Assembly: GCF_001999905.1 (NCBI RefSeq)
Contig: NZ_CP019640.1
Coordinates: 763,001 to 827,000 of the forward strand
Reading direction: 5' to 3'
Length of the DNA stretch: 64,000 nt
Origin: Planococcus lenghuensis
GTDB lineage: Bacteria > Bacillota > Bacilli > Bacillales_A > Planococcaceae
The notes under the pieces were generated by a model that ran no database searches, was not told where the DNA came from, and saw nothing but the letters and a program-made list of their open reading frames with translations. The number at the start of each line of letters is the position of its first letter. The first letter of the stretch is position 1. Shown one piece after another: positions 1 through 64,000 of the stretch. The position numbers were made by a program, and so were the translations under genes.

Positions 1-124
1 GCCGGTTATCCCCGCTGACCAGTCGGCTGAAAATTCGTTTCACATAATCTTCCTCAATGCCGGTATCCATTGCATCGAAAACCGGTGAATCTTCTTCCGT
101 CAATAGGCGGATTGTATACTCCAT
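1..124 (-). CDS. GNAT-type acetyltransferase, N-terminal part only
   Basis: The first 41 codons of a gene that runs off the left edge. The start ATG is at 124, preceded on the minus strand by a good ribosome binding site (AGGAGTGAG). The visible protein begins MEYTIRLLTEED and continues with DTGIEEDYVKRIF, the pattern of the first strand and helix of GNAT N-acetyltransferases. The acetyl-CoA-binding motif lies outside the window, so neither substrate nor family is confirmed. It is divergent from the serpin gene. Confidence 0.45.
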   Translation of the reverse strand, partial: MEYTIRLLTEEDSPVFDAMDTGIEEDYVKRIFSRLVSGDNR

Positions 125-289
125 TCTTGTCTCACTCCTAAGTCCTGAGTTCCATCTTTCTATTATACCCAGTCAATTCAATGCCAGCCACTCGAGCAGA
201 GAATCCGTGCAAGCTGTAATTTCAATGGTCAAATTGAAACTTTCCCAGTCCTTTCCCAGTCTGATGCTGTAAAGGGGAGGGGTTTCCGG

Positions 290-1525
290 ATGAAGAAGTG
301 GCGGCAATCGCTGCTGATCCTGGGACTGACAGCCGGTATGACCGGCTGCGGGACAACGGACAGCGGACCTGGGAGCATGGCAATTTCAAGTGGTGTGGAT
401 TATGGGGAGACGGATTATGAATTGATTGCAGATCCGAACAACGAACTTGGCGTGAAACTGCTTGCGGATCTGTCGGAAACGGAGACCGGTAATATTTTCA
501 TCTCGCCTGCCAGTCTGTATATGGCGCTTGCCATGCTGTATAACGGCGCGGATGGCGTGACGCAGGATGAAATCGCCAAGGTGCTTGAAGCGGAGGAAAT
601 TACGCCTGAAGAAATGAACCGGGCGAATGCCTCGCTCATGATGGAACTCCGGAGCGAGTCGGATAAGATTCAGCTGAATGTGGCCAACTCGCTTTGGGTG
701 AAGGACAATTACCAGTTCGAAGGTGCATTCATTGAAAGCAGCCAAGACTATTACAATGCAAAAATCGAGTCGATCGATGTATCGGATCCGGCTTCAGCGG
801 ATGCTATCAACAATTGGGTGAGCGAAGCGACGAACGACAAAATCGAGGAGATGGTCCCGAATCCATTGCCCGGCAATTTAGTGGCGATCCTGCTGAATGC
901 CATTTACTTCAAGGGGGAGTGGCAGCATCCGTTCGAGCAGGAGGCGACGCAGCTGCAGCCTTTCAAGCTGACGGATGGCACATCAGAACAAGTGCCGCTC
1001 ATGCGTCTTCAGGCGGAACTGCCATATTTCGAAACGGAATCCTTTCAGGCGGTCTCACTTCCGTACGGAGACGGTGAAATGAGTATGCACGTGTTTTTGC
1101 CGAATGAGACCTCTTCACTGGAAGAATTCGTTTCCGGTCTGGACGCTGCCGCCTGGTCGGAATGGATGGAAGAATTCCATCCGCAGGAAGGCACACTCGG
1201 GTTCCCGAAATTCGAACTGGAGTATGAGGTCATACTGAATGAAACGCTCGAGCACCTTGGTATGGCAACGGCTTTTAGCAGCGTGGATCTATCACGTATG
1301 CTCGAGGAAAGCTCCGGGTTGTCTATCAGCGAAGTGAAGCAGAAAACATATATCAAAGTGAACGAAGAAGGGACGGAAGCGGCGGCGGCCACATCCATCG
1401 CCGTCGAAGAATCCGCGCCGGCTGACCCATTCAGCATGGAAGTGAACCGCCCGTTTTTCTTTGCCATTACAGACAGGGGCACGGGTGTCATTTTATTTAT
1501 GGGAGCGATTAAGAATCCGGCATAG
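290..1525 (+). CDS. Serpin family serine protease inhibitor, lipoprotein
   Basis: A 411-residue serpin, a suicide inhibitor that traps proteases through an exposed reactive-centre loop. A lipoprotein signal peptide ends in the lipobox MTGC (Cys20), so it is probably anchored on the outside of the membrane. The fold signature NIFISPASLYMALAML sits at about 65-80. The hinge EEGTEAAAATS near 360 is the alanine-rich form found in inhibitory serpins, followed by the C-terminal signature NRPFFFAITD. The scissile bond falls around Ser-Ala-Pro by counting from the hinge. Length matches the family. It stands alone, with its own terminator. Bacterial serpins are uncommon; the target protease cannot be inferred. 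Confidence 0.93.
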   Translation: MKKWRQSLLILGLTAGMTGCGTTDSGPGSMAISSGVDYGETDYELIADPNNELGVKLLADLSETETGNIFISPASLYMALAMLYNGADGVTQDEIAKVLEAEEITPEEMNRANASLMMELRSESDKIQLNVANSLWVKDNYQFEGAFIESSQDYYNAKIESIDVSDPASADAINNWVSEATNDKIEEMVPNPLPGNLVAILLNAIYFKGEWQHPFEQEATQLQPFKLTDGTSEQVPLMRLQAELPYFETESFQAVSLPYGDGEMSMHVFLPNETSSLEEFVSGLDAAAWSEWMEEFHPQEGTLGFPKFELEYEVILNETLEHLGMATAFSSVDLSRMLEESSGLSISEVKQKTYIKVNEEGTEAAAATSIAVEESAPADPFSMEVNRPFFFAITDRGTGVILFMGAIKNPA

Positions 1526-1538
1526 CAGTCTGCAAAGT

Positions 1539-1565
1539 AAGAGCGTGAATCCGCGCTCTTTTTTC
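1539..1565 (+). terminator. Rho-independent terminator of the serpin gene
   Basis: Inverted repeat AAGAGCG / CGCTCTT followed by a T-rich run, 14 bases after the serpin stop codon. Confidence 0.8.
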
Positions 1566-1611
1566 CTTTTATGGGCTGTCAAGTTAGTATTGTCATACTT
1601 AAAGAAAGCCA

Positions 1612-1640
1612 TTGACTTAACTCAAGACCTGTTTTATAGT
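1612..1640 (+). promoter_or_regulatory. Sigma-A promoter of the methylase operon
   Basis: TTGACT and TATAGT separated by 17 bases, ending 79 bases before the methylase start codon. This is close to the vegetative consensus and is the only good match in the gap after the serpin terminator. Confidence 0.65.
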
Positions 1641-1719
1641 TTAAATTAACAGAAAATTAATATTTTTATAAATAAACATAATTAGTATTGAAATACTCGG
1701 TTCAAAGTGAGGAAGCCGG

Positions 1720-3570
1720 ATGCATAATGAAAAAGCTTTATGGACACTGCTGGGTCAATTGCGCGGCTCTTTTTCCTTCGATGATGCACTGGAGCTTTCA
1801 GCAGTCGGAAGTCTGTTCGGTTTGTTGGCCCGGCGTGGAGAACTCGATTTTGATGCGTTGCTGTCATCTGAAAAAAGTATCAAAGATACGTTGGTGGCAG
1901 CTGAACAGGAACATTCGTGCCTTCAGGGCATCAGCAGTGGGTTAAACATCATTAACAGAGCTGCTTCAGTAGAATCGATCCGATTCTTATGTGATTTCAA
2001 CACATTGCGGAATGATATTGAGGATTATGACGACTGGTTTGAGGAAGTGCTGGAACTGATCAGCCGCCGAAGCCGGAGTAAAGGCGAGCATAGTTCTCCT
2101 GAGACGATCAATACGGCCGCGCTCTCGATTCTGAAGCCCGGGAGCGGCACATTTTACGACGGAGCAGCCGGGTTGGGCGGCGGTTTCATAGAAGCTTGCA
2201 GACAGGCCGGGGACACAGAACTGGTACTTTATGGTCAGGAACTTGATCCACGGGCATGGGCGCTGGCAAAAATCCGGCTGTTCCTTCACGGCATCGGGAA
2301 CGTAACACTTAAACAGGGCAATGTGCTGACAGATCCGGCTTTTACGGATGACAATCATGTCCGGCAATTCGATTACGTATTCATGGATGCGCCATTCGGA
2401 TTGACTTTACCGCATGCCGAAACACTCGAACAGGATCCCTACAGCCGCTTTCTGTATGGCGTTCCGTCCCGGCGCAGTACGGATCTCGCTTTTCTGTCGC
2501 ATGCCCTTGCGTCACTCAATAACAGGGGAAGAGGCATTGCCGTGACAGCGGACGGTGCTTTGTACCGGGGAGGGGCGGATGCGGCAATCCGGAAGAATAT
2601 CCTTGCTTCGGATATGATCGAAGCGGTGATTGCTTTGCCTGCCCGGCTCTATGAGACAGCCGTGCTGCCTGTGAATCTGATTGTATTCAATAAAAACAAG
2701 GGTGCGGATCGGAAAGGGTGCATTTTATTCATCAACGCGGGAGACAGGGCGGCGGAAGGGCAGCGCAGCCGCCGGGTGATGACAGCAGAAGAAATCCGCC
2801 GCATTACAGAGGTGATGGAAAGCGGAACGGACGTGCCGGGTTTCAGCAAATGGATCGGGACAGAAGAGGTCAAAGAAGGCAATCTCTTGCCGAGCCGGTA
2901 CTTGGTGGCAAGTGAGGCGGTGATTGCCGGAATCGGCACGGTCCGCGTATTCCCGGAACAATTGGATCAAGTGAAACGGGTGCCGCTGAAAGAGCGGGCG
3001 GAATTTTTCAGCGGGTTTAATGTTGTCTCAAGGAACAAGGAAAGCGATCAAGGCAAATACCGCATTGTGAAAATTTCAGACGTGCAGGACGGGCGGCTCA
3101 ATTTGGAAAACGTCACCCGATATGCAATCGATAACAACGCAAAAGTGGAGAAGTACCAGCTGGCAGCGGGAGATGTCATTTTGTCGATTCGGGGGCAGGC
3201 GTTAAAGTCGGCAGTCATTCCGGAAAACAGTGGAGACTTGCTGCTGTCGCAGAACTTTGTCGGCATCCGCTGCGGTCCCCGGCTGCATCCGGAATTTCTG
3301 AAAGTCTATTTGGACAGTCCGCTTGGCCAATTTTTATTAACAAGCAAATTGTCCGGCACGACGGTTCCAACGCTCAGTCGAAAAGACGTGGAAGCATTGG
3401 AAGTTCCTGATGTGCCAATCGGCGATCAAGTGAAAGTCATCCGTTCATACAGCAGTAAAAAAGCAGACATTGAACGGCAGATGAAAGAACTGGAGCGACA
3501 GCGGCAGGAAGTGAATAGGGAGATATACAGACAGATGGGGATTGGTGATGCGTTTGGGCTGACAAACTAA
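1720..3570 (+). CDS. Fused N6-adenine DNA methylase (HsdM-like) with C-terminal specificity domain
   Basis: 616 residues. The N-terminal two thirds resemble HsdM: a SAM-binding motif I variant, DGAAGLGG, at 147-154, and the late YETAVLPVNLIVF segment near 311-323. Residues from about 400 resemble a single HsdS target-recognition unit (KYRIVKISDVQDG, DVILSIRG, TTVPTLSRKDVEAL) ending in a charged coiled coil. Motif IV, normally NPPF/Y, reads DAPF at 223-226, so both the first residue and the first proline differ. No restriction subunit is visible in this window. It could be an orphan methylase, an anti-restriction or regulatory methylase, or a SAM-binding protein with another substrate. It is followed immediately by two small genes and an RDD protein. 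Confidence 0.85.
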   Translation: MHNEKALWTLLGQLRGSFSFDDALELSAVGSLFGLLARRGELDFDALLSSEKSIKDTLVAAEQEHSCLQGISSGLNIINRAASVESIRFLCDFNTLRNDIEDYDDWFEEVLELISRRSRSKGEHSSPETINTAALSILKPGSGTFYDGAAGLGGGFIEACRQAGDTELVLYGQELDPRAWALAKIRLFLHGIGNVTLKQGNVLTDPAFTDDNHVRQFDYVFMDAPFGLTLPHAETLEQDPYSRFLYGVPSRRSTDLAFLSHALASLNNRGRGIAVTADGALYRGGADAAIRKNILASDMIEAVIALPARLYETAVLPVNLIVFNKNKGADRKGCILFINAGDRAAEGQRSRRVMTAEEIRRITEVMESGTDVPGFSKWIGTEEVKEGNLLPSRYLVASEAVIAGIGTVRVFPEQLDQVKRVPLKERAEFFSGFNVVSRNKESDQGKYRIVKISDVQDGRLNLENVTRYAIDNNAKVEKYQLAAGDVILSIRGQALKSAVIPENSGDLLLSQNFVGIRCGPRLHPEFLKVYLDSPLGQFLLTSKLSGTTVPTLSRKDVEALEVPDVPIGDQVKVIRSYSSKKADIERQMKELERQRQEVNREIYRQMGIGDAFGLTN

Positions 3571-3587
3571 CGGTGGAGGGGATCAGA

Positions 3588-3854
3588 ATGGAATGGTCAT
3601 ATTGGAAAATCGTCTGCAAATACGGACATGTCGGGATAAGGAAAGAAGTCAGCGTCGCCCGGCATTTACAGCTTCCGGCTCATTGTACACTTCTGGATGC
3701 ATGCAAGGTGGCGGGGGAAATGCCTGGCGTGAAAAATAACGGTGTGTTTTCAGGCCGGCAGATCTCGCTTGAGGAATTTTTGCAGGGCCATCGGGAAGAA
3801 GCGGAAAATCTGTATTTGCAGAAACTGAAGAGCCACCGGAATGCGACGGCTTAG
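3588..3854 (+). CDS. Small conserved-looking protein of unknown function
   Basis: 88 residues, beginning MEWSYWKIVCKYGHVG. I do not recognise a family. The start at 3588 is chosen because GGAGGGG lies 7 bases upstream; an in-frame GTG at 3573 lacks a site. The gene begins 17 bases after the methylase stop, so it is probably cotranscribed with it and may assist it. It contains an N-terminal segment with Cys, Lys and His residues (CKYGHVGIRKEVSVARH) and an acidic, helical C-terminus. It has no signal peptide or membrane segment. Confidence 0.6.
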   Translation: MEWSYWKIVCKYGHVGIRKEVSVARHLQLPAHCTLLDACKVAGEMPGVKNNGVFSGRQISLEEFLQGHREEAENLYLQKLKSHRNATA

Positions 3855-3966
3855 TTTCGGGCGGTTGACAGATGTCGATCTGCCGCGGACAGTGAAAATC
3901 TATTTAGTCAAAGAAATCCTTGGCGGATGGCTCGGTCGGCCGGAAAAGCGCGGGCTGATGGTCTGA
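3841..3966 (+). CDS. Possible 41-residue basic protein
   Basis: An ATG-initiated frame overlapping the last 14 bases of the preceding gene and ending 35 bases before the RDD gene. The product starts MRRLSFGRLTDVDLPR and contains KIYLVKEILGGWLGR, an amphipathic helix. The overlap typical of translational coupling, and the way it fills the gap, favour coding. I know of no family and it could be chance. Confidence 0.35.
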   Translation: MRRLSFGRLTDVDLPRTVKIYLVKEILGGWLGRPEKRGLMV

Positions 3967-4001
3967 CAGCTCAACGAACCGGAAAAGGACGTGTAAACGC
4001 A

Positions 4002-4409
4002 ATGGAACAACTTACAAAGAGACGAGTGAAGGCAAGTGCGATTGACTTTGCAATGGCCACTGCGATTACGTTGACAATCGAGCAACTGCTCCGCAAAAAA
4101 ATAAAAAATGAAGCGTTCCATGTATTAATTACGCCAACTGCCGTTCAATGGGGTCTGGAATTCATTCAATTGAAGCAGAGCGGGCAGACGGTAGGATACA
4201 AACAGCAAGGACTCGTCCTCGAAAACAGCCATGGTTCCGAATTGGCCACTATGCAGATTGCCAAACGAATCTTTTACCGTGATACGATCGGTCCGTGGGT
4301 TTACTGGAAAGAACGGAAAAAGCTCGAAAGTGGAAATGGTGCAATATTGCCGCAGGACCGGTTTTCAGGAACGATTGTGAGAGAAACAAAGAGAGAAATG
4401 AATCACTGA
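4002..4409 (+). CDS. RDD-family small membrane protein
   Basis: 135 residues. The hallmark RDD pattern is present: R-x2-A-x2-ID in the first helix (RRVKASAID), and later GQTVGYKQQGL, matching the GQTxGKxxxGL signature. Members are membrane proteins of mostly unknown role, some linked to ion homeostasis. The hydrophobic helices are short for the family, so topology is uncertain. The ATG at 4002 is preferred over a longer frame from 3927, whose extra residues look like read-through of the preceding small gene. It is probably the last gene of the methylase operon and ends in a strong terminator. Confidence 0.6.
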   Translation: MEQLTKRRVKASAIDFAMATAITLTIEQLLRKKIKNEAFHVLITPTAVQWGLEFIQLKQSGQTVGYKQQGLVLENSHGSELATMQIAKRIFYRDTIGPWVYWKERKKLESGNGAILPQDRFSGTIVRETKREMNH

Positions 4410-4449
4410 AAACCGCTTCCCGAATACTTTCCGGAAGCGGTTTTCAGTG
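4404..4449. terminator. Bidirectional terminator between RDD and DUF4236 genes
   Basis: A perfect 17-base inverted repeat (arms 4404-4420 and 4433-4449) containing AAAACCGCTTCC and its complement, with T-rich outer arms on both strands. It sits between two convergent genes and overlaps the RDD stop codon. Confidence 0.85.
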
Positions 4450-4461
4450 GAAAGAGGGCAA

Positions 4462-5568
4462 TTATACGCCGGCTGCTTCCAGTTTTTCCACAGGTGCGAA
4501 TCCCTGTGTTTTCTTGAATTTCATGTTATGCGGGAAGTTCGCCATCGAATCAGAGCAGTCGATGGCCTCGAAGTTCAGGCTGTTCAACGTGTGCCGGTCA
4601 AACTTGACTGAGAGAATCGGGAGTGTCCCGGTTTTGCCTGTGACTGTATCAAGGATTTCATCCAGCGCATGGACGATGACTGTGTCAAAGGGCAGGATGG
4701 CGAACAAATCACGGGCAATGCGGATCGCTGCGCTGCATACATAATCCTGCTGGATATCGAAATACATCGTCTTAGACATGTTCTTGACGGATAATTTTCC
4801 GGTTTTGGTGAGTGATTTTACTTGGGGCGGCACAACGTGTTCTGAACTGACCAGGAATTCCACTTCAATCGTTTTCGGGTCTTCGATAATGAATTCAAAC
4901 CCGCTGCCGAATTCCAACAGGTCATCCAGCGGATTCAATTCCTCGATGACTTGCAGATATGCTTCGACCTCCTGCTGAAGGATCCGGTTTGCGAGCCGGA
5001 CAGTGCGGATCATTTCCTTGAACTCTTCCGTATCCCTTTCCCGTGCATCCGTCAAAGCCTGTTTCAGTTTCGCTTCTTCTTTATCTGCTGTCTTCAACAG
5101 TTGCTGCATGAAGGAGGGGGTGAATGCTTCCAGTCGGCGCTGTGCTTCCAGTTCATGTTCTCCGATGTCTTTCGTATGATGCGGATGCTTGTACCGGCTG
5201 ATTTCAGGCCAATCAAATACATCATCGCATTCCTTATGTATCGAGCGGATCATTTCCAACTGATTTTCAAATACTTGAACTTCATACCGGGCTTGCTGCA
5301 ATTCTTCCTGCTTGGCGATTTCTTTTTGCTGCCTGGCGAGCTGCTGCCGCTGTGAATGCGCAGCGCTTTTATATTTCCTGCCTGAACTCGAAGTGGAGAC
5401 ATAGGAAATGCCTGTTCCAGGAATGCTTGCTGTTGTCCGTCGCTGCCCGCGGGAATTTACCGAATAACGGAGACCCTTTACCCCAACGCTTGCTCCGACT
5501 CCCCGTTTCGATACATTGACCCGAACACCAGGTGCAATTTTAAAACTTTTTCTGAATCCTAATCCCAT
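4462..5568 (-). CDS. DUF4236-domain protein with coiled coil
   Basis: 368 residues. The N-terminal 60 residues are a DUF4236 domain: MGLGFRKSFKIAPGVRVN, then a Gly/Ser-rich segment including SKRGVGASVGVKG and GTGISY. Residues from about 70 to 120 are Gln/Glu/Lys rich and predicted coiled coil. The rest is a soluble alpha/beta region I cannot assign. DUF4236 is widespread in bacteria and its function is unknown. The start is set by GGAGG 8 bases before the ATG. The gene is monocistronic and convergent with the methylase operon. Confidence 0.8.
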   Translation of the reverse strand: MGLGFRKSFKIAPGVRVNVSKRGVGASVGVKGLRYSVNSRGQRRTTASIPGTGISYVSTSSSGRKYKSAAHSQRQQLARQQKEIAKQEELQQARYEVQVFENQLEMIRSIHKECDDVFDWPEISRYKHPHHTKDIGEHELEAQRRLEAFTPSFMQQLLKTADKEEAKLKQALTDARERDTEEFKEMIRTVRLANRILQQEVEAYLQVIEELNPLDDLLEFGSGFEFIIEDPKTIEVEFLVSSEHVVPPQVKSLTKTGKLSVKNMSKTMYFDIQQDYVCSAAIRIARDLFAILPFDTVIVHALDEILDTVTGKTGTLPILSVKFDRHTLNSLNFEAIDCSDSMANFPHNMKFKKTQGFAPVEKLEAAGV

Positions 5569-5677
5569 CTTATTACCTCCCTTTCACCCAGTATATGCCA
5601 TGGTGAATGGGTAATATAGTTTGAAAAGAAATTTTTCTGTAGTTAAATTTATTAGCAATAAGATCAATCTTTATCAA

Positions 5678-5705
5678 TTGACACAACGAAAAAAATAAAT
5701 ATAAT
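5678..5705 (+). promoter_or_regulatory. Sigma-A promoter of hsp20
   Basis: TTGACA and TATAAT separated by 16 bases, both perfect hexamers. Transcription would start near 5712, leaving a leader of about 200 bases before the hsp20 ATG. I see no CtsR or CIRCE element, so heat control, if any, may lie in this leader, which contains a possible 18-codon upstream frame at 5788-5844. Confidence 0.7.
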
Positions 5706-5918
5706 ACATGGTAGAAAGACAATAAACTAATCATTCAATTAATTATCCAAGCCGTTCATTCATTTCAGACAGAGGAGCTGATGCGTGATGGCAGAGAAAC
5801 TGCTCATGTGGAAGGGGAGAAAGAACCGGGACAGCCCTTTTTGAATTGCGTCCGCTTACGATCACGGATTTTTGCTGCTGACCAATTCATTAAAACATCG
5901 TGGAAAGGAATGATTCTG

Positions 5919-6344
5919 ATGAATACATTGTTTCCGAAAAAACATGATGACTTTTTCCCAAGTCTTTTTGGAAGCGGGTTGGAATCGGACTTTTTCAATA
6001 AGTTTTTTGGTGAACCGACGTATCCGCAAGTGGACATCAAGGAAAAAGGGGAGCAGTACGAGTTTACAGTCGACCTGCCGGGCTTTGCGAAAGAAGATAT
6101 TGAAGTGGAGTACCGCGACGGCTATCTGGAAATCCGCGGCAATAAGCAGCAGAAACAGGAAACGGAAGAACGCGATGGCCGCTATATCCGAAAAGAGCGT
6201 TCCTACGGCGCATTCAAACGAAGCTTCTATATTGGTGATATCGAAGAGGACAATATTTCCGGTTCTTTCAAGGAAGGGATCCTGACGCTCAACGTGCCGA
6301 AATCATCGGAACGGGAGAGAGGGCGCCGCATTCAGATTGAGTAG
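5919..6344 (+). CDS. Hsp20/alpha-crystallin small heat shock protein
   Basis: 141 residues. This is an ATP-independent chaperone that binds unfolding proteins in the cytoplasm. A Phe-rich N-terminal arm (DDFFPSLFGSGLESDFF) is followed by the alpha-crystallin domain from about 35 to 128. That domain has the strand pattern YEFTVDLPGFAKEDI, the central GxLxI-like element DGYLEIRGN, and the end signature FKEGILTLNVPK. ATG 5919 is chosen because GAAAGGA lies 10 bases upstream; ATG 5910 is too close to that site. Longer frames into the leader encode no family sequence. It is monocistronic, with its own promoter and terminator. Confidence 0.9.
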   Translation: MNTLFPKKHDDFFPSLFGSGLESDFFNKFFGEPTYPQVDIKEKGEQYEFTVDLPGFAKEDIEVEYRDGYLEIRGNKQQKQETEERDGRYIRKERSYGAFKRSFYIGDIEEDNISGSFKEGILTLNVPKSSERERGRRIQIE

Positions 6345-6392
6345 AGTTTAGTAAATAACGGTTTTGAAACGAATCAGGCATCAAGATGCAAA

Positions 6393-6426
6393 AACAGGCG
6401 GATGGCTGTAAGGAGCCGCCTGTTTT
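6393..6426 (+). terminator. Terminator downstream of hsp20
   Basis: Inverted repeat AACAGGCGG / CCGCCTGTT followed by TTTTCTTGTT, 48 bases after hsp20. Confidence 0.7.
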
Positions 6427-6589
6427 CTTGTTGTCGCAAAAACATAAACAATTAACTTGCATTTCCCCTCCATTCTCCCCTACAATACGACAAGTAACCA
6501 CAAGGCCGTGCGCATGCGCATCGCCTTTTTACTTTTTTATATATAAATTGAGGCAAGTATTCAACATCCCACCCGGCATCGGAAAGAGT

Positions 6590-6720
6590 AAATGCGAGAC
6601 GCCTGCGGAAGAACGGACGGATCAAAGATCCCGCGTGCCGGCAGGGCCGTTCGTCCGCGGCAAACGGTTTTGCTTGCGCAGGAGCAAGCGAGCTTTTACG
6701 ATCCGAATGCCGGTCTTTAA
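6590..6720. repeat. GC-rich palindromic intergenic repeat fragment
   Basis: The gap between hsp20 and the YitT gene holds a GC-rich block with nested hairpins, including GGACGGATC / GGCCGTTCGTCC and CTTGCGCAGGAGCAAG. The latter motif recurs at 13546-13565 (CTTGCGCAGAAGCAAG). It resembles the non-coding palindromic elements elsewhere in this window. No open frame here looks like a gene. Confidence 0.45.
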
Positions 6721-6766
6721 AATGTAAATTCTTTAGATTAACTTATTATAGAATGGAGAAATAATT

Positions 6767-7627
6767 ATGGATCGGCTGATCAGACTTTCTATTGTATTCG
6801 TGGCGTCTGTCGTCCTGGCAGCGTCACTTAATTTGTTTTTATTGCCGCATGAAATCCTGACAGGCGGCGTATCAGGGATTGCCATGATTCTCGGGCTAAT
6901 GACGCCGGTCAATACGGGTATCTGGATTATTATTTTAAATATCCCGATTCTCATCCTCGGCTGGATGAAGCTCGGTAAAGTGTTTATCGCGAACAGCGTT
7001 TTCTCAGTGCTTGTAACATCAGTGGCGCTTTTGTATATCCCGGTCATGGAATTGACAGGTGATGTACTGCTATCCTCGGTATTCGGCGGTGTGATTGCCG
7101 GTATCGCGATCGGCTTAATTGTCCGTTTTCATAGTTCAACGGGCGGATTTGATGTCGTGGGGCTATTCCTGACGATGAAAAAGGACATCCCGCTCGGCGG
7201 CCTCGTCTTTGCCATGAACAGTACCGTTGTGTTCATCTCAGGTTTCATTTTTTCATGGGAACTCGCGATGTACACGATGGCATCCATTTACATCACGGGA
7301 CTTGTCGTGGACCGCATCCATACGCGTCACGTTAAACTGAGCCTGATGGTTGTGACGAATAAAGGAGAGGAAGTCAAAAAAGAATTGCTGGATAATTTAT
7401 ATCGCGGCATTACCGTCGTCGACGGAGAAGGGGCTTATTCGGAAGCACAGCTTAAAGTGCTCTATACCGTCATTAACCGCTATGAATTGGCCCTTGTGCG
7501 TCCGTTGATCAGAAATATCGATCCAAATGCGTTCGTCAGTATCAATGAAACAATGGAAGTGATGGGTAATTTCAGAAGAGACGATCCTTCAAATAAAACT
7601 GCACATTCCAAGAAGAACGCAGCATAA
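6767..7627 (+). CDS. YitT family membrane protein
   Basis: 286 residues. Five or six hydrophobic helices fill residues 1-170; the signature N-terminal region SLNLFLLPHEILTGGVSGIAMILGL is the YitT_membrane (DUF161) pattern. A C-terminal cytosolic DUF2179 domain follows (about 210-275), with GITVVDGEGAYS, the usual glycine turn. B. subtilis has several paralogues (YitT, YpjC, YvjA, YqfU); the substrate is unknown, and some act in spore germination or transport. I cannot tell which paralogue this is. Start ATG 6767, with GGAGAAAT upstream. It stands alone between terminators. Confidence 0.85.
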   Translation: MDRLIRLSIVFVASVVLAASLNLFLLPHEILTGGVSGIAMILGLMTPVNTGIWIIILNIPILILGWMKLGKVFIANSVFSVLVTSVALLYIPVMELTGDVLLSSVFGGVIAGIAIGLIVRFHSSTGGFDVVGLFLTMKKDIPLGGLVFAMNSTVVFISGFIFSWELAMYTMASIYITGLVVDRIHTRHVKLSLMVVTNKGEEVKKELLDNLYRGITVVDGEGAYSEAQLKVLYTVINRYELALVRPLIRNIDPNAFVSINETMEVMGNFRRDDPSNKTAHSKKNAA

Positions 7628-7630
7628 AAG

Positions 7631-7663
7631 AAAGCCGCTTCCCGTTAACCGAGGAGCAGCTTT
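7631..7663. terminator. Bidirectional terminator between yitT-like and yrhK-like genes
   Basis: Inverted repeat AAAGCCGCTTCC / GAGGAGCAGCTTT lying between two convergent genes, with T-rich outer flanks. Confidence 0.6.
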
Positions 7664-7665
7664 AT

Positions 7666-7947
7666 CTATTTCCAGTGACCGGCAGTTTTTCTTGTATGCT
7701 CAATGGATAAATTGGTCTTTACGTTATAAAGTGCCCGCCCGGCGAGGATCAGACTGCCGAAAAGATAAAGGGTATTCGCATAGCCACCCTCTGAGCTGAA
7801 AAAATTGATCAGGCTGCCGGCGACGAAAAAGAAGGCAACGAGCAGGTCGTTGAACGTAGTTGTCAGCTTGCACTCTTTTCTGAATAAAATCCGCGAAGCG
7901 GCGGTTTGAATTTCTACATAGTCCTGATTGTGTTTGATGCTCAGCAT
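7666..7947 (-). CDS. YrhK-like small membrane protein
   Basis: 93 residues. Two hydrophobic helices (TTFNDLLVAFFFVAGSLINF and a second around LYLFGSLILAGRAL) follow a short N-terminal strand region. This arrangement and the NDLLVAFFFVAGS segment match the YrhK domain. Function is unknown. The start at 7947 is preferred because GAGGAGG lies 7 bases upstream; a longer frame to 8010 lacks such a site. It is convergent with the YitT gene. Confidence 0.65.
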   Translation of the reverse strand: MLSIKHNQDYVEIQTAASRILFRKECKLTTTFNDLLVAFFFVAGSLINFFSSEGGYANTLYLFGSLILAGRALYNVKTNLSIEHTRKTAGHWK

Positions 7948-8088
7948 GTCTGTGCCTCCTCTGACTTTCAATTCTCTTTCTCCGTACATAGCCGATTTTT
8001 CGTTTTTCAATCTTCCTGCCCCAAAAAGTAATTGAACCGTAACAGTCCGTAATTGAAATGAGATTGCTGCAATTTTCCCATGGAAAAA

Positions 8089-8114
8089 CGGCTCCGGATT
8101 TTATTCCGGAACCG
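8089..8114 (-). terminator. Terminator of the DinB-family gene
   Basis: CGGTTCCGGA / TCCGGAGCCG read on the minus strand, followed by TTTTTCC, immediately after the DinB-family stop codon. Confidence 0.75.
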
Positions 8115-8123
8115 CTGTATCGT

Positions 8124-8654
8124 TCATCGGCTGTTTTTCAAAACGCCTAAGTATTGTTCCCAGGGCCCGACTTCCCGGCGGTAATACTCCGCCATGACCC
8201 GGACAATCTGTGCGATATGGGTCAGGTCATGGACCGCCCATGTGGCGATCAGCTCCCGCAGCTTCACTTCGCCGAACGCCGGGTGGGTGCCGGTTTGGTC
8301 GAGGTCCGTGTCCGGTTGGATCCACTCTTTTAACGTCACTAAATTCTGGGCCCGCAAGGTTTTGAAACGTGCAAGTTTTTCACTGATGGGCTGGTCGGGA
8401 TCCTGCTTCAAATGGGCGAAGCGGTCAAAATCAGGGAACGGCTGGTCTGTACCTGACTCAAGGATCGTCCGGATGCGCGGAATCCAGTTTGTACGCTCGG
8501 CCTCGGCCAGATGATCGATGACTTGTGCGGCGTTCCATGTATCGCGGCCTTCATTTGTATGCAACCAGCCCGGAGACAGGCCGGTCAGCAGCGTCTCGAA
8601 TGTTAACGGGCTCCGTTCAAGCACTTCGATCGCTTCTTCAATGGAAAAATTCAT
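8124..8654 (-). CDS. DinB/YfiT-like four-helix metal-binding protein
   Basis: 176 residues in the DinB fold, a four-helix bundle that binds a metal through three histidines. Candidate ligands are His in VIDHLAEAE (about 47) and the pair in VHDLTHIAQI (about 140-144). The usual length is 150-175. Members include thiol-dependent transferases (bacillithiol or mycothiol), but most are uncharacterised. Start ATG 8654, with AAGGAGAAT upstream. A divergent aldo-keto reductase begins 73 bases away, so the two share a promoter region. A second, distinct DinB protein lies at 12632. Confidence 0.8.
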   Translation of the reverse strand: MNFSIEEAIEVLERSPLTFETLLTGLSPGWLHTNEGRDTWNAAQVIDHLAEAERTNWIPRIRTILESGTDQPFPDFDRFAHLKQDPDQPISEKLARFKTLRAQNLVTLKEWIQPDTDLDQTGTHPAFGEVKLRELIATWAVHDLTHIAQIVRVMAEYYRREVGPWEQYLGVLKNSR

Positions 8655-8727
8655 ACTAATTCTCCTTTTTGTTGAAGGTTGTTTGCCTCTGCTTGCACAG
8701 CGGTATACTGATAAAGAGGTGAAGAAA

Positions 8728-9645
8728 TTGAAACGATTGAAACTCGGAACAAGCGGCCTTGAAGCGTCGGATATCGCATTGGGGTGTATGGGACTCGGCC
8801 AATTGCCTGTCTCGAAAGCGGAAATGGTTATCAGGAATGCGATGGACCTCGGTGTAAACTTTTTCGACCATGCGGATATTTACGCAGCAGGCGCTTCAGA
8901 ATCCGTATTTGCAGAAGCCCTCGGCATGACACCGGCGGTAAGGGAAAACATGATTATCCAGACAAAAGCCGGCATCCGGAAAGGCTATTACGACTTCTCG
9001 AAAGAACATTTAATGAGATCAGCCAATGATAGTCTGAAGCGGCTGAAGACCGACTATATTGATATTTTCATGCTGCACCGGCCGGATATGTTAATGGAGC
9101 CGGAAGAAGTGGCAGAGGCATTCCATGAGCTGAAAACAAGCGGCAAGGTCCGGCATTTCGGTGTCAGCAATCATAACCCGATGCAGATTGAATTGCTGAA
9201 AAAACATGTGGGACAGGACTTGATCGTCAATCAGCTGCAGTTGAGCGTCTTGCATACCGGCATGATGGACGCTGGTGTTCAAGTGAATACACGGCACGAG
9301 AATAGCGTGAACCGGGATGGTTCTGTGCTGGATTATAGCCGCCTGCATGACATGACAGTCCAGGCCTGGTCGCCATTTCGCTATGGCCAGTTCGAAGGGT
9401 TTTTTCTTGATAATAAGAATATGCCGGAGATTAACGCGAAACTGCAGGAAATTGCAGATCGTTACGGCTTATCCAAGTCAGCCATCGCCGTCGCCTGGAT
9501 CCTGCGTCATCCCGCGCGTATCCAAGCAGTTGTCGGGACGATGACACCGGAACGGCTCACTGCCATTTCGCAGGCATCCGGACTCGAACTGACGCGTCAG
9601 GAATGGTATGAAATTTACCGGGCCGCAGGCAATGACCTGCCGTAA
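8728..9645 (+). CDS. Aldo/keto reductase, YdhF-like
   Basis: 305 residues in an NADPH-dependent TIM barrel reducing aldehydes or ketones. The catalytic tetrad is visible: Asp and Tyr in HADIY, Lys in QTKAG, His in MLHRPD. The C-terminal NADP-binding segment VVGTMTPERL follows. Closest in character to E. coli YdhF. The start is TTG 8728, with AGAGGTGA 5-6 bases upstream; frames extending to 8518 run through the divergent DinB gene and are spurious. The substrate is unknown. It ends at a strong terminator. Confidence 0.85.
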   Translation: MKRLKLGTSGLEASDIALGCMGLGQLPVSKAEMVIRNAMDLGVNFFDHADIYAAGASESVFAEALGMTPAVRENMIIQTKAGIRKGYYDFSKEHLMRSANDSLKRLKTDYIDIFMLHRPDMLMEPEEVAEAFHELKTSGKVRHFGVSNHNPMQIELLKKHVGQDLIVNQLQLSVLHTGMMDAGVQVNTRHENSVNRDGSVLDYSRLHDMTVQAWSPFRYGQFEGFFLDNKNMPEINAKLQEIADRYGLSKSAIAVAWILRHPARIQAVVGTMTPERLTAISQASGLELTRQEWYEIYRAAGNDLP

Positions 9646-9647
9646 CT

Positions 9648-9678
9648 AAAGCTCCTCCTGACACAGGGGGAGCTTTTG
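9648..9678 (+). terminator. Terminator of the YdhF-like reductase
   Basis: AAAGCTCCTCC / GGGGGAGCTTTT hairpin with T-run, directly after the stop codon. Confidence 0.8.
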
Positions 9679-9742
9679 TATACTGTGTTCCATGGAAGTG
9701 ATGCGCATGCCGGAAAATTCCCGTGCTGTTTTTCTGCAGCGC

Positions 9743-10882
9743 CTATTCGATGAACATCATTTCCGGTACCCACATTGACATATGTTCTTTGATCTCCTCA
9801 TTAAAAGCGGGATCCACATTCTTCAGCAATTCCATTTGGTAATTCTGTTCATTTTCACTGGTCACGAACGTCGGCGTGAATGCCGGCTCTGTGATCGTGA
9901 TGGTTTCCGAGGCCGCATCTGTGACTTTTTCAACCGTCAGATGCAAAATGCCGCCGGTCTGTTTATACAGCCCATCCTGGCCCGAGAAGAAATTCCCGAG
10001 TGAATAAATGACGAACGTCTCTCCGCCATCGGATGTTTCTATCCAGTCAGCCGGCTGGAGGACATGCGGATGGTGTCCGAGGATGATATCAGCGCCATTC
10101 TCGGCTGCAAAATGCGCCAAATCGATCTGCTCTGCATTCGGCATCCGCTCATACTCTTTGCCGAAATGCAGATTCAGCACGACAACATCCGACAGTTCCT
10201 GCGCCCGCTTCAAATCTTCCTGAATCCGTGCCCGGTCGATCCGGTTGACCAAGTACTCCTGACCGGCAGGTGTCTGGACACCGTTTGTGCCATAGGTGTA
10301 CGACAGAAATGAAAATGTGATGTCGTTGGCTGTTACTGTCGGAATGTCCCGGCCTGCTTCTTCTGTAAGAGCAGAACCGGTATGTTTAATGCCGAGCTGA
10401 TGCCAGTAATTGATGGCATTTTCAACCGCTTGGATTCCGCGGTCGAGCGTATGGTTATTGGCCATTGCCACTACATCGACGCCCACATTCTTCATCGTGT
10501 CCGCCACTTCATATGGACTGTTGAAGGAAGGGTATCCCGACAGCCCGATCTCACTCCCGCCGACAATGCTTTCCGAATTGGCGATGGTAATATCCGCCTG
10601 TTCAAGGTAAGGCTTTACTTCTTCGAGTTTAGGATTGAAATTGTAACCGCTTTCAGTCTCTGCATCATTATATACGCGGTCGTGGATCAGTACATCCCCG
10701 ACTGCAGCAAGTGTGACTTCACGGGTTTTAATGACTTTCTCCGGCACTGTCGCAATCGGTAACGCCCGAACAGAAAACGGAGCAGCTTCTATAACGGTTT
10801 CAGCCTCTTGGAATGTGCAACCGGCTGATAACAGGGAAAGCGGCAGTAGAAGTACGCCAAGTGATACCCGAACCTTTTTCAA
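9743..10882 (-). CDS. CapA family lipoprotein (poly-gamma-glutamate capsule type metallophosphatase fold)
   Basis: 379 residues. The lipoprotein signal MKKVRVSLGVLLLPLSLLSAGC gives a lipidated Cys. The PGA_cap domain runs from about 55 to 300 with metal-site motifs AVGDVLIHDR, VAMANNHTLD, LHFGKEY and LGHHPHVLQP, as in calcineurin-like phosphoesterases. CapA (PgsA) belongs to poly-gamma-glutamate synthesis, but no capB/capC genes are nearby, so a role in cell-envelope polymer metabolism is only an inference. TTG 10882 is chosen because AGGTGA lies 5 bases upstream; the GTG at 10891 is itself part of that ribosome site. Confidence 0.82.
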   Translation of the reverse strand: MKKVRVSLGVLLLPLSLLSAGCTFQEAETVIEAAPFSVRALPIATVPEKVIKTREVTLAAVGDVLIHDRVYNDAETESGYNFNPKLEEVKPYLEQADITIANSESIVGGSEIGLSGYPSFNSPYEVADTMKNVGVDVVAMANNHTLDRGIQAVENAINYWHQLGIKHTGSALTEEAGRDIPTVTANDITFSFLSYTYGTNGVQTPAGQEYLVNRIDRARIQEDLKRAQELSDVVVLNLHFGKEYERMPNAEQIDLAHFAAENGADIILGHHPHVLQPADWIETSDGGETFVIYSLGNFFSGQDGLYKQTGGILHLTVEKVTDAASETITITEPAFTPTFVTSENEQNYQMELLKNVDPAFNEEIKEHMSMWVPEMMFIE

Positions 10883-11147
10883 TTGTTTCACCTCAGTAAT
10901 CGTTAGGTTAATTTATCAAATTGCGTGTAAACTTTCTTTCAGGATACTATAACGGTGTCAATTTAACTAGCCGTATCTAAAATTAAGAGGAATTACCGCC
11001 TGATGATATTTTCTATCGGTCGATTCATATCCGGTATACCAGCACAATGTACTATATCGCTTTCTTGAAAGTTGTGAAAAAAGAATACCGTTTATTCTCA
11101 AGTGTATTATAATCAGACTATGCTGATAATTTATAAGGGGGATGGGA

Positions 11148-12599
11148 ATGGAAAAGGCAGTCGAAGCAAAACTGCAGGTGCTTGATTTGGATGCGACGGA
11201 ACTGGCCCGGCGGATCAGCCGGCAGGATGTGTCTTCCCGGGAAGCGACAGAGCAGTACATCCAGCAGCTGAAGATTGTGAACCCGCTGGTGAATTGCCTC
11301 GTGGAGGACCGGTTTGAGCAAGCGAGGAAGGAAGCGGCGGAAGCGGACCGGCAGCTGGCTGCCGGCAAGGCGTCCGGTAAATTATTCGGTGTGCCGATGA
11401 GCATGAAAGAGGCTCTTGGGGTTTCAGGCATGCAGACAACCGGCGGGCTGCTGCGCCGGAAGGGTTTTGTTCAGCATGACGATGCGGAGGTCGTGCGGAA
11501 GTTGCGTGCGGAAGGGGCCATCCTCCTTGGGAAAACAAATACCCCTGAGCTGTGTTTTTGCCAGGAAACCGATAATAAACTGTATGGCCGGACGAATAAT
11601 CCGCGGGATCTCACGCGGACGGTGGGCGGGTCCAGTGGCGGAGAAGCGGCATTGATTGCTGCGGGAGGTGCAGCTGCCGGAATCGGATCTGATATCGGCG
11701 GCTCGATTCGGTTTCCGAGTCATTTCAATGGCGTCGTCGGTTTTAAACCGGGGCGCGGACAAGTATCGGCAGCCGGCAGTTATCCGTCTGTCGATCACGA
11801 GCTGCAGCGCCGGATGCTCGGTATCGGTCCGATTACGAAGACTGTCCGGGATGCCCGGCTCCTTTATAACATCATTGCAGAGAAACCGGCGGAAGAGAAA
11901 TCCCTCGATGACTTCATCATCGATGTGCTCTCGGATACGGGCTATCCGCTGTCAGGAGATACTGCCGGTCTGCTGGAATGCATTTACAAAACAGTAAGCA
12001 AGGATTTTCAGACGGCTCATGCAGTACCTCCATTTTTCAGGCAGTCGGCGCTGCTGTGGCAGGAGATCATGTCGATCGAGGGGGCAAAGGGCGCAGGGCA
12101 AGAAGCGTTCGGCGAACAGCCCATTCGGCCGCATCTGGCATACATCACAGAACGCATAACCGGAAAAGCGGATATTCACCGGTACCTGTCATGGGCGCTG
12201 ATCGGAGCGGCTCTGTTCAAGCCATCTGAAAAACGGCTCAGTGAGATCCGGGAATCGCTTAAGCGGGGAGACGATGAACTGGATCATTATTTGAAGGGCC
12301 GCGTCCTTATTTTTCCGGTCTACCATACCGGTGCGCCGAAGCATGGTGTGGTCTATAAGGAAATTTTCTCGATCCGAAAAACTTTCCAGTCCTATATGCC
12401 GTTCATCGCATATGCCAATACATGGGGGCTTCCTTCTTTGACAGTACCTGTCGGAAGAGATGAAAATCACATGCCGATCGGTGTTCAGCTCATCAGCCGG
12501 AATGGCAATGAAGAAGCGCTGTTTCAGCTCGGTGAATGGCTGGAAGAACAGTTCGGCGGCTATGAGCGGGCGAAAACAGAAGAGATTGCCGGACATTGA
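11148..12599 (+). CDS. Amidase signature family protein
   Basis: 483 residues. Hydrolyses carboxamides through a Ser-Ser-Lys triad: Lys in MSMKEAL (about 85), the signature GGSSGGEAALIAAG near 165-178, and the nucleophilic Ser in DIGGSIRFPS (about 188). Related to GatA, but no gatB/gatC genes are adjacent and the sequence between motifs differs from GatA, so a stand-alone amidase (aliphatic or aryl amide) is more likely. ATG 11148 sits 6 bases from AAGGGGGA; an ATG two codons earlier is possible. A TATAAT occurs at 11108-11113 but without a good -35. A DinB-family gene follows 32 bases downstream, probably in the same operon. Confidence 0.85.
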   Translation: MEKAVEAKLQVLDLDATELARRISRQDVSSREATEQYIQQLKIVNPLVNCLVEDRFEQARKEAAEADRQLAAGKASGKLFGVPMSMKEALGVSGMQTTGGLLRRKGFVQHDDAEVVRKLRAEGAILLGKTNTPELCFCQETDNKLYGRTNNPRDLTRTVGGSSGGEAALIAAGGAAAGIGSDIGGSIRFPSHFNGVVGFKPGRGQVSAAGSYPSVDHELQRRMLGIGPITKTVRDARLLYNIIAEKPAEEKSLDDFIIDVLSDTGYPLSGDTAGLLECIYKTVSKDFQTAHAVPPFFRQSALLWQEIMSIEGAKGAGQEAFGEQPIRPHLAYITERITGKADIHRYLSWALIGAALFKPSEKRLSEIRESLKRGDDELDHYLKGRVLIFPVYHTGAPKHGVVYKEIFSIRKTFQSYMPFIAYANTWGLPSLTVPVGRDENHMPIGVQLISRNGNEEALFQLGEWLEEQFGGYERAKTEEIAGH

Positions 12600-12631
12600 A
12601 GATAGCCAAAAACGAAAAGGAGGGGAATGGA

Positions 12632-13102
12632 ATGGAGAACCGATTTTTTCAATTAGGATTGACCGGGAGAGCAAGCCATGTCCATACCGGAAAAATAGCG
12701 GAGGGACTGGATTGGCGGACTGCCGGTAAACGGCCGGCGGATCTGACGTATTCCGTCTGGGAAGTGCTTTTTCATATGATTTACTGGCAGGATTATTTGC
12801 TCGCTCAGCTGCGGGGTGAATCGCCGGTGAGACCGGAGCGGGCGGCGGAATCCTGGCCGGCTGAGCCGGCACCGGCGGACGAGGCTGCATGGAACGAAGC
12901 CGTTACCCGGTTCATAGAAGGTTTGCAGACAGCTGTGACAGAAGCGGAAGATGATCTGTATGCGATTGTGCACAAAGAACAGATGCGCATGGAGATTCTG
13001 ATGAGTCTCATAACACATAATAGTTACCATGCCGGCCAGATCGTGCTGATACGCCGGGCGCTCGGTGCCTGGCCGCCTTCGAGTGGAGGCGACACTTGGT
13101 AA
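12632..13102 (+). CDS. DinB-family metal-binding protein
   Basis: 156 residues in the DinB four-helix fold. The three likely metal ligands are His in VLFHMIYWQDY (about 48) and the pair in THNSYHAGQIVLIRR near the C-terminus, the typical family signature. The start ATG 12632 follows AGGAGGGG by 6 bases. It starts 32 bases after the amidase and is probably cotranscribed. Function unknown. It is not a recent duplicate of the protein at 8124; the sequences differ widely. Confidence 0.82.
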   Translation: MENRFFQLGLTGRASHVHTGKIAEGLDWRTAGKRPADLTYSVWEVLFHMIYWQDYLLAQLRGESPVRPERAAESWPAEPAPADEAAWNEAVTRFIEGLQTAVTEAEDDLYAIVHKEQMRMEILMSLITHNSYHAGQIVLIRRALGAWPPSSGGDTW

Positions 13103-13109
13103 TTGAACG

Positions 13110-13350
13110 AAGGGACTGTCCGAAAAGGTCAAAAAGACTCGTTGACGGCATCTCCCGGCCCGGGATGGGGAAACCGGACGCTTTCCGCGGACGGACGTCC
13201 GAGCCCTCGCCGCTCATGCTTCGCGGCGAGGGTCTCGGCCACCCGTTCTTCCGCTGGAGTCGCCGGTTTCCTGTCCACCCCGGCTTAAGAGACAAGGGCA
13301 GATCAGAAAAACGCGTATCTTACCGTTTCAGTGAACGGGATCAGCAAATA
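13110..13350. repeat. GC-rich palindromic intergenic element
   Basis: After the DinB gene comes a block with nested inverted repeats: CGGACGCTTTCCGCGG, GGACGGACGTCC, and CCCTCGCCGC / GCGGCGAGGG around CATGCTTC. The motifs CTTTCCGCGG and CCGCTGGAGTCGCCGG recur in the other intergenic repeats of this window. It begins with GGACTGTCCGAAAAGGTC, similar to the inverse of GGCTTTTTGGACAGCCTC at 13626-13643. It looks like non-coding repeat DNA that can fold extensively. Confidence 0.55.
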
Positions 13351-13359
13351 ATAGATTAA

Positions 13360-13399
13360 AAAAGGCGGGAAGAGGACTGGAACCCTCTTCCCGCCTTTT
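13360..13399 (+). terminator. Perfect-stem terminator inside a repeat cluster
   Basis: AAAAGGCGGGAAGAGG and its exact complement around an 8-base loop, ending in TTTT. It lies 260 bases after the DinB gene and separates two repeat blocks. It may stop transcription of the amidase-dinB unit. Confidence 0.75.
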
Positions 13400-13429
13400 A
13401 TGCATTTTTTATTATTATGGCTGTTTCTT

Positions 13430-13648
13430 TCACTGGCCTGGCACGGAACGGCGGAAGCCAGCGAACAGCAGCGGTAAAGCAGTTGCCGCTGCTGTTTGCG
13501 ACAGGCAAGCGAAGCGGCGCAGGAGCAGATGTTTTAATGCGACGAGCTTGCGCAGAAGCAAGCGAGTGTTTTCGTAGCAGAAGCCGTTCCGTTATGGAAG
13601 AACATCCGGGCAAGATAAGCCTAAAGGCTTTTTGGACAGCCTCTTTTT
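13430..13648. repeat. Second GC-rich palindromic block
   Basis: Contains GAACGGCGGAAG paired with GAAGCCGTTCCG and an internal CAGCAGCGGTAAAGCAGTTGCCGCTGCTG hairpin, shown here only as arms CAGCAGCGG and CCGCTGCTG. CTTGCGCAGAAGCAAG is shared with the block at 6590. Ends in TTTTTGGACAGCCTC. No gene is seen. Confidence 0.5.
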
Positions 13649-13652
13649 ACAA

Positions 13653-15236
13653 CTAGTTTTCCAAATGCTGATCGAGCCGGTAAGCGGCAACCGCGAGCTG
13701 CAATTTCAGCCGTTCATCTGCGGAATCCAGATCCCATCCGCATTTCTGTTGGGCCTGATTCAGCCGGTACTTCAGCGTATGGCGGTGGATGAACAGCTCT
13801 TCAGCCGCCGCTTGGGTATTGAAATTATGCTTGAAATAAGCGGTCAGCGTAGCGATGAAATCAATGCCATGGCCATTTGACCTAATCAGGCTGCCGAGAA
13901 CCTGGCGGTAAAAGGAAGATAAATCGCCGCCGCTGTCTTTTACTTGCAGCAGCAATTGATAAGTGCCGAGTTCATCGTAGTGGATAATCTCTTTCTGATT
14001 CAACAGGAGATCATGCAGATCCGCTGCCGTGACGGCTTCCGCGGCACTCTCACTGAACCTGCTGACGTCTTCATACGTCCGGCCGAGACCGATAATGAGG
14101 CGGATAGCGGAACTTTCTGTATCCCAGCCCATATGGATCATTTCGGCAATCGCCGCACAGTCAGCAGCCGGCATCGGAAGCAGCACGGTAATCGCCTCGA
14201 GCCGTTCCTTCATCAGGAAATTCAGCTTTTCCCGCCCGAGCACTGCAGTGACGTGTGCCTGAAGGTCGCCGGTCTGTCCGTTGCCGGGCAGCGGTGGCGC
14301 AAGCTTCAGATGCAAGACTGTGTGCGGCCGGGAAAGATCAAAACCGAACTTTCTGCCATGCTCGACCGCTGCAGACCGGCTCCTGAAATTCTTATGGAGA
14401 ATCTCCTCCAGGAACTCCCCGCGCAATCGGACCTGCGTCTGTTCCACCGCATCGCTTTTCAGCCGCTCAATGGCATATACCGTCGCCGCATGTTCGATGA
14501 CCGCGCGATCTGTCTCTTTCCATGCGTTTTTCGGTTTGCCTGAGATGATTGCCCCGTAAAACACATTATCCGCCACAATCGGATGAACCAGCAAATGCAG
14601 GTCATCTTCCTCAATTTCCACCGGTCTGAATGACTCCCTGCAGTCTGCAAATACAGGATGACCACCGAAATCCCGATCAGCCATGCGTGGATGACATGGG
14701 ACGGCCTGTGTCATCTCCCCAATTTCATTTAAAAGAAAAACGGAGGTCTCCGTCAGCTTGGCAAGTGTATGGGTCACCGTTTCCTCACCGCCGCCTTTTA
14801 GCACGAGTCCGGTCAATTCCTTGTGGGTATTCAGTGAAGATGAAATGATCTCCGTCTGCCGGTTCGCGATTTCCTGCAAAATGCCTTCCGTAATTGCGGA
14901 AAAATTAATATCCGACGGAATATCAATGAGCGGCAGGCCGCTCGCGTTGGCAGCTTCTATGAATGACGCCGGCATTTCTTTCAAATAAAACCCGGTGTAT
15001 AACGCCACACCGGATAATTTATTCATCCGCAGCAGATCGAGGAAATGCTGCCGGTTGTCTGCCAGTCCGTATGCGGTGGTGATCAGGAATTCCCCCGGCT
15101 GGAGCCGGTTAATGTCTTCAATCACTTCAACAATCGTCACCCACCGGATCGGCCGGTGGATGCCTGCTGCACCGGCCACCAGCCGGGCTTTCGCCATCAC
15201 CGGCAGCTGCAGCGCTTCCTGGACTGTGATATTCAT
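13653..15236 (-). CDS. PucR family transcriptional regulator
   Basis: 527 residues. The N-terminal PucR domain (1-125, beginning MNITVQEALQLPVMAKARLV) senses a purine- or amino-acid-related ligand in known members. A GGDEF-like middle domain covers about 290-420. A C-terminal HTH_30 follows: LTAYFKHNFNTQAAAEELFIHRHTLKYRLNQ is its pattern, split here around 460-490. Start ATG 15236, with GGAGGGGT upstream. It is divergent from the aminotransferase/CoA-transferase operon at 15660, which it probably controls; PucR-type activators commonly sit next to their target amino-acid catabolic operon. Confidence 0.9.
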   Translation of the reverse strand: MNITVQEALQLPVMAKARLVAGAAGIHRPIRWVTIVEVIEDINRLQPGEFLITTAYGLADNRQHFLDLLRMNKLSGVALYTGFYLKEMPASFIEAANASGLPLIDIPSDINFSAITEGILQEIANRQTEIISSSLNTHKELTGLVLKGGGEETVTHTLAKLTETSVFLLNEIGEMTQAVPCHPRMADRDFGGHPVFADCRESFRPVEIEEDDLHLLVHPIVADNVFYGAIISGKPKNAWKETDRAVIEHAATVYAIERLKSDAVEQTQVRLRGEFLEEILHKNFRSRSAAVEHGRKFGFDLSRPHTVLHLKLAPPLPGNGQTGDLQAHVTAVLGREKLNFLMKERLEAITVLLPMPAADCAAIAEMIHMGWDTESSAIRLIIGLGRTYEDVSRFSESAAEAVTAADLHDLLLNQKEIIHYDELGTYQLLLQVKDSGGDLSSFYRQVLGSLIRSNGHGIDFIATLTAYFKHNFNTQAAAEELFIHRHTLKYRLNQAQQKCGWDLDSADERLKLQLAVAAYRLDQHLEN

Positions 15237-15469
15237 CGGGACCCCTCCTGGTATCGCGAAAATCTTAATTTAAGTATAGAACTGTTCTTTCGTTTTTGTA
15301 CAGTGTGTATAAGAAAACGCTACATCTTTCTGGGGCTGCGTCCAATGGATTCCGCTCGGTCCATCCGATACGATGGAGATAACACATTATTATTCAGTAT
15401 TTTCAGATATAGTGGGTTGGACTAATGATTTTTGCTTATTAATATTTTCTAGTAGAAAAATCAACGTTC

Positions 15470-15600
15470 GCTGATTCACTTGCAGCCTGTAAAGCGCTGG
15501 CGCGTCCGCGGGCTGAGCGGAGCAATGAGACGAACGCTCTTTTCGGCTCATTGTGAAAGCTGTGCCCTGAGCAGCCGAAGCGGTTTATAAATGTTCCATT
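15470..15600. repeat. Dispersed repeat C, copy 1
   Basis: About 130 bases from GCTGATTCACT to AAATGTTCC, lying in the divergent gap between the PucR gene and the operon. The centre holds CAATGAG / CTCATTG around ACGAACGCTCTTTTCG. A second copy in the opposite orientation lies at 46770-46898, matching over its whole length with scattered substitutions. The rest of this 423-base gap shows no clear gene. Confidence 0.75.
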
Positions 15601-15659
15601 CTTTAATCCAATTTATATAGCATCAACATCAGGAATTTTTTGCAAAGGAGGCTGATTCC

Positions 15660-16982
15660 ATGGAACGTTCTCTGTTGATCAAGCCGAAGATGGACGATGA
15701 GTACCCGACAGCCGTGCGCGGTGAGGGTGTTTACATTTATGATGCTGCCGGCCATAAATACCTGGATGGCTCGTCAGGCGCTGTGACGGCGCTTCTCGGC
15801 CATGCGGTGCCAGAAATTATCGACGCCATGTATAACCAGTCGAAAAGCATTTCATTCACCTACCGCTCTCAATTCACAACGGATGCCGCCGAGCAATTGG
15901 CACAAAAACTGAATGAACTGGTCGGCAGTGACACGGATTATTGGTCGTTTTTCGTTGACAGCGGCTCCGAGGCGACCGAGACCGCGATGAAGATTGCCAT
16001 CCAGCATTGGCAGGAACAAGGGAATTACCGAAAAAACAAAGTGCTGTCCCGCTGGAACAGTTACCATGGCATCACGCTCGGTGCGCTGTCGATGTCGGGG
16101 CATCTTGAAAGGCGGAAGCGCTTCGCGCCGCTTCTCGATGAATTGCCAAGCATTTCTCCACCTGACGCCGGCCTGGCGGGTGCAGAGGAACTCGACCAGG
16201 CGATCCGGCGGAAAGGGGCGGACAACGTCGCGGCATTCATCGCCGAACCGATTGTCGGCGCAGCCGGCGGTGTGCTGATACCGCCTGCCGGCTATTACGA
16301 ACGCATCCGGGAAATCTGCGACCACCATCAGGTTCTGTTCATTGCAGATGAAGTGATGACGGGTATTGGCCGCACCGGCAGAATGTTCGGCATGGATCAT
16401 TGGGGAGCCGAGCCGGATATCATAACGCTCGGGAAAGGAATGGGGGCCGGCTATACACCGATTGCGGCAGCTTTGGTCAGTGCCCGGGTCATGGAACCGA
16501 TCCTCAAAGGCACACAATCCGTGATGAGCGGCCATACTTACAGCGCGAATCCGCAATCAGCGGCAACGGCAGTGGCTGTTCTTGCATACATCGAGAAACA
16601 CGGTCTGGTCGAACGGTCGGCTATGAGCGGGCTGTATTTATTGGATAAATTCAAAGCACTTGGGGCGTATTGTCCGCTGATCGGGGAAGTGCGCGGCAAA
16701 GGACTGATGATCGGCATCGATCTTACAGCAGATTCCGCAGTGAATCGGCCATTCCCAAAAGAAATGGGCGTTACGGCTGCATTCGTTAAAAAAGCGCGGG
16801 ACAATGGGCTGCTTGTCTACCCGGCAGCCGGCGCGAGTGGCGGAGACGGCGATACCGTCATAGTGGCGCCGCCGCTTACCATAAATCAGGAAGAGATGGA
16901 CGAACTTGTACGGCTGTTCAAAAAAACTGCCGCTGAACTGCAGCAGGAATACAGCATTAACGCAGTAACGGCATTGGACTAG
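15660..16982 (+). CDS. Class III aminotransferase, YodT-like
   Basis: 440 residues, PLP-dependent fold type I. Visible motifs are the substrate-side GSEATETAMKIA (about 102-113), the PLP-ring Asp in LFIADEVMTGIGRTG (about 225), and the Schiff-base Lys in ITLGKGMGAGYTP (about 262). Length and neighbours match B. subtilis YodT, part of the kamA-yodPQRST cluster connected with beta-lysine-type catabolism. First gene of a tight operon; ATG preceded by AAAGGAGG. The actual amino donor is unproven: omega-amino acids such as beta-lysine derivatives or beta-alanine fit the downstream CoA-transferase. Confidence 0.85.
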   Translation: MERSLLIKPKMDDEYPTAVRGEGVYIYDAAGHKYLDGSSGAVTALLGHAVPEIIDAMYNQSKSISFTYRSQFTTDAAEQLAQKLNELVGSDTDYWSFFVDSGSEATETAMKIAIQHWQEQGNYRKNKVLSRWNSYHGITLGALSMSGHLERRKRFAPLLDELPSISPPDAGLAGAEELDQAIRRKGADNVAAFIAEPIVGAAGGVLIPPAGYYERIREICDHHQVLFIADEVMTGIGRTGRMFGMDHWGAEPDIITLGKGMGAGYTPIAAALVSARVMEPILKGTQSVMSGHTYSANPQSAATAVAVLAYIEKHGLVERSAMSGLYLLDKFKALGAYCPLIGEVRGKGLMIGIDLTADSAVNRPFPKEMGVTAAFVKKARDNGLLVYPAAGASGGDGDTVIVAPPLTINQEEMDELVRLFKKTAAELQQEYSINAVTALD

Positions 16983-16993
16983 GAGGGATAAGC

Positions 16994-17698
16994 ATGCAGG
17001 TGCGGGAGACAAGACGGCGGCTGAAGAAGACAGGGACATTGGAGAAAGCGATGGCGCATATTCACGATGGCAGTACGATCATGTTCGGCGGATTTGGCGG
17101 AGTGGGAAATCCGCCTTCCTTGATTGACGGCATCATTGATAAAGGCGTGCAGGATCTGACGCTGATCGGCAATGATTCGGGGTTTCCGCAAATTGGCATT
17201 GGCAAACTGATCAGCTTAGGCCGGGCGCGGAAATTGATTGCTTCACATATCGGCTCGAATCCGGTGGCCGGTCAGCTGATGATTGATGGCAAGCTGGATG
17301 TGGAATTCTCGCCGCAGGGTACATTGGCGGAGCGAATCCGGGCAGGCGGCGTGGGTCTGGGCGGCGTGCTGACGGATATCGGTCTCGACAGCATGCTGGA
17401 GGAAGGCAAGCAGAAAGTGGCGGTTGGCGGCAAGGAGTATTTGCTCGAGCCGGCGTTAACAGCGGAAGTATCGATTGTCTATGCCAAACAGGCGGATGAG
17501 TTTGGCAATCTCGTATATGACACGAGTGCCCGGAACACGAATCCGCTCGTCGCGATGGCGGGAAAATTCACGATTGCCGAAGTGGAGGAAATTGTGCCGG
17601 CCGGCTCACTCGATCCGGAATGCATCTTCACACCCGGTATTTTTATCGATATGGTTATTCCGACAAAAGGAGTGAACTGGCGATGGGCATGGGAGTAG
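16994..17698 (+). CDS. CoA-transferase subunit A (YodR/ScoA/AtoD type)
   Basis: 234 residues. The alpha subunit of family I CoA-transferases, which move CoA between acyl donors and 3-oxoacids. The glycine-rich motif GSTIMFGGFGGVGNPPSLID (about 27-46) is the CoA-transferase 1 signature, and ESxGxGP-like features follow in GGVGLGGVLTDIG. The start is ATG 16994, 11 bases after the aminotransferase stop, with AGGAGGGA. It overlaps the beta-subunit gene by 16 bases, indicating translational coupling. Together with the aminotransferase it would activate a keto- or amino-acid carbon skeleton as its CoA ester. Confidence 0.88.
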   Translation: MQVRETRRRLKKTGTLEKAMAHIHDGSTIMFGGFGGVGNPPSLIDGIIDKGVQDLTLIGNDSGFPQIGIGKLISLGRARKLIASHIGSNPVAGQLMIDGKLDVEFSPQGTLAERIRAGGVGLGGVLTDIGLDSMLEEGKQKVAVGGKEYLLEPALTAEVSIVYAKQADEFGNLVYDTSARNTNPLVAMAGKFTIAEVEEIVPAGSLDPECIFTPGIFIDMVIPTKGVNWRWAWE

Positions 17699-18345
17699 AA
17701 GAACGGAACCGGCTTGCCGAGCGGGCGGCGCAGGAAATCGAGGATGGCATGATCGTCAATCTTGGTATCGGCATCCCGTCGCTTGTCGCCAACTATATTT
17801 CCCCGGACAGCGGCGTGATGTTTCATGCGGAAAACGGCATCCTGGGCATGGGCGAAGCGCCGGAAAAAGGACATGAAAATCCGAATCTGTGCAATGCGGG
17901 CGGTTTCCCGGTGACGGTGGTGCAGGGGGCATCGTATTTTGACAGCGCGACTGCATTCGGCATGATCCGGGGCGGTTATTTGGATGTGACCATTCTCGGC
18001 GGACTTGAAGTCAGCAGGAGAGGAGACTTGGCCAATTGGATTGTGCCGGGCAAACGGGTATCCGGTGTCGGCGGGGCGATGGAACTCGCAGCCAAGGCGA
18101 AAAAAGTGATTGCGCTTATGAGCCATACAAGTAAAAATGGGGAACCGAAAATTGTGGAGGAATGTGCGCTGCCACTGACAGCGAGGCAATGTGTCCATCT
18201 GATCATCACGGACATGGCGGTCATTGAAGTGACAGCGGATGGTCTTGTGCTGCAGGAAGTAATGGAGCCATACAGCATCAAGGATGTCGTAGAAAAGACC
18301 GGAGCGCCGCTCCACATCGCCCGGCATCTGGAAACTGTGGAATGA
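17683..18345 (+). CDS. CoA-transferase subunit B (YodS/ScoB/AtoA type)
   Basis: 220 residues. The beta subunit carries the catalytic glutamate, here in FHAENGILGMG (about 48). The N-terminal signature MIVNLGIGIPSLVANY is also present. ATG 17683 is preferred, with AAAGGAGTG 9 bases upstream inside the end of subunit A; a frame from 17620 would run deep into that gene. It is followed 12 bases later by the M20 peptidase gene. The pair resembles B. subtilis YodR-YodS (231- and 217-residue range, from memory). Confidence 0.88.
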   Translation: MGMGVEERNRLAERAAQEIEDGMIVNLGIGIPSLVANYISPDSGVMFHAENGILGMGEAPEKGHENPNLCNAGGFPVTVVQGASYFDSATAFGMIRGGYLDVTILGGLEVSRRGDLANWIVPGKRVSGVGGAMELAAKAKKVIALMSHTSKNGEPKIVEECALPLTARQCVHLIITDMAVIEVTADGLVLQEVMEPYSIKDVVEKTGAPLHIARHLETVE

Positions 18346-18357
18346 GGGGGAGTCATT

Positions 18358-19677
18358 GTGACGGAACAGATCAAAAAAGAACTGACCGGCTGGGTCCATG
18401 CGCACCGGGAGTATGGCATTAACTTGCTGCAGCAGCTCGTGCAGCAGGACAGCACGCAAGGCAATGAACAGGATGCGCAACGGCTGGTGGCCGATATCCT
18501 GCGCGGCATGGATCTGGAAGTGGATATATGGGAACCGGGCGGTGAAGAGCTGAGCCGCCATCCGGATTTCATCTCGGCGCGGGAGAATTTCAAGGGAAGC
18601 CTGAATGTGGTCGGTGTGCTGAAAGGACAGGGAGGTGGCCGGTCTGTCATCTTGAATGGCCATATTGATGTGGTTCCAGCCGGCGACCGGGAGCAATGGG
18701 CGAATCATCCGTTCAGTGGTGCAATCATCGGCGGGCGGATGTACGGCCGCGGGGTCACGGATATGAAAGGTGGAAATGTGGCACTGCTTCTGGCAATGGA
18801 GGCATTGCAGGAAAGCGGCATCCGGCTGAAAGGCGATGTGATCTTTCAGAGTGTCATTGAAGAAGAAAGCGGCGGCGCGGGCACACTGGCTGCAATATTA
18901 CGGGGATATAGAGCGGATGCGGCCATCATTCCGGAACCGACGAATTTGAAGATTTTTCCGAAGCAGCAGGGCTCGATGTGGTTCCGGATCCATGTGCGAG
19001 GCCGGTCGGCGCACGGCGGTACCCGCTATGAGGGCGTAAGTGCCATTGAAAAAAGCATGCTTGTCGTCGAGCACCTCCGAAAACTTGAGGAAATGCGGAA
19101 TAAACAAATCACTGATCCGTTATATGAAAACGCCCTGATTCCGGTGCCGATCAATATCGGAAAAATTGAAGGCGGGGACTGGCCGTCTTCTGTGCCGGAT
19201 CTGGTGAAACTGGAGGGCCGGATGGGCGTATCGCCCGAAGAGACAATTGATGAAGCGCAGACAGAAATGACGAGGTGGCTTGCGCAACTGGCTGCGATCG
19301 ACCCATGGTTTAAAACCCATCCGCCGAGACTTGAATGGTTCGGCGCACGCTGGCTGCCCGGATCCATCCCGTTGGGGCACGGGCTGATGAATTCCCTCTG
19401 CGCCAATTTCCGCGATCTGATCGGAACGGACCCGGTCATTGAAGCATCTCCTTGGGGAACGGATGGCGGCCTGCTGACAACTGCCGGCGGTATTCCGGCA
19501 GTCGTTTTCGGTCCGGGTACAACGGAAATGGCTCATTTTCCGGATGAATACATTGAACTTGACCATGTGTTTAAAGCCGCAGAAGTGATTGCCTGCACAT
19601 TGGTGGACTGGTGCGGCGTGGCACAGACAAATAAAGCAGGGAGGAAATCCGATGATCCAGAAAACGCGATCCATTGA
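18358..19677 (+). CDS. M20 family deacylase, YodQ-like
   Basis: 439 residues of the ArgE/DapE/ACY1 family, zinc-dependent amide hydrolases. Metal and catalytic motifs: LNGHIDVVPAGD (His and Asp, about 101-105), GRGVTDMKGG (bridging Asp, about 136), QSVIEEESGGAG (general-base Glu and metal Glu, about 168-172) and FGPGTTEMAHFPDE (last His, about 404). GTG start, with GAGGGGGA upstream. Its presence suggests an N-acylated intermediate in the pathway, as proposed for yodQ. It overlaps the next gene by 26 bases. Confidence 0.87.
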   Translation: MTEQIKKELTGWVHAHREYGINLLQQLVQQDSTQGNEQDAQRLVADILRGMDLEVDIWEPGGEELSRHPDFISARENFKGSLNVVGVLKGQGGGRSVILNGHIDVVPAGDREQWANHPFSGAIIGGRMYGRGVTDMKGGNVALLLAMEALQESGIRLKGDVIFQSVIEEESGGAGTLAAILRGYRADAAIIPEPTNLKIFPKQQGSMWFRIHVRGRSAHGGTRYEGVSAIEKSMLVVEHLRKLEEMRNKQITDPLYENALIPVPINIGKIEGGDWPSSVPDLVKLEGRMGVSPEETIDEAQTEMTRWLAQLAAIDPWFKTHPPRLEWFGARWLPGSIPLGHGLMNSLCANFRDLIGTDPVIEASPWGTDGGLLTTAGGIPAVVFGPGTTEMAHFPDEYIELDHVFKAAEVIACTLVDWCGVAQTNKAGRKSDDPENAIH

Positions 19678-21001
19678 GCTGAAGACGGCCATACCGGGTC
19701 CGAGAGCGCAGGAATTACTGGAAAGACGCAATCAACATGTGCCGAGGGGGCCATTCAATACGGTCCCGACATTCGCGGCAAAAGCGGAAGGGGCGTTGCT
19801 GACGGATGTGGACGGTAATGTGTTCATCGATTTTGCCGGCGCCATCGGCTCTCAAAATGCCGGACATTGCCCGCCGTCTGTCGTGGAAGCGGTCAAGGCG
19901 CAGGCGGAGAAGTACTTGCATCCCTGTTTTCACGTCATGATGTACGAGCCGTATATCGAGCTGGCTGAAAAGCTGAACAGCATCACACCCGGCAAACATG
20001 ACAAAAAAACGTTTTTCCTGAACAGCGGTGCAGAAGCTGTCGAGAATGCGATCAAGATTGCCCGTAAATACACAAAACGAAAAGCGATCGTGTCATTCGA
20101 GCGCGGATTCCATGGGCGGACATATATGGCGATGTCACTGACAAGCAAAGTGAAGCCGTATAAATACGAATTCGGACCATTCGCGCCGGATACGTATAAA
20201 ATGCCGTATCCGTATTATTACCGGGCGGCTGCCGGCATGACAGAAGAACAAGTGGATGACATGGTCATCAGCCAGTTCCGTGAATTTTTCCTGCGCGAGG
20301 TGCCCGCTGAAGAAGTGGCCGCTGTTATCATGGAACCCGTTCAAGGCGAAGGCGGTTTCGTTGTGCCGTCCAAACGGTTCATTCAGCGGATTAAGCAAAT
20401 TTGCGAGGAACACGGGATTTTATTCATCGCGGATGAAGTGCAGACGGGATTCGGCCGGACGGGAAAGATGTTTGCGATGGAGCATTTCGGGGTGGTGCCG
20501 GATCTCATGATAATGTCGAAGTCGATTGCAGCGGGTCTGCCGATCAGTGCGGTGACCGGCCGGGCGGAAGTCATGGATGCACCGAACGTGGGTGAAGTCG
20601 GCGGCACTTACGGCGGAAGTCCGCTTGGTTGTGTCGCAGCACTGGAAGTGATCAAACTGATGGAACAGCAGCGTCTGCCGGAGCGGGCGATGGAAATCGG
20701 CAACAGGATCGCCGAACGGTTCATGGATCTGCAGAACCGGATACCGGCAATCGGCGATGTGCGCGCACTCGGTGCAATGGCGGCAATCGAATTCGTGAAA
20801 GATCCGGAGACAAAAGAACCGGATAAAGAACTCACCGCCGCCATCGTCCAGGAAGCGAACAAGCGGGGTGTCATTGTTATGGGCGCCGGTCTCTATGGAA
20901 ACATCCTCCGGATTTTGAGCCCGCTCGTCATCACGGATGACCAGCTGAATGAAGGGTTGGATGTGCTGGAACAATTGATGCATGAAAAGACAGTGCAATA
21001 G
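19652..21001 (+). CDS. gabT: Class III aminotransferase, 4-aminobutyrate type
   Basis: 449 residues. PLP-dependent transaminase closest in appearance to GabT/PuuE: NSGAEAVENAIKIARKYT, the Asp in LFIADEVQTGFGRTG, and Lys in MIMSKSIAAGLPISAV, followed by GGTYGGSPLGC. It would move the amino group of 4-aminobutyrate or another omega-amino acid to 2-oxoglutarate. Start ATG 19652, with AGGGAGGA upstream inside the M20 gene; the longer frame from 19589 lies wholly inside that gene. This gene replaces the kamA/yodP genes found in the B. subtilis cluster, so the substrate of this operon may differ. No succinate-semialdehyde dehydrogenase gene is adjacent. Confidence 0.85.
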   Translation: MIQKTRSIELKTAIPGPRAQELLERRNQHVPRGPFNTVPTFAAKAEGALLTDVDGNVFIDFAGAIGSQNAGHCPPSVVEAVKAQAEKYLHPCFHVMMYEPYIELAEKLNSITPGKHDKKTFFLNSGAEAVENAIKIARKYTKRKAIVSFERGFHGRTYMAMSLTSKVKPYKYEFGPFAPDTYKMPYPYYYRAAAGMTEEQVDDMVISQFREFFLREVPAEEVAAVIMEPVQGEGGFVVPSKRFIQRIKQICEEHGILFIADEVQTGFGRTGKMFAMEHFGVVPDLMIMSKSIAAGLPISAVTGRAEVMDAPNVGEVGGTYGGSPLGCVAALEVIKLMEQQRLPERAMEIGNRIAERFMDLQNRIPAIGDVRALGAMAAIEFVKDPETKEPDKELTAAIVQEANKRGVIVMGAGLYGNILRILSPLVITDDQLNEGLDVLEQLMHEKTVQ

Positions 21002-21014
21002 ATGCTGGAGAGAG

Positions 21015-21046
21015 ATGTTCCGCTTACTGAAAGCGGGGCATTTTTT
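21015..21046 (+). terminator. Terminator of the aminotransferase/CoA-transferase operon
   Basis: ATGTTCCGCTT / AAGCGGGGCAT stem (with G-U pairs) followed by six T, 14 bases after the gabT-like stop. Confidence 0.75.
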
Positions 21047-21130
21047 GCTGTTCCGCCGGCTGTCTGACTTGCAGACAGAGCCGCAGTCAGTTTCAATAAC
21101 AGCAACAGGCCGATAAATAAGGAGGCGCCC

Positions 21131-21832
21131 ATGGAACTGAATTATGTGCATCCGTTCAGACTGGCACCCCGCTCCTTTAAATGTCTCCAAGAACAGCTGG
21201 CAGACCAGCTGGATATCACCCGGCCGCTTCCACTGGAGGGAGTCCGGTCATGTGCAGGTGTGGACCTCGCTTATTGGAAGGAGGGAGAAACGGAGCGGGG
21301 AGTCTGCAGTATTGTTGTTATTGATAACCGGACACACGAAATCATGGAACAGACAATGAGCATCGGAACCATCCAAACGCCATATATACCGGGTTATTTG
21401 GCCTTCCGTGAGCTACCGCTCATTGCGGAAGCGGCTGAACAATTGACTGTAACGCCTGACGTTTTTCTGTTCGACGGCAACGGCACATTGCACCCGCGGC
21501 GTATGGGCATTGCTTCCCATGCCGCGTTTTTCCTGAACCGGCCGACTGTCGGTGTGGCGAAAAGTTATTTTAAAATCGGCGGGATTGATTTCAAGATGCC
21601 AGGGAATGAAAAAGGTGATTTTACCGATATCCGGATTAACGGGGAAGTGACGGGCAGGGCATTGCGGACGGCGGAAAAAGTGAAGCCGGTTTTTGTGTCT
21701 CCGGGGAACCGGATCGACTTGGAATCCGCCACGCAGCTCGTACTCAGCCTCGTCAATAAGGATAGTCGGCTGCCTGTCCCGATCCGGCTGGCGGATCTTG
21801 AATCGAGACGGCTGAAGCGGGAAGCGAAGTAA
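21131..21832 (+). CDS. nfi: Endonuclease V (deoxyinosine 3' endonuclease)
   Basis: 233 residues. Cleaves near deoxyinosine formed by adenine deamination, a DNA repair step. Family motifs are intact: catalytic Asp45 in GVDLAYW, PYIPGYLAFRE with Glu94, FDGNG with Asp115, and the HPRRMGIASH block with His residues near 121 and 130. The equivalent in B. subtilis is YwqL. Start ATG 21131, with AAGGAGGCG upstream. It lies alone between a terminator and the convergent EAL gene; a weak hairpin CTGCTC / GGAGCAG at 21836-21859 follows. Confidence 0.93.
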   Translation: MELNYVHPFRLAPRSFKCLQEQLADQLDITRPLPLEGVRSCAGVDLAYWKEGETERGVCSIVVIDNRTHEIMEQTMSIGTIQTPYIPGYLAFRELPLIAEAAEQLTVTPDVFLFDGNGTLHPRRMGIASHAAFFLNRPTVGVAKSYFKIGGIDFKMPGNEKGDFTDIRINGEVTGRALRTAEKVKPVFVSPGNRIDLESATQLVLSLVNKDSRLPVPIRLADLESRRLKREAK

Positions 21833-21863
21833 AACCTGCTCGGGTGCTGGCCGGAGCAGTTCC

Positions 21864-23081
21864 TTACTGAAAAAGCAGGTAATCTTTTTCTGTCATGAAA
21901 TCCGGGCAGATATCAATAAACAGAAAATACTGGTCGGATAGCGGATAACTGAATGTGCGGATCAGTTCTCCGCTTTCAATATCTGAATACGTATCCGACA
22001 GAATGCCATTATGCCATGTTTTCATCCGCATCATATTCTCCAGGAAATATGGACGAAAAGCCCAATGTGAACCGTTATGCTGGGGTTCGATTTCCCACTG
22101 TTCCTGCCGTTTTCTGAAATTCGATGAGATTTGCAGGCCATCGCTGCTGCAGACATATACGCGGAAGCTCTCCTGTTCAAATGCACTGGTCAATTTCTTG
22201 ATGAACCGGTCTGCATCCAGCGGTCCGTGCCAATGGGGAAGCAATTTTTTTACTTTTTCTTCCCATGTCAAAGAAAATGCAAGCCGGGCATCGATGCGTG
22301 ATTTTTCTCTGCTGACAAATTCCTGTATATGTGCCTTTGTATTAATCGCCAAGGAATTTTCCTGCAATAAACGAAAATCGGGTTTCGCCAGGTAGTAGCC
22401 CTGGTAATAGCGTCCGCCGTGCTTCCAGGCGAAATTCAGCTGATGGCTGTCTTCAATATTTTCATACAGGAACATCGCGCCGATTCGGCGTGCCAGAACA
22501 CCAAGCGAATAAATAACATCCTGGAAAACGTCGGTATTGTAATTGCGGATAAGACCTGTATCGATTTTCAGGATATGTGGCTTAAGCTGTCGGAGCCGGT
22601 CGATATTGGAACTCTTTGCCCCTACGTGGTCGATGGCGATGTTGATGCCGTATGTTTTGTAATAAGCGAGCAGGTGATCGAGAATACCGAGATCTTCTTC
22701 GAAATCGTGTTCTGTGATCTCCAGCACAATGCGGGCCATCGGAAATCCCTTTTGTTCAAGCTGCCGGAGCGCATGCAGAAAATCCTCTCCGCCATTGCTT
22801 AACAGTTGCTGGGCATTCCGGTTTATGAACAAATAGCCTTCATTGCCGGAACTGAGCATGTCATCAGCTGCAAGCAGCAGAAGATGCTGATCCACTTCAG
22901 CTTTAAATTCATCCGGGACATCCCTGTCATGAAAAAAATCACCAAGGCTTAGCCAGGTTCCTTCATGCTCAAACCGGCCGAGCACTTCATAGCCGATGAC
23001 ATCATGCGTTACTGCACTGATGATCGGCTGATAAGCCGGACGGGCTTTCTGTAAGTTCTCCAGAATATACAATGGGTCCAT
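21864..23081 (-). CDS. ykuI: EAL-domain cyclic-di-GMP protein, YkuI-like
   Basis: 405 residues. An N-terminal EAL domain (about 10-240) is followed by the C-terminal YkuI_C PAS-like sensor domain (about 250-400). EAL motif residues present: YEVLGR (Glu32), FINRNAQ, VLEITEH, LKIDTGLIR and YENIED. The loop normally reading DDFG is DHVG here, so the second metal Asp is His, which may weaken hydrolysis; the B. subtilis relative binds c-di-GMP. Start ATG 23081, with AGGAGGAAA upstream. It ends close to the convergent nfi gene. Confidence 0.85.
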   Translation of the reverse strand: MDPLYILENLQKARPAYQPIISAVTHDVIGYEVLGRFEHEGTWLSLGDFFHDRDVPDEFKAEVDQHLLLLAADDMLSSGNEGYLFINRNAQQLLSNGGEDFLHALRQLEQKGFPMARIVLEITEHDFEEDLGILDHLLAYYKTYGINIAIDHVGAKSSNIDRLRQLKPHILKIDTGLIRNYNTDVFQDVIYSLGVLARRIGAMFLYENIEDSHQLNFAWKHGGRYYQGYYLAKPDFRLLQENSLAINTKAHIQEFVSREKSRIDARLAFSLTWEEKVKKLLPHWHGPLDADRFIKKLTSAFEQESFRVYVCSSDGLQISSNFRKRQEQWEIEPQHNGSHWAFRPYFLENMMRMKTWHNGILSDTYSDIESGELIRTFSYPLSDQYFLFIDICPDFMTEKDYLLFQ

Positions 23082-23240
23082 TGGGTTTCCTCCTCTTTAC
23101 TGAAGCGATCGGCCGCCTGGCAGGTGTCTCGTACAGTATTCCTGCAATTCCTGTTATTCCGAGGTGATTGGATTCATGTATTGTATCTGAATTGATGGAA
23201 TTGTTCAAATAGCGGTATGTGGAAGCTGGGCACTGCCATA

Positions 23241-23293
23241 AAAAAAGACACGGAAGAGCCGGATCGCATTGTTGCGATCCGGCTCTTCCGTGA
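23241..23293 (-). terminator. Long perfect-stem terminator of the MerR gene
   Basis: A 20-base perfect stem (23250-23269 with 23274-23293) around TTGT; on the minus strand it is followed by seven T. It lies 10 bases after the MerR stop codon. Confidence 0.88.
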
Positions 23294-23303
23294 TTCCGAT
23301 ATG

Positions 23304-24209
23304 TTAGAAAGCGGCTTCTGCATCAACGGTGATCCGGATGGCTTTCAATTCTTTGCCTTCTGCAAACTGGACTGCTCCAGGTCCGCCCAGGTAAAAGTCA
23401 ATGTGCGGATGGGTTGCTGCGAAATCGTCTAATTCTTCCAGTAAACGGGTATCTCCTTTAAAAGGGAGGCCGGTCACTGAAGACAGGATAACTTTTTGCG
23501 GCAGCAATTGCCGGACGGTAGCTTGAATGGCATTTGGGGCGGGTGAAGGTCCGAGAACGACCGTCTTCCATCCCCGGATCATAAACTTCAGTGCAATGAT
23601 ATGGACTGGGATTTCGTGCCGCTCATGGGGCAGGCAGGCGCCAAGCATGATGGGGGCTTGGTCACTCACCTGAAAATTCCGGCGAAGCTGTACAAGAAAG
23701 TCTCTGACAGCAAGACTCGCCAAGGCTTCCTGATACTCGCCCCAGCGCCCATCACTCCAGCGCTGGCCAACTTCCTTCAAAAAGGGAATGATAAGCTCAT
23801 CCAGAAATTCCTGCAGACTGCAGGAATGATACGCTTGCTGCAGGATGCGTGTCATCTGCATTTCATGGGCGAGCCTGCCTTCTTCCAGGAGCAGATAAAG
23901 GTATTGCTGCATCGTATCAGGCTGTCCCGGTTGCACAAGCTGGGCCACAGGGACCGGTTCTGCTGTGTGTTGTTGCTCTTTTAAGAATAACGCGGCTTGT
24001 TTGACGGAATACCCTTGGGTAATCAGTTTTTTCATGTTCAGAAGTGTATCGATTTCATCCTGATTGTATATCCGGTAGCCGTTTTCCAGACGTTCGGGTG
24101 AAATGATGCCGTAACGGTCTTCCCATTTTCGGATCACCTGCTTGGACAGGCTGGTCAGTTCAGCTGCTTGTGTGATGTTGTAGGAAGTATGCTGGTTGAT
24201 GTGATCCAT
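23304..24209 (-). CDS. MerR-type regulator with B12-binding domain, CarH-like
   Basis: 301 residues. An N-terminal MerR helix-turn-helix (about 10-75: SKQVIRKWEDRYGIISPERLENGYRIY) is joined to a four-helix cap (about 100-175) and a Rossmann cobalamin-binding domain (about 185-300). This is the CarH/LitR architecture, in which light-sensitive adenosylcobalamin controls carotenoid genes. The cap Trp151 and Glu161 are kept (W-x9-E), but the His that follows Glu in CarH is Ala162. The lower-ligand motif ExHxxG reads ERHEIP (His198, Pro instead of Gly). It is divergent from a crtI-type gene, its likely target. Start ATG 24209, with GAGGATGA upstream. Confidence 0.88.
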   Translation of the reverse strand: MDHINQHTSYNITQAAELTSLSKQVIRKWEDRYGIISPERLENGYRIYNQDEIDTLLNMKKLITQGYSVKQAALFLKEQQHTAEPVPVAQLVQPGQPDTMQQYLYLLLEEGRLAHEMQMTRILQQAYHSCSLQEFLDELIIPFLKEVGQRWSDGRWGEYQEALASLAVRDFLVQLRRNFQVSDQAPIMLGACLPHERHEIPVHIIALKFMIRGWKTVVLGPSPAPNAIQATVRQLLPQKVILSSVTGLPFKGDTRLLEELDDFAATHPHIDFYLGGPGAVQFAEGKELKAIRITVDAEAAF

Positions 24210-24363
24210 AGCAGTTCATCCTCATTTTTTATTTTTTTGATTTTACTAAAAACGACGCTAAACTTTTCACTGCAAGCGCAGGAATAAATTTCATTCACTT
24301 TTGTCTTTCCAGTGGACCGAAAGTGGAACGGTTTTACGGAAGTTTAAATGGAAATGTTTAATA

Positions 24364-24396
24364 TCACCTGTTTTTTAGGTATATGTTTCCAGGTGA
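24364..24396. repeat. Inverted repeat in the merR-crtI divergent region
   Basis: TCACCTG and CAGGTGA separated by 19 bases, in the middle of the 353-base divergent gap. It could be a second regulator site or chance. It has no T-run to act as terminator. Confidence 0.3.
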
Positions 24397-24519
24397 GCTA
24401 CTTTCTAATATAAGGAATATACGATGTCTATTGTGGTATCATACAGCCAATAGAAAACATAAGTAATCTTATTATTTTCAGCGGACAGTGACTATGAGTA
24501 GCCGTTTTAGTCTTAACGT

Positions 24520-24547
24520 TGTATAATCATTGTACAAACATTATACA
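24520..24547 (+). promoter_or_regulatory. 28-base operator-like palindrome overlapping the crtI promoter
   Basis: The arms TGTATAAT and ATTATACA flank a central TTGTACAA palindrome; the two 14-base halves match at 12 positions. A TATAAT (24522-24527) lies inside it, and no good -35 is seen. Transcription from it would start near 24534, 29 bases before the crtI-type ATG. The location is ideal for repression by the divergent MerR/B12 protein. Confidence 0.6.
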
Positions 24548-24562
24548 CTGGAGGCGGAAGAG

Positions 24563-26095
24563 ATGTCAAAGCGAATTGCGATTGTTGGAGCGGGTCCCGG
24601 TGGATTGGCGGCAGCCATGCTCCTGTCAGCAAAAGGATATAAAGTAACCGTATATGAAAAGAAAGGAGTCGTTGGCGGACGGAACGCAGAAGTCCGGCTG
24701 GGTGAATTCAAATTCGATATGGGCCCGACCTTTCTGTCGATGCTCCATATCGCAGAAGAGATATTCGAAGCCGCCGGCCGCAATCTCCATGAATATATGG
24801 AAACAGTGGAACTTGAATCGATGTACGATTTAATTTACGAGGGACGGGCCATGACAATGACCCGCGACCGGATAAAAATGAAAGAACAGATCGAGGCGGC
24901 ATATCCGGGAGAAAGCGCGGGCTATGACCGGATGATGCGGGATTCGGCGCGGAAACTTAACGCACTATCGCCGATTCTGCAGTCGAAAATGGACCGGATG
25001 ACGGACATGCTGCATCCGAACGTCCTGAAGGCATTGCCGGATCTTGATCTCGGAAAAAGCCTCCATGACGTATTGTCCCGTTACTTCACAGCTGAAGAGC
25101 TTAAGCTTGCCTTTACATTCCAATCCAAGTACCTTGGCATGTCGCCATGGGAATGCCCGGGGGCTTTCTCGATTCTGTCATACATGGAGCATGCGTACGG
25201 CATCTTCCATCCGATTGGCGGGGTGAACCGGCTGTCGAATTCGATGGCTAAAGTCACTGAGGAACTTGGCGGGGATATCCGGCTGAACAGCGGCGTCAAA
25301 AAACTATGGATTGAAGGAAAGGCAGTGAAGGGTCTGCTGCTGGAGAACGGGGAACGCGTCGAAGCGGATGAAGTGATCATCAATGCCGATTTTGCGCATG
25401 CCATGACGAATTTAGTGGATGAAGGACAGCTGAAAAAGTATTCGCCAAAAAAGCTGGCGAAGAAAAAGTATTCATGTTCGACGTTCATGCTGTACTTGGG
25501 ATTGGATAAAAAGTATGACATGCCGCACCATACAATTGTATTTGCAAAGGACTACAAGAAAAATGTTGAAGAAATCACGAAGCTGAATATGCTGTCCCAG
25601 GATGCGTCCATTTATGTTCAAAATGCAAGCGTAACAGACCCAACACTGGCACCTGAAGGGAAATCGACATTGTACATTCTGGCTCCAGTGCCGAATAATT
25701 TCAGCGGCATCAATTGGGAAGAAGAAAAAGAGCTGTTCCGTGAACAGATTTTAAATACGATCGAAGAGAAAAGCGGATTCAAGGATTTGAGGCAGCACAT
25801 CGAAGTGGAGCATATGATCACGCCGCGGGATTGGGAACAGGACATGAATGTCTATCAGGGAGCGACGTTCAATCTCGGCCATCAGCTGACACAAATGATG
25901 GTATTCCGGCCGCATAATGAATTTGAAGAACTGAAGAATTGCTGGCTTGTCGGCGGGGGCACCCATCCCGGAAGCGGTCTTCCGATCATTCTGGAATCTG
26001 CCCGTATCACCGCGAACGGCATTCTCGCTCAGGATAAGAAAGAAACTGTCGCTGTCCCGCCGCTTCCGCAGCTTGCCGAAGCACAATGGTCTTAA
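24563..26095 (+). CDS. CrtI/CrtN-type carotenoid desaturase
   Basis: 510 residues. FAD-dependent desaturase of the phytoene/diapophytoene family acting at the membrane on C30 or C40 polyenes. N-terminal dinucleotide-binding motif IAIVGAGPGGLAAAMLL with the following YEKKGVVGGR, then FKFDMGPTFLSM, and the C-terminal family signature GGGTHPGSGLPIILESAR. It could be CrtN, CrtP or CrtI; no crtB/crtM synthase is next to it, so the step cannot be fixed. ATG 24563 follows GGAGGCGG by 5 bases. It is divergent from the B12-type MerR regulator and carries its own terminator. Confidence 0.85.
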   Translation: MSKRIAIVGAGPGGLAAAMLLSAKGYKVTVYEKKGVVGGRNAEVRLGEFKFDMGPTFLSMLHIAEEIFEAAGRNLHEYMETVELESMYDLIYEGRAMTMTRDRIKMKEQIEAAYPGESAGYDRMMRDSARKLNALSPILQSKMDRMTDMLHPNVLKALPDLDLGKSLHDVLSRYFTAEELKLAFTFQSKYLGMSPWECPGAFSILSYMEHAYGIFHPIGGVNRLSNSMAKVTEELGGDIRLNSGVKKLWIEGKAVKGLLLENGERVEADEVIINADFAHAMTNLVDEGQLKKYSPKKLAKKKYSCSTFMLYLGLDKKYDMPHHTIVFAKDYKKNVEEITKLNMLSQDASIYVQNASVTDPTLAPEGKSTLYILAPVPNNFSGINWEEEKELFREQILNTIEEKSGFKDLRQHIEVEHMITPRDWEQDMNVYQGATFNLGHQLTQMMVFRPHNEFEELKNCWLVGGGTHPGSGLPIILESARITANGILAQDKKETVAVPPLPQLAEAQWS

Positions 26096-26235
26096 TACTT
26101 ACGCTCAAAAGATATTTGCGGGGAATGAAGGCAAAGACGAAATCGATTCTTTAGATATCAGCCCGGCACACGACTGGTCAGTAAATGAATGAAAACAATT
26201 CACCGTAAAAGAATGATTCCAAAAGAATCTGCATA

Positions 26236-26273
26236 AAACCCCCGGCTGAAATTCCAGTTTCAGCCGGGGGTTT
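26236..26273. terminator. Bidirectional terminator between crtI-type and OsmC-globin genes
   Basis: AAACCCCCGGCTGAAA and its exact complement around a 6-base loop, serving two convergent genes. Confidence 0.85.
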
Positions 26274-26280
26274 CTGCCTT

Positions 26281-27069
26281 TCATCTTACGAACGGTTTCA
26301 TCAATTCGCCCATTTTCTCCATCAGGTTTTCTTTTACCGATTCCGGAAAATCTGTCTCACGGACAGTTTCACCCATCAGCCCAAGCCAGATTTCAGCCCG
26401 TTCAGGTGTTGTGGAAAAGGAATGCCGCTTTTGGACCTGTTCCTTTTCACTTTGATTTCCGTCTGTTGGATTGCCATTGATCAGCCGGGAAATGAAAATA
26501 CGCTGACGTTCTTTCAGCACCTCCACATTGACCCCGCGCTCAGCGAACATGTTGCTGAAATAAGGATCTTTCACCAGTTTTGCGTAGAAATCATCAACGA
26601 GCACATCGATTTTTTCCTGTGCGACAATCATTTCATTCACCCGCACAGTTCCGACCCGGTAATCGACATTGCTCGCAATGGTTTTGCCGATGAAGCAATT
26701 TTCGCGTGCATCTTCCGCTGCTTTTTCATATTCTGCCTGCAGTGCCGGATTGCCGCCGAATATAGTGGGATGGACAAGCAGCCGGCTGAACTTGGCTTCC
26801 GTCAGCTGATTAATCACTGTGCTTTCCGTGTTGATGGCGACCCGCTGGACGGGCAACCCTTTTAAAGCGAGCAAGCTGAATAACGTACCACTGTAGCAGC
26901 TTCCGACTGCGCTGATTAATAGATCTTCCGGACTCAGTCCCACGCCTTTCCCTCCCATATTTTCAGGGCCGGAAACCATCAGCAGTTCCTGCCCGATTGT
27001 AATTTTGCCTTCGCCTTTCCGGCCCGTACCGCTCCAATTGAGTTGCACTTCGAATGATGAATCTTTCAA
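26281..27069 (-). CDS. OsmC domain fused to group II truncated haemoglobin
   Basis: 262 residues in two parts. Residues 1 to about 143 are OsmC/Ohr-like, with the two conserved cysteines Cys58 (AVGSCYS) and Cys125 (ENCFIG) used to reduce organic peroxides. Residues from about 147 to 262 are a truncated globin: Tyr162 at B10 in LVDDFYAKL, proximal His216 in QKRHSFS, then TPERAEIWLGLM with Trp228 at G8, which marks group II (YjbI/HbO-like). The protein could couple peroxide removal with O2, NO or peroxide binding at haem; that is inference. The start is TTG 27069 behind GGTGAGGG, a weak site. An Fnr-like palindrome lies upstream. Confidence 0.85.
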   Translation of the reverse strand: MKDSSFEVQLNWSGTGRKGEGKITIGQELLMVSGPENMGGKGVGLSPEDLLISAVGSCYSGTLFSLLALKGLPVQRVAINTESTVINQLTEAKFSRLLVHPTIFGGNPALQAEYEKAAEDARENCFIGKTIASNVDYRVGTVRVNEMIVAQEKIDVLVDDFYAKLVKDPYFSNMFAERGVNVEVLKERQRIFISRLINGNPTDGNQSEKEQVQKRHSFSTTPERAEIWLGLMGETVRETDFPESVKENLMEKMGELMKPFVR

Positions 27070-27135
27070 CGACCCTCACCCTTTCATTGACTGCTGGACT
27101 TCACTATCAGTTTGAAGTATGTGCCGGTCTGTTTC

Positions 27136-27151
27136 CGTGACATACATCACG
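27136..27151 (-). promoter_or_regulatory. Fnr/Crp-type palindrome upstream of the OsmC-globin gene
   Basis: CGTGA-N6-TCACG, a perfect dyad close to the B. subtilis Fnr consensus TGTGA-N6-TCACA, centred about 74 bases before the TTG start. A weak -10 (GATAGT, minus strand, 27108-27103) would put the site about 47 bases upstream of transcription start. Oxygen- or redox-linked control fits a globin gene. Confidence 0.45.
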
Positions 27152-27280
27152 TTCTAAAATAAAAATTTATAATGGGCGATATAGAAATACTTATTCGTTG
27201 AGAGGGAGCGATCAGATACGGTATTGTTCACTAGCTCTGAGCAATCAAGTGGACGGTGGTTTTGATCGAGACGCCACCCA

Positions 27281-27385
27281 AAAGCTGCGCTTTCCGCGGG
27301 CTTGCGCCGAACTAACTCGAGCTTGACGCTCGAGTGGATTTCGGCACGGCGCTGTCCCGCAGGAGTCGCAGCTTTTTTGCTCGAC
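27281..27385. repeat. Dispersed palindromic repeat D, copy 1
   Basis: GC-rich block with CTTTCCGCGGGCTTGCGCC near one end and CCCGCAGGAGTCGCAGC near the other, and an inner hairpin CTCGAGC / GCTCGAG. The related copy D2 is at 61956-62058. This pattern is a widespread type of non-coding intergenic element in Bacillales. The remaining gap to the macro-domain gene (27386-27747) shows an isolated TATAAT near 27512 and no convincing gene. Confidence 0.65.
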
Positions 27386-27747
27386 TTTACTTAGAATCAG
27401 CAAAAGTACTTGAGCATGTTGACTATCCATCTGTCATAAAGAGCTTCTGTAACGTTATATGTTTAGAGTTGCTGGACTTTTAAATATCATTATTTTTCGC
27501 TTTTTGATTTGGTATAATTTTACTGACCATGTATTCAAGCAATCAGAATGGCATGAAGGAATCCTGGAGAATTGGATTACCGAAGTACGCGATTACTTTT
27601 GGGGTATTGGATGAAGACAAACAGGACAGGCAGCCTGCCGGCGGATGAGAAAACTTACTGCCTCCGGGCACGGAAACCGATTGATTTCTGAATCGAAAAT
27701 GAACGAATATACTTCAAGTCATTTTTAAGGGAAGTGAGGACAAGTTT

Positions 27748-28722
27748 ATGCCATTGGAATTGATCCGTAACGACATCACTAATATGAAGGCGGATGCCAT
27801 CGTCAATCCGGTAGATGCTGACTTTCGGGCGGATGGCGGTGTAAGTGCCGCCATTTTCAAAGCGGCAGGCGAACGAGAACTCCGGACTGCCTGCCGTGAA
27901 TTTGGAAGATTGGCTATTGGAGAGGCGGTAAGGACAGCAAGCTTTCAGCTGCCGGCAAAGCATATCATCCACACAACAGGACCTGTCTGGCAAGGGGGAA
28001 GGGAAGGTGAAGACCAGCAGCTGCGGAATTGCTATCGAAATGCATTGCGCTTGGCCGTCAGCCTAGGGTGTGAATCGATCGCATTCCCACTCATTTCGAC
28101 CGGTCTCTATGGCTATCCAAAGGACCGGGCATTGCGGATGGCGGTTGCTGAAATTCATGAATTTCTGTTGAGTCATGAGCTGTCCGTCTATATCGCTGTG
28201 TATGATCGTGCTGCGTTTCAGTTGAGCGGGCGGCTGTTCCGCGATGTGCAGTCATATATTGATGAGCATTACATCGAGGAACGAGAATACGGTTTCGCCC
28301 GGCGGTCCCGTTCGCTGAACCGGGAAATAATGCTTGAGGAATCGGTACAGGAGAGCATTGATGAGTTATTCGGCCAGTTGGATGAATCATTCTCTGTCCG
28401 ATTGATGCGGCTGATTGATGAACGGGACTTGAAGGATCCGTTGGTGTATAAACGTGCGAACATCGACCGGAAGCTGTTTTCCAAGATCCGAAGTTCGCCG
28501 GATTACACGCCCCGCAAGACGACCGCTCTTGCGCTTGCCATTGCTCTTGAACTTAACCTGCAGGAGACAGCCGATTTACTGGAATCGGCCGGCTATGCAT
28601 TGTCACGCAGCAGCCGTGCAGATGTGATCATCATGTATTTCATCGAAGCGCAGAACTACGATATATTTGAAATTAATGAAGTTCTGTTCGCACATGAACA
28701 GAAACTGCTCGGTGCTTCATGA
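27748..28722 (+). CDS. Macro domain protein with C-terminal helical DNA-binding-like domain
   Basis: 324 residues. The macro domain (about 1-165) binds or hydrolyses ADP-ribose: substrate-loop motifs NPVDADFRADGGVSAAIF and PLISTGLYGYP are intact. The C-terminal part (about 210-324) has the segment VYKRANIDRKLFSKIR and then ALALAIALELNLQETADLLESAGY, a helical XRE/HTH-like module that occurs in several Firmicute proteins. It ends with FDVI-like VIIMYFIEAQNYDIFEINE. It lies 79 bases upstream of a VWA-domain gene. ATG with AAGGGAAGTGAGG upstream. An ADP-ribose-responsive regulator or effector is plausible but unproven. Confidence 0.85.
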   Translation: MPLELIRNDITNMKADAIVNPVDADFRADGGVSAAIFKAAGERELRTACREFGRLAIGEAVRTASFQLPAKHIIHTTGPVWQGGREGEDQQLRNCYRNALRLAVSLGCESIAFPLISTGLYGYPKDRALRMAVAEIHEFLLSHELSVYIAVYDRAAFQLSGRLFRDVQSYIDEHYIEEREYGFARRSRSLNREIMLEESVQESIDELFGQLDESFSVRLMRLIDERDLKDPLVYKRANIDRKLFSKIRSSPDYTPRKTTALALAIALELNLQETADLLESAGYALSRSSRADVIIMYFIEAQNYDIFEINEVLFAHEQKLLGAS

Positions 28723-28725
28723 ATT

Positions 28726-28742
28726 GTCGCTTTAGAAGCGAC
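28726..28742 (+). repeat. Small hairpin between macro and VWA genes
   Basis: GTCGCTT / AAGCGAC with a 3-base loop and no T-run, so it probably does not stop transcription. It may adjust expression of the downstream gene. Confidence 0.3.
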
Positions 28743-28801
28743 CTTCCTGAAAACGAATCCGGCTATCCTTAAGGTAATCACACTTTAAGGGGGCAACCGG
28801 C

Positions 28802-29449
28802 ATGGATCACAACCTTACCGAACTTGTTTTCATTCTCGATAAAAGCGGCTCAATGGCAGGTCTTGAAACCGACACGATCGGCGGCTTTAATGCGTTGATC
28901 GGCAAACAGAAGAAAGAACAGGGCGATGTGAACGTCACAACCGTCTTGTTCAACCATCATTATGAGCTGCTCCATGATCGGATTCCGATTGAGGGCATCT
29001 CCCCAATTACGGACCGTGAGTATGAAGTGGGCGGTACGACCGCATTGCTCGATGCGATTGGTGCCACGATCAATAAAATCGGCAATGCACAGAAGCGGAC
29101 GAAAGAAGAGCATCGGGCCGGGAAAGTGATGGTCGTCATCACGACGGATGGCATGGAGAACGCCAGCTGTGAGTATAAGTATGATCAGATCCGGGCCATG
29201 ATCGAACGTCAGAAATCAGCTTTCGACTGGGAATTCATTTTCATGGGCGCCAATATCGATGCCGTTGCGACCGCCAGAAGTTTCGGCATCCATGAAGATT
29301 TTGCCGTGAATTACCATGCGGATGAAGTAGGTACAGATCTGAACTTTACGGTGATGAGCGAGACGATTTCGACTGTCCGGAAAGGCCGCAAGCTGGATCG
29401 GAATTGGAAACGGGATATTGAAGCGGACTTTGAACGGCGGAAGCGCTGA
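28802..29449 (+). CDS. VWA (von Willebrand factor A) domain protein
   Basis: 215 residues, a single cytoplasmic VWA domain with a complete MIDAS metal site: DKSGSMAG (Asp13, Ser15, Ser17), the Thr in VGGTTALLDAIG and the Asp in TTDGMENAS. It has no signal peptide or membrane anchor, unlike adhesin VWAs, and resembles TerY/CoxE-like intracellular VWAs. ATG 28802, with AAGGGGGCAACC upstream. It probably forms an operon with the macro-domain gene; similar pairs occur in other Firmicutes as far as I recall. Likely role: metal-dependent protein assembly or binding. Confidence 0.8.
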   Translation: MDHNLTELVFILDKSGSMAGLETDTIGGFNALIGKQKKEQGDVNVTTVLFNHHYELLHDRIPIEGISPITDREYEVGGTTALLDAIGATINKIGNAQKRTKEEHRAGKVMVVITTDGMENASCEYKYDQIRAMIERQKSAFDWEFIFMGANIDAVATARSFGIHEDFAVNYHADEVGTDLNFTVMSETISTVRKGRKLDRNWKRDIEADFERRKR

Positions 29450-29654
29450 ACCGGAAGTACCGGGTAAACAGTTCCCATATAAAATGCAGGGGAATTCCGC
29501 TTCGGCGGTGTTCGTCCGTGTTCTGTGGGACTGGCTCGACGTTTGCCGGTAAACACTTTAGGGAAGGTAGGTATTGAAGTATGTTGAATACAAGATATCC
29601 ACCTGTCCGGTTTGATACGGGCGACTAATCCCGAAAGTGAAGGAGACTGAATAC

Positions 29655-30968
29655 ATGCGCGTAAAAACACCAATCCCGCAAGCCAAAGGAATAGACAATA
29701 CGCTGACCTTGATCAAAGAGGGCTTTCATTTCATCCCCAGCCGCAGAAATGAGCTGGAATCCGACATGTTTGAGACCCGGCTGCTCGGCCAAAAGGCGAT
29801 CTGCATGGCAGGGGAAGAAGCGGCAGCCATGTTCTACGATAACGAGTATTTTAAGCGCGAGGGTGCTGCACCAAAACCGCTGAAGCAAACATTATTGGGT
29901 GAAGGCGGCATTCACGGCAGAGACGGGGAAGACCATCATCAATTGAAACGGATGTTTTTGTCGATGATGACCCCTGAGCGTCTTGAAGACATGAAACGCA
30001 TTGCCGTAGAAGAATTTGATAAGAAAGTGACCGAATGGGAAAGAAAAGATGCGGTCATTCTGCTCCGGGAGATGGAGGAGATCATGGGCCGAGCCGGCAT
30101 GCGCTGGGCCGGACTTCCGGTAAAAGAAAGTGAAGCGAAAGAGCGGGCGGCAGAGCTCTCGCAAATGGTCGATTCCTTTGGCGGTTCCCTCAGCCGCTAC
30201 CAGGACGGAAAACATGCAAGACAAAGCCACGAGAAATGGCTGGAGAAGATCATTAAGGATATCCGTTCAGGCAAATACAATCCGCCTGCCAATACGGCCG
30301 CTTACATTGTTGCAAATCATCGGGAACCCAACGGCAAATTACTGGATCTGCATACGGCTGCAGTTGAATTGAATAATTCATACCGGCCGCTTGTTGCGAC
30401 AGCTTATTTCATCGTATTCGGTGCGTTGGCAATGTATGAGCATCCGGAAACCGTCGGGAAACTGCGGGAAGACAAGGATGATTACAGCCATATGTTCTCT
30501 CAGGAAATCCGACGCTACTATCCGTTTGCACCGGCAATGGCAGCAAAAGCGAAGAAGAATTTCACATGGAACGGTTATAAATTCAAAAAAGATCAGCTCG
30601 TGGTATTGGATTTATTCGGGACGAACCGTCATCCGGATAACTGGATCGATGCGGACCAGTTCATTCCGGAACGTTTTGCCAATTGGAGCGGCAGTCCATT
30701 CGCATTTGTACCGCAGGGCGGCGGGGATCATTACATGGGGCACCGCTGTGCCGGTGAATGGATGACCGTCATGGTAATGCAGGCATTCTTCCGGTACATG
30801 ACGCATAACCTCTCATACCATGTGCCGGAACAGAACCTGGCATACGATATGCGGCGGATGCCGACCATGCCACAGAGCGGCTTTGTTATCAGCGATGTGC
30901 GGAAACTCCGGTCATTCCCGGATAATATTTTGCTCCATCGGGAAACCCTGACAGCGGTAAAAGCCTGA
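29655..30968 (+). CDS. Cytochrome P450, CYP152-type fatty acid peroxygenase
   Basis: 437 residues. CYP152 enzymes use H2O2 rather than a reductase to hydroxylate or decarboxylate fatty acids. The I-helix Arg-Pro pair typical of the group, which replaces the usual acid-alcohol pair, is seen in NNSYRPLVATAY. The haem-binding loop is GGDHYMGHRCAGEWMT with the axial Cys; the common Pro after Cys is Ala here. The ExxR motif is QEIRRYYPFAP. ATG 29655 is chosen, 8 bases after AAGGAGA; a GTG at 29637 overlaps that site. B. subtilis CYP152A1 (YbdT) is the nearest known type. No redox partner gene is adjacent, as expected for a peroxygenase. Confidence 0.9.
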   Translation: MRVKTPIPQAKGIDNTLTLIKEGFHFIPSRRNELESDMFETRLLGQKAICMAGEEAAAMFYDNEYFKREGAAPKPLKQTLLGEGGIHGRDGEDHHQLKRMFLSMMTPERLEDMKRIAVEEFDKKVTEWERKDAVILLREMEEIMGRAGMRWAGLPVKESEAKERAAELSQMVDSFGGSLSRYQDGKHARQSHEKWLEKIIKDIRSGKYNPPANTAAYIVANHREPNGKLLDLHTAAVELNNSYRPLVATAYFIVFGALAMYEHPETVGKLREDKDDYSHMFSQEIRRYYPFAPAMAAKAKKNFTWNGYKFKKDQLVVLDLFGTNRHPDNWIDADQFIPERFANWSGSPFAFVPQGGGDHYMGHRCAGEWMTVMVMQAFFRYMTHNLSYHVPEQNLAYDMRRMPTMPQSGFVISDVRKLRSFPDNILLHRETLTAVKA

Positions 30969-30972
30969 CTTC

Positions 30973-31006
30973 AATGCCATTCCTGCAATGCAGGGATGGC
31001 ATTTCT
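30973..31006 (+). terminator. Terminator of the P450 gene
   Basis: AATGCCATTCCTGC / GCAGGGATGGCATT perfect or near-perfect stem with a 3-base loop, just after the stop codon; the T-run is short (TTT). Confidence 0.6.
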
Positions 31007-31070
31007 GGTGCTTGAACACGCAGAAACTCCGGGTATCTGCGGATTGCTGGAAACTTTTTGTTTCTGAAAC

Positions 31071-31099
31071 TTGTTTCACTCTGCTCGTTTTTGTATAAT
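31071..31099 (+). promoter_or_regulatory. Sigma-A-like promoter with no following gene start
   Basis: TTGTTT and TATAAT with a 17-base spacer. The next open frame with a ribosome site begins at 31466, beyond a strong terminator at 31241-31287. Confidence 0.5.
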
Positions 31100-31105
31100 G
31101 TAGCT

Positions 31106-31287
31106 ACTTGGAGAACAATAGTGTTTCCATTTAACGGGTAACTGATTGATTTTGCTTGTTCTAAAATAATATTAATTTGGTTTTAATTCCATACAATTTG
31201 ATAATTTGGTGAAGTGTTACAGACGATAGAGCTGTCAACAAAACCGAAAAGAGTCCCGCTTGAGCGGGTCTCTTTTCGGTTTTTTTA
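31106..31287 (+). ncRNA. Candidate small RNA or terminated leader
   Basis: About 180 bases between the promoter above and a very strong terminator, with no frame carrying a ribosome binding site. It could be an independent small RNA, or an attenuator controlling the tandem DUF2294 gene that starts 179 bases beyond the terminator. I recognise no known riboswitch or 6S signature. The remaining sequence up to 31465 looks non-coding. Confidence 0.4.
31241..31287 (+). terminator. Strong terminator at the end of the candidate small RNA
   Basis: AAACCGAAAAGAG, CCCGCTTGAGCGGG and CTCTTTTCGGTTT form a stem of about 18 pairs with two bulges, followed by seven T. Confidence 0.85.
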
Positions 31288-31465
31288 TTTGGCATTAATT
31301 GAAACGGTATGGACAAACGGAGGTTCCTTGGAAGGATGCGGATGGACACGGACGAAAGAATCAGGCGGAAGTGGTTTTAAGATTGGGCTTATCATAAAAC
31401 AGCCAGGAAAGTTCATTCCCCTCCTGCAGAATGCAAGTATTGGAAACGTAAAGGAGGGTTATTAA

Positions 31466-32161
31466 ATGAAAACTTCAAGAACGATTCATACGGAAATTGG
31501 CGCATATGTTTCCTCCTTGCTGCGCAATTCTTTCGGTAAAGGGCCAACTTCAATCTACGTGACAATCAGTCAGCCTTTTATCGTCATTCATTTTCGTGGG
31601 TTTATCACATCAATGGAAAAAATCCTTTTAAAACAAAACGAAACACAGCGGGTGCTGGAGACGCGCGATTTGCTCATGAACGATTTACGGAAAGAAATCA
31701 TCCGTGAATTCCGGACCATCGGGGGACTCAGCGTGGAAGAGGTCTATGCAGACTGGAACCTGGAAAATCGAACCGGTGTGATCATCGGTGTGACAGATGA
31801 CCCTGCAGATGAAGGCGTTGAAGATTGGCCGGAGGATACAGATCGGCAGGCGTTCCGGCAGAAGCTCATTCGCTCAAGTATTATCGCTGAGAAAAAGGCA
31901 GACCGGCTGCAGACGTTCTGGCTGGATCACCGGACCATACTTGTCCGCCGCTTCGGTATACTGACGCCGATTGAAAAAGCGCTTCTTAAAAAAGGTGTCA
32001 CGGAGGAATTGCGGCTTGCCAAGCGGGATCTGGAGCAGGAGGCATTGGACGATATGGATTTGGAGCAGGACTTGAACCAGTCTATCTCAGAAATATTTCT
32101 GGATTGGAATTTCGATGCGGATGTGGGATACGTGGTCTTTGTCTTAAATCCAAAGAAATAA
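31466..32161 (+). CDS. Tandem DUF2294 protein
   Basis: 231 residues containing two copies of the roughly 105-residue DUF2294 (YbcI-like) domain. The first covers about 8-110 (IGAYVSSLLRNSFGKGPTSI, later EEVYADWNLENRTGVIIGV) and the second about 133-228 (HRTILVRRFGILTPIEKALL, later SEIFLDWNFDADVGYVVFV). The paired EVYADWNLE / EIFLDWNFD motifs show the duplication directly. Single-domain YbcI lies near inorganic-carbon (Dab) transporter genes in Bacillus; its function is unknown. ATG 31466, with AAAGGAGGG upstream. It may be controlled by the terminated leader before it. Confidence 0.8.
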   Translation: MKTSRTIHTEIGAYVSSLLRNSFGKGPTSIYVTISQPFIVIHFRGFITSMEKILLKQNETQRVLETRDLLMNDLRKEIIREFRTIGGLSVEEVYADWNLENRTGVIIGVTDDPADEGVEDWPEDTDRQAFRQKLIRSSIIAEKKADRLQTFWLDHRTILVRRFGILTPIEKALLKKGVTEELRLAKRDLEQEALDDMDLEQDLNQSISEIFLDWNFDADVGYVVFVLNPKK

Positions 32162-32164
32162 ATG

Positions 32165-32197
32165 AACCGACAGCTATCAAAAGCTGCCGGTTTTTTA
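32165..32197 (+). terminator. Terminator of the DUF2294 gene
   Basis: AACCGACAGCT / AGCTGCCGGTT with a 6-base loop and TTTTTT, immediately after the stop. Confidence 0.8.
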
Positions 32198-32281
32198 TTT
32201 TGAATCCGCTGACTGAATGTTTCGCAAGCTTGGCAATAGGGGAAAATAATGATGATAGCCATACCGTGAGGAGGGGTTGCA

Positions 32282-32917
32282 TTGAGAGTGTTTGTTTTCG
32301 GCGGCGGTGAAGACATCGGCGAACACGTACTGAAGCAGCTTGCCCATAAAGGTCATGAACCGGTGACAGTTGCAGAAACGAAGAACCGGGCTGAGGGATT
32401 GAAAAAAATGGGAGCAGCGGATGTTATGATTACGCGGGACTATAATTTCGTAGAAGCGATTAAGGGCAGTGAAGCCATCATTTATTTGGCGGAAGCGAGC
32501 GTGACATCCGGAGAGAATAAAAACATCCTCGTCGACCATAAAGCCATCATTAAAACCGTTGAGGAAGCGCAGCAGCTTGGTATTAATCGTATTGTCTACT
32601 TAAGTGCCGTCCTTGCAGATGAGTCGGATGAGTCAAAGTCGACAGGTGCAAAACATGAACCGGAAGAATTGATCCGGCGGGATGGGATTGTTCATACAAT
32701 CATCCGGACAACGCATGCAGAAGCGAAACCGGGCAAGGGAATGGTTAAAGCCGTTCGCGAAGTCGGCGTTAATGCCGGGAAAAAGGCGGGAGATCTGGCA
32801 TTTGAAGATATAGCTGCTGTTCTTGTTGAAGCGCTGGAAAATGAAAACGTATTCAGTAAGACATTTGAAATTACAGCAGGGAACACACCCATTCGGGAAG
32901 CATTGCAGGCATTATAA
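32282..32917 (+). CDS. Atypical short-chain dehydrogenase, NAD(P)-binding
   Basis: 211 residues with a Rossmann fold. The glycine motif is FGGGEDIGEHV, and the later NRIVYLSAV and IIRTTHAEAKPG segments match YhfK/YwnB-like NAD(P)-binding proteins (NmrA/SDR5). The usual catalytic Tyr-x3-Lys is not evident, so it may be a redox sensor rather than an enzyme. The start is TTG 32282 behind GAGGAGGGG. It is separated by only 45 bases from the next gene and probably cotranscribed with it. Confidence 0.75.
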   Translation: MRVFVFGGGEDIGEHVLKQLAHKGHEPVTVAETKNRAEGLKKMGAADVMITRDYNFVEAIKGSEAIIYLAEASVTSGENKNILVDHKAIIKTVEEAQQLGINRIVYLSAVLADESDESKSTGAKHEPEELIRRDGIVHTIIRTTHAEAKPGKGMVKAVREVGVNAGKKAGDLAFEDIAAVLVEALENENVFSKTFEITAGNTPIREALQAL

Positions 32918-32962
32918 CATAGTTGAAATAACAGGCATGCCAAACGAAGAAAGGTGGTTTTT

Positions 32963-34588
32963 ATGGGGAAAATAACGAAATATTTACCGTCTGCCATATT
33001 AGGGACAGCCGTAGCAGTGCCGCTTACATATATTGCCTACATTTACGAAAAAGATGATCGTCAAAAACAGCATGCGATTTTGCGCAATTTTCCGCTGCTT
33101 GGCCGGGTGCGATATGTGACGGAAAAAATCGGGCCGGAACTGCGTCAGTATTTGTTTGAAAATGACAACGAAGGAAAGCCTTTTTCGAGACTCCAGTATC
33201 AGCATGTCGTAAAAGCGGGAAAGTATAATGAACGGCTGATCGGTTTCGGTTCGAATCGTGATTTCAAAGAAGATGGGTATTATATCCGAAATACATTGTT
33301 TCCTAAATTGCGCACTGAGTTGCTGGTTGATAATACGAATAAGATCAATACACAAAAGTATGTTATCGATCACGAAGGCTTGATGAGCCGGAAAGAGCAT
33401 CCTGAGGAAGTGCAGATTGATCCTTATCTTCTCACAGATGAAGATGCCATTGTGCTCGGAGAAAAGACATGCCGGGAACCGTTCCGTATCAAAGGGCAGG
33501 TAGGAATGTCAGCGATGAGTTACGGGGCGCTCGGCGAGAATGCCATCACTGCGCTGTCCAAAGGGATCGGCATGGCCGGCGGTTCCTGGATGAATACAGG
33601 AGAAGGCGGAATTTCCGATCATCACTTGGCTGGCGGCGTGGACTTGATGATGCAGATTGGACCAGGAATGTTCGGTGTCCGCACACCGGCCGGTGAATTC
33701 TCAATGGATGCGTTCAAAGAAAAGGCGGCGATGCCACAAGTGAAAGCATTTGAAGTGAAACTTGCCCAAGGCGCCAAAACGCGCGGCGGACATCTGGAAG
33801 GGCAGAAAGTGACGGAAGAAATTGCGCGGATCCGGCTGATTGAGCCGGGGAAGACCGTCAACAGTCCGAACCGTTTCATCGAGTTTGATACGTTTCCAAA
33901 ACTGTTTGATTTCATTGAAGAACTTCGGGAAGTTGGCGGCAAGCCGGTCGGTATGAAAATTGTCGTCGGAGATTTGGAAGGACTTGAAGAAATGGTACAG
34001 CAGCTGAAGGAACGCGGGCAGGGACCGGATTTCATCACCATTGACGGCGGTGAAGGCGGGACAGGTGCGACTTATCAGGAGCTGGCCGACTCGGTCGGTC
34101 TGCCGATTATGACTGCATTGCCGGTTGTCGATGAAATGCTGCGTAAATATGAAATCCGTGACCGCTATAGATTGATTGCGGCCGGAAAGCTGATTACTCC
34201 GGATAAAGCAGCTATCGCACTTGCGATGGGAGCGGATTTGATCAACATCGCGCGGGGCTTCATGATCAGCGTAGGCTGCATCATGGCAGAAGTCTGCCAT
34301 ACAAACCGTTGCCCTGTTGGCGTGGCGACGACGGATCCGGAACTTCAAACCGGATTGGTTGTGGAAGAGAAAATGTATCGGGTGACCAATTATATTTCCT
34401 CAATGCGTGCCGGACTCTTCAATGTAGCCGCCGCCGCAGGTGTGGAATCACCGACACAGCTCGAGCGCAAGCATATTATCTACAAAGATGAACAGGGCCG
34501 ATTACTGTCGGTCGGCAGCATGATCGAAAAAATCAGCGGTGCCGAGCCAGTCCGTGAGCAGGAAAGCGGTGCTTTGCTGGATCGATAG
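32963..34588 (+). CDS. FMN-binding glutamate synthase-like protein (YerD-like)
   Basis: 541 residues. After a hydrophobic N-terminal helix (LPSAILGTAVAVPLTYIAYI) comes the FMN-binding barrel of glutamate synthase large subunits (about 150-470). It has SAMSYGALGENAI, NTGEGGISDHH, DFITIDGGEGGTGATY and the cysteine cluster CIMAEVCHTNRCPVGVAT that holds a 3Fe-4S centre. It lacks the amidotransferase domain, as in B. subtilis YerD and archaeal-type forms; the electron partner is unknown. ATG 32963, with AAAGGTGG upstream. Likely attached to the inner face of the membrane. Confidence 0.85.
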   Translation: MGKITKYLPSAILGTAVAVPLTYIAYIYEKDDRQKQHAILRNFPLLGRVRYVTEKIGPELRQYLFENDNEGKPFSRLQYQHVVKAGKYNERLIGFGSNRDFKEDGYYIRNTLFPKLRTELLVDNTNKINTQKYVIDHEGLMSRKEHPEEVQIDPYLLTDEDAIVLGEKTCREPFRIKGQVGMSAMSYGALGENAITALSKGIGMAGGSWMNTGEGGISDHHLAGGVDLMMQIGPGMFGVRTPAGEFSMDAFKEKAAMPQVKAFEVKLAQGAKTRGGHLEGQKVTEEIARIRLIEPGKTVNSPNRFIEFDTFPKLFDFIEELREVGGKPVGMKIVVGDLEGLEEMVQQLKERGQGPDFITIDGGEGGTGATYQELADSVGLPIMTALPVVDEMLRKYEIRDRYRLIAAGKLITPDKAAIALAMGADLINIARGFMISVGCIMAEVCHTNRCPVGVATTDPELQTGLVVEEKMYRVTNYISSMRAGLFNVAAAAGVESPTQLERKHIIYKDEQGRLLSVGSMIEKISGAEPVREQESGALLDR

Positions 34589-34592
34589 CGAG

Positions 34593-34631
34593 AAAAAAGA
34601 AAACCACTCCCTGAGGGTGGTTTTCTTTTTT
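34593..34631. terminator. Bidirectional terminator between GltB-like and ZIP-like genes
   Basis: GAAAACCACTCCC / GGGTGGTTTTC hairpin flanked by A-run and T-run, between convergent genes. Confidence 0.85.
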
Positions 34632-34632
34632 A

Positions 34633-35370
34633 TCATAAAATAACCATCAGTAATACACTAATAAGAACAAGCCCTGTAATAAAGGCCGGGAAGCTGCTTT
34701 TTTTCTGTTCCGGCAATTCATCGTTCATGATATTCAAAATGAGACCGCCGGTTAAGAATGAGAACAGAAAAGCAATGACGAGTTCGTCGGATTGGGTAGT
34801 TTGCGCCAGCAGCCAGCCGATGAATACGGAGACTGAGAGAATCCAGCGGCCCGCTTTTGTATATAGTCCTTCGTGTGTCAGGTGGAGCACACGGTTATTA
34901 GCGATGAAGTGAAAGGAAAATACAATAAAAAAGACAGCATAGGCAGCAACGTTCCCGCCGCTTAATTGCGGCAGCAAATAACCGATCAGGCCATTGTATA
35001 ATGCAAAGGCAGTAATATGAACCGTGAAAACCCGCTTCTTGGGCCGGGTCAGGTTATATTCCTGTTCATTTTTTTTTTGGGAATTGACATTGAGCTTATC
35101 AATCCCGTAAAAGACACCAATACCGAGCAATGCGACGAGATATCCTATATAACCAGGTTGTTCCAACCAGCCGGGCAGGTCTGCCCTCAGGATAACTTCT
35201 TCATAATGAGCCAGTTCCGGTACAAGATGCAAAAATACATAAGCGATAGAACCGCCGGAAAGCAGCGACATGAGTACTTGCCGTGGATGGGCGTTCAAGA
35301 ATTTAAGCTGCCTTGTAAATATATGAACAAGCACGAATCCAATTATCACTAAAAGACCTGGAACAAACAT
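34633..35370 (-). CDS. ZIP-like integral membrane protein
   Basis: 245 residues with seven or eight hydrophobic helices. Segments SIAYVFLHLVPEL and IMNDELPEQK resemble the conserved helices of ZIP metal transporters, and a Lys/Glu-rich cytoplasmic loop lies near 115-130. The usual HxxxE pair of helix 5 is not clear (FHFIANNR), so metal transport is uncertain. ATG 35370 is chosen because AAAGGAGTG lies 6 bases upstream; a longer frame to 35430 lacks such a site. It may share the divergent region with the gene at 35506. Confidence 0.55.
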   Translation of the reverse strand: MFVPGLLVIIGFVLVHIFTRQLKFLNAHPRQVLMSLLSGGSIAYVFLHLVPELAHYEEVILRADLPGWLEQPGYIGYLVALLGIGVFYGIDKLNVNSQKKNEQEYNLTRPKKRVFTVHITAFALYNGLIGYLLPQLSGGNVAAYAVFFIVFSFHFIANNRVLHLTHEGLYTKAGRWILSVSVFIGWLLAQTTQSDELVIAFLFSFLTGGLILNIMNDELPEQKKSSFPAFITGLVLISVLLMVIL

Positions 35371-35433
35371 TTGGAACACTCCTTTTGCAATCGTAAACAT
35401 GCAGTAATTAATACATACCCGATTTTCCAAAAG

Positions 35434-35463
35434 TTAGTGATACTGCGTATGGAATGCTATACT
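35434..35463 (+). promoter_or_regulatory. Possible promoter of the HEAT-like gene
   Basis: TTAGTG and TATACT separated by 18 bases, 43 bases before the ATG; the -35 is weak. Confidence 0.35.
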
Positions 35464-35505
35464 CGGGGAGAACGAAGTAACGTATTCCTGGAGAGGAGGA
35501 GCAGA

Positions 35506-36051
35506 ATGGACAGAGCGATACAGGAACAGTTTGACAGGCTTTATTCAGAAGATCGGCAAGTGCAGTACCAGTCACATATGAACATCCTGGAGACAGCGAA
35601 GCAGCCGGTGGATTGGGCGTACGATATCTGGGATTTACTGAAAGAAGACCTGACGGCGCCCGATGCTCACCAGCGCTCCAGAGCTGCACAGTATTTGTCA
35701 TATTTGGCAATCAGCGATCCCGAAAACAGGATATTGACGGATTTTCCTTTGATATGGGCACGGACGTATGATGAAAAATTTGTTGTGACAAGGCATGCAC
35801 TTCAAGCTGTCTGGCGAATTGGCCTTGCAGGAGATCCGCAGCTGCGGCTGGTGATCGATCACCAGATTGACAGGTTCCGGAATTGCGGGGATGAAAAGCA
35901 TGCAGTGCTGATCCGATCGGATATTCAGCGGAATCTGCGTCATTTGTACGATGCAACAGGCGATGACTCGATTAAACAACATGGACTCGTCTTGGCTGCA
36001 GAAGTGAAGGATAAGAAGTACCAGAAGCGATATAAGGATATATGGAAGTAA
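35506..36051 (+). CDS. Hypothetical soluble alpha-helical protein
   Basis: 181 residues, starting MDRAIQEQFDRLY, after GAGGAGGA. It is helical with repeated Arg/Asp-rich segments (HQRSRAAQYLSYLA, TRHALQAVWRIGL, IRSDIQRNLRHLYD), suggesting HEAT/ARM-like repeats. No membrane segment or catalytic motif. I do not recognise a named family. A frame extension upstream to 35371 would cover the divergent promoter region and is not supported. Confidence 0.7.
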   Translation: MDRAIQEQFDRLYSEDRQVQYQSHMNILETAKQPVDWAYDIWDLLKEDLTAPDAHQRSRAAQYLSYLAISDPENRILTDFPLIWARTYDEKFVVTRHALQAVWRIGLAGDPQLRLVIDHQIDRFRNCGDEKHAVLIRSDIQRNLRHLYDATGDDSIKQHGLVLAAEVKDKKYQKRYKDIWK

Positions 36052-36105
36052 TCAGCAGCGAACGGATGAAAGATCAGAAGCCTTGGCCATAACAGAAAGC
36101 ACTTG

Positions 36106-36133
36106 CGGCTGCCGGAATCCCGGCAGCTGTTTT
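36106..36133 (+). terminator. Terminator after the HEAT-like gene
   Basis: GCTGCCGG / CCGGCAGC hairpin followed by TGTTTTACTTTT; it touches the end of the convergent desaturase gene. Confidence 0.6.
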
Positions 36134-37616
36134 ACTTTTCAATGAGCAGACTGCCGGAAATGGAACGCGCTGCATGGATACCGCTCGTTGCAGCGCCGAT
36201 TGTACCGCCACCCGGAAAGATATGATCGCCGCATACATACAGACCCGGAATCCCGGCATGATGTGAAATGGAATTGAACAGCGAGTTTGCCACGGTCTGC
36301 GGAAATCCGCCGACGAAACCATGAGGCCGGCCGGTGTAGCGAGTCCATCCGCGCGGTGCCCCTGTTTCCAAGTGAACGATCGCCTGCCGAAATCCCGGTA
36401 CAATATCCTCCAAAGCAGCAAGCATCCGGTCCGTCAGCAATTCCCGATGAGCATCGTACTTACCCTTTGTATTCCATTGCTTCACTTCCGAATGAGTGGA
36501 AATCGTTGCTGTCTGAAACCCCGCTGGCGCACGCAAGGCATCGTCCGGCTGCGAAGCTGAAACGAAAAAATGAGCACCTTCCGCGAGACCTTGGCCGATT
36601 GAGAGTTGCCGGAACGGAGGGAGAGGAGCGGCAAGTTTTGCTGTTTCGACCGCCACATAAAGCGTCAGCGTCGTCCAGGTCGGTGTGCCCATTCCAATGC
36701 GCAGCCGCTTGTTCAGCTTCCGTATCAGTTCAGGCGTCATCAATGCCGGAAGCTGATGGATCGGCACATTCAGGATGACATCGGTCGCCCTGTAAGTGTT
36801 ACCCCGCTGATCAGTGGCGATCCATTGCTGCCCTGAGCGCTCCAACCGTTCGACTGTCCGGCGTTTTTTCAATAAGCCGCCATTCTCCTTGATGCTGTCG
36901 CCCATCAGCTCGGCGAATCGGTACAGGCCACCGGGCACATAATAAGCTCCTTCATGATAAATATCGAGTGCCACAGCCGCTAGCAGATAAGATACATCCT
37001 CGCTGCCCGTCTGCATGCTGTCGATCAGCAATGCATCCAGCATGTGCCGAAACGGTGTTAAGTTCTCCAGTTCATGCGCTTTTAGCCGCTGTCCGAGCGT
37101 CTGGCGCATAAAAGGCAGCAGCTGCATGTGTGCCGGCCGGATAGAGTTGATCAAGTACCGCCACTCAATCCAATTTGCAGGCGGCAAGGGAGGGAGCGGG
37201 TCCATCAGCGTCCGTACTACAGAAGCTGTTTGGTAAATCTCCCGATAAAAGGTTCGAATCGACTGCTCAAATGCCGGGAATCGGCCGACAATTTCATCGA
37301 CATGCCGCCTGCGGTCACGGAAAAACGTAAAGGTAGTTTCCGGGTGGACCATTTCCATGACAGCTTCAAGCGGCTCGAGCGGAAACGGTTTCTGTAAATA
37401 GCGGAACACCCGTTCATGAATACCGCCCGGTTCCAATCCCATGCCGAGTGTCGCGCCTGCGGGAAACAAAAAATCCCGGCGCTTAAATTTTCCGGCACAG
37501 CCGCCAAGTTCTGATGAAGCTTCCAGCAGCGTGACTTCCATGCCATGCTTTGCCAGCAATGAGCCTGCCGTCAGTCCACCAATCCCTGCTCCCACTATAA
37601 GTACATTCCGTTTCAT
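36132..37616 (-). CDS. Carotenoid desaturase/isomerase-like flavoprotein
   Basis: 494 residues. N-terminal FAD-binding VLIVGAGIGGLTAGSLL with the second-strand LLEASSELGGCAGKF, and a C-terminal signature GLYVCGDHIFPGGGTIGAATSG resembling CrtH/CRTISO and CrtD proteins. The central PGGLYRFAELMGDSIKENGG is also typical of the phytoene dehydrogenase superfamily. Likely substrate is a carotenoid or other polyene, but retinol- or squalene-type oxidoreductases are alternatives. It is not adjacent to the crtI-type gene at 24563 (10 kb apart, opposite strand), so a shared pathway is inference. Start ATG 37616, with AGGTGAGGATG in front. Confidence 0.75.
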   Translation of the reverse strand: MKRNVLIVGAGIGGLTAGSLLAKHGMEVTLLEASSELGGCAGKFKRRDFLFPAGATLGMGLEPGGIHERVFRYLQKPFPLEPLEAVMEMVHPETTFTFFRDRRRHVDEIVGRFPAFEQSIRTFYREIYQTASVVRTLMDPLPPLPPANWIEWRYLINSIRPAHMQLLPFMRQTLGQRLKAHELENLTPFRHMLDALLIDSMQTGSEDVSYLLAAVALDIYHEGAYYVPGGLYRFAELMGDSIKENGGLLKKRRTVERLERSGQQWIATDQRGNTYRATDVILNVPIHQLPALMTPELIRKLNKRLRIGMGTPTWTTLTLYVAVETAKLAAPLPPFRQLSIGQGLAEGAHFFVSASQPDDALRAPAGFQTATISTHSEVKQWNTKGKYDAHRELLTDRMLAALEDIVPGFRQAIVHLETGAPRGWTRYTGRPHGFVGGFPQTVANSLFNSISHHAGIPGLYVCGDHIFPGGGTIGAATSGIHAARSISGSLLIEK

Positions 37617-37701
37617 AACATCCTCACCTTAACTTCAATTATGAAGAATCCGCAAACAGCCGCACAAGCACAATGAATTAATAAAGATAATTAGGCCATA
37701 T

Positions 37702-37735
37702 AAATCCCCGGCCGCTGTCACGGTCGGGGATTTTT
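37702..37735. terminator. Terminator near the sugar transporter
   Basis: AAATCCCCG / CGGGGATTT with partial inner pairing. On the minus strand it follows the MFS gene by 37 bases; T-rich flanks on both sides. Confidence 0.65.
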
Positions 37736-37771
37736 GAAAAAGGAGATGGACTGCAATGTTTGTTAGATCGT

Positions 37772-39211
37772 CTATACTTGCCGCGGAACACTGTTAGCTT
37801 TTGGAACTTCGCTGTAATGAAAATGATCTTCGATTTCTTCAAGAGACTTGTCTTTCGTCTCCGGCAGAAATTTATAAACGAAAATAATGGCGCCAATGCC
37901 TAACGCGGCAAACAGGAAGAACGTTCCGGACAATCCGGCGGCGCTCATCAGCATCGGGAATGAAAAACCGATGATAAAATTAGTGATCCAAAGGCAAAAT
38001 ACGGATGTGCCCATGCCAAGTCCCCGAAGCTTCATCGGGAAAATGGAAGATAATACAAGCCAGGTAACCGGTGAGATGGCCCCTTGCTGAAAGAGTAGGA
38101 ATGTGACGGTCAGCGCTAAAACCACATAAGGCAGCATCGCACTGCCATCCAATACATTGGCGAAAATACCGATCAGCAGAAGAGCCGAAGTCGTGCCGAT
38201 CAACCCGCCGATCAGCATCGGGCGCCGGCCTATCCGTCCCAGCAGCCAGATGCCGACGAATGTCGCCAGTACGGAAATGACGCCATTCGCGATATTGGCC
38301 GTAAGGGCCGCTTGTGTAGAGAAGCCGGCTTCCCTTAAAATCTGTGTACCGTAATACATGATGGAATTTACGCCGGTAATTTGCTGAACGATACCGATTC
38401 CGATACCCAGCACGAGGATGCGGCGGATCCATGGAATGGACAAATCTTTGAATGTCGCTTGCCGGACCTGCTTTTCCTCACCGATGGTTGTCTTGATTTC
38501 TTTCAGTTCCGTATGGGCGCGTTGCTCTTCGCGGATGATCCGGAGTGTATTCAGTGCTTCTCCAAACTTCCCTTTTGTCGCATACCAGCGGGGGCTTTCC
38601 GGAACCGTCAGCATGCCGAACCATAAAAGAACAGCAGGGAGTGTCGCCACAACCAGCATATAGCGCCATACATTTCCGGATTCATCAATTACGCCGGCCA
38701 AAATGGCATTTGTCACATAAGCAAGCAATTGCCCTGTGACAATCATTAACTCATTCTGTGTAACAATCTGGCCCCTGCGTTCAGAAGGTGACATTTCAGC
38801 CAGAAAGGTCGGTACCGTCACGGAGGCGCCGCCGACTGCCAGACCAAGCAGGAACCGGAAGATGACCATCACCGTGACATTCGGTGCAAACGTCGTGCCA
38901 AGAGTGGTCAGGAAGAAAAAGAGGGCTAAATAGAGAATGACTTTGCGCCGGCCGATGCGATCAGCAAAACGGCCGCCGAACATGGCGCCAAACGCGGCGC
39001 CGAACAGGAGGGAACTGGTAACGAGTCCTTCTGTGAAAGGGGTGAGATCTAATTGGTCTTCCTGAGCCATAAACGGCAGCGCACCGTTGATGACTCCTGT
39101 GTCATAACCGAAAAGCAGTCCGCCAATTGTTGAGATCAATGTGATTTTCCTGAGCGATTTCTGATGAGTGCCTTTCTTCGCAGGCTCAGCATCAGAGGGA
39201 TGATTTGTCAT
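37772..39211 (-). CDS. MFS sugar porter
   Basis: 479 residues with 12 hydrophobic helices, of the sugar porter family (XylE/AraE/IolT). Signatures include GGLLFGYDTGVINGALP, FADRIGRRKVIL (the RxGRR loop), VTVPTFLAEMSPSERRGQ, GIVQQITGVNSIMYYG and PESPRWYATKGK, plus the C-terminal FLPETKDKSLEEIE. Closest by features to proton-coupled inositol or pentose transporters of Bacillus. ATG 39211 is preceded by AGGAGAAAGGA; the frame continues upstream to 39361 without family sequence. It lies 1.2 kb from the xylose regulon but has no visible XylR operator, so its sugar is uncertain. Confidence 0.87.
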   Translation of the reverse strand: MTNHPSDAEPAKKGTHQKSLRKITLISTIGGLLFGYDTGVINGALPFMAQEDQLDLTPFTEGLVTSSLLFGAAFGAMFGGRFADRIGRRKVILYLALFFFLTTLGTTFAPNVTVMVIFRFLLGLAVGGASVTVPTFLAEMSPSERRGQIVTQNELMIVTGQLLAYVTNAILAGVIDESGNVWRYMLVVATLPAVLLWFGMLTVPESPRWYATKGKFGEALNTLRIIREEQRAHTELKEIKTTIGEEKQVRQATFKDLSIPWIRRILVLGIGIGIVQQITGVNSIMYYGTQILREAGFSTQAALTANIANGVISVLATFVGIWLLGRIGRRPMLIGGLIGTTSALLLIGIFANVLDGSAMLPYVVLALTVTFLLFQQGAISPVTWLVLSSIFPMKLRGLGMGTSVFCLWITNFIIGFSFPMLMSAAGLSGTFFLFAALGIGAIIFVYKFLPETKDKSLEEIEDHFHYSEVPKANSVPRQV

Positions 39212-39361
39212 AGGTTCCTTTCTCCTCTCAATAGATAAATATGCTGCTGATACAGAACGCGCACTCCTTTCCTGCAAAATGAAGTGAATCAGGCGGTTCC
39301 GTATATCAGACAATGCGGAAGTGAGAAGAGAAATTCTGTGGCGGGCAGTGAGGCATCTCAT

Positions 39362-39900
39362 AAGCTATGTAGGGAATGCAATCGACGAAAAACAATGTTC
39401 TGCCACTGAAGACATAGCTAAAAGCAATGCCTGAAGCAGTCATCAAACGACCAGCCGCCATGCCTCAAGACAAATCTCTCATCTGTCATTCCACCATCCG
39501 GCAACTGCCTGACTAAAATCGTAAAACCACTTTATCACTATAATTCTTAAAATTCAAAAATAAAACTTGGGAAATTAAAGGAAACTATCTGATCAAGAAA
39601 CCTGTTTTGCAGTGATGGAGTATGCGATTCTTTTCAGCTAATGAATTTCTAATACCCGCAAACTTTCATTGGAAAACGAATAGATCGAGTATTAGCTGAA
39701 TGATTGAGCCCGCTGCACAGGTCCCGGTTCCTTAGGCTCGTTGTGGTTATTCCCGGATAACGGACTAATCCGCAGCGGTAAAATGCACTGAACGACTGAA
39801 AAATGCCGGAAGTTTCCAAGCATCATTTTCGTGGAATGCACGTCCGATTATCAAGAAGGAAGTTGCAGATTTCAAACCTTGTACTTAATTTTAATCAGCA
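39362..39900. other. Gene-free stretch
   Basis: Between the sugar transporter start and the sortase remnant I see no gene with a ribosome site, no strong promoter and no repeat shared with the rest of the window. It may hold the decayed upstream part of the sortase locus. Confidence 0.4.
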
Positions 39901-39987
39901 TTCACGAAGAGGAGGCGTTAACGATGCAGAGGTTTTTTCAGCATAATTGGCTGGTCCGGCAGGAATGGCCCGGCTGTATTCTAGGAT

Positions 39988-40236
39988 TTGGCAGAACTGA
40001 AAGCGGGCGATGAAATCATTGTTGAAGGGACGGACAAAAGCTTGATCTTTCAAGTGGAAGCCATGGAATCGACGGAACTTACGGACATTGATGTCACAGA
40101 AGTTTTTGGCTATCGTTCTTCACCTGAACTCGTACTCGTCACATGTTCAGGAAGCCATAGCGAGGCACTTGGAACCCGGGAAGAGCGGTTGATTGTCTAT
40201 GCCGGTTTAAGCGAAGAAAGAGACCGAAAAGATTAA
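39988..40236 (+). pseudogene. C-terminal remnant of a sortase
   Basis: An 82-residue frame corresponding to the second half of a sortase: ELKAGDEIIVEG, the catalytic Cys in LVLVTCSG, and the Arg in EERLIVYAGL. The catalytic His and the N-terminal membrane anchor are missing; upstream the frame is closed by a stop four codons before 39988. A separate short frame with a ribosome site (39924, MQRFFQHNW) ends nearby without sortase features. Most likely a truncated, non-functional relic. A weak alternative is a very small intact protein of other function. Confidence 0.6.
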
Positions 40237-40320
40237 GGCTGTATTTTGAGGTTGGTCAGTGAGCATTCAAGTTTTACTCTCAGTATAAGAAGAAGCATGT
40301 CACTACGTGTCTACAAGTCA

Positions 40321-40354
40321 AAAGCAGCCTCACCGGTGGGTGAGGCTGCTTTTG
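40321..40354. terminator. Bidirectional terminator before the beta-xylosidase gene end
   Basis: AAAAGCAGCCTCACC and its exact complement around GGTG; T-rich outer arms serve both the sortase remnant and the convergent GH43 gene. Confidence 0.85.
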
Positions 40355-40366
40355 GAGTGTCGCTGT

Positions 40367-41974
40367 TTATTTTTCCTGATAGACAAAATAATCAAAGTCA
40401 GCCGATTTGTTCTGGCCGGATGTATCCTGGCATTGCATGCCGATGAATGCGCCGGTAAAGAACCCGCCGCCTTGAATATAGTCATCCGACAATTTATGGG
40501 ATTGGAAGGTAACCGGAATTTCCGTCCAGTTGTCGCCATCGAATGAGTAGGAATACGTATAGGTGTTGGTTTTAACATCCACACGCAGGAAGACGTACTC
40601 ATTGGCTTCGGGAATCTGGATTTCCTGTCCTTGAAGCGGCTGCGAAAAGTCGAAGTTATCGCATGCCGTGAGTTCAAGAATGCGTCCTTTTTCTTCATTC
40701 CATGAAATCTGGAGGGCTGTCCAGTTCTCGGTGTTGTAGTAATTAACAAGCCCTGCTGACTGCTGGAAATTATCCGGCTGGAACGCAACTTTCGTTTCTG
40801 CCGTGAAGTTGAAGCTCTGCCAGCGGCGTGCAATGAAAGCTTGGGTAAACTTTGATGTTAATGACTCTTTTCCATACAGACGCAAATGGCCAGGGTTGTC
40901 CTGCAAGGAAGCAATCGTCCCCATGACCGGTATCCGCAGTGACTGGAATTGCAGGTTCAATTGAGCTGCGTCGAAATCGTCTTTCACGTCATAGCCTTTA
41001 TCCCATGTCACTTCTTCAATAGCCGGCCCTTCAATTTCCACTGAAGGTCCGTTCCCGCCGACCACATACGGCCAGCCGTCTTTCCACTCAAGCCGCTGGA
41101 TGGCAGTTTCGCGGCCGAGCGGGCAGAACCCGCGCGGATCGAGCAGCGGTTTGTTCGGTGTCGGAAGCGGGCGTCCGACCAGGTGTACAAGGAACCATTC
41201 ATCCGTATGCGTATGGACCATGGATGCATGGCCCGCTTTCTGCAGCGGATTTTGCGGATACGGGAAAGAAGTCAGCAGCGGATTTTCAGGGTGTACGTCG
41301 TAAGGCCCCCAAATGTTTTTTGACCGGGCCATGGTAGCCGCATGATCGTATTTCGTGCCGCCTTCGGCTGTCAGCAAATAGTACCAGTCATCAATTTTGT
41401 AAATATGCGGCCCTTCGACCAGCATGATGTCTGTCCCTTTGAAAATATTCTTCACTTCGCCGGTCAGCTTCTGCGCTTCTGCATCGTATTCCTGAAGAAA
41501 GATGCCGTAGAAGGGATGGTGGCCGACGCGCTGATCCCAGCACATATTCATCAGGTACTTCTTGCCCGATTCATCATGGTACAGGGAAGGGTCGAATCCT
41601 GAGCTGTTCAGGTAGACAGGGTCAGACCAGTCGCCGTCAACTGTCTCGCTTGTAACAAGATAATTATGGCAATCTTTCCACTGGCCATCTGTCACTTTCA
41701 CATCCGTGAAGATAAGCCAGAACTTGCCGTCACTGTAGGAAAGATCCGGTGCCCAGACGCCGCCTGAATTTGGGTTGCCCTTCATATCAAGCTGACTGAT
41801 CCGGCTAAGCGGACGTGATACGAGCCGCCAGTTCTTTAAATCCTTTGAATGATAAATGCCTACGCCAGGAAACCATTCGAACGTCGAAACCGCGATATAA
41901 TAATCTTCTCCAACGCGGCAAATGCTCGGATCCGGATTGAACCCGGACAAAATCGGATTTTGTATCGTTGCCAC
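40367..41974 (-). CDS. xynB: Glycoside hydrolase family 43 beta-xylosidase
   Basis: 535 residues. Releases xylose (and possibly arabinose) from xylo-oligosaccharides inside the cell; no signal peptide. The five-bladed propeller has the catalytic Asp in NPDPSICR (general base), the Asp in [11 protein letters not shown] and the general-acid Glu in LVEGPHIYK. The second half is the beta-sandwich DUF1349-like domain usual for subfamily 11 xylosidases. GTG 41974 is chosen because AAAGGGTGA lies 6-7 bases upstream; another GTG at 41983 is inside that site. Preceded by a XylR-like operator and a cre-like site. Confidence 0.9.
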
Positions 41975-42045
41975 TTCAATCACCCTTTACCTATTAATTA
42001 GTTTGCCGCCGCAATTGCAATCCTTCTGCGCCTTGACCAGCTGTA

Positions 42046-42059
42046 TGTAAGTGCTTTCA
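42046..42059 (-). promoter_or_regulatory. Catabolite-responsive (cre) site, xynB leader
   Basis: TGAAAGCACTTACA on the minus strand matches the CcpA consensus TGWNANCGNTNWCA except at the central G. It lies in the untranslated leader, about 45 bases after the likely start of transcription. Confidence 0.5.
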
Positions 42060-42107
42060 ATCCGGCTGAAAAAAAGAGCAGTCAGGACGACCTGCAGCTA
42101 ATTTTCA

Positions 42108-42141
42108 TCATACACTACTTAGTTTAATAAGCAAACAAAGT
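42108..42141 (-). promoter_or_regulatory. XylR operator and promoter of xynB
   Basis: Operator dyad ACTTTGTTT-N7-AAACTAAGT (minus strand, 42141-42117), 8 of 9 arm positions matching, followed by a -10 TATGAT (42113-42108). It resembles the Bacillus xylO family. Related sequences lie at 43446 and 47893. Confidence 0.65.
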
Positions 42142-42155
42142 TAAGCGATTCCGCT

Positions 42156-43364
42156 TCAGACTTTGATCGCCATCTGCTGGTGAATATTAAAGCGAAGAAA
42201 GTTTTCGATGGAAAAAGCGGCGACCCCCAAGGCGGCTGAACGGGTAGACCGTTCCGAGAATGCAATTTCAAGGTCGTTCTGCTGAAACCACAGGGCTTGG
42301 TTCTCGACTCTTTTTTTAATCGGACCGGACAGCCATTCTTCGGCAGCTGCCATTCGATTGCCGATCACGACCTGTTTCGGGTTAAACGTATTGATGATGT
42401 TAATGATGCCGATACCCAAATAATCGCCTGTCTGCTCAAACAGGGCTTCCACCTCAGCGTTTCCTTCTGAAGCAAGGGTCATTAGCGTCTGCAAATCAAA
42501 CCCGGCGTTTTCCGGCAATGGGATCCCCAGTTGTTGTGCTTTTGTTATCAAGGCCTGCTCCGAGGCATAAAGCTCCCAGCAACCCTCATTACCGCAGCGG
42601 CATTTTTCTCCATTGGCCTGAATGGTCATGTGGCCCAGCTCGCCTGAAAATCCATTCGACCCGCGGTAAAGGGAACCGTTCAGGATGAGTCCGACCCCGA
42701 TTCCAATGCCTGCACTTACGTAGACAATATTTTCGAAATCCTTGCTGGCACCGAACTTCTTTTCTCCATATGCCCCTGCATTCGCTTCATTTTCAACGGT
42801 GATGGGCAATTGATATTTTTCTTGCAGCGTTGTTTTCAGATCAATGTTCTTCCAGTCCAGGTTCGGTGCAAGCAACAGCAGTCCGTTTTTATCAACAATT
42901 CCCGGCACCCCGATGCCGATCCCGATTATGCCATGCGGGCTGGGGGGTGCTGCAGCCATCAGATAATCGATGGTGGCGAACAGTTTTTCTTCAATGTCTT
43001 CATAAGGAAGCTTACTGAATACCATTGATTTCTCTTCGTATATATTGCCGCTAAGATCGGTGAGGACACCCAGCAGGTAATTAACACCGATATCGATTCC
43101 GATCGAATAGCCTGCTTTCTCATTAAAGAGAAGCATAACGGGCCGTCTGCCGCCGCTCGATTCACCCGGGCCTGATTCACAGATCAAATGATCATCGAGG
43201 AGATCGCTGACGAGGGAAGAGACAGTTCCTTTGTTCAGGCCTGTCTGTGAAGCGACGGAAGCGCGGGAAATGGGCGCATTGTCTTTAATCCTACTCAGCA
43301 CCAGAGACTTATTGCCTTCTTTTACAACGTGATGATTCCACGTTCGCTTTGCTGCGATTTTCAT
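42156..43364 (-). CDS. xylR: XylR, ROK-family xylose repressor
   Basis: 402 residues. N-terminal winged helix (about 18-75: ISRASVASQTGLNKGTVSSLVSDLL) and a C-terminal ROK sugar-kinase-like domain with IGIDIGVNYLLGVLTDLSGN. The zinc site is in GHMTIQANGEKCRCGNEGCWE, followed by the helix at VIGNRMAA. Xylose binding relieves repression of xylose genes. Length and position match Bacillus XylR. It lies between xynB and the xylose ABC importer, on the strand of xynB. Start ATG 43364, with GAAAGAGC upstream. Confidence 0.93.
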   Translation of the reverse strand: MKIAAKRTWNHHVVKEGNKSLVLSRIKDNAPISRASVASQTGLNKGTVSSLVSDLLDDHLICESGPGESSGGRRPVMLLFNEKAGYSIGIDIGVNYLLGVLTDLSGNIYEEKSMVFSKLPYEDIEEKLFATIDYLMAAAPPSPHGIIGIGIGVPGIVDKNGLLLLAPNLDWKNIDLKTTLQEKYQLPITVENEANAGAYGEKKFGASKDFENIVYVSAGIGIGVGLILNGSLYRGSNGFSGELGHMTIQANGEKCRCGNEGCWELYASEQALITKAQQLGIPLPENAGFDLQTLMTLASEGNAEVEALFEQTGDYLGIGIINIINTFNPKQVVIGNRMAAAEEWLSGPIKKRVENQALWFQQNDLEIAFSERSTRSAALGVAAFSIENFLRFNIHQQMAIKV

Positions 43365-43445
43365 TTTGTTCAGCTCTTTCTCTCTTTTTGTTTTATTCTA
43401 GCAGAAAATATTGAAAACAGGGCGGTCGGGAAAATAGAAAATAAA

Positions 43446-43470
43446 ACTTTGTTCAGACACTAGACTAACG
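43446..43470 (+). promoter_or_regulatory. XylR-like operator of the xylose ABC transporter
   Basis: ACTTTGTTC-N7-AGACTAACG, a degenerate form of the xynB operator; it overlaps the -35 (TAGACT, 43461-43466). Confidence 0.5.
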
Positions 43471-43489
43471 ACTTGGCGTTTGCTATAAT
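43461..43489 (+). promoter_or_regulatory. Promoter of the xylose ABC transporter operon
   Basis: TAGACT and TATAAT with a 17-base spacer; transcription would start near 43496, 54 bases before the binding-protein ATG. Confidence 0.6.
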
Positions 43490-43502
43490 GAAAACGCATA
43501 CA
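43489..43502 (+). promoter_or_regulatory. cre-like site at the ABC transporter start of transcription
   Basis: TGAAAACGCATACA matches the CcpA consensus at all fixed positions but one and begins at the last base of the -10 box, a roadblock position. Confidence 0.6.
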
Positions 43503-43549
43503 ACAGTCGGAATATTGTTGTAACACAAAAAAAGGGTGGGGGAAAAATC

Positions 43550-44857
43550 ATGACTAACAAGAAGAAAGCGATTGCACTTCTGGCATCTGCTGCTGCAGCA
43601 TCTTTGGCATTGTCTGCTTGTTCTGGGGAAGAAGAGGAAGGCGCAGCTGTTGCTGAAGAAGGGGAAGATGTCGTCATTGAATTCATGCATCTTTGGCCTG
43701 AAGGCAGCTCAAAAGCGCATTACGACGTTGTAAATGATATTATTGCTGAGTATGAGGAAGCAAACGAAGGTGTGACTGTTGACCTTGAAGTGCTGAGTAA
43801 CGAGCAATACAAAGATAAGCTCCGTGTACTTTCCACTTCCGGTGATCTGCCGGACGTCGGAATGACTTGGGCAGCGGGCTTCCTGACGCCTTATGTGGAT
43901 GGGAATCTGTTTGCGTCACTTGATGATGTGGCAACAGAGCTTGAAGATGAATTTGTACCGGGTACTGTTGACGCATACCGGGTGGATGAGACTGCTTATG
44001 GACTTCCGCTTGAGTTGAATATTGCAACAATCTTCTATAATACAGCGATCTTTGAAGAATATGGAGTTGAACCGCCTGAAACTTATGAGGAATTGCTGGC
44101 TGCAGTTGAAGCTTTCAATGAAGCAGGCGTTCCGCCAATTGCACTCGGAAACAAAGATGCGTGGACAGGTTCTCTCTGGTATATGTATCTGGCTGACCGG
44201 ATTGCAGGACCTGAAGCACTGACACAGGCGATCAGCGGTGAAGGCGACTTCACAGATCCGGCATTTGTTGAAGCGGCAGCGAAGATTCAGGAGCTTGTAG
44301 AAGCCGACGCGTTCGTCAACGGTTTTAACGGCCTTGCGGATGAAGAAGCGAAAAGCATGTTCATGAGCGGTCAGTCACCAATGTACCTGATCGGTTCATG
44401 GGATCTCCCGAACTACACAACAAATGAAGATGTGCCACAGGAATTCCGCGATTCGATCGAATACATGACCTTCCCGCTCGTTGAAGGAGAAGGCGATGCA
44501 AACAGCTTCGTTGGCGGCCCTGGAGTTGGGCTGTTCGTCGCTGAAGAATCAGATGTAAAAGAAGAAGCAAAAGATTTCGTCGCATACTTCATCCAGGAAT
44601 GGGGCGAGCAGGCAGTTGAGCGCGCTGGTGTAATCCCGGCAACAAAAGTGGATGCAGCGTCTCTTGATCTGCCGCAGATGTACATCGATATCCTTGGTGA
44701 ATTGAGCGAAGCAAGCAATATCACATTGTTCGCTGATGTTCAGATGAGCCCTGAAGATGCACAGGTTCACCTTGATTCAATTCAAGCACTCTTCGGTGGA
44801 GAAATTACACCTGAAGAATTTGCGGAAGCACACGCAGAAGCAATTGCACAAGAATAA
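43550..44857 (+). CDS. Sugar ABC transporter substrate-binding lipoprotein
   Basis: 435 residues of the extracellular solute-binding protein family 1. Lipoprotein signal MTNKKKAIALLASAAAASLA followed by LSAC. The mature protein is strongly acidic, as in salt-tolerant relatives. Family features: IEFMHLWPEG near the mature start, DLPDVGMTWAAGF, and GSWDLPNY. Given the neighbours it probably binds xylose or xylo-oligosaccharides. It is the first gene of a three-gene importer; a stem-loop after the gene may raise its level over the permeases. ATG, with AAAGGGTGGGGG upstream. Confidence 0.9.
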   Translation: MTNKKKAIALLASAAAASLALSACSGEEEEGAAVAEEGEDVVIEFMHLWPEGSSKAHYDVVNDIIAEYEEANEGVTVDLEVLSNEQYKDKLRVLSTSGDLPDVGMTWAAGFLTPYVDGNLFASLDDVATELEDEFVPGTVDAYRVDETAYGLPLELNIATIFYNTAIFEEYGVEPPETYEELLAAVEAFNEAGVPPIALGNKDAWTGSLWYMYLADRIAGPEALTQAISGEGDFTDPAFVEAAAKIQELVEADAFVNGFNGLADEEAKSMFMSGQSPMYLIGSWDLPNYTTNEDVPQEFRDSIEYMTFPLVEGEGDANSFVGGPGVGLFVAEESDVKEEAKDFVAYFIQEWGEQAVERAGVIPATKVDAASLDLPQMYIDILGELSEASNITLFADVQMSPEDAQVHLDSIQALFGGEITPEEFAEAHAEAIAQE

Positions 44858-44893
44858 CAACCTGTTGCTTTTTGAAGATACCGATTAGCAAAG

Positions 44894-44930
44894 AAGGGGG
44901 CATATCCTGGAATTCCGGATGGGTCCCCTT
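44894..44930 (+). repeat. Intercistronic stem-loop after the binding-protein gene
   Basis: AAGGGG / CCCCTT with inner ATCC-GGAT pairing, lying between binding-protein and permease genes. Such structures commonly stabilise the upstream message or cause partial termination. Confidence 0.55.
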
Positions 44931-44959
44931 TCACTTTTTCAGATATGGGGTTGACTGCT

Positions 44960-45838
44960 TTGAATAAGGTCATGTCGAATAAATTATTCATAACACTTTA
45001 TATTGCACCGGCACTGCTGCTGGTCATTGTTCTGGTCTTCATTCCTTTACTCCTCTCAGGCTACTACGGCCTCATGGAATGGGATGGCATCGGAGATAGA
45101 ACGTTTATCGGACTGGAGAATTACATTGCTGGTATTCAGGATGCTGACTTCTGGTCGAGTGCCTATCATTCGTTCCTGCTGGCTGTCTTCTCGACATTGA
45201 GCCTTGCCATCTATCTGGCTGTATCATTCATCCTGGCTTCAAAAATCAAGGGTGCGGATCTGCTCCGTAAGATCTATCTCGTTCCGATGCTCTTGTCTTC
45301 CGTAGCAATCGCCCAGCTCTGGGTGAAGATCTATAATCCGACTAACGGAATTCTGAATACGCTGCTCATGAACCTGGGCATCGAACGTCCGCCGGCCTGG
45401 CTGGCAAATCCGGATATCGTCCTGTTTGCGATTTTCATCCCGATTCTTTGGCAGTACGCCGGTTTTTACATCCTGATTTATTATGCAGCGCTGAAGAACA
45501 TTCCGGAATCGCTCATTGAAGCGGCGCGCATTGACGGAGCTTCGCCTATCCAAATCGCTCTGCGGATCAAATTGCCGCTCATCAAGGAAGTTGTCAGTGT
45601 AACGATCGTGCTTGCGATTGTCGGCTCACTCAAATACTTCGACTTGATCTGGGTTATGACAGGCGGCGGACCGAACGGCGCCAGTGAGGTTATGGCATCG
45701 TATATGTACAAATTGGCATTCGTCAGCTATAACTTCGGCTACGGCAGTGCCATCGGTTTCCTGCTTCTGATCATTACATTGATTGCGACATACATTGTCC
45801 GCAAACTGACAGCAACCAGAGACCGAATCGAATATTAA
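44960..45838 (+). CDS. Sugar ABC transporter permease (MalF type)
   Basis: 292 residues, six hydrophobic helices. The cytoplasmic EAA loop, which contacts the ATPase, is IPESLIEAARIDGASPIQIALRIKLPLI (conserved EAA-x3-G-x9-I-x-LP). The start is uncertain: TTG 44960 has GGGG 9 bases upstream, ATG 44945 lacks a site, and ATG 44972 is also possible. Works with the next permease as a heterodimer in the membrane. Confidence 0.85.
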   Translation: MNKVMSNKLFITLYIAPALLLVIVLVFIPLLLSGYYGLMEWDGIGDRTFIGLENYIAGIQDADFWSSAYHSFLLAVFSTLSLAIYLAVSFILASKIKGADLLRKIYLVPMLLSSVAIAQLWVKIYNPTNGILNTLLMNLGIERPPAWLANPDIVLFAIFIPILWQYAGFYILIYYAALKNIPESLIEAARIDGASPIQIALRIKLPLIKEVVSVTIVLAIVGSLKYFDLIWVMTGGGPNGASEVMASYMYKLAFVSYNFGYGSAIGFLLLIITLIATYIVRKLTATRDRIEY

Positions 45839-45853
45839 TAGGGGGAAGCTTTC

Positions 45854-46675
45854 ATGAATCGCATTGGTTATTTTTTGCTGTATGTCTGTCTCGCCGCAGT
45901 CGCGCTGTTTCAGATTTTACCGCTCATCTGGCTGTTCCTGTTCTCGTTAAAAGATAACCGGGAAATTTTTGCGGGATCCCCGTTTGCTTTGCCGGAGCAG
46001 TTCCGGTGGGAGAACTATGCAAAGGTCTGGGATGGCGGTATCGGCGTTTATTTCTTCAATAGTGTCTGGGTTACGGGCGCGGCGATTGTGCTGACCGTCC
46101 TATTCGCCAGCATGGCGACATTCGCTATCACCCGGATGAGATGGAAACTGAGCGGTTTCGTCCTTGGCCTGTTCATGGTCGGATTGATGATTCCGATCCA
46201 CTCCGCACTCATTCCGCTGTACAGCATGTTTGTCAGCGTGAACCTGATCGATAACCCGCTGTCGCTTGTTATCACTTATACAGCTTATAACTTGCCGATC
46301 ACGATGATGGTGCTGCTCGGCTTCTATTACACGCTGCCGCGTGAAGTGGAAGAAGCGGCAGTCATTGATGGCTGTTCGATCAACCGGATGTTCTTTCAGA
46401 TCATCCTGCCGATGACTGCGCCGGTCATGGCGACCGTAGTCGTGATCAATATGATCTACAACTGGAACGAGTACGTGTTCGTGAATACGTTCATCAGTTC
46501 AGAAGAATACAAAACACTTACGGTCGGTATCCAGAACTTCATCGGTCAGTACATGACGGATTGGGGTGCCATCGGGGCGACGCTGATCATCTCTGTGCTG
46601 CCTGTCATCATCGCATTCATCTTCTTCAGCAATAAAGTCGTTGAAGGAATTTCCTCAAGTGCGGTGAAAGGCTGA
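45854..46675 (+). CDS. Sugar ABC transporter permease (MalG type)
   Basis: 273 residues, six hydrophobic helices, with the EAA loop LPREVEEAAVIDGCSINRMFFQIILPMTAP split around EEAAVIDGC. Partner of the upstream permease. The operon has no ATP-binding gene, as in many Firmicute carbohydrate importers served by a shared ATPase of the MsmX type encoded elsewhere. Start ATG 45854, with AGGGGGAAGC upstream. Confidence 0.87.
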   Translation: MNRIGYFLLYVCLAAVALFQILPLIWLFLFSLKDNREIFAGSPFALPEQFRWENYAKVWDGGIGVYFFNSVWVTGAAIVLTVLFASMATFAITRMRWKLSGFVLGLFMVGLMIPIHSALIPLYSMFVSVNLIDNPLSLVITYTAYNLPITMMVLLGFYYTLPREVEEAAVIDGCSINRMFFQIILPMTAPVMATVVVINMIYNWNEYVFVNTFISSEEYKTLTVGIQNFIGQYMTDWGAIGATLIISVLPVIIAFIFFSNKVVEGISSSAVKG

Positions 46676-46684
46676 TCCGACCAA

Positions 46685-46730
46685 AAAAGCTTCACCTGGT
46701 AAGGCTCAATGCCTTCCGGGTGAAGCTTTT
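46685..46730 (+). terminator. Terminator of the xylose ABC transporter operon
   Basis: AAAAGCTTCACC / GGGTGAAGCTTTT with an inner AAGGC-GCCTT stem, 10 bases after the last permease. Confidence 0.85.
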
Positions 46731-46769
46731 ATATTTAGGCTCGAACTATATGAGTTGGATTAAAGATAT

Positions 46770-46898
46770 AGAATATTTGTGAACCGCTTCGGTCGCTCAG
46801 GGCATGGCTTTCACAATGAGCTGAAAAGAGCGTTCGTCTCATTGTTACGCCCGGCCCATGGACGCGCCGGTGCTTAGCAAGCTATAAGTGAATCAGCA
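46770..46898. repeat. Dispersed repeat C, copy 2 (inverted)
   Basis: Reverse-complement copy of the element at 15470-15600, running from the complement of AAATATT to that of GCTGATTCACT. The core CAATGAGACGAACGCTCTTTT and CTCATTGTGAAAGC are identical or nearly so. It occupies most of the gap after the transporter terminator. Confidence 0.75.
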
Positions 46899-47040
46899 AA
46901 ATTTGCTTTTCCACTGGTCTCATTCGCGGACTGCCTTTCCTGCGGGCCCGAAAGTACGACTGGCTGACAGAATGCCAATCTATTAATGAAAAACGATTTA
47001 CTCAGCCTATATAAATTAAGATTGGCTCGTCATTAAGAAA

Positions 47041-47143
47041 TGTACTTGATTTCTTTTTGACAACAAGAGGAGTACCATCATAATTTAAAAAGGTGAAGAG
47101 TGGCGGTAGCTGAACTTGAAACGATTTCTTTTCGTCAAGTACA
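47041..47143. repeat. MITE-like repeat E, short copy
   Basis: About 100 bases bounded by TGTACTTGA and TCAAGTACA. The left part (CTTGATTTCTTTTTGACAACAAG, then AAAAAGGTGAAGA) and right part (GATTTCTT-TCAAGTACAGACTTT) are nearly identical to the ends of the longer copy at 52830-53043, which has about 110 additional bases in the middle. No coding sequence. Confidence 0.65.
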
Positions 47144-47179
47144 GACTTTGGTGAAAAGTCTTATATTCAAACGCATTTC

Positions 47180-47794
47180 TTACGACGCAGCCCGTTCATT
47201 CGCTTTATTGAAGGTGTTCAGGCAAAGCCACATGGTGATGAATGCATAGGAGCTTGCCCCGAATATGAATGCGGTAGCCGGAAACGCACGCATGATGATG
47301 AATAACGGTACGAGGCAAAAGATGATCATGATGCTGGTAAGCGGATTGACGAGCATGAGCAAAAACGCATTTTTGACCACTTGGCTATTCGGGATATCGT
47401 AATGGACAAAAACCGGGAAAAGGTAAAAGAGAAACAGCACCACGAGCAGCATGAAGGCGAACAGTGGAATGTGCGTCCATGCCAGATCACCGCCGGCTGC
47501 CTGGATATACAGAACATCGAGTCCGATCAGAACAAGCATCAGCCAGACGAATAAGCCGAGCAGATTGCTTTTGATGAATTCCTGTCGGTAATAACGCCAG
47601 AATGTAGCAAACACGGGCATGCCGGCGTTGCCTTTCAGCCATTGCCGGATGACTGCGAAGAGAGCCGCTGTAGCAGGGAAGACGCCCAGCACAACAGCGC
47701 CCAGCAGGGAAAATGCAATCCATAACACATTCAAAAAAGCGAATTTGGCTATCCAGTCTACGACATTATAGAGAAAACTGCTGGTTGAATTCAT
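47180..47794 (-). CDS. YesL family (DUF624) membrane protein
   Basis: 204 residues with five or six hydrophobic helices; the N-terminal FAFLNVLWIAFSLLGAVVLGVFPATAALFAV is the DUF624 signature, split here at FPATAALFAV. YesL proteins accompany carbohydrate operons in Bacillus, often beside binding-protein-dependent importers; their function is unknown, and possible roles are transporter accessory or regulatory. The start ATG 47794 is preferred over an upstream frame extension to 47836. It is convergent with the ABC operon and divergent from xylA, within the xylose gene region. Confidence 0.8.
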   Translation of the reverse strand: MNSTSSFLYNVVDWIAKFAFLNVLWIAFSLLGAVVLGVFPATAALFAVIRQWLKGNAGMPVFATFWRYYRQEFIKSNLLGLFVWLMLVLIGLDVLYIQAAGGDLAWTHIPLFAFMLLVVLFLFYLFPVFVHYDIPNSQVVKNAFLLMLVNPLTSIMIIFCLVPLFIIMRAFPATAFIFGASSYAFITMWLCLNTFNKANERAAS

Positions 47795-47892
47795 GGAAAC
47801 CCGCCTTATTATTAATTCTGACTTCAATGAAGTCATTTAACAGCATACACCATTTTCTGCAACTTAGGGCAACAAAGAAAAGATGTTGGAAA

Positions 47893-47921
47893 ACTTTGTT
47901 TAGTTGATGGACAAACTAGTG
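47893..47921 (+). promoter_or_regulatory. XylR-like operator upstream of xylA
   Basis: AACTTTGTTT and AAACTAG with an 11-base spacing, four longer than in the xynB site; TAGTT-N8-AACTA inside is an alternative dyad. It ends 10 bases before the -10 box. Confidence 0.5.
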
Positions 47922-47930
47922 TGGGATTGC

Positions 47931-47955
47931 TATAATCAAAATGAAAGCCTTTACA
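47931..47955 (+). promoter_or_regulatory. xylA -10 box and cre-like site
   Basis: TATAAT at 47931-47936 followed by TGAAAGCCTTTACA at 47942-47955, which fits the CcpA consensus except one central base and covers the predicted start of transcription. Confidence 0.6.
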
Positions 47956-48017
47956 TATTGCGGTAGAGGCTGGTACATATCCAAATCGGTTCATTAAACC
48001 ATCCAGGAGGCAAAAAA

Positions 48018-49340
48018 ATGACTTATTTCACGAACGTGGACAAGATTAAATTCGAAGGTGCTTCTTCAAAAAATCCATTTGCATTCAAATTCTATAATCC
48101 CGAAGAGAAAGTCGGAGGCAAGACAATGGAGGAAATCCTCCGTTATGCCGTCTCTTACTGGCATACATTTACAATGGATGGATCAGATCCGTTCGGTGCC
48201 GGCAGCATGCAGCGTCCATGGGACCAGTATTCCGGTCTTGACCTGGCGAAAGCCCGCGTCGAAGCTTCATTTGAATTCTATAATAAGATCGGTGTTCCGT
48301 TTTTCTGTTTCCATGATATCGATATTGCGCCTGAAGGCGATAATCTGAGAGAAACCAATAAAAACCTTGATACAATTGTCAGCCTGATCCAGGATCACAT
48401 GAAAGACAGCAAAGCCAAATTGCTGTGGAACACAGCGAATAACTTTACCCATCCGCGTTTTGTGCACGGCGCTGCGACTTCAAGCAACGCAGACGTCTAT
48501 GCATATGCCGCTGCAAAAGTGAAAAAGGGCCTTGAAATCGGCAAAGAACTTGGCGCACAGAATTATGTGTTCTGGGGCGGCCGCGAAGGGTACGATTCCT
48601 TGCTGAACACGAATATGAAACTGGAACTCGATAACCTTGCGCGTTTTTATCAGATGGCAATCGATTACGCACAGGAAATCGGTTTTGATGCCCAGTTCCT
48701 GATCGAACCGAAACCGAAAGAGCCGACAACGCATCAATATGACTACGACGTGGCAACAGCACACGCGTTCCTGCAGAACTACGGACTGGAAAAGCATTTC
48801 AAATTCAATATCGAAGCGAACCATGCAACGCTTGCAGGCCATACGTTCGAGCACGAACTGCATTATGCGCGCATCAATAACATGCTCGGTTCGGTGGATG
48901 CCAACCAAGGCGATCCGCTTCTCGGTTGGGACACAGATGAATTCCCGACTGATCTATGGTCAACGACACTTGCGATGTATGAAATCCTGCAGAACGGCGG
49001 ATTGGGAAGAGGCGGCCTGAACTTTGACGCGAAAGTCCGGAGAGCATCATTCAAACCGGAAGATTTGTTCCACGCCCATATTGCCGGGATGGATGCATTC
49101 GCAGTCGGCCTCCGCGTTGCCCAGAGCCTGATTGATGATAACGTACTGGAAAACATTCTTGATAAGCGCTATGAAACATATACGACAGGCATCGGTCTTG
49201 AAATCGCGCAAGGCAAAACGGACTTCCATAAACTTGAGGAATACGCACTTGGCCTTGGTAATATCCAACAGGAATCCGGCCATCTTGAACTGATCAAAGC
49301 AACGATCAACCAGTATTTGCTGCAGGCGTTCGCAAAGTAA
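48018..49340 (+). CDS. xylA: Xylose isomerase
   Basis: 440 residues. Converts D-xylose to D-xylulose, a homotetrameric TIM barrel needing two divalent metals. Motifs: catalytic His in [13 protein letters not shown] (about 101), the WGGREGY block (about 188), metal ligands in [18 protein letters not shown] and in [17 protein letters not shown], and DTDEFPTD near 310. Length and motifs match the class II enzymes of Bacillus. Start ATG 48018, with AGGAGG upstream. First gene of the xylAB unit, behind XylR-like and cre-like sites. Confidence 0.97.
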
Positions 49341-49372
49341 GCGTTTGTGCTGAAGCCGAAGGAGCGGTCACG

Positions 49373-50872
49373 ATGAAGTATGTAATTGGAGTGGATCTGG
49401 GAACGAGCGCAGTTAAACTGCTGCTCGTGGACCGGGAAGGAAAGACAGTAGGCAGCGTGTCGAAATCATACCCGCTGATTCATGAGAAAACCGGCTACAG
49501 TGAGCAGGATCCGGCGCAGTGGGTGGAACAAACCACGGCCGGTCTGCTTGACCTTCTGAAAGAATTCGATGGCAAAACGGAAGATATCGAAGGCATCAGT
49601 TTTTCCGGACAGATGCACGGGCTCGTGCTGCTGGATGACCATAATGAAGTGTTGCGGCCTGCAATTTTATGGAATGATACCCGCACGACAGCTCAATGCC
49701 GCCGCATTGTGGATACAATCGGTCAGGAACGGCTGCTCGCAATTACCAAGAATCCGGCGCTTGAAGGATTTACCTTGCCGAAAATCCTGTGGGTACAGGA
49801 GCATGAGCCGGAAATTTTTAAGCAAGCGAAAACATTCGTGCTGCCAAAAGATTATTTGCGCTATAAGCTGACCGGCAATCTTCATATGGATTACTCCGAT
49901 GCGGCCGGCACGCTGCTGTTGGATATTGCATCAAAGCGATGGAGCAACGATATATGTGAGGCGTTCGACATCAATCCGGATCTTTGCCCACCGCTTGTGG
50001 CATCCTATGAAGAGACAGGTACAGTCACGCCGGAATTCGCATTGGCTTCCGGTCTGCCGGAATCGGTACGCGTATTCGCCGGAGGGGCAGATAACGCATG
50101 CGGTGCAGTCGGAGCCGGAATTCTGGAAGAAGGTAAGACGCTGTGCAGCATCGGCACGTCCGGTGTTGTGCTATCCTATGAAGGAAGCGCCAATAAAGAT
50201 TTTGAAGGCAAAGTTCATTATTTTAATCATGCGGCACCGGATGCCTATTACACGATGGGTGTAACACTCGCCGCTGGATACAGCCTTACATGGTTTAAAA
50301 ATGTGTTTGCTGCTGATGAATCCTTTGATGAACTTCTGGTAGACATTCATTCGGTTCCTGCAGGTTCCGGCGGATTGCTGTTCACGCCATATGTTGTCGG
50401 GGAACGGACGCCGCATGCGGATGCGGCCATCCGGGCCAGTTTCATCGGTATGGACAGTTCGCATGAACGGAAGCATTTTGCCCGGGCGGTGCTGGAAGGC
50501 ATTACATTTTCGCTCAATGAATCCATCGCCATTTTCCGCGAGCAGGGCAAACGCATTGATACCATCGTGTCGATTGGCGGCGGAGCGCAAAATGAAGAAT
50601 GGCTTCAGATGCAGGCGGATATCTTCAATGCGGATATCGTCCGCATGAACAGTGAACAAGGACCGGGAATGGGTGCAGCCATGCTTGCGGCGTATGGCTG
50701 CGGCTGGTTCGATTCGTTGACTGAATGTGCGGAAGCGTTTTTGAAAGAAGATAAACGGTTCCGGCCGGACGAAAAGAATGCCGCTGTCTACAGCGAGCTG
50801 TTTGAGGTCTATCAGGACGTCTATGGACAGACAAGAACACTGAATGACAGACTGGCTGGGTTCCGCAAGTAA
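49373..50872 (+). CDS. xylB: Xylulokinase
   Basis: 499 residues. Phosphorylates D-xylulose to xylulose 5-phosphate, feeding the pentose phosphate pathway. FGGY kinase features: the N-terminal phosphate-binding IGVDLGTSAVKLLLVD, the substrate loop SGQMHGLVLLD (about 80-90), catalytic Asp in GGADNACGAVGAG (about 238), and the C-terminal GGGAQNEEWLQMQADIF. It starts 32 bases after xylA, with GAAGGAGCGGTC upstream, so the two are cotranscribed. Confidence 0.96.
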   Translation: MKYVIGVDLGTSAVKLLLVDREGKTVGSVSKSYPLIHEKTGYSEQDPAQWVEQTTAGLLDLLKEFDGKTEDIEGISFSGQMHGLVLLDDHNEVLRPAILWNDTRTTAQCRRIVDTIGQERLLAITKNPALEGFTLPKILWVQEHEPEIFKQAKTFVLPKDYLRYKLTGNLHMDYSDAAGTLLLDIASKRWSNDICEAFDINPDLCPPLVASYEETGTVTPEFALASGLPESVRVFAGGADNACGAVGAGILEEGKTLCSIGTSGVVLSYEGSANKDFEGKVHYFNHAAPDAYYTMGVTLAAGYSLTWFKNVFAADESFDELLVDIHSVPAGSGGLLFTPYVVGERTPHADAAIRASFIGMDSSHERKHFARAVLEGITFSLNESIAIFREQGKRIDTIVSIGGGAQNEEWLQMQADIFNADIVRMNSEQGPGMGAAMLAAYGCGWFDSLTECAEAFLKEDKRFRPDEKNAAVYSELFEVYQDVYGQTRTLNDRLAGFRK

Positions 50873-50882
50873 CCATATTAGC

Positions 50883-50912
50883 AAGAGCCCTGACTGACCG
50901 GTTAGGGCTCTT
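50883..50912 (+). terminator. Hairpin after xylB
   Basis: AAGAGCCCT / AGGGCTCTT around a 12-base loop; the T-run is poor, so termination may be partial and the next gene may be read through. Confidence 0.5.
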
Positions 50913-50960
50913 CAGCATTCGGACCGGGTTTTTGGAATAATAGATGAAGGAGCGGATAGG

Positions 50961-51944
50961 ATGAATTATCGTCAAATCGGCAATACAGATCTGAAAGTAA
51001 GTGAATTGAGTTTCGGCACGTGGGCAATCGGCGGTTCATGGGGCACGACGGATGATCGGGAATCCCTTAAAGCGCTCGATGTGGCCATGGACAATGGAGT
51101 GAATTTCTTTGATACGGCAGACGTGTACGGGGAAGGGCATAGCGAAGAGTTGCTTGCAAAAGCGACGAAAGGCAAGCATGATGAAATCCACATCGCGACG
51201 AAATTCGCCCGGGCCGGCGATATCAATGACCCGGCCGCCTATTCACTTGAAAACGTAACGAAGTATTGTGAAGCCAGTCTCCGAAGACTGGAGCGCGAAT
51301 CGATTGATCTGTTCCAGATCCATTGCCCACCCCTTGAAATTTTGAAGCGCGGTGAAGTATTTGAAGCGCTGGACCGATTGAAAGAACAAGGAAAGATCCG
51401 CTATTACGGCGTAAGTGTGGAAACGGTTGAAGAAGGATTGTTTTCTATGGAACAGCCGAATGTCAGTGCCCTTCAAGTTATTTTCAATATCTTCCGCCAG
51501 AAACCGGCATTTGACCTGTTTCCGCAGGCCCAGGAAAAAGGCGTTGGCATTTTGGCCCGTGTGCCGCTTGCAAGCGGATTATTGACCGGGAAATTCCAGA
51601 AAGATGCAGCATTCGAAGCGGATGATCACCGGAATTTCAACCGGGATGGTGCCGCATTCAATGTCGGTGAAACGTTCGCTGGCCTGGAATTTAACAGAGG
51701 CGTCGAATTGAGCCGGGAACTTGCCTGGATTGCAGAAGGCAGAGGCAATATGACCCGTGCAGCGCTGCGATGGGTATTGGAACACGACGCTGTTTCAAGT
51801 GTCATCCCGGGCTTTAAAACCGTTGCGCAGGTGAAGGATAATTTAGCTGCACTGGAAGCACCGGCTTTTTCAAGAGAAGAAATGCAACGGCTGGAGCAGT
51901 TTTATCAGGAAAAAGTCCATGCGGAAATCAGAGGCGCTTATTGA
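50961..51944 (+). CDS. Aldo/keto reductase next to xylAB
   Basis: 327 residues, TIM-barrel NADPH reductase of the IolS/YccK group. Tetrad: DTADVYGEGHSEE (Asp, Tyr), IATKFA (Lys) and FQIHCPP (His); the NADP phosphate site is near SVIPGFKTVAQVKDNL. It starts 89 bases after xylB, with GAAGGAGCGG upstream, separated only by a weak hairpin, so partial cotranscription is likely and a pentose-derived aldehyde is a possible substrate. This is not established. Confidence 0.85.
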   Translation: MNYRQIGNTDLKVSELSFGTWAIGGSWGTTDDRESLKALDVAMDNGVNFFDTADVYGEGHSEELLAKATKGKHDEIHIATKFARAGDINDPAAYSLENVTKYCEASLRRLERESIDLFQIHCPPLEILKRGEVFEALDRLKEQGKIRYYGVSVETVEEGLFSMEQPNVSALQVIFNIFRQKPAFDLFPQAQEKGVGILARVPLASGLLTGKFQKDAAFEADDHRNFNRDGAAFNVGETFAGLEFNRGVELSRELAWIAEGRGNMTRAALRWVLEHDAVSSVIPGFKTVAQVKDNLAALEAPAFSREEMQRLEQFYQEKVHAEIRGAY

Positions 51945-51996
51945 GGTGAAATAAACCCTCAGTGCACGAAGCCTGCAAAGGGCATAGCAGAATATG

Positions 51997-52034
51997 AACC
52001 GCTGGGGATTTGAATAATGCCTCAGCGGTTTTTT
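51997..52034 (+). terminator. Terminator of the aldo/keto reductase gene
   Basis: AACCGCTGGGG / CCTCAGCGGTT stem followed by TTTTTTG. Confidence 0.8.
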
Positions 52035-52176
52035 GTTTTTGAAACTAGCCTGATAAATAAGCACTGGAGCCAATATATTAATTGGAAACACAGTTGACTT
52101 TCGTTTTTGCTGAAGCAAACAGGGTAGAGGAATAAAGAGGACTTAATAGCTGTAAATTGTACGATAATTACTTACA

Positions 52177-52191
52177 TTATAATAATTATAA
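52177..52191 (+). promoter_or_regulatory. PerR box 1 upstream of ferritin
   Basis: TTATAATAATTATAA, a perfect 7-1-7 PerR/Fur-family box, ending at the edge of the -35. Confidence 0.85.
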
Positions 52192-52220
52192 TTTACACTT
52201 CTTTATTTATATGTTATTCT
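52192..52220 (+). promoter_or_regulatory. Ferritin promoter
   Basis: TTTACA and TATTCT with a 17-base spacer, lying exactly between the two PerR boxes; transcription would start near 52227. Confidence 0.65.
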
Positions 52221-52227
52221 AGTTACA

Positions 52228-52242
52228 TTATAATTATTATAA
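52228..52242 (+). promoter_or_regulatory. PerR box 2 at the ferritin transcription start
   Basis: TTATAATTATTATAA, a second perfect 7-1-7 box, placed just after the predicted start of transcription. Confidence 0.85.
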
Positions 52243-52266
52243 ATAATAAAAGGGAGGAATTTATCA

Positions 52267-52761
52267 ATGCTACCAGAAAATTTAACTCAAGCTTTAAACA
52301 ATCAGTTCAATAATGAATTGCAGGCAGCCCATGCGTATAAAGCCATGGCAGCGTATTTTTCGGAAAGAGGGTATCACGGATTTGCCAATTTCTTTTTGGT
52401 TCAATCTCAGGAAGAGCATGAACACGCTATGAAATTCTATGACTTCCTTGTGACGATGTCAGAAAAACCTGAAATGCATGCATTGAATGAACCGAAGAAC
52501 ACGTTCGTCAGCGCGATGGAAGTTATGGAAAGTGCACTCGGGCAGGAGCGGAATGTAACCAAGCGTATCTATGAATTGGTGTCACTGGCTGATGAAACAC
52601 ATGAACATGCAACGCTTTCATTCCTTGACTGGTTTATTGAAGAACAGATGGAAGAGGAAAAAACGTTCCGGGATATTATTGCCCGCCTGAAAGGCATTAC
52701 GGAAGGCGGCGAATACTTCCTGAAAATGGACGATGAATTCGCCACCAGAAAACTCGATTAA
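52267..52761 (+). CDS. ftnA: Ferritin
   Basis: 164 residues. A non-haem ferritin storing iron in a 24-mer shell. Ferroxidase ligands are visible: Glu17 in NNELQAAHAY, Glu50 and His53 in QSQEEHEHA, then the central ALGQERNVTKRI and a second-helix pair near WFIEEQMEEE. Start ATG 52267, with AGGGAGGAA upstream. Two perfect PerR boxes flank the promoter, so peroxide should induce the gene. It has its own terminator. Confidence 0.96.
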   Translation: MLPENLTQALNNQFNNELQAAHAYKAMAAYFSERGYHGFANFFLVQSQEEHEHAMKFYDFLVTMSEKPEMHALNEPKNTFVSAMEVMESALGQERNVTKRIYELVSLADETHEHATLSFLDWFIEEQMEEEKTFRDIIARLKGITEGGEYFLKMDDEFATRKLD

Positions 52762-52770
52762 TAATTGTTC

Positions 52771-52798
52771 GGCCGCCGGTTAATCCCGGCGGTTTTTT
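52771..52798 (+). terminator. Ferritin terminator
   Basis: CCGCCGG / CCCGGCGG around TTAAT with six T, 12 bases after the stop. Confidence 0.8.
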
Positions 52799-52829
52799 GT
52801 TGCGGAAAATGAGGCTCTTCACTAAAAAT

Positions 52830-53043
52830 GTGCTTGATTTCTTTTTGACAACAAGCGGAATAGCATCGTAAGTTAAAAAGGTGAAGATTGAACTTAAAAG
52901 AAAGAGCGATAAGCGGCGACTCCAGCGGGATCAGCGGGCCGCCCTGGCAGCTGGCAACGCGACGTCCTGTCGCGCCAGCTGCATGACCCATTTCCTGTGG
53001 ACCCGAAAGCGTCCGCTTAAAGTGATTTCTTCTTGTCAAGTAC
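52830..53043. repeat. MITE-like repeat E, long copy
   Basis: About 214 bases starting TGTGCTTGATTTC and ending TCAAGTACA. Ends match the short copy at 47041-47143; the middle contains strong GC-rich palindromes (CAGCTGGC with GCCAGCTG around ACGCGACGTCCTGTCGC, and CAGCGGGATCAGCGGGCC). It fills most of the gap after ferritin; the remainder up to 53393 shows no gene, only the TATAAT at 53340. Confidence 0.65.
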
Positions 53044-53393
53044 AGACTTTGATGAAGAGCGGAAAATGAAATTGTATGCAATTCTGATGTGAAGAGCCAT
53101 TTAATATGCAGAAAAAAAGACTGACCCTCTTTCTTCAGCCAGTCTCATACTTCTTTAACAGCACCGATGAATTCTGCAGTCACGGAAGGTGTTATGTTGA
53201 TTTTTAGATGTGCCTGTCCCTTCCTTGACTGCGGCTCCGGTTGCTATTCATTCATTACCCTCACTGAACCATAAAAAACAATTTAATTTAAATTGTCCGA
53301 TTATTTCTGATGCCTCATTCTGTTTTCCGGAAAAAGCGGTATAATAAATGCAATCCAAAGTTTTACAATTGAAATGGGAAAGGCGGGAGCGGA

Positions 53394-53702
53394 ATGGAAT
53401 CCATTTTCGGAGCGGTGTTCGAGTTCATATTCGGAGGCATCCTGGAGTTGCCGTGGTGGGGGTGGCGCTCAGAAAAGAAATTGGACAGAAATATTGCTTC
53501 GCTGATGGAAGAGCCCTGGTTTGCCGCTTTGGAAAAGGATTACCGCTATGGGTTCATCATCCGGAATAACGAGGAATTGAGAAGGTACTTAGTGAAAAAG
53601 GAGAATGTTATCCGTCTTGCGAAGCACCCGGAGGAACAAGAAATGTTTACGATGCTCGTGAAGCAGGAGCATTTGAAATTCACCAGTCTCAAACCTCTCT
53701 GA
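53394..53702 (+). CDS. Small hypothetical protein
   Basis: 102 residues. A hydrophobic N-terminal segment (MESIFGAVFEFIFGGILELP) may be a membrane anchor, followed by a charged soluble part with NEELRRYLVKKENVIRLA and a C-terminal EEQEMFTMLVKQEH. No recognised family. The start ATG follows a GGCGGGAGCGG site and lies 49 bases after a TATAAT at 53340-53345 (no clear -35). It precedes the CdaR gene with a terminator between them, so it is probably its own unit. Confidence 0.55.
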   Translation: MESIFGAVFEFIFGGILELPWWGWRSEKKLDRNIASLMEEPWFAALEKDYRYGFIIRNNEELRRYLVKKENVIRLAKHPEEQEMFTMLVKQEHLKFTSLKPL

Positions 53703-53782
53703 AGCGGGAGAGATAAGATGGACCAAGGAAAGATAAAGCGTAAAATCCAAGTGGTCAGCATTGCGTCATACGATAGAAAAAC

Positions 53783-53820
53783 AGCCATCCGGCACAGCTG
53801 CACCGGATGGCTTGATTTTT
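53783..53820 (+). terminator. Terminator between the small protein and cdaR-like gene
   Basis: AGCCATCCGG / CCGGATGGCT around a 10-base loop, then TTGATTTTT. Confidence 0.75.
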
Positions 53821-53853
53821 GCGAAGATGAAATATAGAAAGGCGGAAAACAAC

Positions 53854-54927
53854 ATGAGGATTAATCAGGAATTAGGCCGGGAAATCGTCAAACGGCTGGC
53901 TGAATATATTGATGTGGATATTAATATTATGGATCTTGATGGGCGGATTGTTGCCAGTACCGATTCTGCACGCGTGAATGAGCGGCACAGCGGTGCCATA
54001 CAGGTGATTGAAACTGGTGAACCGCTTATTTTGAATCAAGAGACCCATCATCAGTACATAGGGACAAAACCAGGCGTGAATTTGCCGATTATCCACCAAG
54101 GAAATATAACGGGTGTCGTAGGCGTCAGTGGCAGTCCCGATGCAATCTTGCGGATTACCGGTCTCATCCGGGTTTCTGTCGAAATCGTGTTGGAACAGAT
54201 TTATATTAAACAGCAGTCATTCTACAGGGAAAGGCAATGGGCGAACTGGTTCCACCAACTGATGGAACCGGCAGGGTACGATGAAACCAAACTAAGAGAA
54301 GAAGCACAGTACTGGCTGAAAAACAGCATTGATACAAAATGGAGAGTGCTAGTGCTAACGAATGTCAATGCTCAAAATATATTCGAGGAAATCCAGCTTG
54401 AACTTGCTGATACAAGACTTCAGCTATTATTTGCCCTTCCTTTTGCGGATGAAGAAATTATCATTGTTACGTCTTCACCGCTTGGGCAAGTCAAAAACTG
54501 GGCAGAGCAGCTGAATTTACAGGAAGGCCGGTTAGGAGTCGGAGAAGAAGGCGTTGGATTGGCGGGTATCCGGAAATCCTATAAGCAAGCAAAGCAGGCA
54601 TTGGAATTTAACAAGGAACAGGAAAGAATTACGTACAGCAGTGACTGGTATCTTAAACGGCTGGCAGTCGCCTTACCGGACGAAGAATTCAACAATATCT
54701 GTGCTGTGTATGAAGAGCGGCTGAACAGTCTGGACCCGCTTTACATTCAAACGCTTACTTGCTATTTTGCGATGGACTTTTCCGTCAAAGAGACAGCAGA
54801 CGCCCTTCATATTCATAGGAATACACTGCAGTATCGTCTGGAGCAGGTAAAGGAAAAAGTCGGGTTGCGGCCCCGCATATTTTACGATGCGTATATACTT
54901 CAGCTGATCCTTAACCGAATGCTCTAG
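53854..54927 (+). CDS. cdaR: CdaR family sugar-diacid type regulator
   Basis: 357 residues. N-terminal sugar-diacid recognition domain (about 1-135: DINIMDLDGRIVASTD and LPIIHQGNITGVVGVSG) and a C-terminal PucR-type HTH_30 (about 295-355: ADALHIHRNTLQYRLEQVKEKVG). In E. coli CdaR activates glucarate, galactarate and glycerate genes. Here it is immediately upstream of glycerate kinase and a GntP permease, so it probably senses glycerate or a related acid. ATG 53854, with AAAGGCGG upstream. Confidence 0.88.
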   Translation: MRINQELGREIVKRLAEYIDVDINIMDLDGRIVASTDSARVNERHSGAIQVIETGEPLILNQETHHQYIGTKPGVNLPIIHQGNITGVVGVSGSPDAILRITGLIRVSVEIVLEQIYIKQQSFYRERQWANWFHQLMEPAGYDETKLREEAQYWLKNSIDTKWRVLVLTNVNAQNIFEEIQLELADTRLQLLFALPFADEEIIIVTSSPLGQVKNWAEQLNLQEGRLGVGEEGVGLAGIRKSYKQAKQALEFNKEQERITYSSDWYLKRLAVALPDEEFNNICAVYEERLNSLDPLYIQTLTCYFAMDFSVKETADALHIHRNTLQYRLEQVKEKVGLRPRIFYDAYILQLILNRML

Positions 54928-55051
54928 AAATTGTGCAAATGCACAAAAACATGCGATTGAATTGTCAAACATTTCATCAATTCAGCCAATTGAAAGCGCT
55001 GCCAAATTTGGGTTTAATGAAGTCAATGACAATTGCAGGAGGAGGCGGCGC

Positions 55052-56191
55052 ATGAAAATCGTAATTGCCCCGGATTCATTTAAAGGCAGTCTGTCGGCTG
55101 CAGAGGCTGCTGGTGCAATGGCTAAAGCAATCCGGCAAATAGACGGAGAGATCAGCGTGGTTTCAAAGCCGATGGCGGATGGCGGGGAAGGCACGATGGA
55201 GGCTCTCTTGACGGCAACAACAGGCAAACGCGTTCCGGTCACATGCACAGGACCGATTGGCGAAAAAATCAACACTTACTATGCGAGGATCGGAACCGAT
55301 ACAGCCATCATTGAAAATGCCAGTATTGCCGGACTTATTCAAGTGCCGGAAAGTTCACGAAATCCCGACTTCACCACCTCTTTTGGAATCGGTGAAGTGA
55401 TCAAACATGCACTTGATCAAGGATGTACATCATTCATTATAGGGCTGGGCGGCAGTGCAACGAATGATGGAGGACTGGGAATGCTGATGGCTCTCGGAAT
55501 GGAAGCCTGGGATGAAAACGGAAAGAAGCTCGGCGCATTCGGACAGGACTTGTTGAACGTAGATAGGATCAGCATGGATAAACTGGATGTCCGTCTCACA
55601 TCCGTTGCCATACGTGTAGCAAGTGATGTGGATAATCCTCTTTGCGGTCCGAGAGGTGCTACTTATGTATACGGACCCCAGAAAGGCGCGCTTGAGAGGC
55701 AATTAGCGCCGTATGATAACGCGATGAGCAAATATGGAAAGCTCCTTGAATCAGAATTGAAAAGAAACTTTATGGATCAGCCTGGCGCAGGGGCAGCTGG
55801 CGGCCTCGGGTTCGCTTTCCTGTCTCTCGGTGCGCAACTCGTTTCAGGAGCAAAATTACTCGCAGATGCAATTGAAGTGGAAAACGAAATCCAGGATGCT
55901 TCACTCGTGTTAACGGGAGAGGGTCAAAGTGATGAGCAGACCCTTTATGGAAAAGCACCGGGTTATATTGCGGAATTAGCGCAAAAACATGGTGTTCCTG
56001 TGATTTTGATATCCGGCAGTCTTAGCGGGGATCTGACTAAGCTGCAGACAAGATTTGCCGGCTGCTTTTCCATTGTGAACAAGCCGATGCCGCTTCAGGA
56101 ATGCATGGCCAACGCTGAACCCTTGCTGATTGAGCAAACAAAACAAATCATCAATGTGATAAAAAGAATTTCCAATTTAAAAGGAGAGTGA
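55052..56191 (+). CDS. glxK: Glycerate kinase
   Basis: 379 residues, type I (GarK/GlxK) glycerate kinase converting D-glycerate to phosphoglycerate. N-terminal signature IVIAPDSFKGSLSAAEAA with KPMADGGEGTMEAL; glycine-rich GLGGSATNDGGLGMLMALG (about 135-153) and TGEGQSDEQTLYGKAPG near 290. Start ATG 55052, with AGGAGGAGGCGG upstream; the frame extension to 54962 is not needed. It follows the regulator by 124 bases and precedes the permease by 4 bases. Confidence 0.93.
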   Translation: MKIVIAPDSFKGSLSAAEAAGAMAKAIRQIDGEISVVSKPMADGGEGTMEALLTATTGKRVPVTCTGPIGEKINTYYARIGTDTAIIENASIAGLIQVPESSRNPDFTTSFGIGEVIKHALDQGCTSFIIGLGGSATNDGGLGMLMALGMEAWDENGKKLGAFGQDLLNVDRISMDKLDVRLTSVAIRVASDVDNPLCGPRGATYVYGPQKGALERQLAPYDNAMSKYGKLLESELKRNFMDQPGAGAAGGLGFAFLSLGAQLVSGAKLLADAIEVENEIQDASLVLTGEGQSDEQTLYGKAPGYIAELAQKHGVPVILISGSLSGDLTKLQTRFAGCFSIVNKPMPLQECMANAEPLLIEQTKQIINVIKRISNLKGE

Positions 56192-56195
56192 CAAA

Positions 56196-57557
56196 GTGGA
56201 AGGATTTGGTCTGGTTTTACTTATTGCAGCAGGTGTACTTTTCGTCATATTCGCGACAGCAAAATTGAAGCTTCATCCGTTTTTATCCTTAATTATTGCA
56301 GCATTCGGCATCGGTATATTTGCGGGTCTCCCGCTTGCAGTCGTAGTCGAATCGATTAATACCGGTTTTGGCGGGCTAATGGGCGGAATTGGGCTTGTCA
56401 TCATTTTCGGTACATTCATTGGTGTTATTCTTGAAAAATCAGGTGCAGCGCTTCGGATGGCAGAAGTGGTGCTGCGAATCATAGGTGAAAAGCGTCCACA
56501 GCTTGCAATGAGCCTTATCGGTGCCATTGTCAGCATTCCCGTATTCTGTGATTCTGGCTATGTCATTATATCATCACTTAAGAAAGCGCTTGCCAAAAAA
56601 GCGAATGTCACAATCGCTTCAATGGCCATTGCATTATCAACCGGCCTGTTTGCGACGCATACACTTGTTCCGCCGACGCCTGGTCCGGTTGCAGCCGCAG
56701 CGAATATCGGAGCTGAATCATATTTGGGAACAGTCATCTTGATCGGTCTCATCGTGGCAATTCCTGTCGTCGCCGCCGGATACTTTTGGGCAAGAAAAGT
56801 GGGACCGACTATACATATCAAGGAAGAAGGCAGTGTTGCTTTTGCCGACGATTACGATAAAATTGTTGCAGAGTTCGGGGAGATGCCGTCAGCTTTCAAG
56901 TCGTTTGCACCGATTCTCATACCGATTTTGCTGATTGGCTTGAGTTCTGTCACAACATTTGCAGGATGGGAAGGCACATTGGCCAATATTCTCCTGTTCA
57001 TGGGCGCTCCGGTCGTCGCATTGCTGATCGGCCTGCTTTTCGCCTTCTTGTTGCTGCCAAGCTACGATGAAGAGACGCTCACCGGCTGGATCACATTGGG
57101 CATAAAAGAAGCAGCTCCGATTCTGCTGATCACAGGAGCGGGCGGTGCGTTCGGAACTGTCATTAAAGCGACACCGGTTGCGGATTTTATCCAAAGTTTC
57201 GGGGACAGCGCATTTTTCACCGGTGCATTATTCCTGCTTATTCCGTTCCTGATCGCTGCTGCTCTTAAGACAGCGCAGGGCTCATCGACTGCAGCCATCG
57301 TTATTACATCATCACTGGTGGCACCATTGCTATTGCAAGTAGGAATTGAAGGTGCAGTACCGCTAGCGCTCGTCGTTATGGCGATCGGTGCAGGAGCGAT
57401 GGTGGTTTCACATGTGAATGACAGTTATTTCTGGGTCGTGAAGGAATTCAGCGGAATGTCTGTGACCCAAGCCTACAAGGCTCAAACAGCAGCAACATTG
57501 CTGCAAGGCATTGTGGCGATTGTAGTTACGCTTATCCTGTGGGTAATCTTAGTTTAA
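56196..57557 (+). CDS. GntP family permease
   Basis: 453 residues with about 12 hydrophobic helices of the gluconate:H+ symporter family. Features: FLSLIIAAFGIGIFAG, GLVIIFGTFIGVILEKSGAA, the conserved THTLVPPTPGPVAAA and AAALKTAQGSSTAAI. With the kinase it would import and activate glycerate; gluconate is an alternative. GTG start 56196, with AAGGAGAG ending in the kinase stop codon, so the two genes are tightly coupled. Strong terminator after it. Confidence 0.9.
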   Translation: MEGFGLVLLIAAGVLFVIFATAKLKLHPFLSLIIAAFGIGIFAGLPLAVVVESINTGFGGLMGGIGLVIIFGTFIGVILEKSGAALRMAEVVLRIIGEKRPQLAMSLIGAIVSIPVFCDSGYVIISSLKKALAKKANVTIASMAIALSTGLFATHTLVPPTPGPVAAAANIGAESYLGTVILIGLIVAIPVVAAGYFWARKVGPTIHIKEEGSVAFADDYDKIVAEFGEMPSAFKSFAPILIPILLIGLSSVTTFAGWEGTLANILLFMGAPVVALLIGLLFAFLLLPSYDEETLTGWITLGIKEAAPILLITGAGGAFGTVIKATPVADFIQSFGDSAFFTGALFLLIPFLIAAALKTAQGSSTAAIVITSSLVAPLLLQVGIEGAVPLALVVMAIGAGAMVVSHVNDSYFWVVKEFSGMSVTQAYKAQTAATLLQGIVAIVVTLILWVILV

Positions 57558-57566
57558 CTTATTAAC

Positions 57567-57610
57567 AAAAAACGCATCCGGCGCTGAATTGGCCCGGACG
57601 CGTTTTTTTT
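57567..57610 (+). terminator. Terminator of the glycerate operon
   Basis: AAAACGC-TCCGG / CCGGA-GCGTTTT stem with eight T; it also lies just downstream of the convergent acetamidase gene. Confidence 0.8.
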
Positions 57611-57620
57611 GTTTCATGTT

Positions 57621-58556
57621 TTATCGCAGCACGCCGTGCGGCAAAATGGCATGTACTCCTTTGACTCCATTGACCACTTGCGTGATATGCAAATCGACAG
57701 CGACACTCGATAGCGCTGCGGCTTCTGTTTTCGATACGCCGTACAATTCCTGCATATAAGTCACCATTTCATTAAGCGCGGTTCCGGCTGCACTGTTCAG
57801 GTCCTCGTGGAAGCCGAATGTCACCCAGCCGGCCGGCGTATTCGCACGCGGCAAAGCAAGAGAACTCCGTTCATGCAAAGTCAATGTAACGTCGACGAGC
57901 TCCATCGGGCATTCAATAGCGGTTCCGCTGCTTTCACCATCTCCTTGCAACGCATGGCCATCACCGATAGACAGCAGGGCACCCTCCACTGAAACCGGAA
58001 GAAACAGGCTGCTGCCTCTGACCAGTTCCTTACAATCGATGTTCCCCCCGAAGTAACCGGGAGGCGCAGTCCGATGCACGCCGGCTTCAGCCGGTGCGGT
58101 GGCGATGAGACCCATGAACGGAGAAAGTCCGGCATGGAAAGTCCGGCCGCCAATCTCGCAGCGAGCTGTCTGTGTGGCCGTATCCAGTCGCCAATCAAGC
58201 TGGATCCGCTCGTGTTCAGTGATGCCGAGTTTAGTATTCTGCCAGCTCGCGTTGCCGCCTGCCCAGTTGCGACCGTACCAGCCGGGGACAATATCATTCA
58301 GCCGAATTTCGAGCACCATGCCCGGCTTTGCCCCTTCCACTGCAATGGGTCCGACGAGTGGGTGCCCCGGTTTTTCTTCCTGTTCCCGGGAGCCGAAAAT
58401 GATCCGTTCCTGATCCGGATGTGCTGAATAGCCCCATTGGATGTCTGGTGTTGTCAGCCGCAGGGAGTCTCCTGAGGCCACAGTAAGAATCGGGGAATAG
58501 GTATTACTGAATGAGCCGTGTAAATTCTGTTCAGTTAATTCGATAATATGGTTCAC
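57621..58556 (-). CDS. Acetamidase/formamidase family protein
   Basis: 311 residues of the FmdA_AmdA family, zinc-dependent hydrolases of short amides giving ammonia and an acid. Family segments: HPLVGPIAVEGAKPGMVLEI (about 66-85), PGYFGGNIDCKELVRGS, and LSIGDGHALQGDGESSGTAIE split around GDGHALQGDGE, the conserved metal region. The start is GTG 58556, overlapping the TAG stop of the upstream MBL gene by one base, a sign of translational coupling. The AGAGGAGAA site is just upstream. Confidence 0.9.
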   Translation of the reverse strand: MNHIIELTEQNLHGSFSNTYSPILTVASGDSLRLTTPDIQWGYSAHPDQERIIFGSREQEEKPGHPLVGPIAVEGAKPGMVLEIRLNDIVPGWYGRNWAGGNASWQNTKLGITEHERIQLDWRLDTATQTARCEIGGRTFHAGLSPFMGLIATAPAEAGVHRTAPPGYFGGNIDCKELVRGSSLFLPVSVEGALLSIGDGHALQGDGESSGTAIECPMELVDVTLTLHERSSLALPRANTPAGWVTFGFHEDLNSAAGTALNEMVTYMQELYGVSKTEAAALSSVAVDLHITQVVNGVKGVHAILPHGVLR

Positions 58557-59395
58557 TACAATTTCTCCTCTGTATATGTAGATTCCTCTCGGATAATCCG
58601 GATATTTTCTGCGTGGCTCTCTTCTGTGAATGATGAAGGGAAACCATGTTCCTGTGCGAGACGTGCAAGAGCTTGCTCATCTCCGGACACTGCCGCTTTT
58701 TTCAGCCGGTCCAGATGTTGGAGCGACTGCTCGATTCTTCTCTGCATCTCCTGCCGGTCTTCCGTATGCCGGCCGTGGCCGGGAATGAGCAGACAAATCG
58801 CATGGTTGTCTAAAATGGTTTGCGCTTTTTTCAATGTGTCCTCGTAAGCGTTAGCGCTATGGTAAATAAAAGGCAGTTCGAAGTCTGACAGGTAGTCACC
58901 AGCCAAGAAGACTCCGGCTGAATCAATGACCGTGAACAGACTGTCGGCCGAATGGCCAGGTGCTTTATAAAATGTGAGAGTGACTGAACCGACTTGGATT
59001 TGTTGACTGTCTTCGGAAATCACAATATCAGGCTGCGGGAACTCGATCGGATAAGATCGAGTTATGTAGTAGGTTTGATCAAAATCCCGGATCAGCTGCA
59101 ATTTCCGTTCTTTTTGTGGATGCCGAAGCAATTCTTCACTCGCAATGACAATCGTATCCGGAAAGGCCCGATAGCCGATGATGTGGTCAAAATCCCCATG
59201 CGTAAACAGCAAATAGCATGCCTTGTTTCCTCTGATTTTGTTGACATGCTGCTGAATTTCTTCAATTTCAGCCGGCAGCGTATTCGGATCGACAATCAGA
59301 ACAGCATCATCCCATTCAATAACAGTTGATGTTGTTTGGAATAAGGCGCTTTGGAATACTGTGGTGCCATTGACCGTGTAACGCCGCAAGCACAT
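58556..59395 (-). CDS. Metallo-beta-lactamase fold hydrolase
   Basis: 279 residues. The metal motif normally HxHxDH reads HGDFDH, with Asp in the second His position; other ligands APGHSADS, FLAGDYLSD and IPGHGRH are present. So it can probably bind at least one metal, perhaps both with altered geometry. Substrate unknown; lactonase-, glyoxalase- and thioesterase-like members share this fold. First gene of a two-gene unit with the acetamidase. Start ATG 59395 behind a GGGGGG-rich site. Confidence 0.85.
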   Translation of the reverse strand: MCLRRYTVNGTTVFQSALFQTTSTVIEWDDAVLIVDPNTLPAEIEEIQQHVNKIRGNKACYLLFTHGDFDHIIGYRAFPDTIVIASEELLRHPQKERKLQLIRDFDQTYYITRSYPIEFPQPDIVISEDSQQIQVGSVTLTFYKAPGHSADSLFTVIDSAGVFLAGDYLSDFELPFIYHSANAYEDTLKKAQTILDNHAICLLIPGHGRHTEDRQEMQRRIEQSLQHLDRLKKAAVSGDEQALARLAQEHGFPSSFTEESHAENIRIIREESTYTEEKL

Positions 59396-59549
59396 GCACC
59401 CCCCTTGATGACGGTTATAAGTATGAAGATTATTTTACTACAGTGGTAGTCAGTTCACCATAAGATGTTAGCAAAGCCCAGGGAAACGGGTATGAAGAAG
59501 TAACAATTATTTGCGTTTTTGAAAACTTCCAGAGAAATGAGGCAAAAGC

Positions 59550-60620
59550 ATGCAGCAAACCCAATTGAAACGTGTCAGTGTAATCGTTCCCGTCTATAAC
59601 GCAGAAGCACACCTCCATTACAGCGTAGCCAGTATCCTGAAGCAAACATATAAAAACATCGAATTAATTCTGATCAATGATGGTTCTGCTGATGACAGTG
59701 GTCGGCTATGTGAGAACTATGCCGAGAAAGACACGCGGGTGAAAGTGATCCATCAGGCCAATGCAGGTCCTTCCGCCGCACGGAATGCCGGGCTTGAAGC
59801 GGCAACAGGTACATATATCCAGTTTGCTGATTCGGATGATTTTCTTGAGCCTGAAATGACAGAGAAACTGGTACGTGCAATGAGGTCTGACACACAGCTG
59901 GTGATTTGCGGATACAAAGACGTACTGTGGAATGGGAGTGACATCATTTGCCTTAAAAGCTCTAGTTTTAAGAAAGCGGGTACTTACAGAAAATTTGAAT
60001 TGCTGCCTTGGTTCGGCGAACTCTTTAAGGATTATTATATTCATTTCAACTGGAATAAACTCTATGATGCTGCCCTTATACGAGACATGGGAATTGTCTT
60101 TGATCAGGAGATCATCCGGGGAGAAGATCTGCTGTTCAATCTTAATTACTTGGACAGATGCCATGGCATCAATATCCTTCCTGAGGCCCTGTACAATTAT
60201 AGCCACTCCAATGATCAGTCCATCACAAGTATATTCCGGCCGAATCTGTTCGAAAACCAGCAGATGCTGTTGGCTGAGGTCCGAAGTTTTTTATGCAGGA
60301 ATCAAGTGTATTCCGGGCAAAACAAAGAATCCATTGAAAACTTTTATCTGATGCGCATTGAAGCCTGTTTCTCAAATCTGTTCCATCCAAACAGTACCCT
60401 CTCAGCAAGATCGATCAAGAAGTACATGGAAGAAATCATTTTCGATAAACAGGTGAATGAGAGCGTCTTGTATTTACAGCGGTGTGATTTTGAGAAGAAA
60501 TTACTTGGAAAGTTAATCAGGAGCAGAGCGATCGACGTTCTCTATGGTTATTATTATGGGAAAAGTCTATTGAAAAGACGAATGCAGGCTTTTAATGTCG
60601 CTCCAAGAAAATGGGTGTGA
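59550..60620 (+). CDS. Family 2 glycosyltransferase
   Basis: 356 residues. The GT-A domain (about 8-220) has VSVIVPVYNAEAHLHYSVAS, LINDGSADDSG, and the metal-binding DSDDFLEPEM (DxD). Further sequence IRGEDLLFNLNYLDRC is the acceptor-site region. The C-terminal 130 residues are helical and basic. It transfers a sugar to a surface polymer or lipid; no other polysaccharide genes are near. By eye it is more AT-rich than its neighbours, consistent with recent acquisition. Start ATG 59550, with GAGAAATGAGGC upstream. Confidence 0.88.
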   Translation: MQQTQLKRVSVIVPVYNAEAHLHYSVASILKQTYKNIELILINDGSADDSGRLCENYAEKDTRVKVIHQANAGPSAARNAGLEAATGTYIQFADSDDFLEPEMTEKLVRAMRSDTQLVICGYKDVLWNGSDIICLKSSSFKKAGTYRKFELLPWFGELFKDYYIHFNWNKLYDAALIRDMGIVFDQEIIRGEDLLFNLNYLDRCHGINILPEALYNYSHSNDQSITSIFRPNLFENQQMLLAEVRSFLCRNQVYSGQNKESIENFYLMRIEACFSNLFHPNSTLSARSIKKYMEEIIFDKQVNESVLYLQRCDFEKKLLGKLIRSRAIDVLYGYYYGKSLLKRRMQAFNVAPRKWV

Positions 60621-60741
60621 TTTTTCTGGATCGCCTCTCCCTGTTTCCCTGCTTATCCAGCCGGGTCTCAATGGAACCGGACAAACGATTTTTCGTATAA
60701 CAGGGAACAGAAAGGGGGAGAGGGGAATTAAAAAATCACCC
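60613..60741. repeat. Long imperfect palindrome after the glycosyltransferase
   Basis: Outer arms GGGTGTGATTTTT and AAAAAATCACCC, then CCTCTCCCTGTT-CCCTG pairing with CAGGGAACAG-GGGGAGAGG, and a small CCGG-CCGG top. The whole 129 bases can fold into one hairpin. It begins inside the last codons of the glycosyltransferase. It may be a terminator, an RNA element or a mobile-element relic. Confidence 0.5.
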
Positions 60742-60970
60742 TGTCCTTTTATTCCTGAGACACCTGCTGAAAAAGCGCTTAACGTTTTGATAGTGCTGAT
60801 ATTTTCAGGTGTGTTTGCTTATTATTGATCCAGTTTCCTTCTCTTCGGGAAGAGGTGCCGGCACATTTCAATGCAGAAGGCGCGACCGACCGGTGGCGTA
60901 GTATGCTGGTGTTCATCATCCGGATGTTACGGGTATAATAAACCCATGAAATACCGGAAAGGATGAGTGG

Positions 60971-61894
60971 ATGAAGTACACAACATTGAAGAAGACGGAT
61001 ATTCAAATTTCAACACTTGGTTTGGGAACGAATGCGGTCGGCGGTCACAATCTGTATAACAGACTGGATGAAGAAGACGGCAAGCACATGGTTCGCGCGG
61101 CGTTGGATCATGGTGTGACTTTCCTGGACACAGCCGATGTCTATGGGGAGGGCCGGTCGGAAGAACTGATCGGTGAAGTGTTGAAAGATTACGGCCGCAA
61201 TCAGTATGTCATTGCAACAAAAGGCGGCAGTGACTGGCGGACGAATTCCAAAAACAACGATCCGGCCTATATGCGGCAGGCGCTGGAGGACAGCCTTGAG
61301 CGACTGCAGTTGGATTATGTGGATCTGTATTACATACATTGGCCGGACGGGAAAACGCCGATTCGTGAATCGGTAGCCGAGCTTGCGAAATTGCGGGATG
61401 AAGGGAAGATCCGGGCGATCGGTGTATCGAATGTGTCGCTTGCGCAATTGAAAGAAGCCAATGCAGAGGATGATGTGAATGCCGTCCAGCTGGCGTATCA
61501 CATGCTGAATCGTGAGATTGAAAAGGATATTCTTCCGTATTGCGTGGAAAATGACATTTCGATCATTGCCTATGGCCCTCTTGCATTCGGTCTCCTTGGC
61601 GGCAAGTATACAAAAGAATTGAAATTGCCGGAAGGGGATTTTCGCCGTGGTTTGCCGCTGTTCCAGGAAGGCGAATTCGAGAAGAACCTGGCAATCGTTG
61701 AAGAACTCAAAAAAGTGGCGGATAAGAAAGGGACGGATCTTTCGAATTTGGCGCTGGCCTGGCTGCTCGCTCAGCCCGGTGTGGATGCAGTGATTCCGGG
61801 AGGCAAAAAACCGGAGCAAGTGAAATCGAATCTGACTGCAGCTAACATCCAGTTATCGGAAGAGGATTTGGCGGAGATTGCGACGATTTTGTAA
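60971..61894 (+). CDS. Aldo/keto reductase (third in the window)
   Basis: 307 residues of the IolS/YccK group. Tetrad: DTADVYGEGRSEE (Asp, Tyr), IATKGG (Lys) and YYIHWPD (His); AYGPLAFGLLGGKY and VIPGGKKPEQV form the NADP site. Only moderately similar to the reductase at 50961, and more distant from the one at 8728. Start ATG 60971, with GGAAAGGA upstream. The substrate is unknown. It stands alone. Confidence 0.87.
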   Translation: MKYTTLKKTDIQISTLGLGTNAVGGHNLYNRLDEEDGKHMVRAALDHGVTFLDTADVYGEGRSEELIGEVLKDYGRNQYVIATKGGSDWRTNSKNNDPAYMRQALEDSLERLQLDYVDLYYIHWPDGKTPIRESVAELAKLRDEGKIRAIGVSNVSLAQLKEANAEDDVNAVQLAYHMLNREIEKDILPYCVENDISIIAYGPLAFGLLGGKYTKELKLPEGDFRRGLPLFQEGEFEKNLAIVEELKKVADKKGTDLSNLALAWLLAQPGVDAVIPGGKKPEQVKSNLTAANIQLSEEDLAEIATIL

Positions 61895-61955
61895 GGATGA
61901 TCGTATGTTTTAATGGGAAAGCTATGTTAAATAACTCTGTTGATAATTCATAAAA

Positions 61956-62058
61956 GAGCTCCGTTTTCCGCGGGCTTGCGCTGAACTAACTCAGGCTATA
62001 TGCCCGAGTGGATTTCCGCGCTTCGCATCCCCGCAGGGGTCTCCGCTGTTTTACTCCA
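61956..62058. repeat. Dispersed palindromic repeat D, copy 2
   Basis: Same orientation and motifs as the copy at 27281-27385: CCGCGGGCTTGCGC, GAACTAACTC, a variable hairpin (GGGC-type here GGCTATATGCC), GAGTGGATTTC, and CCCGCAGGGGTC. Sequence differences are concentrated in the hairpin loops, with compensating changes in the arms. Confidence 0.65.
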
Positions 62059-62164
62059 TCTTTTGAAGCAAATAAACAAGGTTCTTATCCAAATTTATTG
62101 AACAATCGGCTGGTTAATAAGAAAAGAAGTTTCTTCGTCCATGCTTACTAAGTGAAAGAGAACA

Positions 62165-62300
62165 CGAAAGGCGGACCCGCGGAAAGCGAGCGCCGGAACG
62201 GAAAGCCGCCACTGCGGGCCCCTCATTCATTCTGTTCTCCAATAAAATAAATGAAGGGAAACGCTTGACTACTGGTAAGAAAGCGTCCGCCTGGAGCGGT
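62165..62300. repeat. Further GC-rich repeat fragment
   Basis: Contains GGCGGACCCGCGGAAAGCGAGCGCC and later AAGCGTCCGCCTGGAGCGG, motifs of the same palindromic family as at 13110 and 52830. The 62059-62516 interval otherwise shows no gene. Confidence 0.45.
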
Positions 62301-62477
62301 TCTTCTACGAAATGACTATTTTTTTGATTTTCACCATGATTACGTAGGAAACATAAATATCAACAATATTCGCTGACATAGCCAATGGAAAACCGGATTT
62401 GGAGCAATTTATCTGCGTCCGGCAGAAATTCCCTTTTTTCGTTATCAAATTATTAATCATGTATTGAGATTCTTCTG

Positions 62478-62508
62478 TTAACATGATAAGCTCGATAGTG
62501 AACATAAT
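62478..62508 (+). promoter_or_regulatory. Possible promoter of the TPP-lipMA unit
   Basis: TTAACA and CATAAT with a long 19-base spacer, ending 10 bases before the riboswitch. Confidence 0.35.
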
Positions 62509-62517
62509 AGTAGCTGA

Positions 62518-62607
62518 CCACTGGGGGAGCCGGGTTGATACCGGCTGAGACAAGCAAAGCTTGGACCCTTTGAACCTGATCTGGACCATGCCAGCGGAGG
62601 GAAGTGG
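62518..62607 (+). ncRNA. TPP (thiamine pyrophosphate) riboswitch
   Basis: Closing helix CCACT / AGTGG, the GGCTGAGA segment binding the pyrimidine ring, the variable hairpin CAAGCAAAGCTTG, ACCCTTTGAACCTGATCTGG, then ATGCCAGCGGAGGGAAG. All universally conserved THI-box positions that I know are present. A terminator follows 27 bases later whose 5' arm (CTTCC) can pair with the GGGAAG of the aptamer, the usual switch. The next gene is lipM rather than a thiamine gene. Confidence 0.95.
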
Positions 62608-62633
62608 CGCGTATGCCTTTTCTGTGCCTGCAT

Positions 62634-62668
62634 ACACCGCTTCCTTCCATGGAAAGCGGTGTTTTTTA
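62634..62668 (+). terminator. Riboswitch-controlled terminator
   Basis: ACACCGCTTCC / GGAAAGCGGTGT stem followed by TTTTTT, between the TPP aptamer and lipM. Confidence 0.88.
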
Positions 62669-62726
62669 ATTGATTGAGACGAGCAGAGCAAAGAGAGGCT
62701 TAACCAGCAGCGGAGAGGAGAATAGC

Positions 62727-63563
62727 ATGAACGACACATGGATGTTCATCGATTCAGGGCACAATTCACCCGCCTTTAATATGGCGATGGATGAAGTGTT
62801 GCTGAACTGGCACAGTGACGGGAAAATCCCCCCGGTTCTGCGGTTCTATGGCTGGGAACCGGCCGGCATTTCAGTCGGATTCTTTCAGAAAGTGAATGGA
62901 AGCATTGATACTGTTAGTGCAGAACGTCTAGGTATTCCACTCGTCCGAAGACAGACAGGCGGAAAGGCGGTGCTTCACGACCAGGAGCTTACATACAGCG
63001 TGCTGGTTTCAGAAGCGCATCCGGCGATGCCGAAAACTGTGAAGGATGCATATCTTGTACTGTCGCAAGGATTGCTTGAAGGCTACAAGAAACTCGGCAT
63101 CCGCACGGAGTTCGCAATCCCGGAAAGCACCTCGGCATCCGGCTCTGCCGTGTGCTTTGAAGAGCCTTCCTGGTATGAATTGACCGTGGACGGCAAAAAG
63201 GCGGCGGGCAGTGCGCAGACCCGCAAAAAAGGAGTCATCCTGCAGCATGGGTCCATTCCGCTTGCTTTGAATGAAGACAAGTTGTTCGATCTGTTCATTT
63301 ATCCGAATGAACATGTGAAAGAGAAAGTGCGTGCAGCATTTCGGAACCGGGCAGTGGCTATCAATGATCTTCTACCACAACCGGTAAGTTTCAATGAAGT
63401 GAAAGCCGCTTTCCAGGCGGGTTTCGAACAAGGCCTTAGCATCACGCTGCAGCCGTTCGATCCTCCGGCGGAAATGCTGGCGGAAGCACATGAACTTGAA
63501 CAGAAATACAGCAGTGATGAGTGGAATTACCTGAGAGAAAAAGAAGGGGAGCGATCTGTGTGA
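62727..63563 (+). CDS. lipM: Octanoyl-[GcvH/ACP] transferase LipM
   Basis: 278 residues, equal to B. subtilis LipM as I recall it. Transfers octanoate from acyl carrier protein to GcvH, the first step of lipoate assembly. Cofactor-transferase fold; [12 protein letters not shown] (about 74-85) and the catalytic Cys143 in [12 protein letters not shown] distinguish LipM from LipB and LplA. Then [21 protein letters not shown] follows, shown here by its core GSAQTR. ATG 62727, with AGCGGAGAGGAG upstream, 58 bases after the riboswitch terminator. Overlaps lipA by 4 bases. Confidence 0.93.
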
Positions 63564-64000
63564 CAAAAGCGAATGAGCATGTCCGAAAACCCGAATGGCT
63601 GAAAGTGAAGCTGAACACCAACAAAACTTATAATGACCTGAAAAAATTGATGCGCGAAAAAAACTTGAACACAGTGTGCGAAGAAGCAAAATGCCCGAAT
63701 ATCCACGAGTGTTGGAGCGAACGCCGCACTGCGACATTCATGATCCTGGGTGATACATGCACACGTGCATGCCGGTTCTGCGCTGTGAAGACCGGTCTTC
63801 CGAATGAACTCGACTGGGGTGAGCCGGAACGGGTCGCGGAATCGACGGAAATTATGGAGCTGAAACACGTCGTGGTGACGGCAGTCGCACGAGATGATTT
63901 GAAAGACGGCGGGGCAGCTGTGTTTGCGGAGACTGTGCGCGCCATCCGCAGAAGAATGCCGGGCACAACTGTCGAGGTGTTGCCGTCTGATATGAAAGGT
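63560..64000 (+). CDS. lipA: Lipoyl synthase, N-terminal part
   Basis: 147 codons before the window edge. A radical-SAM enzyme inserting two sulfurs into octanoyl groups. Both iron-sulfur clusters are seen: the auxiliary cluster motif [12 protein letters not shown] (C-x4-C-x5-C) and the SAM cluster CTRACRFC (CxxxCxxC), followed by [15 protein letters not shown]. Start GTG 63560 inside GTGTGA, overlapping the lipM stop, with GAAGGGGA upstream. With lipM it supplies lipoate to pyruvate and other 2-oxoacid dehydrogenases. Confidence 0.95.

Follow-up and report, generated by a model that had tools for sequence, protein, structure and literature searches.

A rare fusion of an OsmC-type thiol peroxidase and a truncated globin in Planococcus lenghuensis and four other bacterial species

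Introduction

The gene described here joins two protein families whose members have been characterised separately. In hydroperoxide reductases of the Ohr type, a catalytic Arg acts together with Glu51 to activate the peroxidatic Cys; these enzymes reduce fatty-acid hydroperoxides and handle peroxynitrite, and their disulfide is in turn reduced by lipoylated proteins (PMC5962072). Among truncated haemoglobins, YjbI from B. subtilis presents a peroxidase-like activity on protein hydroperoxides that is abolished by the substitution of Tyr63 by Phe, and this residue has been proposed as an electron donor; the physiological electron donor of YjbI was stated to be unknown, with the dithiol protein YjbH discussed as a candidate (PMC9536834). 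Regarding globins fused to other domains, the chimeras named in a census from 2006 are flavohaemoglobins and globin-coupled sensors only, which resemble the present protein in combining a globin with a redox or output domain, but which contain 3/3 globins in a generally N-terminal position, whereas here a 2/2 globin lies C-terminal of a thiol peroxidase (PMC1457004).

The window, that is, the whole stretch of DNA analysed (64,000 nucleotides of the P. lenghuensis chromosome), contains a gene for a single-chain protein with an OsmC domain followed by a truncated globin. Two known families are newly combined in it; the combination is real, rare and conserved, with a biochemical role that we infer. 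The first-pass annotation of this DNA named no studied protein with such a domain order and, in agreement, no paper on an OsmC-truncated-globin protein was found in the open-access full text; InterPro may carry an automatic entry for the architecture. Fusions of truncated globins to antibiotic-biosynthesis monooxygenase domains exist, and a truncated globin linked to a thiol peroxidase can now be added to the list of chimeric globins.

Gene structure and domain assignment

The features of the locus are collected in Table 1. On the minus strand, the gene runs through 262 codons with zero internal stops, as expected from the single uninterrupted frame noticed in the first-pass annotation, and Cys58, Cys125, Tyr162, His216 and Trp228 all occupy the positions given there. 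The homologous fusions have an ATG start where the window gene has TTG. The hairpin found 3' of the stop codon has a predicted stability of -34.4 kcal/mol (z -8), and it is missing from the list produced by a simple consensus terminator scan. Since a Shine-Dalgarno-like stretch precedes the gene and this strong hairpin comes right after its stop codon, the fusion gene is probably transcribed alone, and it looks monocistronic.

Table 1. Coordinates, within the window, of the fusion gene, its signals, its domains and its key residues
Feature	Position	Strand	Remarks
Whole gene, OsmC-truncated globin fusion	26281..27069	-	262 aa, TTG start, TGA stop; full-length in 4 other species
Shine-Dalgarno-like AAAGGGTGAGGG (short form AAAGGGTGAGG)	27073..27084	-	Immediately 5' of TTG; read directly
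Hairpin and short T run, likely intrinsic terminator	26235..26276	-	Directly 3' of stop
OsmC/Ohr-type thiol peroxidase domain, residues 1-142	26644..27069	-	PF02566 E 9e-14; AlphaFold model matches
Truncated (2/2) globin domain, group II-derived, residues 146-262	26284..26634	-	PF01152 E 5e-8; PDB profile; model
Glu48 codon, equivalent to catalytic Glu of Ohr (Glu51 in XfOhr)	26926..26928	-	By alignment; invariant in fusions and their unfused subfamily
Cys58 codon, equivalent to peroxidatic Cys of Ohr/OsmC	26896..26898	-	Invariant in 28 aligned OsmC domains
Cys125 codon, equivalent to resolving Cys	26695..26697	-	Invariant in 28 aligned OsmC domains
Tyr162 codon, globin B10, distal pocket	26584..26586	-	Invariant in 5 fused and 14 standalone globins
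EF/pre-F loop, residues 202-212, GGPxxY...GHP motif of YjbI-type globins lost	26434..26466	-	Alignment
His216 codon, proximal haem ligand F8	26422..26424	-	Invariant in 19 globins
Trp228 codon, globin G8, shared by groups II and III	26386..26388	-	Invariant in 19 globins

Both domains, in the order that had been read from the sequence, are recovered by Pfam-A profiles: OsmC (PF02566) scores 52.1 bits against a cut-off of 27.5 over residues 40-136, and Bac_globin (PF01152) scores 33.6 bits against a cut-off of 21 over residues 146-256. The profile search thus places the C-terminal part in the truncated globins, the outcome on which the first-pass reading depended. Both domains likewise exceed the curated Pfam cut-offs in the homologues from Alkalibacillus and from G340, a genome of another family. 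Among NCBIfam models, the best match of the OsmC half is TIGR03563 (SACOL1771-type), yet with 64.7 bits for a cut-off of 166.15, and the half also misses the cut-off of the Ohr model TIGR03561 (28.7 vs 88.85 bits). The Protoglobin profile PF11563 stays below its cut-off in the window protein (22.6 vs 25 bits) and reaches 25.2 bits in the G340 homologue, less than the Bac_globin score of that same protein. As for the group of the globin, when a profile of the fused globins is compared with the PDB, the top matches are group II proteins from Bacillus and Geobacillus at 40-46 bits (46, 44 and 43), with groups I and III at 20 bits or less, which bears out the earlier assignment to group II.

AlphaFold gives good models, with a mean pLDDT of 83 for the whole protein and 82 for the globin; confidence is lowest at residues 201-206, and the loop leading into the F helix is modelled poorly. 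The model of the OsmC half matches 2onf (Foldseek E 1.8e-10) and 6mjn_B (VIA Z 14.8, rmsd 3.4 over 135 residues). For the globin model, B. subtilis YjbI (1ux8) is among the best matches (VIA Z 13.1, rmsd 3.0 over 114 residues), a Z of about 13 being one that, according to that tool, can also come from unrelated helical proteins. Since Foldseek returned no match under E 0.001 for this model, the assignment of the globin fold is mostly carried by the sequence profiles; a structure search with the globin alone mixes groups I, II and III, and the group was therefore set by sequence.

The OsmC half and its relatives

Compared with the Ohr/OsmC hydroperoxide reductases of known structure (XfOhr, 4xx2/1zb9; OsmC, 1nye; Thermus OsmC, 1ukk), the N-terminal half has the same fold and equivalents of the two Cys and the Glu, but the fusions seem to lack a conserved catalytic Arg and add a C-terminal globin domain. 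W12, E48, C58, Y59 and C125 do not vary among the five fusions. At the column of the catalytic Arg of Ohr (Arg19 in XfOhr), which lies in a loop aligned by sequence only, the window protein has Arg17, the other four fusions have K, N, K and E, and members of the unfused subfamily described below have R, K or N. As the catalytic Arg does not seem to be conserved, the thiol site of the fusion may work more slowly or on other substrates.

The closest unfused relatives belong to an OsmC subfamily present in Neobacillus, Sulfobacillus and other Bacillota (loci L028-L036 and L039-L048), with 43-59% identity to the OsmC half. These proteins have the MGGKG and CFIG motifs in common with the fusions and stop after the OsmC domain. 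In the tree, this subfamily and the OsmC halves of the fusions are split with 100/100 support from the SACOL1771-type OsmC peroxiredoxins of Bacillales (TIGR03563), which are the usual ones in the host family, form a separate branch and have Asp at the column of Glu48. An arrangement in which globin and OsmC are encoded by neighbouring genes in relatives was considered and rejected, as no globin gene adjoins the unfused OsmC relatives in the flanks examined, about half of which spanned 1.5 kb. At two loci of the subfamily from acidophiles (L033 and L036), a gene for a predicted reductase-like flavoprotein lies 0.6-0.9 kb downstream.

The globin half and its lost tyrosine

In the globin half, eight residues, F161, Y162 (B10), F175 (CD1), Q189 (E11), R215, H216 (F8), F218 and W228 (G8), are the same in every one of the five fused and 14 standalone globins, and L185 (E7) is invariant in all five fusions; helix positions were assigned by alignment to YjbI under the established globin nomenclature, and Trp-G8 by itself does not separate group II from group III. 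With YjbI (1ux8; PMC9536834), the fusions have in common the fold and Tyr-B10, Phe-CD1, Gln-E11, His-F8 and Trp-G8. The two differ in that YjbI is a standalone protein with GGPxxY63 and GHP motifs, in which Tyr63 is essential, while the fusions are devoid of this Tyr; additionally, E7 is Thr in YjbI and Leu185 in the window fusion, and the fused globin carries an insertion of three residues between CD1 and the E helix.

The loss concerns the whole GGPxxY element (the GG motif and the Tyr before the F helix), which is absent in 5/5 fusions. The column of YjbI Tyr63 reads D/G/D/D/E in the five fusions and Y (once F) in the 14 standalone globins, and the fusions contain zero Tyr between E11 and F8. 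Given that GGPxxY is absent in all five, the fused globin is filed only as divergent and group II-derived. A survey of 399 genomes of the class did not turn up this globin type, without GGPxxY, on its own; the strongest two non-fused matches of the fused-globin search in this set are ordinary GGPxxY group II globins.

Distribution and origin

The fusion architecture occurs in five species, in a single frame in each. Identity to the window protein amounts to 68% in Indiicoccus explosivorum, placed in the same genus as the window genome in the classification used, 59% in Planococcus salinus, 53% in G340 and 43% in Alkalibacillus almallahensis. Carriers represent three of the 261 genomes of the order (all those in the set examined) and four of the 399 sampled genomes of the class, and the window's own genome is the sole carrier among 398 genomes sampled from the phylum. 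By these counts, the fusion is rare and patchy. A scan of 84,980 species with two narrow peptide patterns, the source of the names of the other species, missed the G340 carrier, so that the carrier count is a lower bound. Carriage by plasmids or viruses was rejected as well, since 72,556 plasmid records contained zero fusions and no relative of the fusion was confirmed in viral contigs.

Besides the fusion, each of the four carriers tested has a further three or four genes of the OsmC family and an ordinary truncated globin (YjbI, one per genome); the fusion is thus an extra gene alongside separate OsmC genes and a separate YjbI. Between the window and Indiicoccus genes, synonymous change lies far above non-synonymous change in both halves, with dN/dS values of about 0.16 for OsmC and about 0.07 for the globin, which are rough because dS is near saturation; both halves are under purifying selection.

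The OsmC half derives from the little-known unfused OsmC subfamily, and YjbI-type group II globins are the source of the globin half. Fused globins group in a single clade (100/100). The OsmC halves fall nearly together in their tree, where a single clade is not rejected (p-AU 0.25); both results are consistent with one fusion event kept across genera. No gene neighbourhood of the fusion is conserved across genera, and the macro-domain, VWA and P450 neighbours are common to the two same-genus genomes only. Such differences between genera suit horizontal transfer or repeated loss.

Proposed function and alternative readings

Established are the single fused frame, the two folds, from profiles and models, and the conservation of both sets of active-site residues over the five species. 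On balance, and with some reserve, we favour a bifunctional protein of oxidant defence, that is, a dual-site detoxifier of hydroperoxides that would use both a thiol and a haem. In one chain, a dithiol peroxidase of the OsmC family (Cys58/Cys125) would be combined with a truncated haemoglobin derived from group II, whose haem would be held by His216 and lined on the distal side by Tyr162, Gln189 and Trp228. Should the OsmC half form the intertwined dimer usual in its family, there would be a pair of thiol sites and a pair of haems per working particle. Organic hydroperoxides would be reduced at the thiol site; peroxides, peroxynitrite or NO may react at the haem site, and the dithiol could possibly supply electrons to the haem. 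This reading is supported by the invariance of both active-site sets down to 43% identity and by the fact that both parent families act on hydroperoxides. Judging from the alignments, the non-conserved Ohr Arg and the missing YjbI Tyr63 weaken a simple transfer of function from the parent families, and no support for a stress role comes from conserved neighbour genes.

A closer coupling of the two halves is conceivable though hardly probable, namely that the OsmC dithiol is a built-in donor that returns the globin haem from the ferric or ferryl form to its working state and replaces the lost Tyr, so that both domains would take part in one catalytic cycle. What makes a relay from thiol to haem attractive is that the globin's own Tyr, the proposed donor in YjbI, is gone from all five fusions while a dithiol domain is covalently attached, and that, in the genomes searched, the altered globin type is found only fused to such a domain; the discussion of YjbH as donor candidate by the authors of the YjbI study points the same way (PMC9536834). 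Nevertheless, the EF loop of the fused globins is changed as a whole, hence the loss of Tyr may be unrelated, and lipoylated proteins, the known reductants of the Ohr disulfide (PMC5962072), would compete. If this relay were true, it would represent a bacterial solution to the problem of the electron donor of YjbI-type haemoglobins, made visible through the loss of the tyrosine after the fusion. Rather doubtful is a gating role, in which the globin would sense O2, NO or peroxide and switch the OsmC peroxidase, in the manner of globin-coupled sensors: globin sensors with output domains are common, the fused globin has lost a residue linked to catalysis and kept those for ligand binding, and the Protoglobin profile gives weak matches near its cut-off, but group II truncated globins are not the usual sensor class and the sequence sides with the YjbI type. 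In addition, OsmC enzymes are not known to serve as regulated outputs, which counts against this gating.

It is quite improbable that the globin half has degenerated into an appendage that serves for structure or stability and has ceased to bind haem. The absence of the GG motifs and of Tyr63, together with more non-synonymous change than in OsmC in the most distant pairs, would fit such a tail, which, however, would not need the eight haem-pocket residues that are invariant in fused and standalone globins alike. An artefact, whether by frameshift, misassembly or a chance joining of two neighbour genes, might be suspected from the absence of the architecture in most relatives; it is refuted by the recurrence of one and the same frame in five species that were sequenced independently and in which the gene neighbourhoods differ, and its probability is negligible. 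A natural fusion of dithiol peroxidase and globin provides a ready-made test of thiol-haem coupling, with two Cys and one His in one protein, and could show how haemoglobins of the YjbI type obtain their electrons; the fusion is of moderate importance, which would be greater if the thiol and haem sites prove coupled.

Genomic surroundings of the fusion

The genome of the window also contains, outside it, an OsmC-related gene (L086, C1:2019042-2019332, minus strand) in which an in-frame TGA takes the exact place of the first catalytic Cys (HIVAAAGG*LVGTLSG) and the second Cys is intact; the gene probably corresponds to the known OsmC-related selenoprotein type (NF041052). The matches corresponding to it in Indiicoccus and P. 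salinus have one in-frame TGA each, and in each of the three genomes tRNA-Sec lies about 7-10 kb from the gene of this type. tRNA-Sec is present in 4/4 testable fusion carriers (G000, G001, G078 and G340), as against only 10 of the 151 genomes sampled from the family; the chance of finding it in 3/3 within-family carriers is 2e-4, a simple count for related carriers in a test made post hoc.

Within the window, the fusion is neighboured by genes for a macro-domain protein (27748-28722, plus strand) and then a VWA-like protein just under the Pfam cut-off (28802-29449, plus strand), both conserved beside the fusion in Indiicoccus. A cytochrome P450 (Pfam p450; 29637-30968, plus strand) is encoded 2.6 kb from the fusion and is also found near the fusion in Indiicoccus; we take the window protein to resemble the CypC/CYP152 fatty-acid peroxygenases. 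Two carotenoid-desaturase-like flavoproteins (24530-26095, plus strand, by Pfam; 36132-37616, minus strand) and a MerR-type regulator that contains a B12-binding domain (23304-24209, minus strand, by Pfam) are also encoded in the window, a combination of carotenoid desaturases and B12-binding MerR regulator that is familiar from light-induced carotenoid control.
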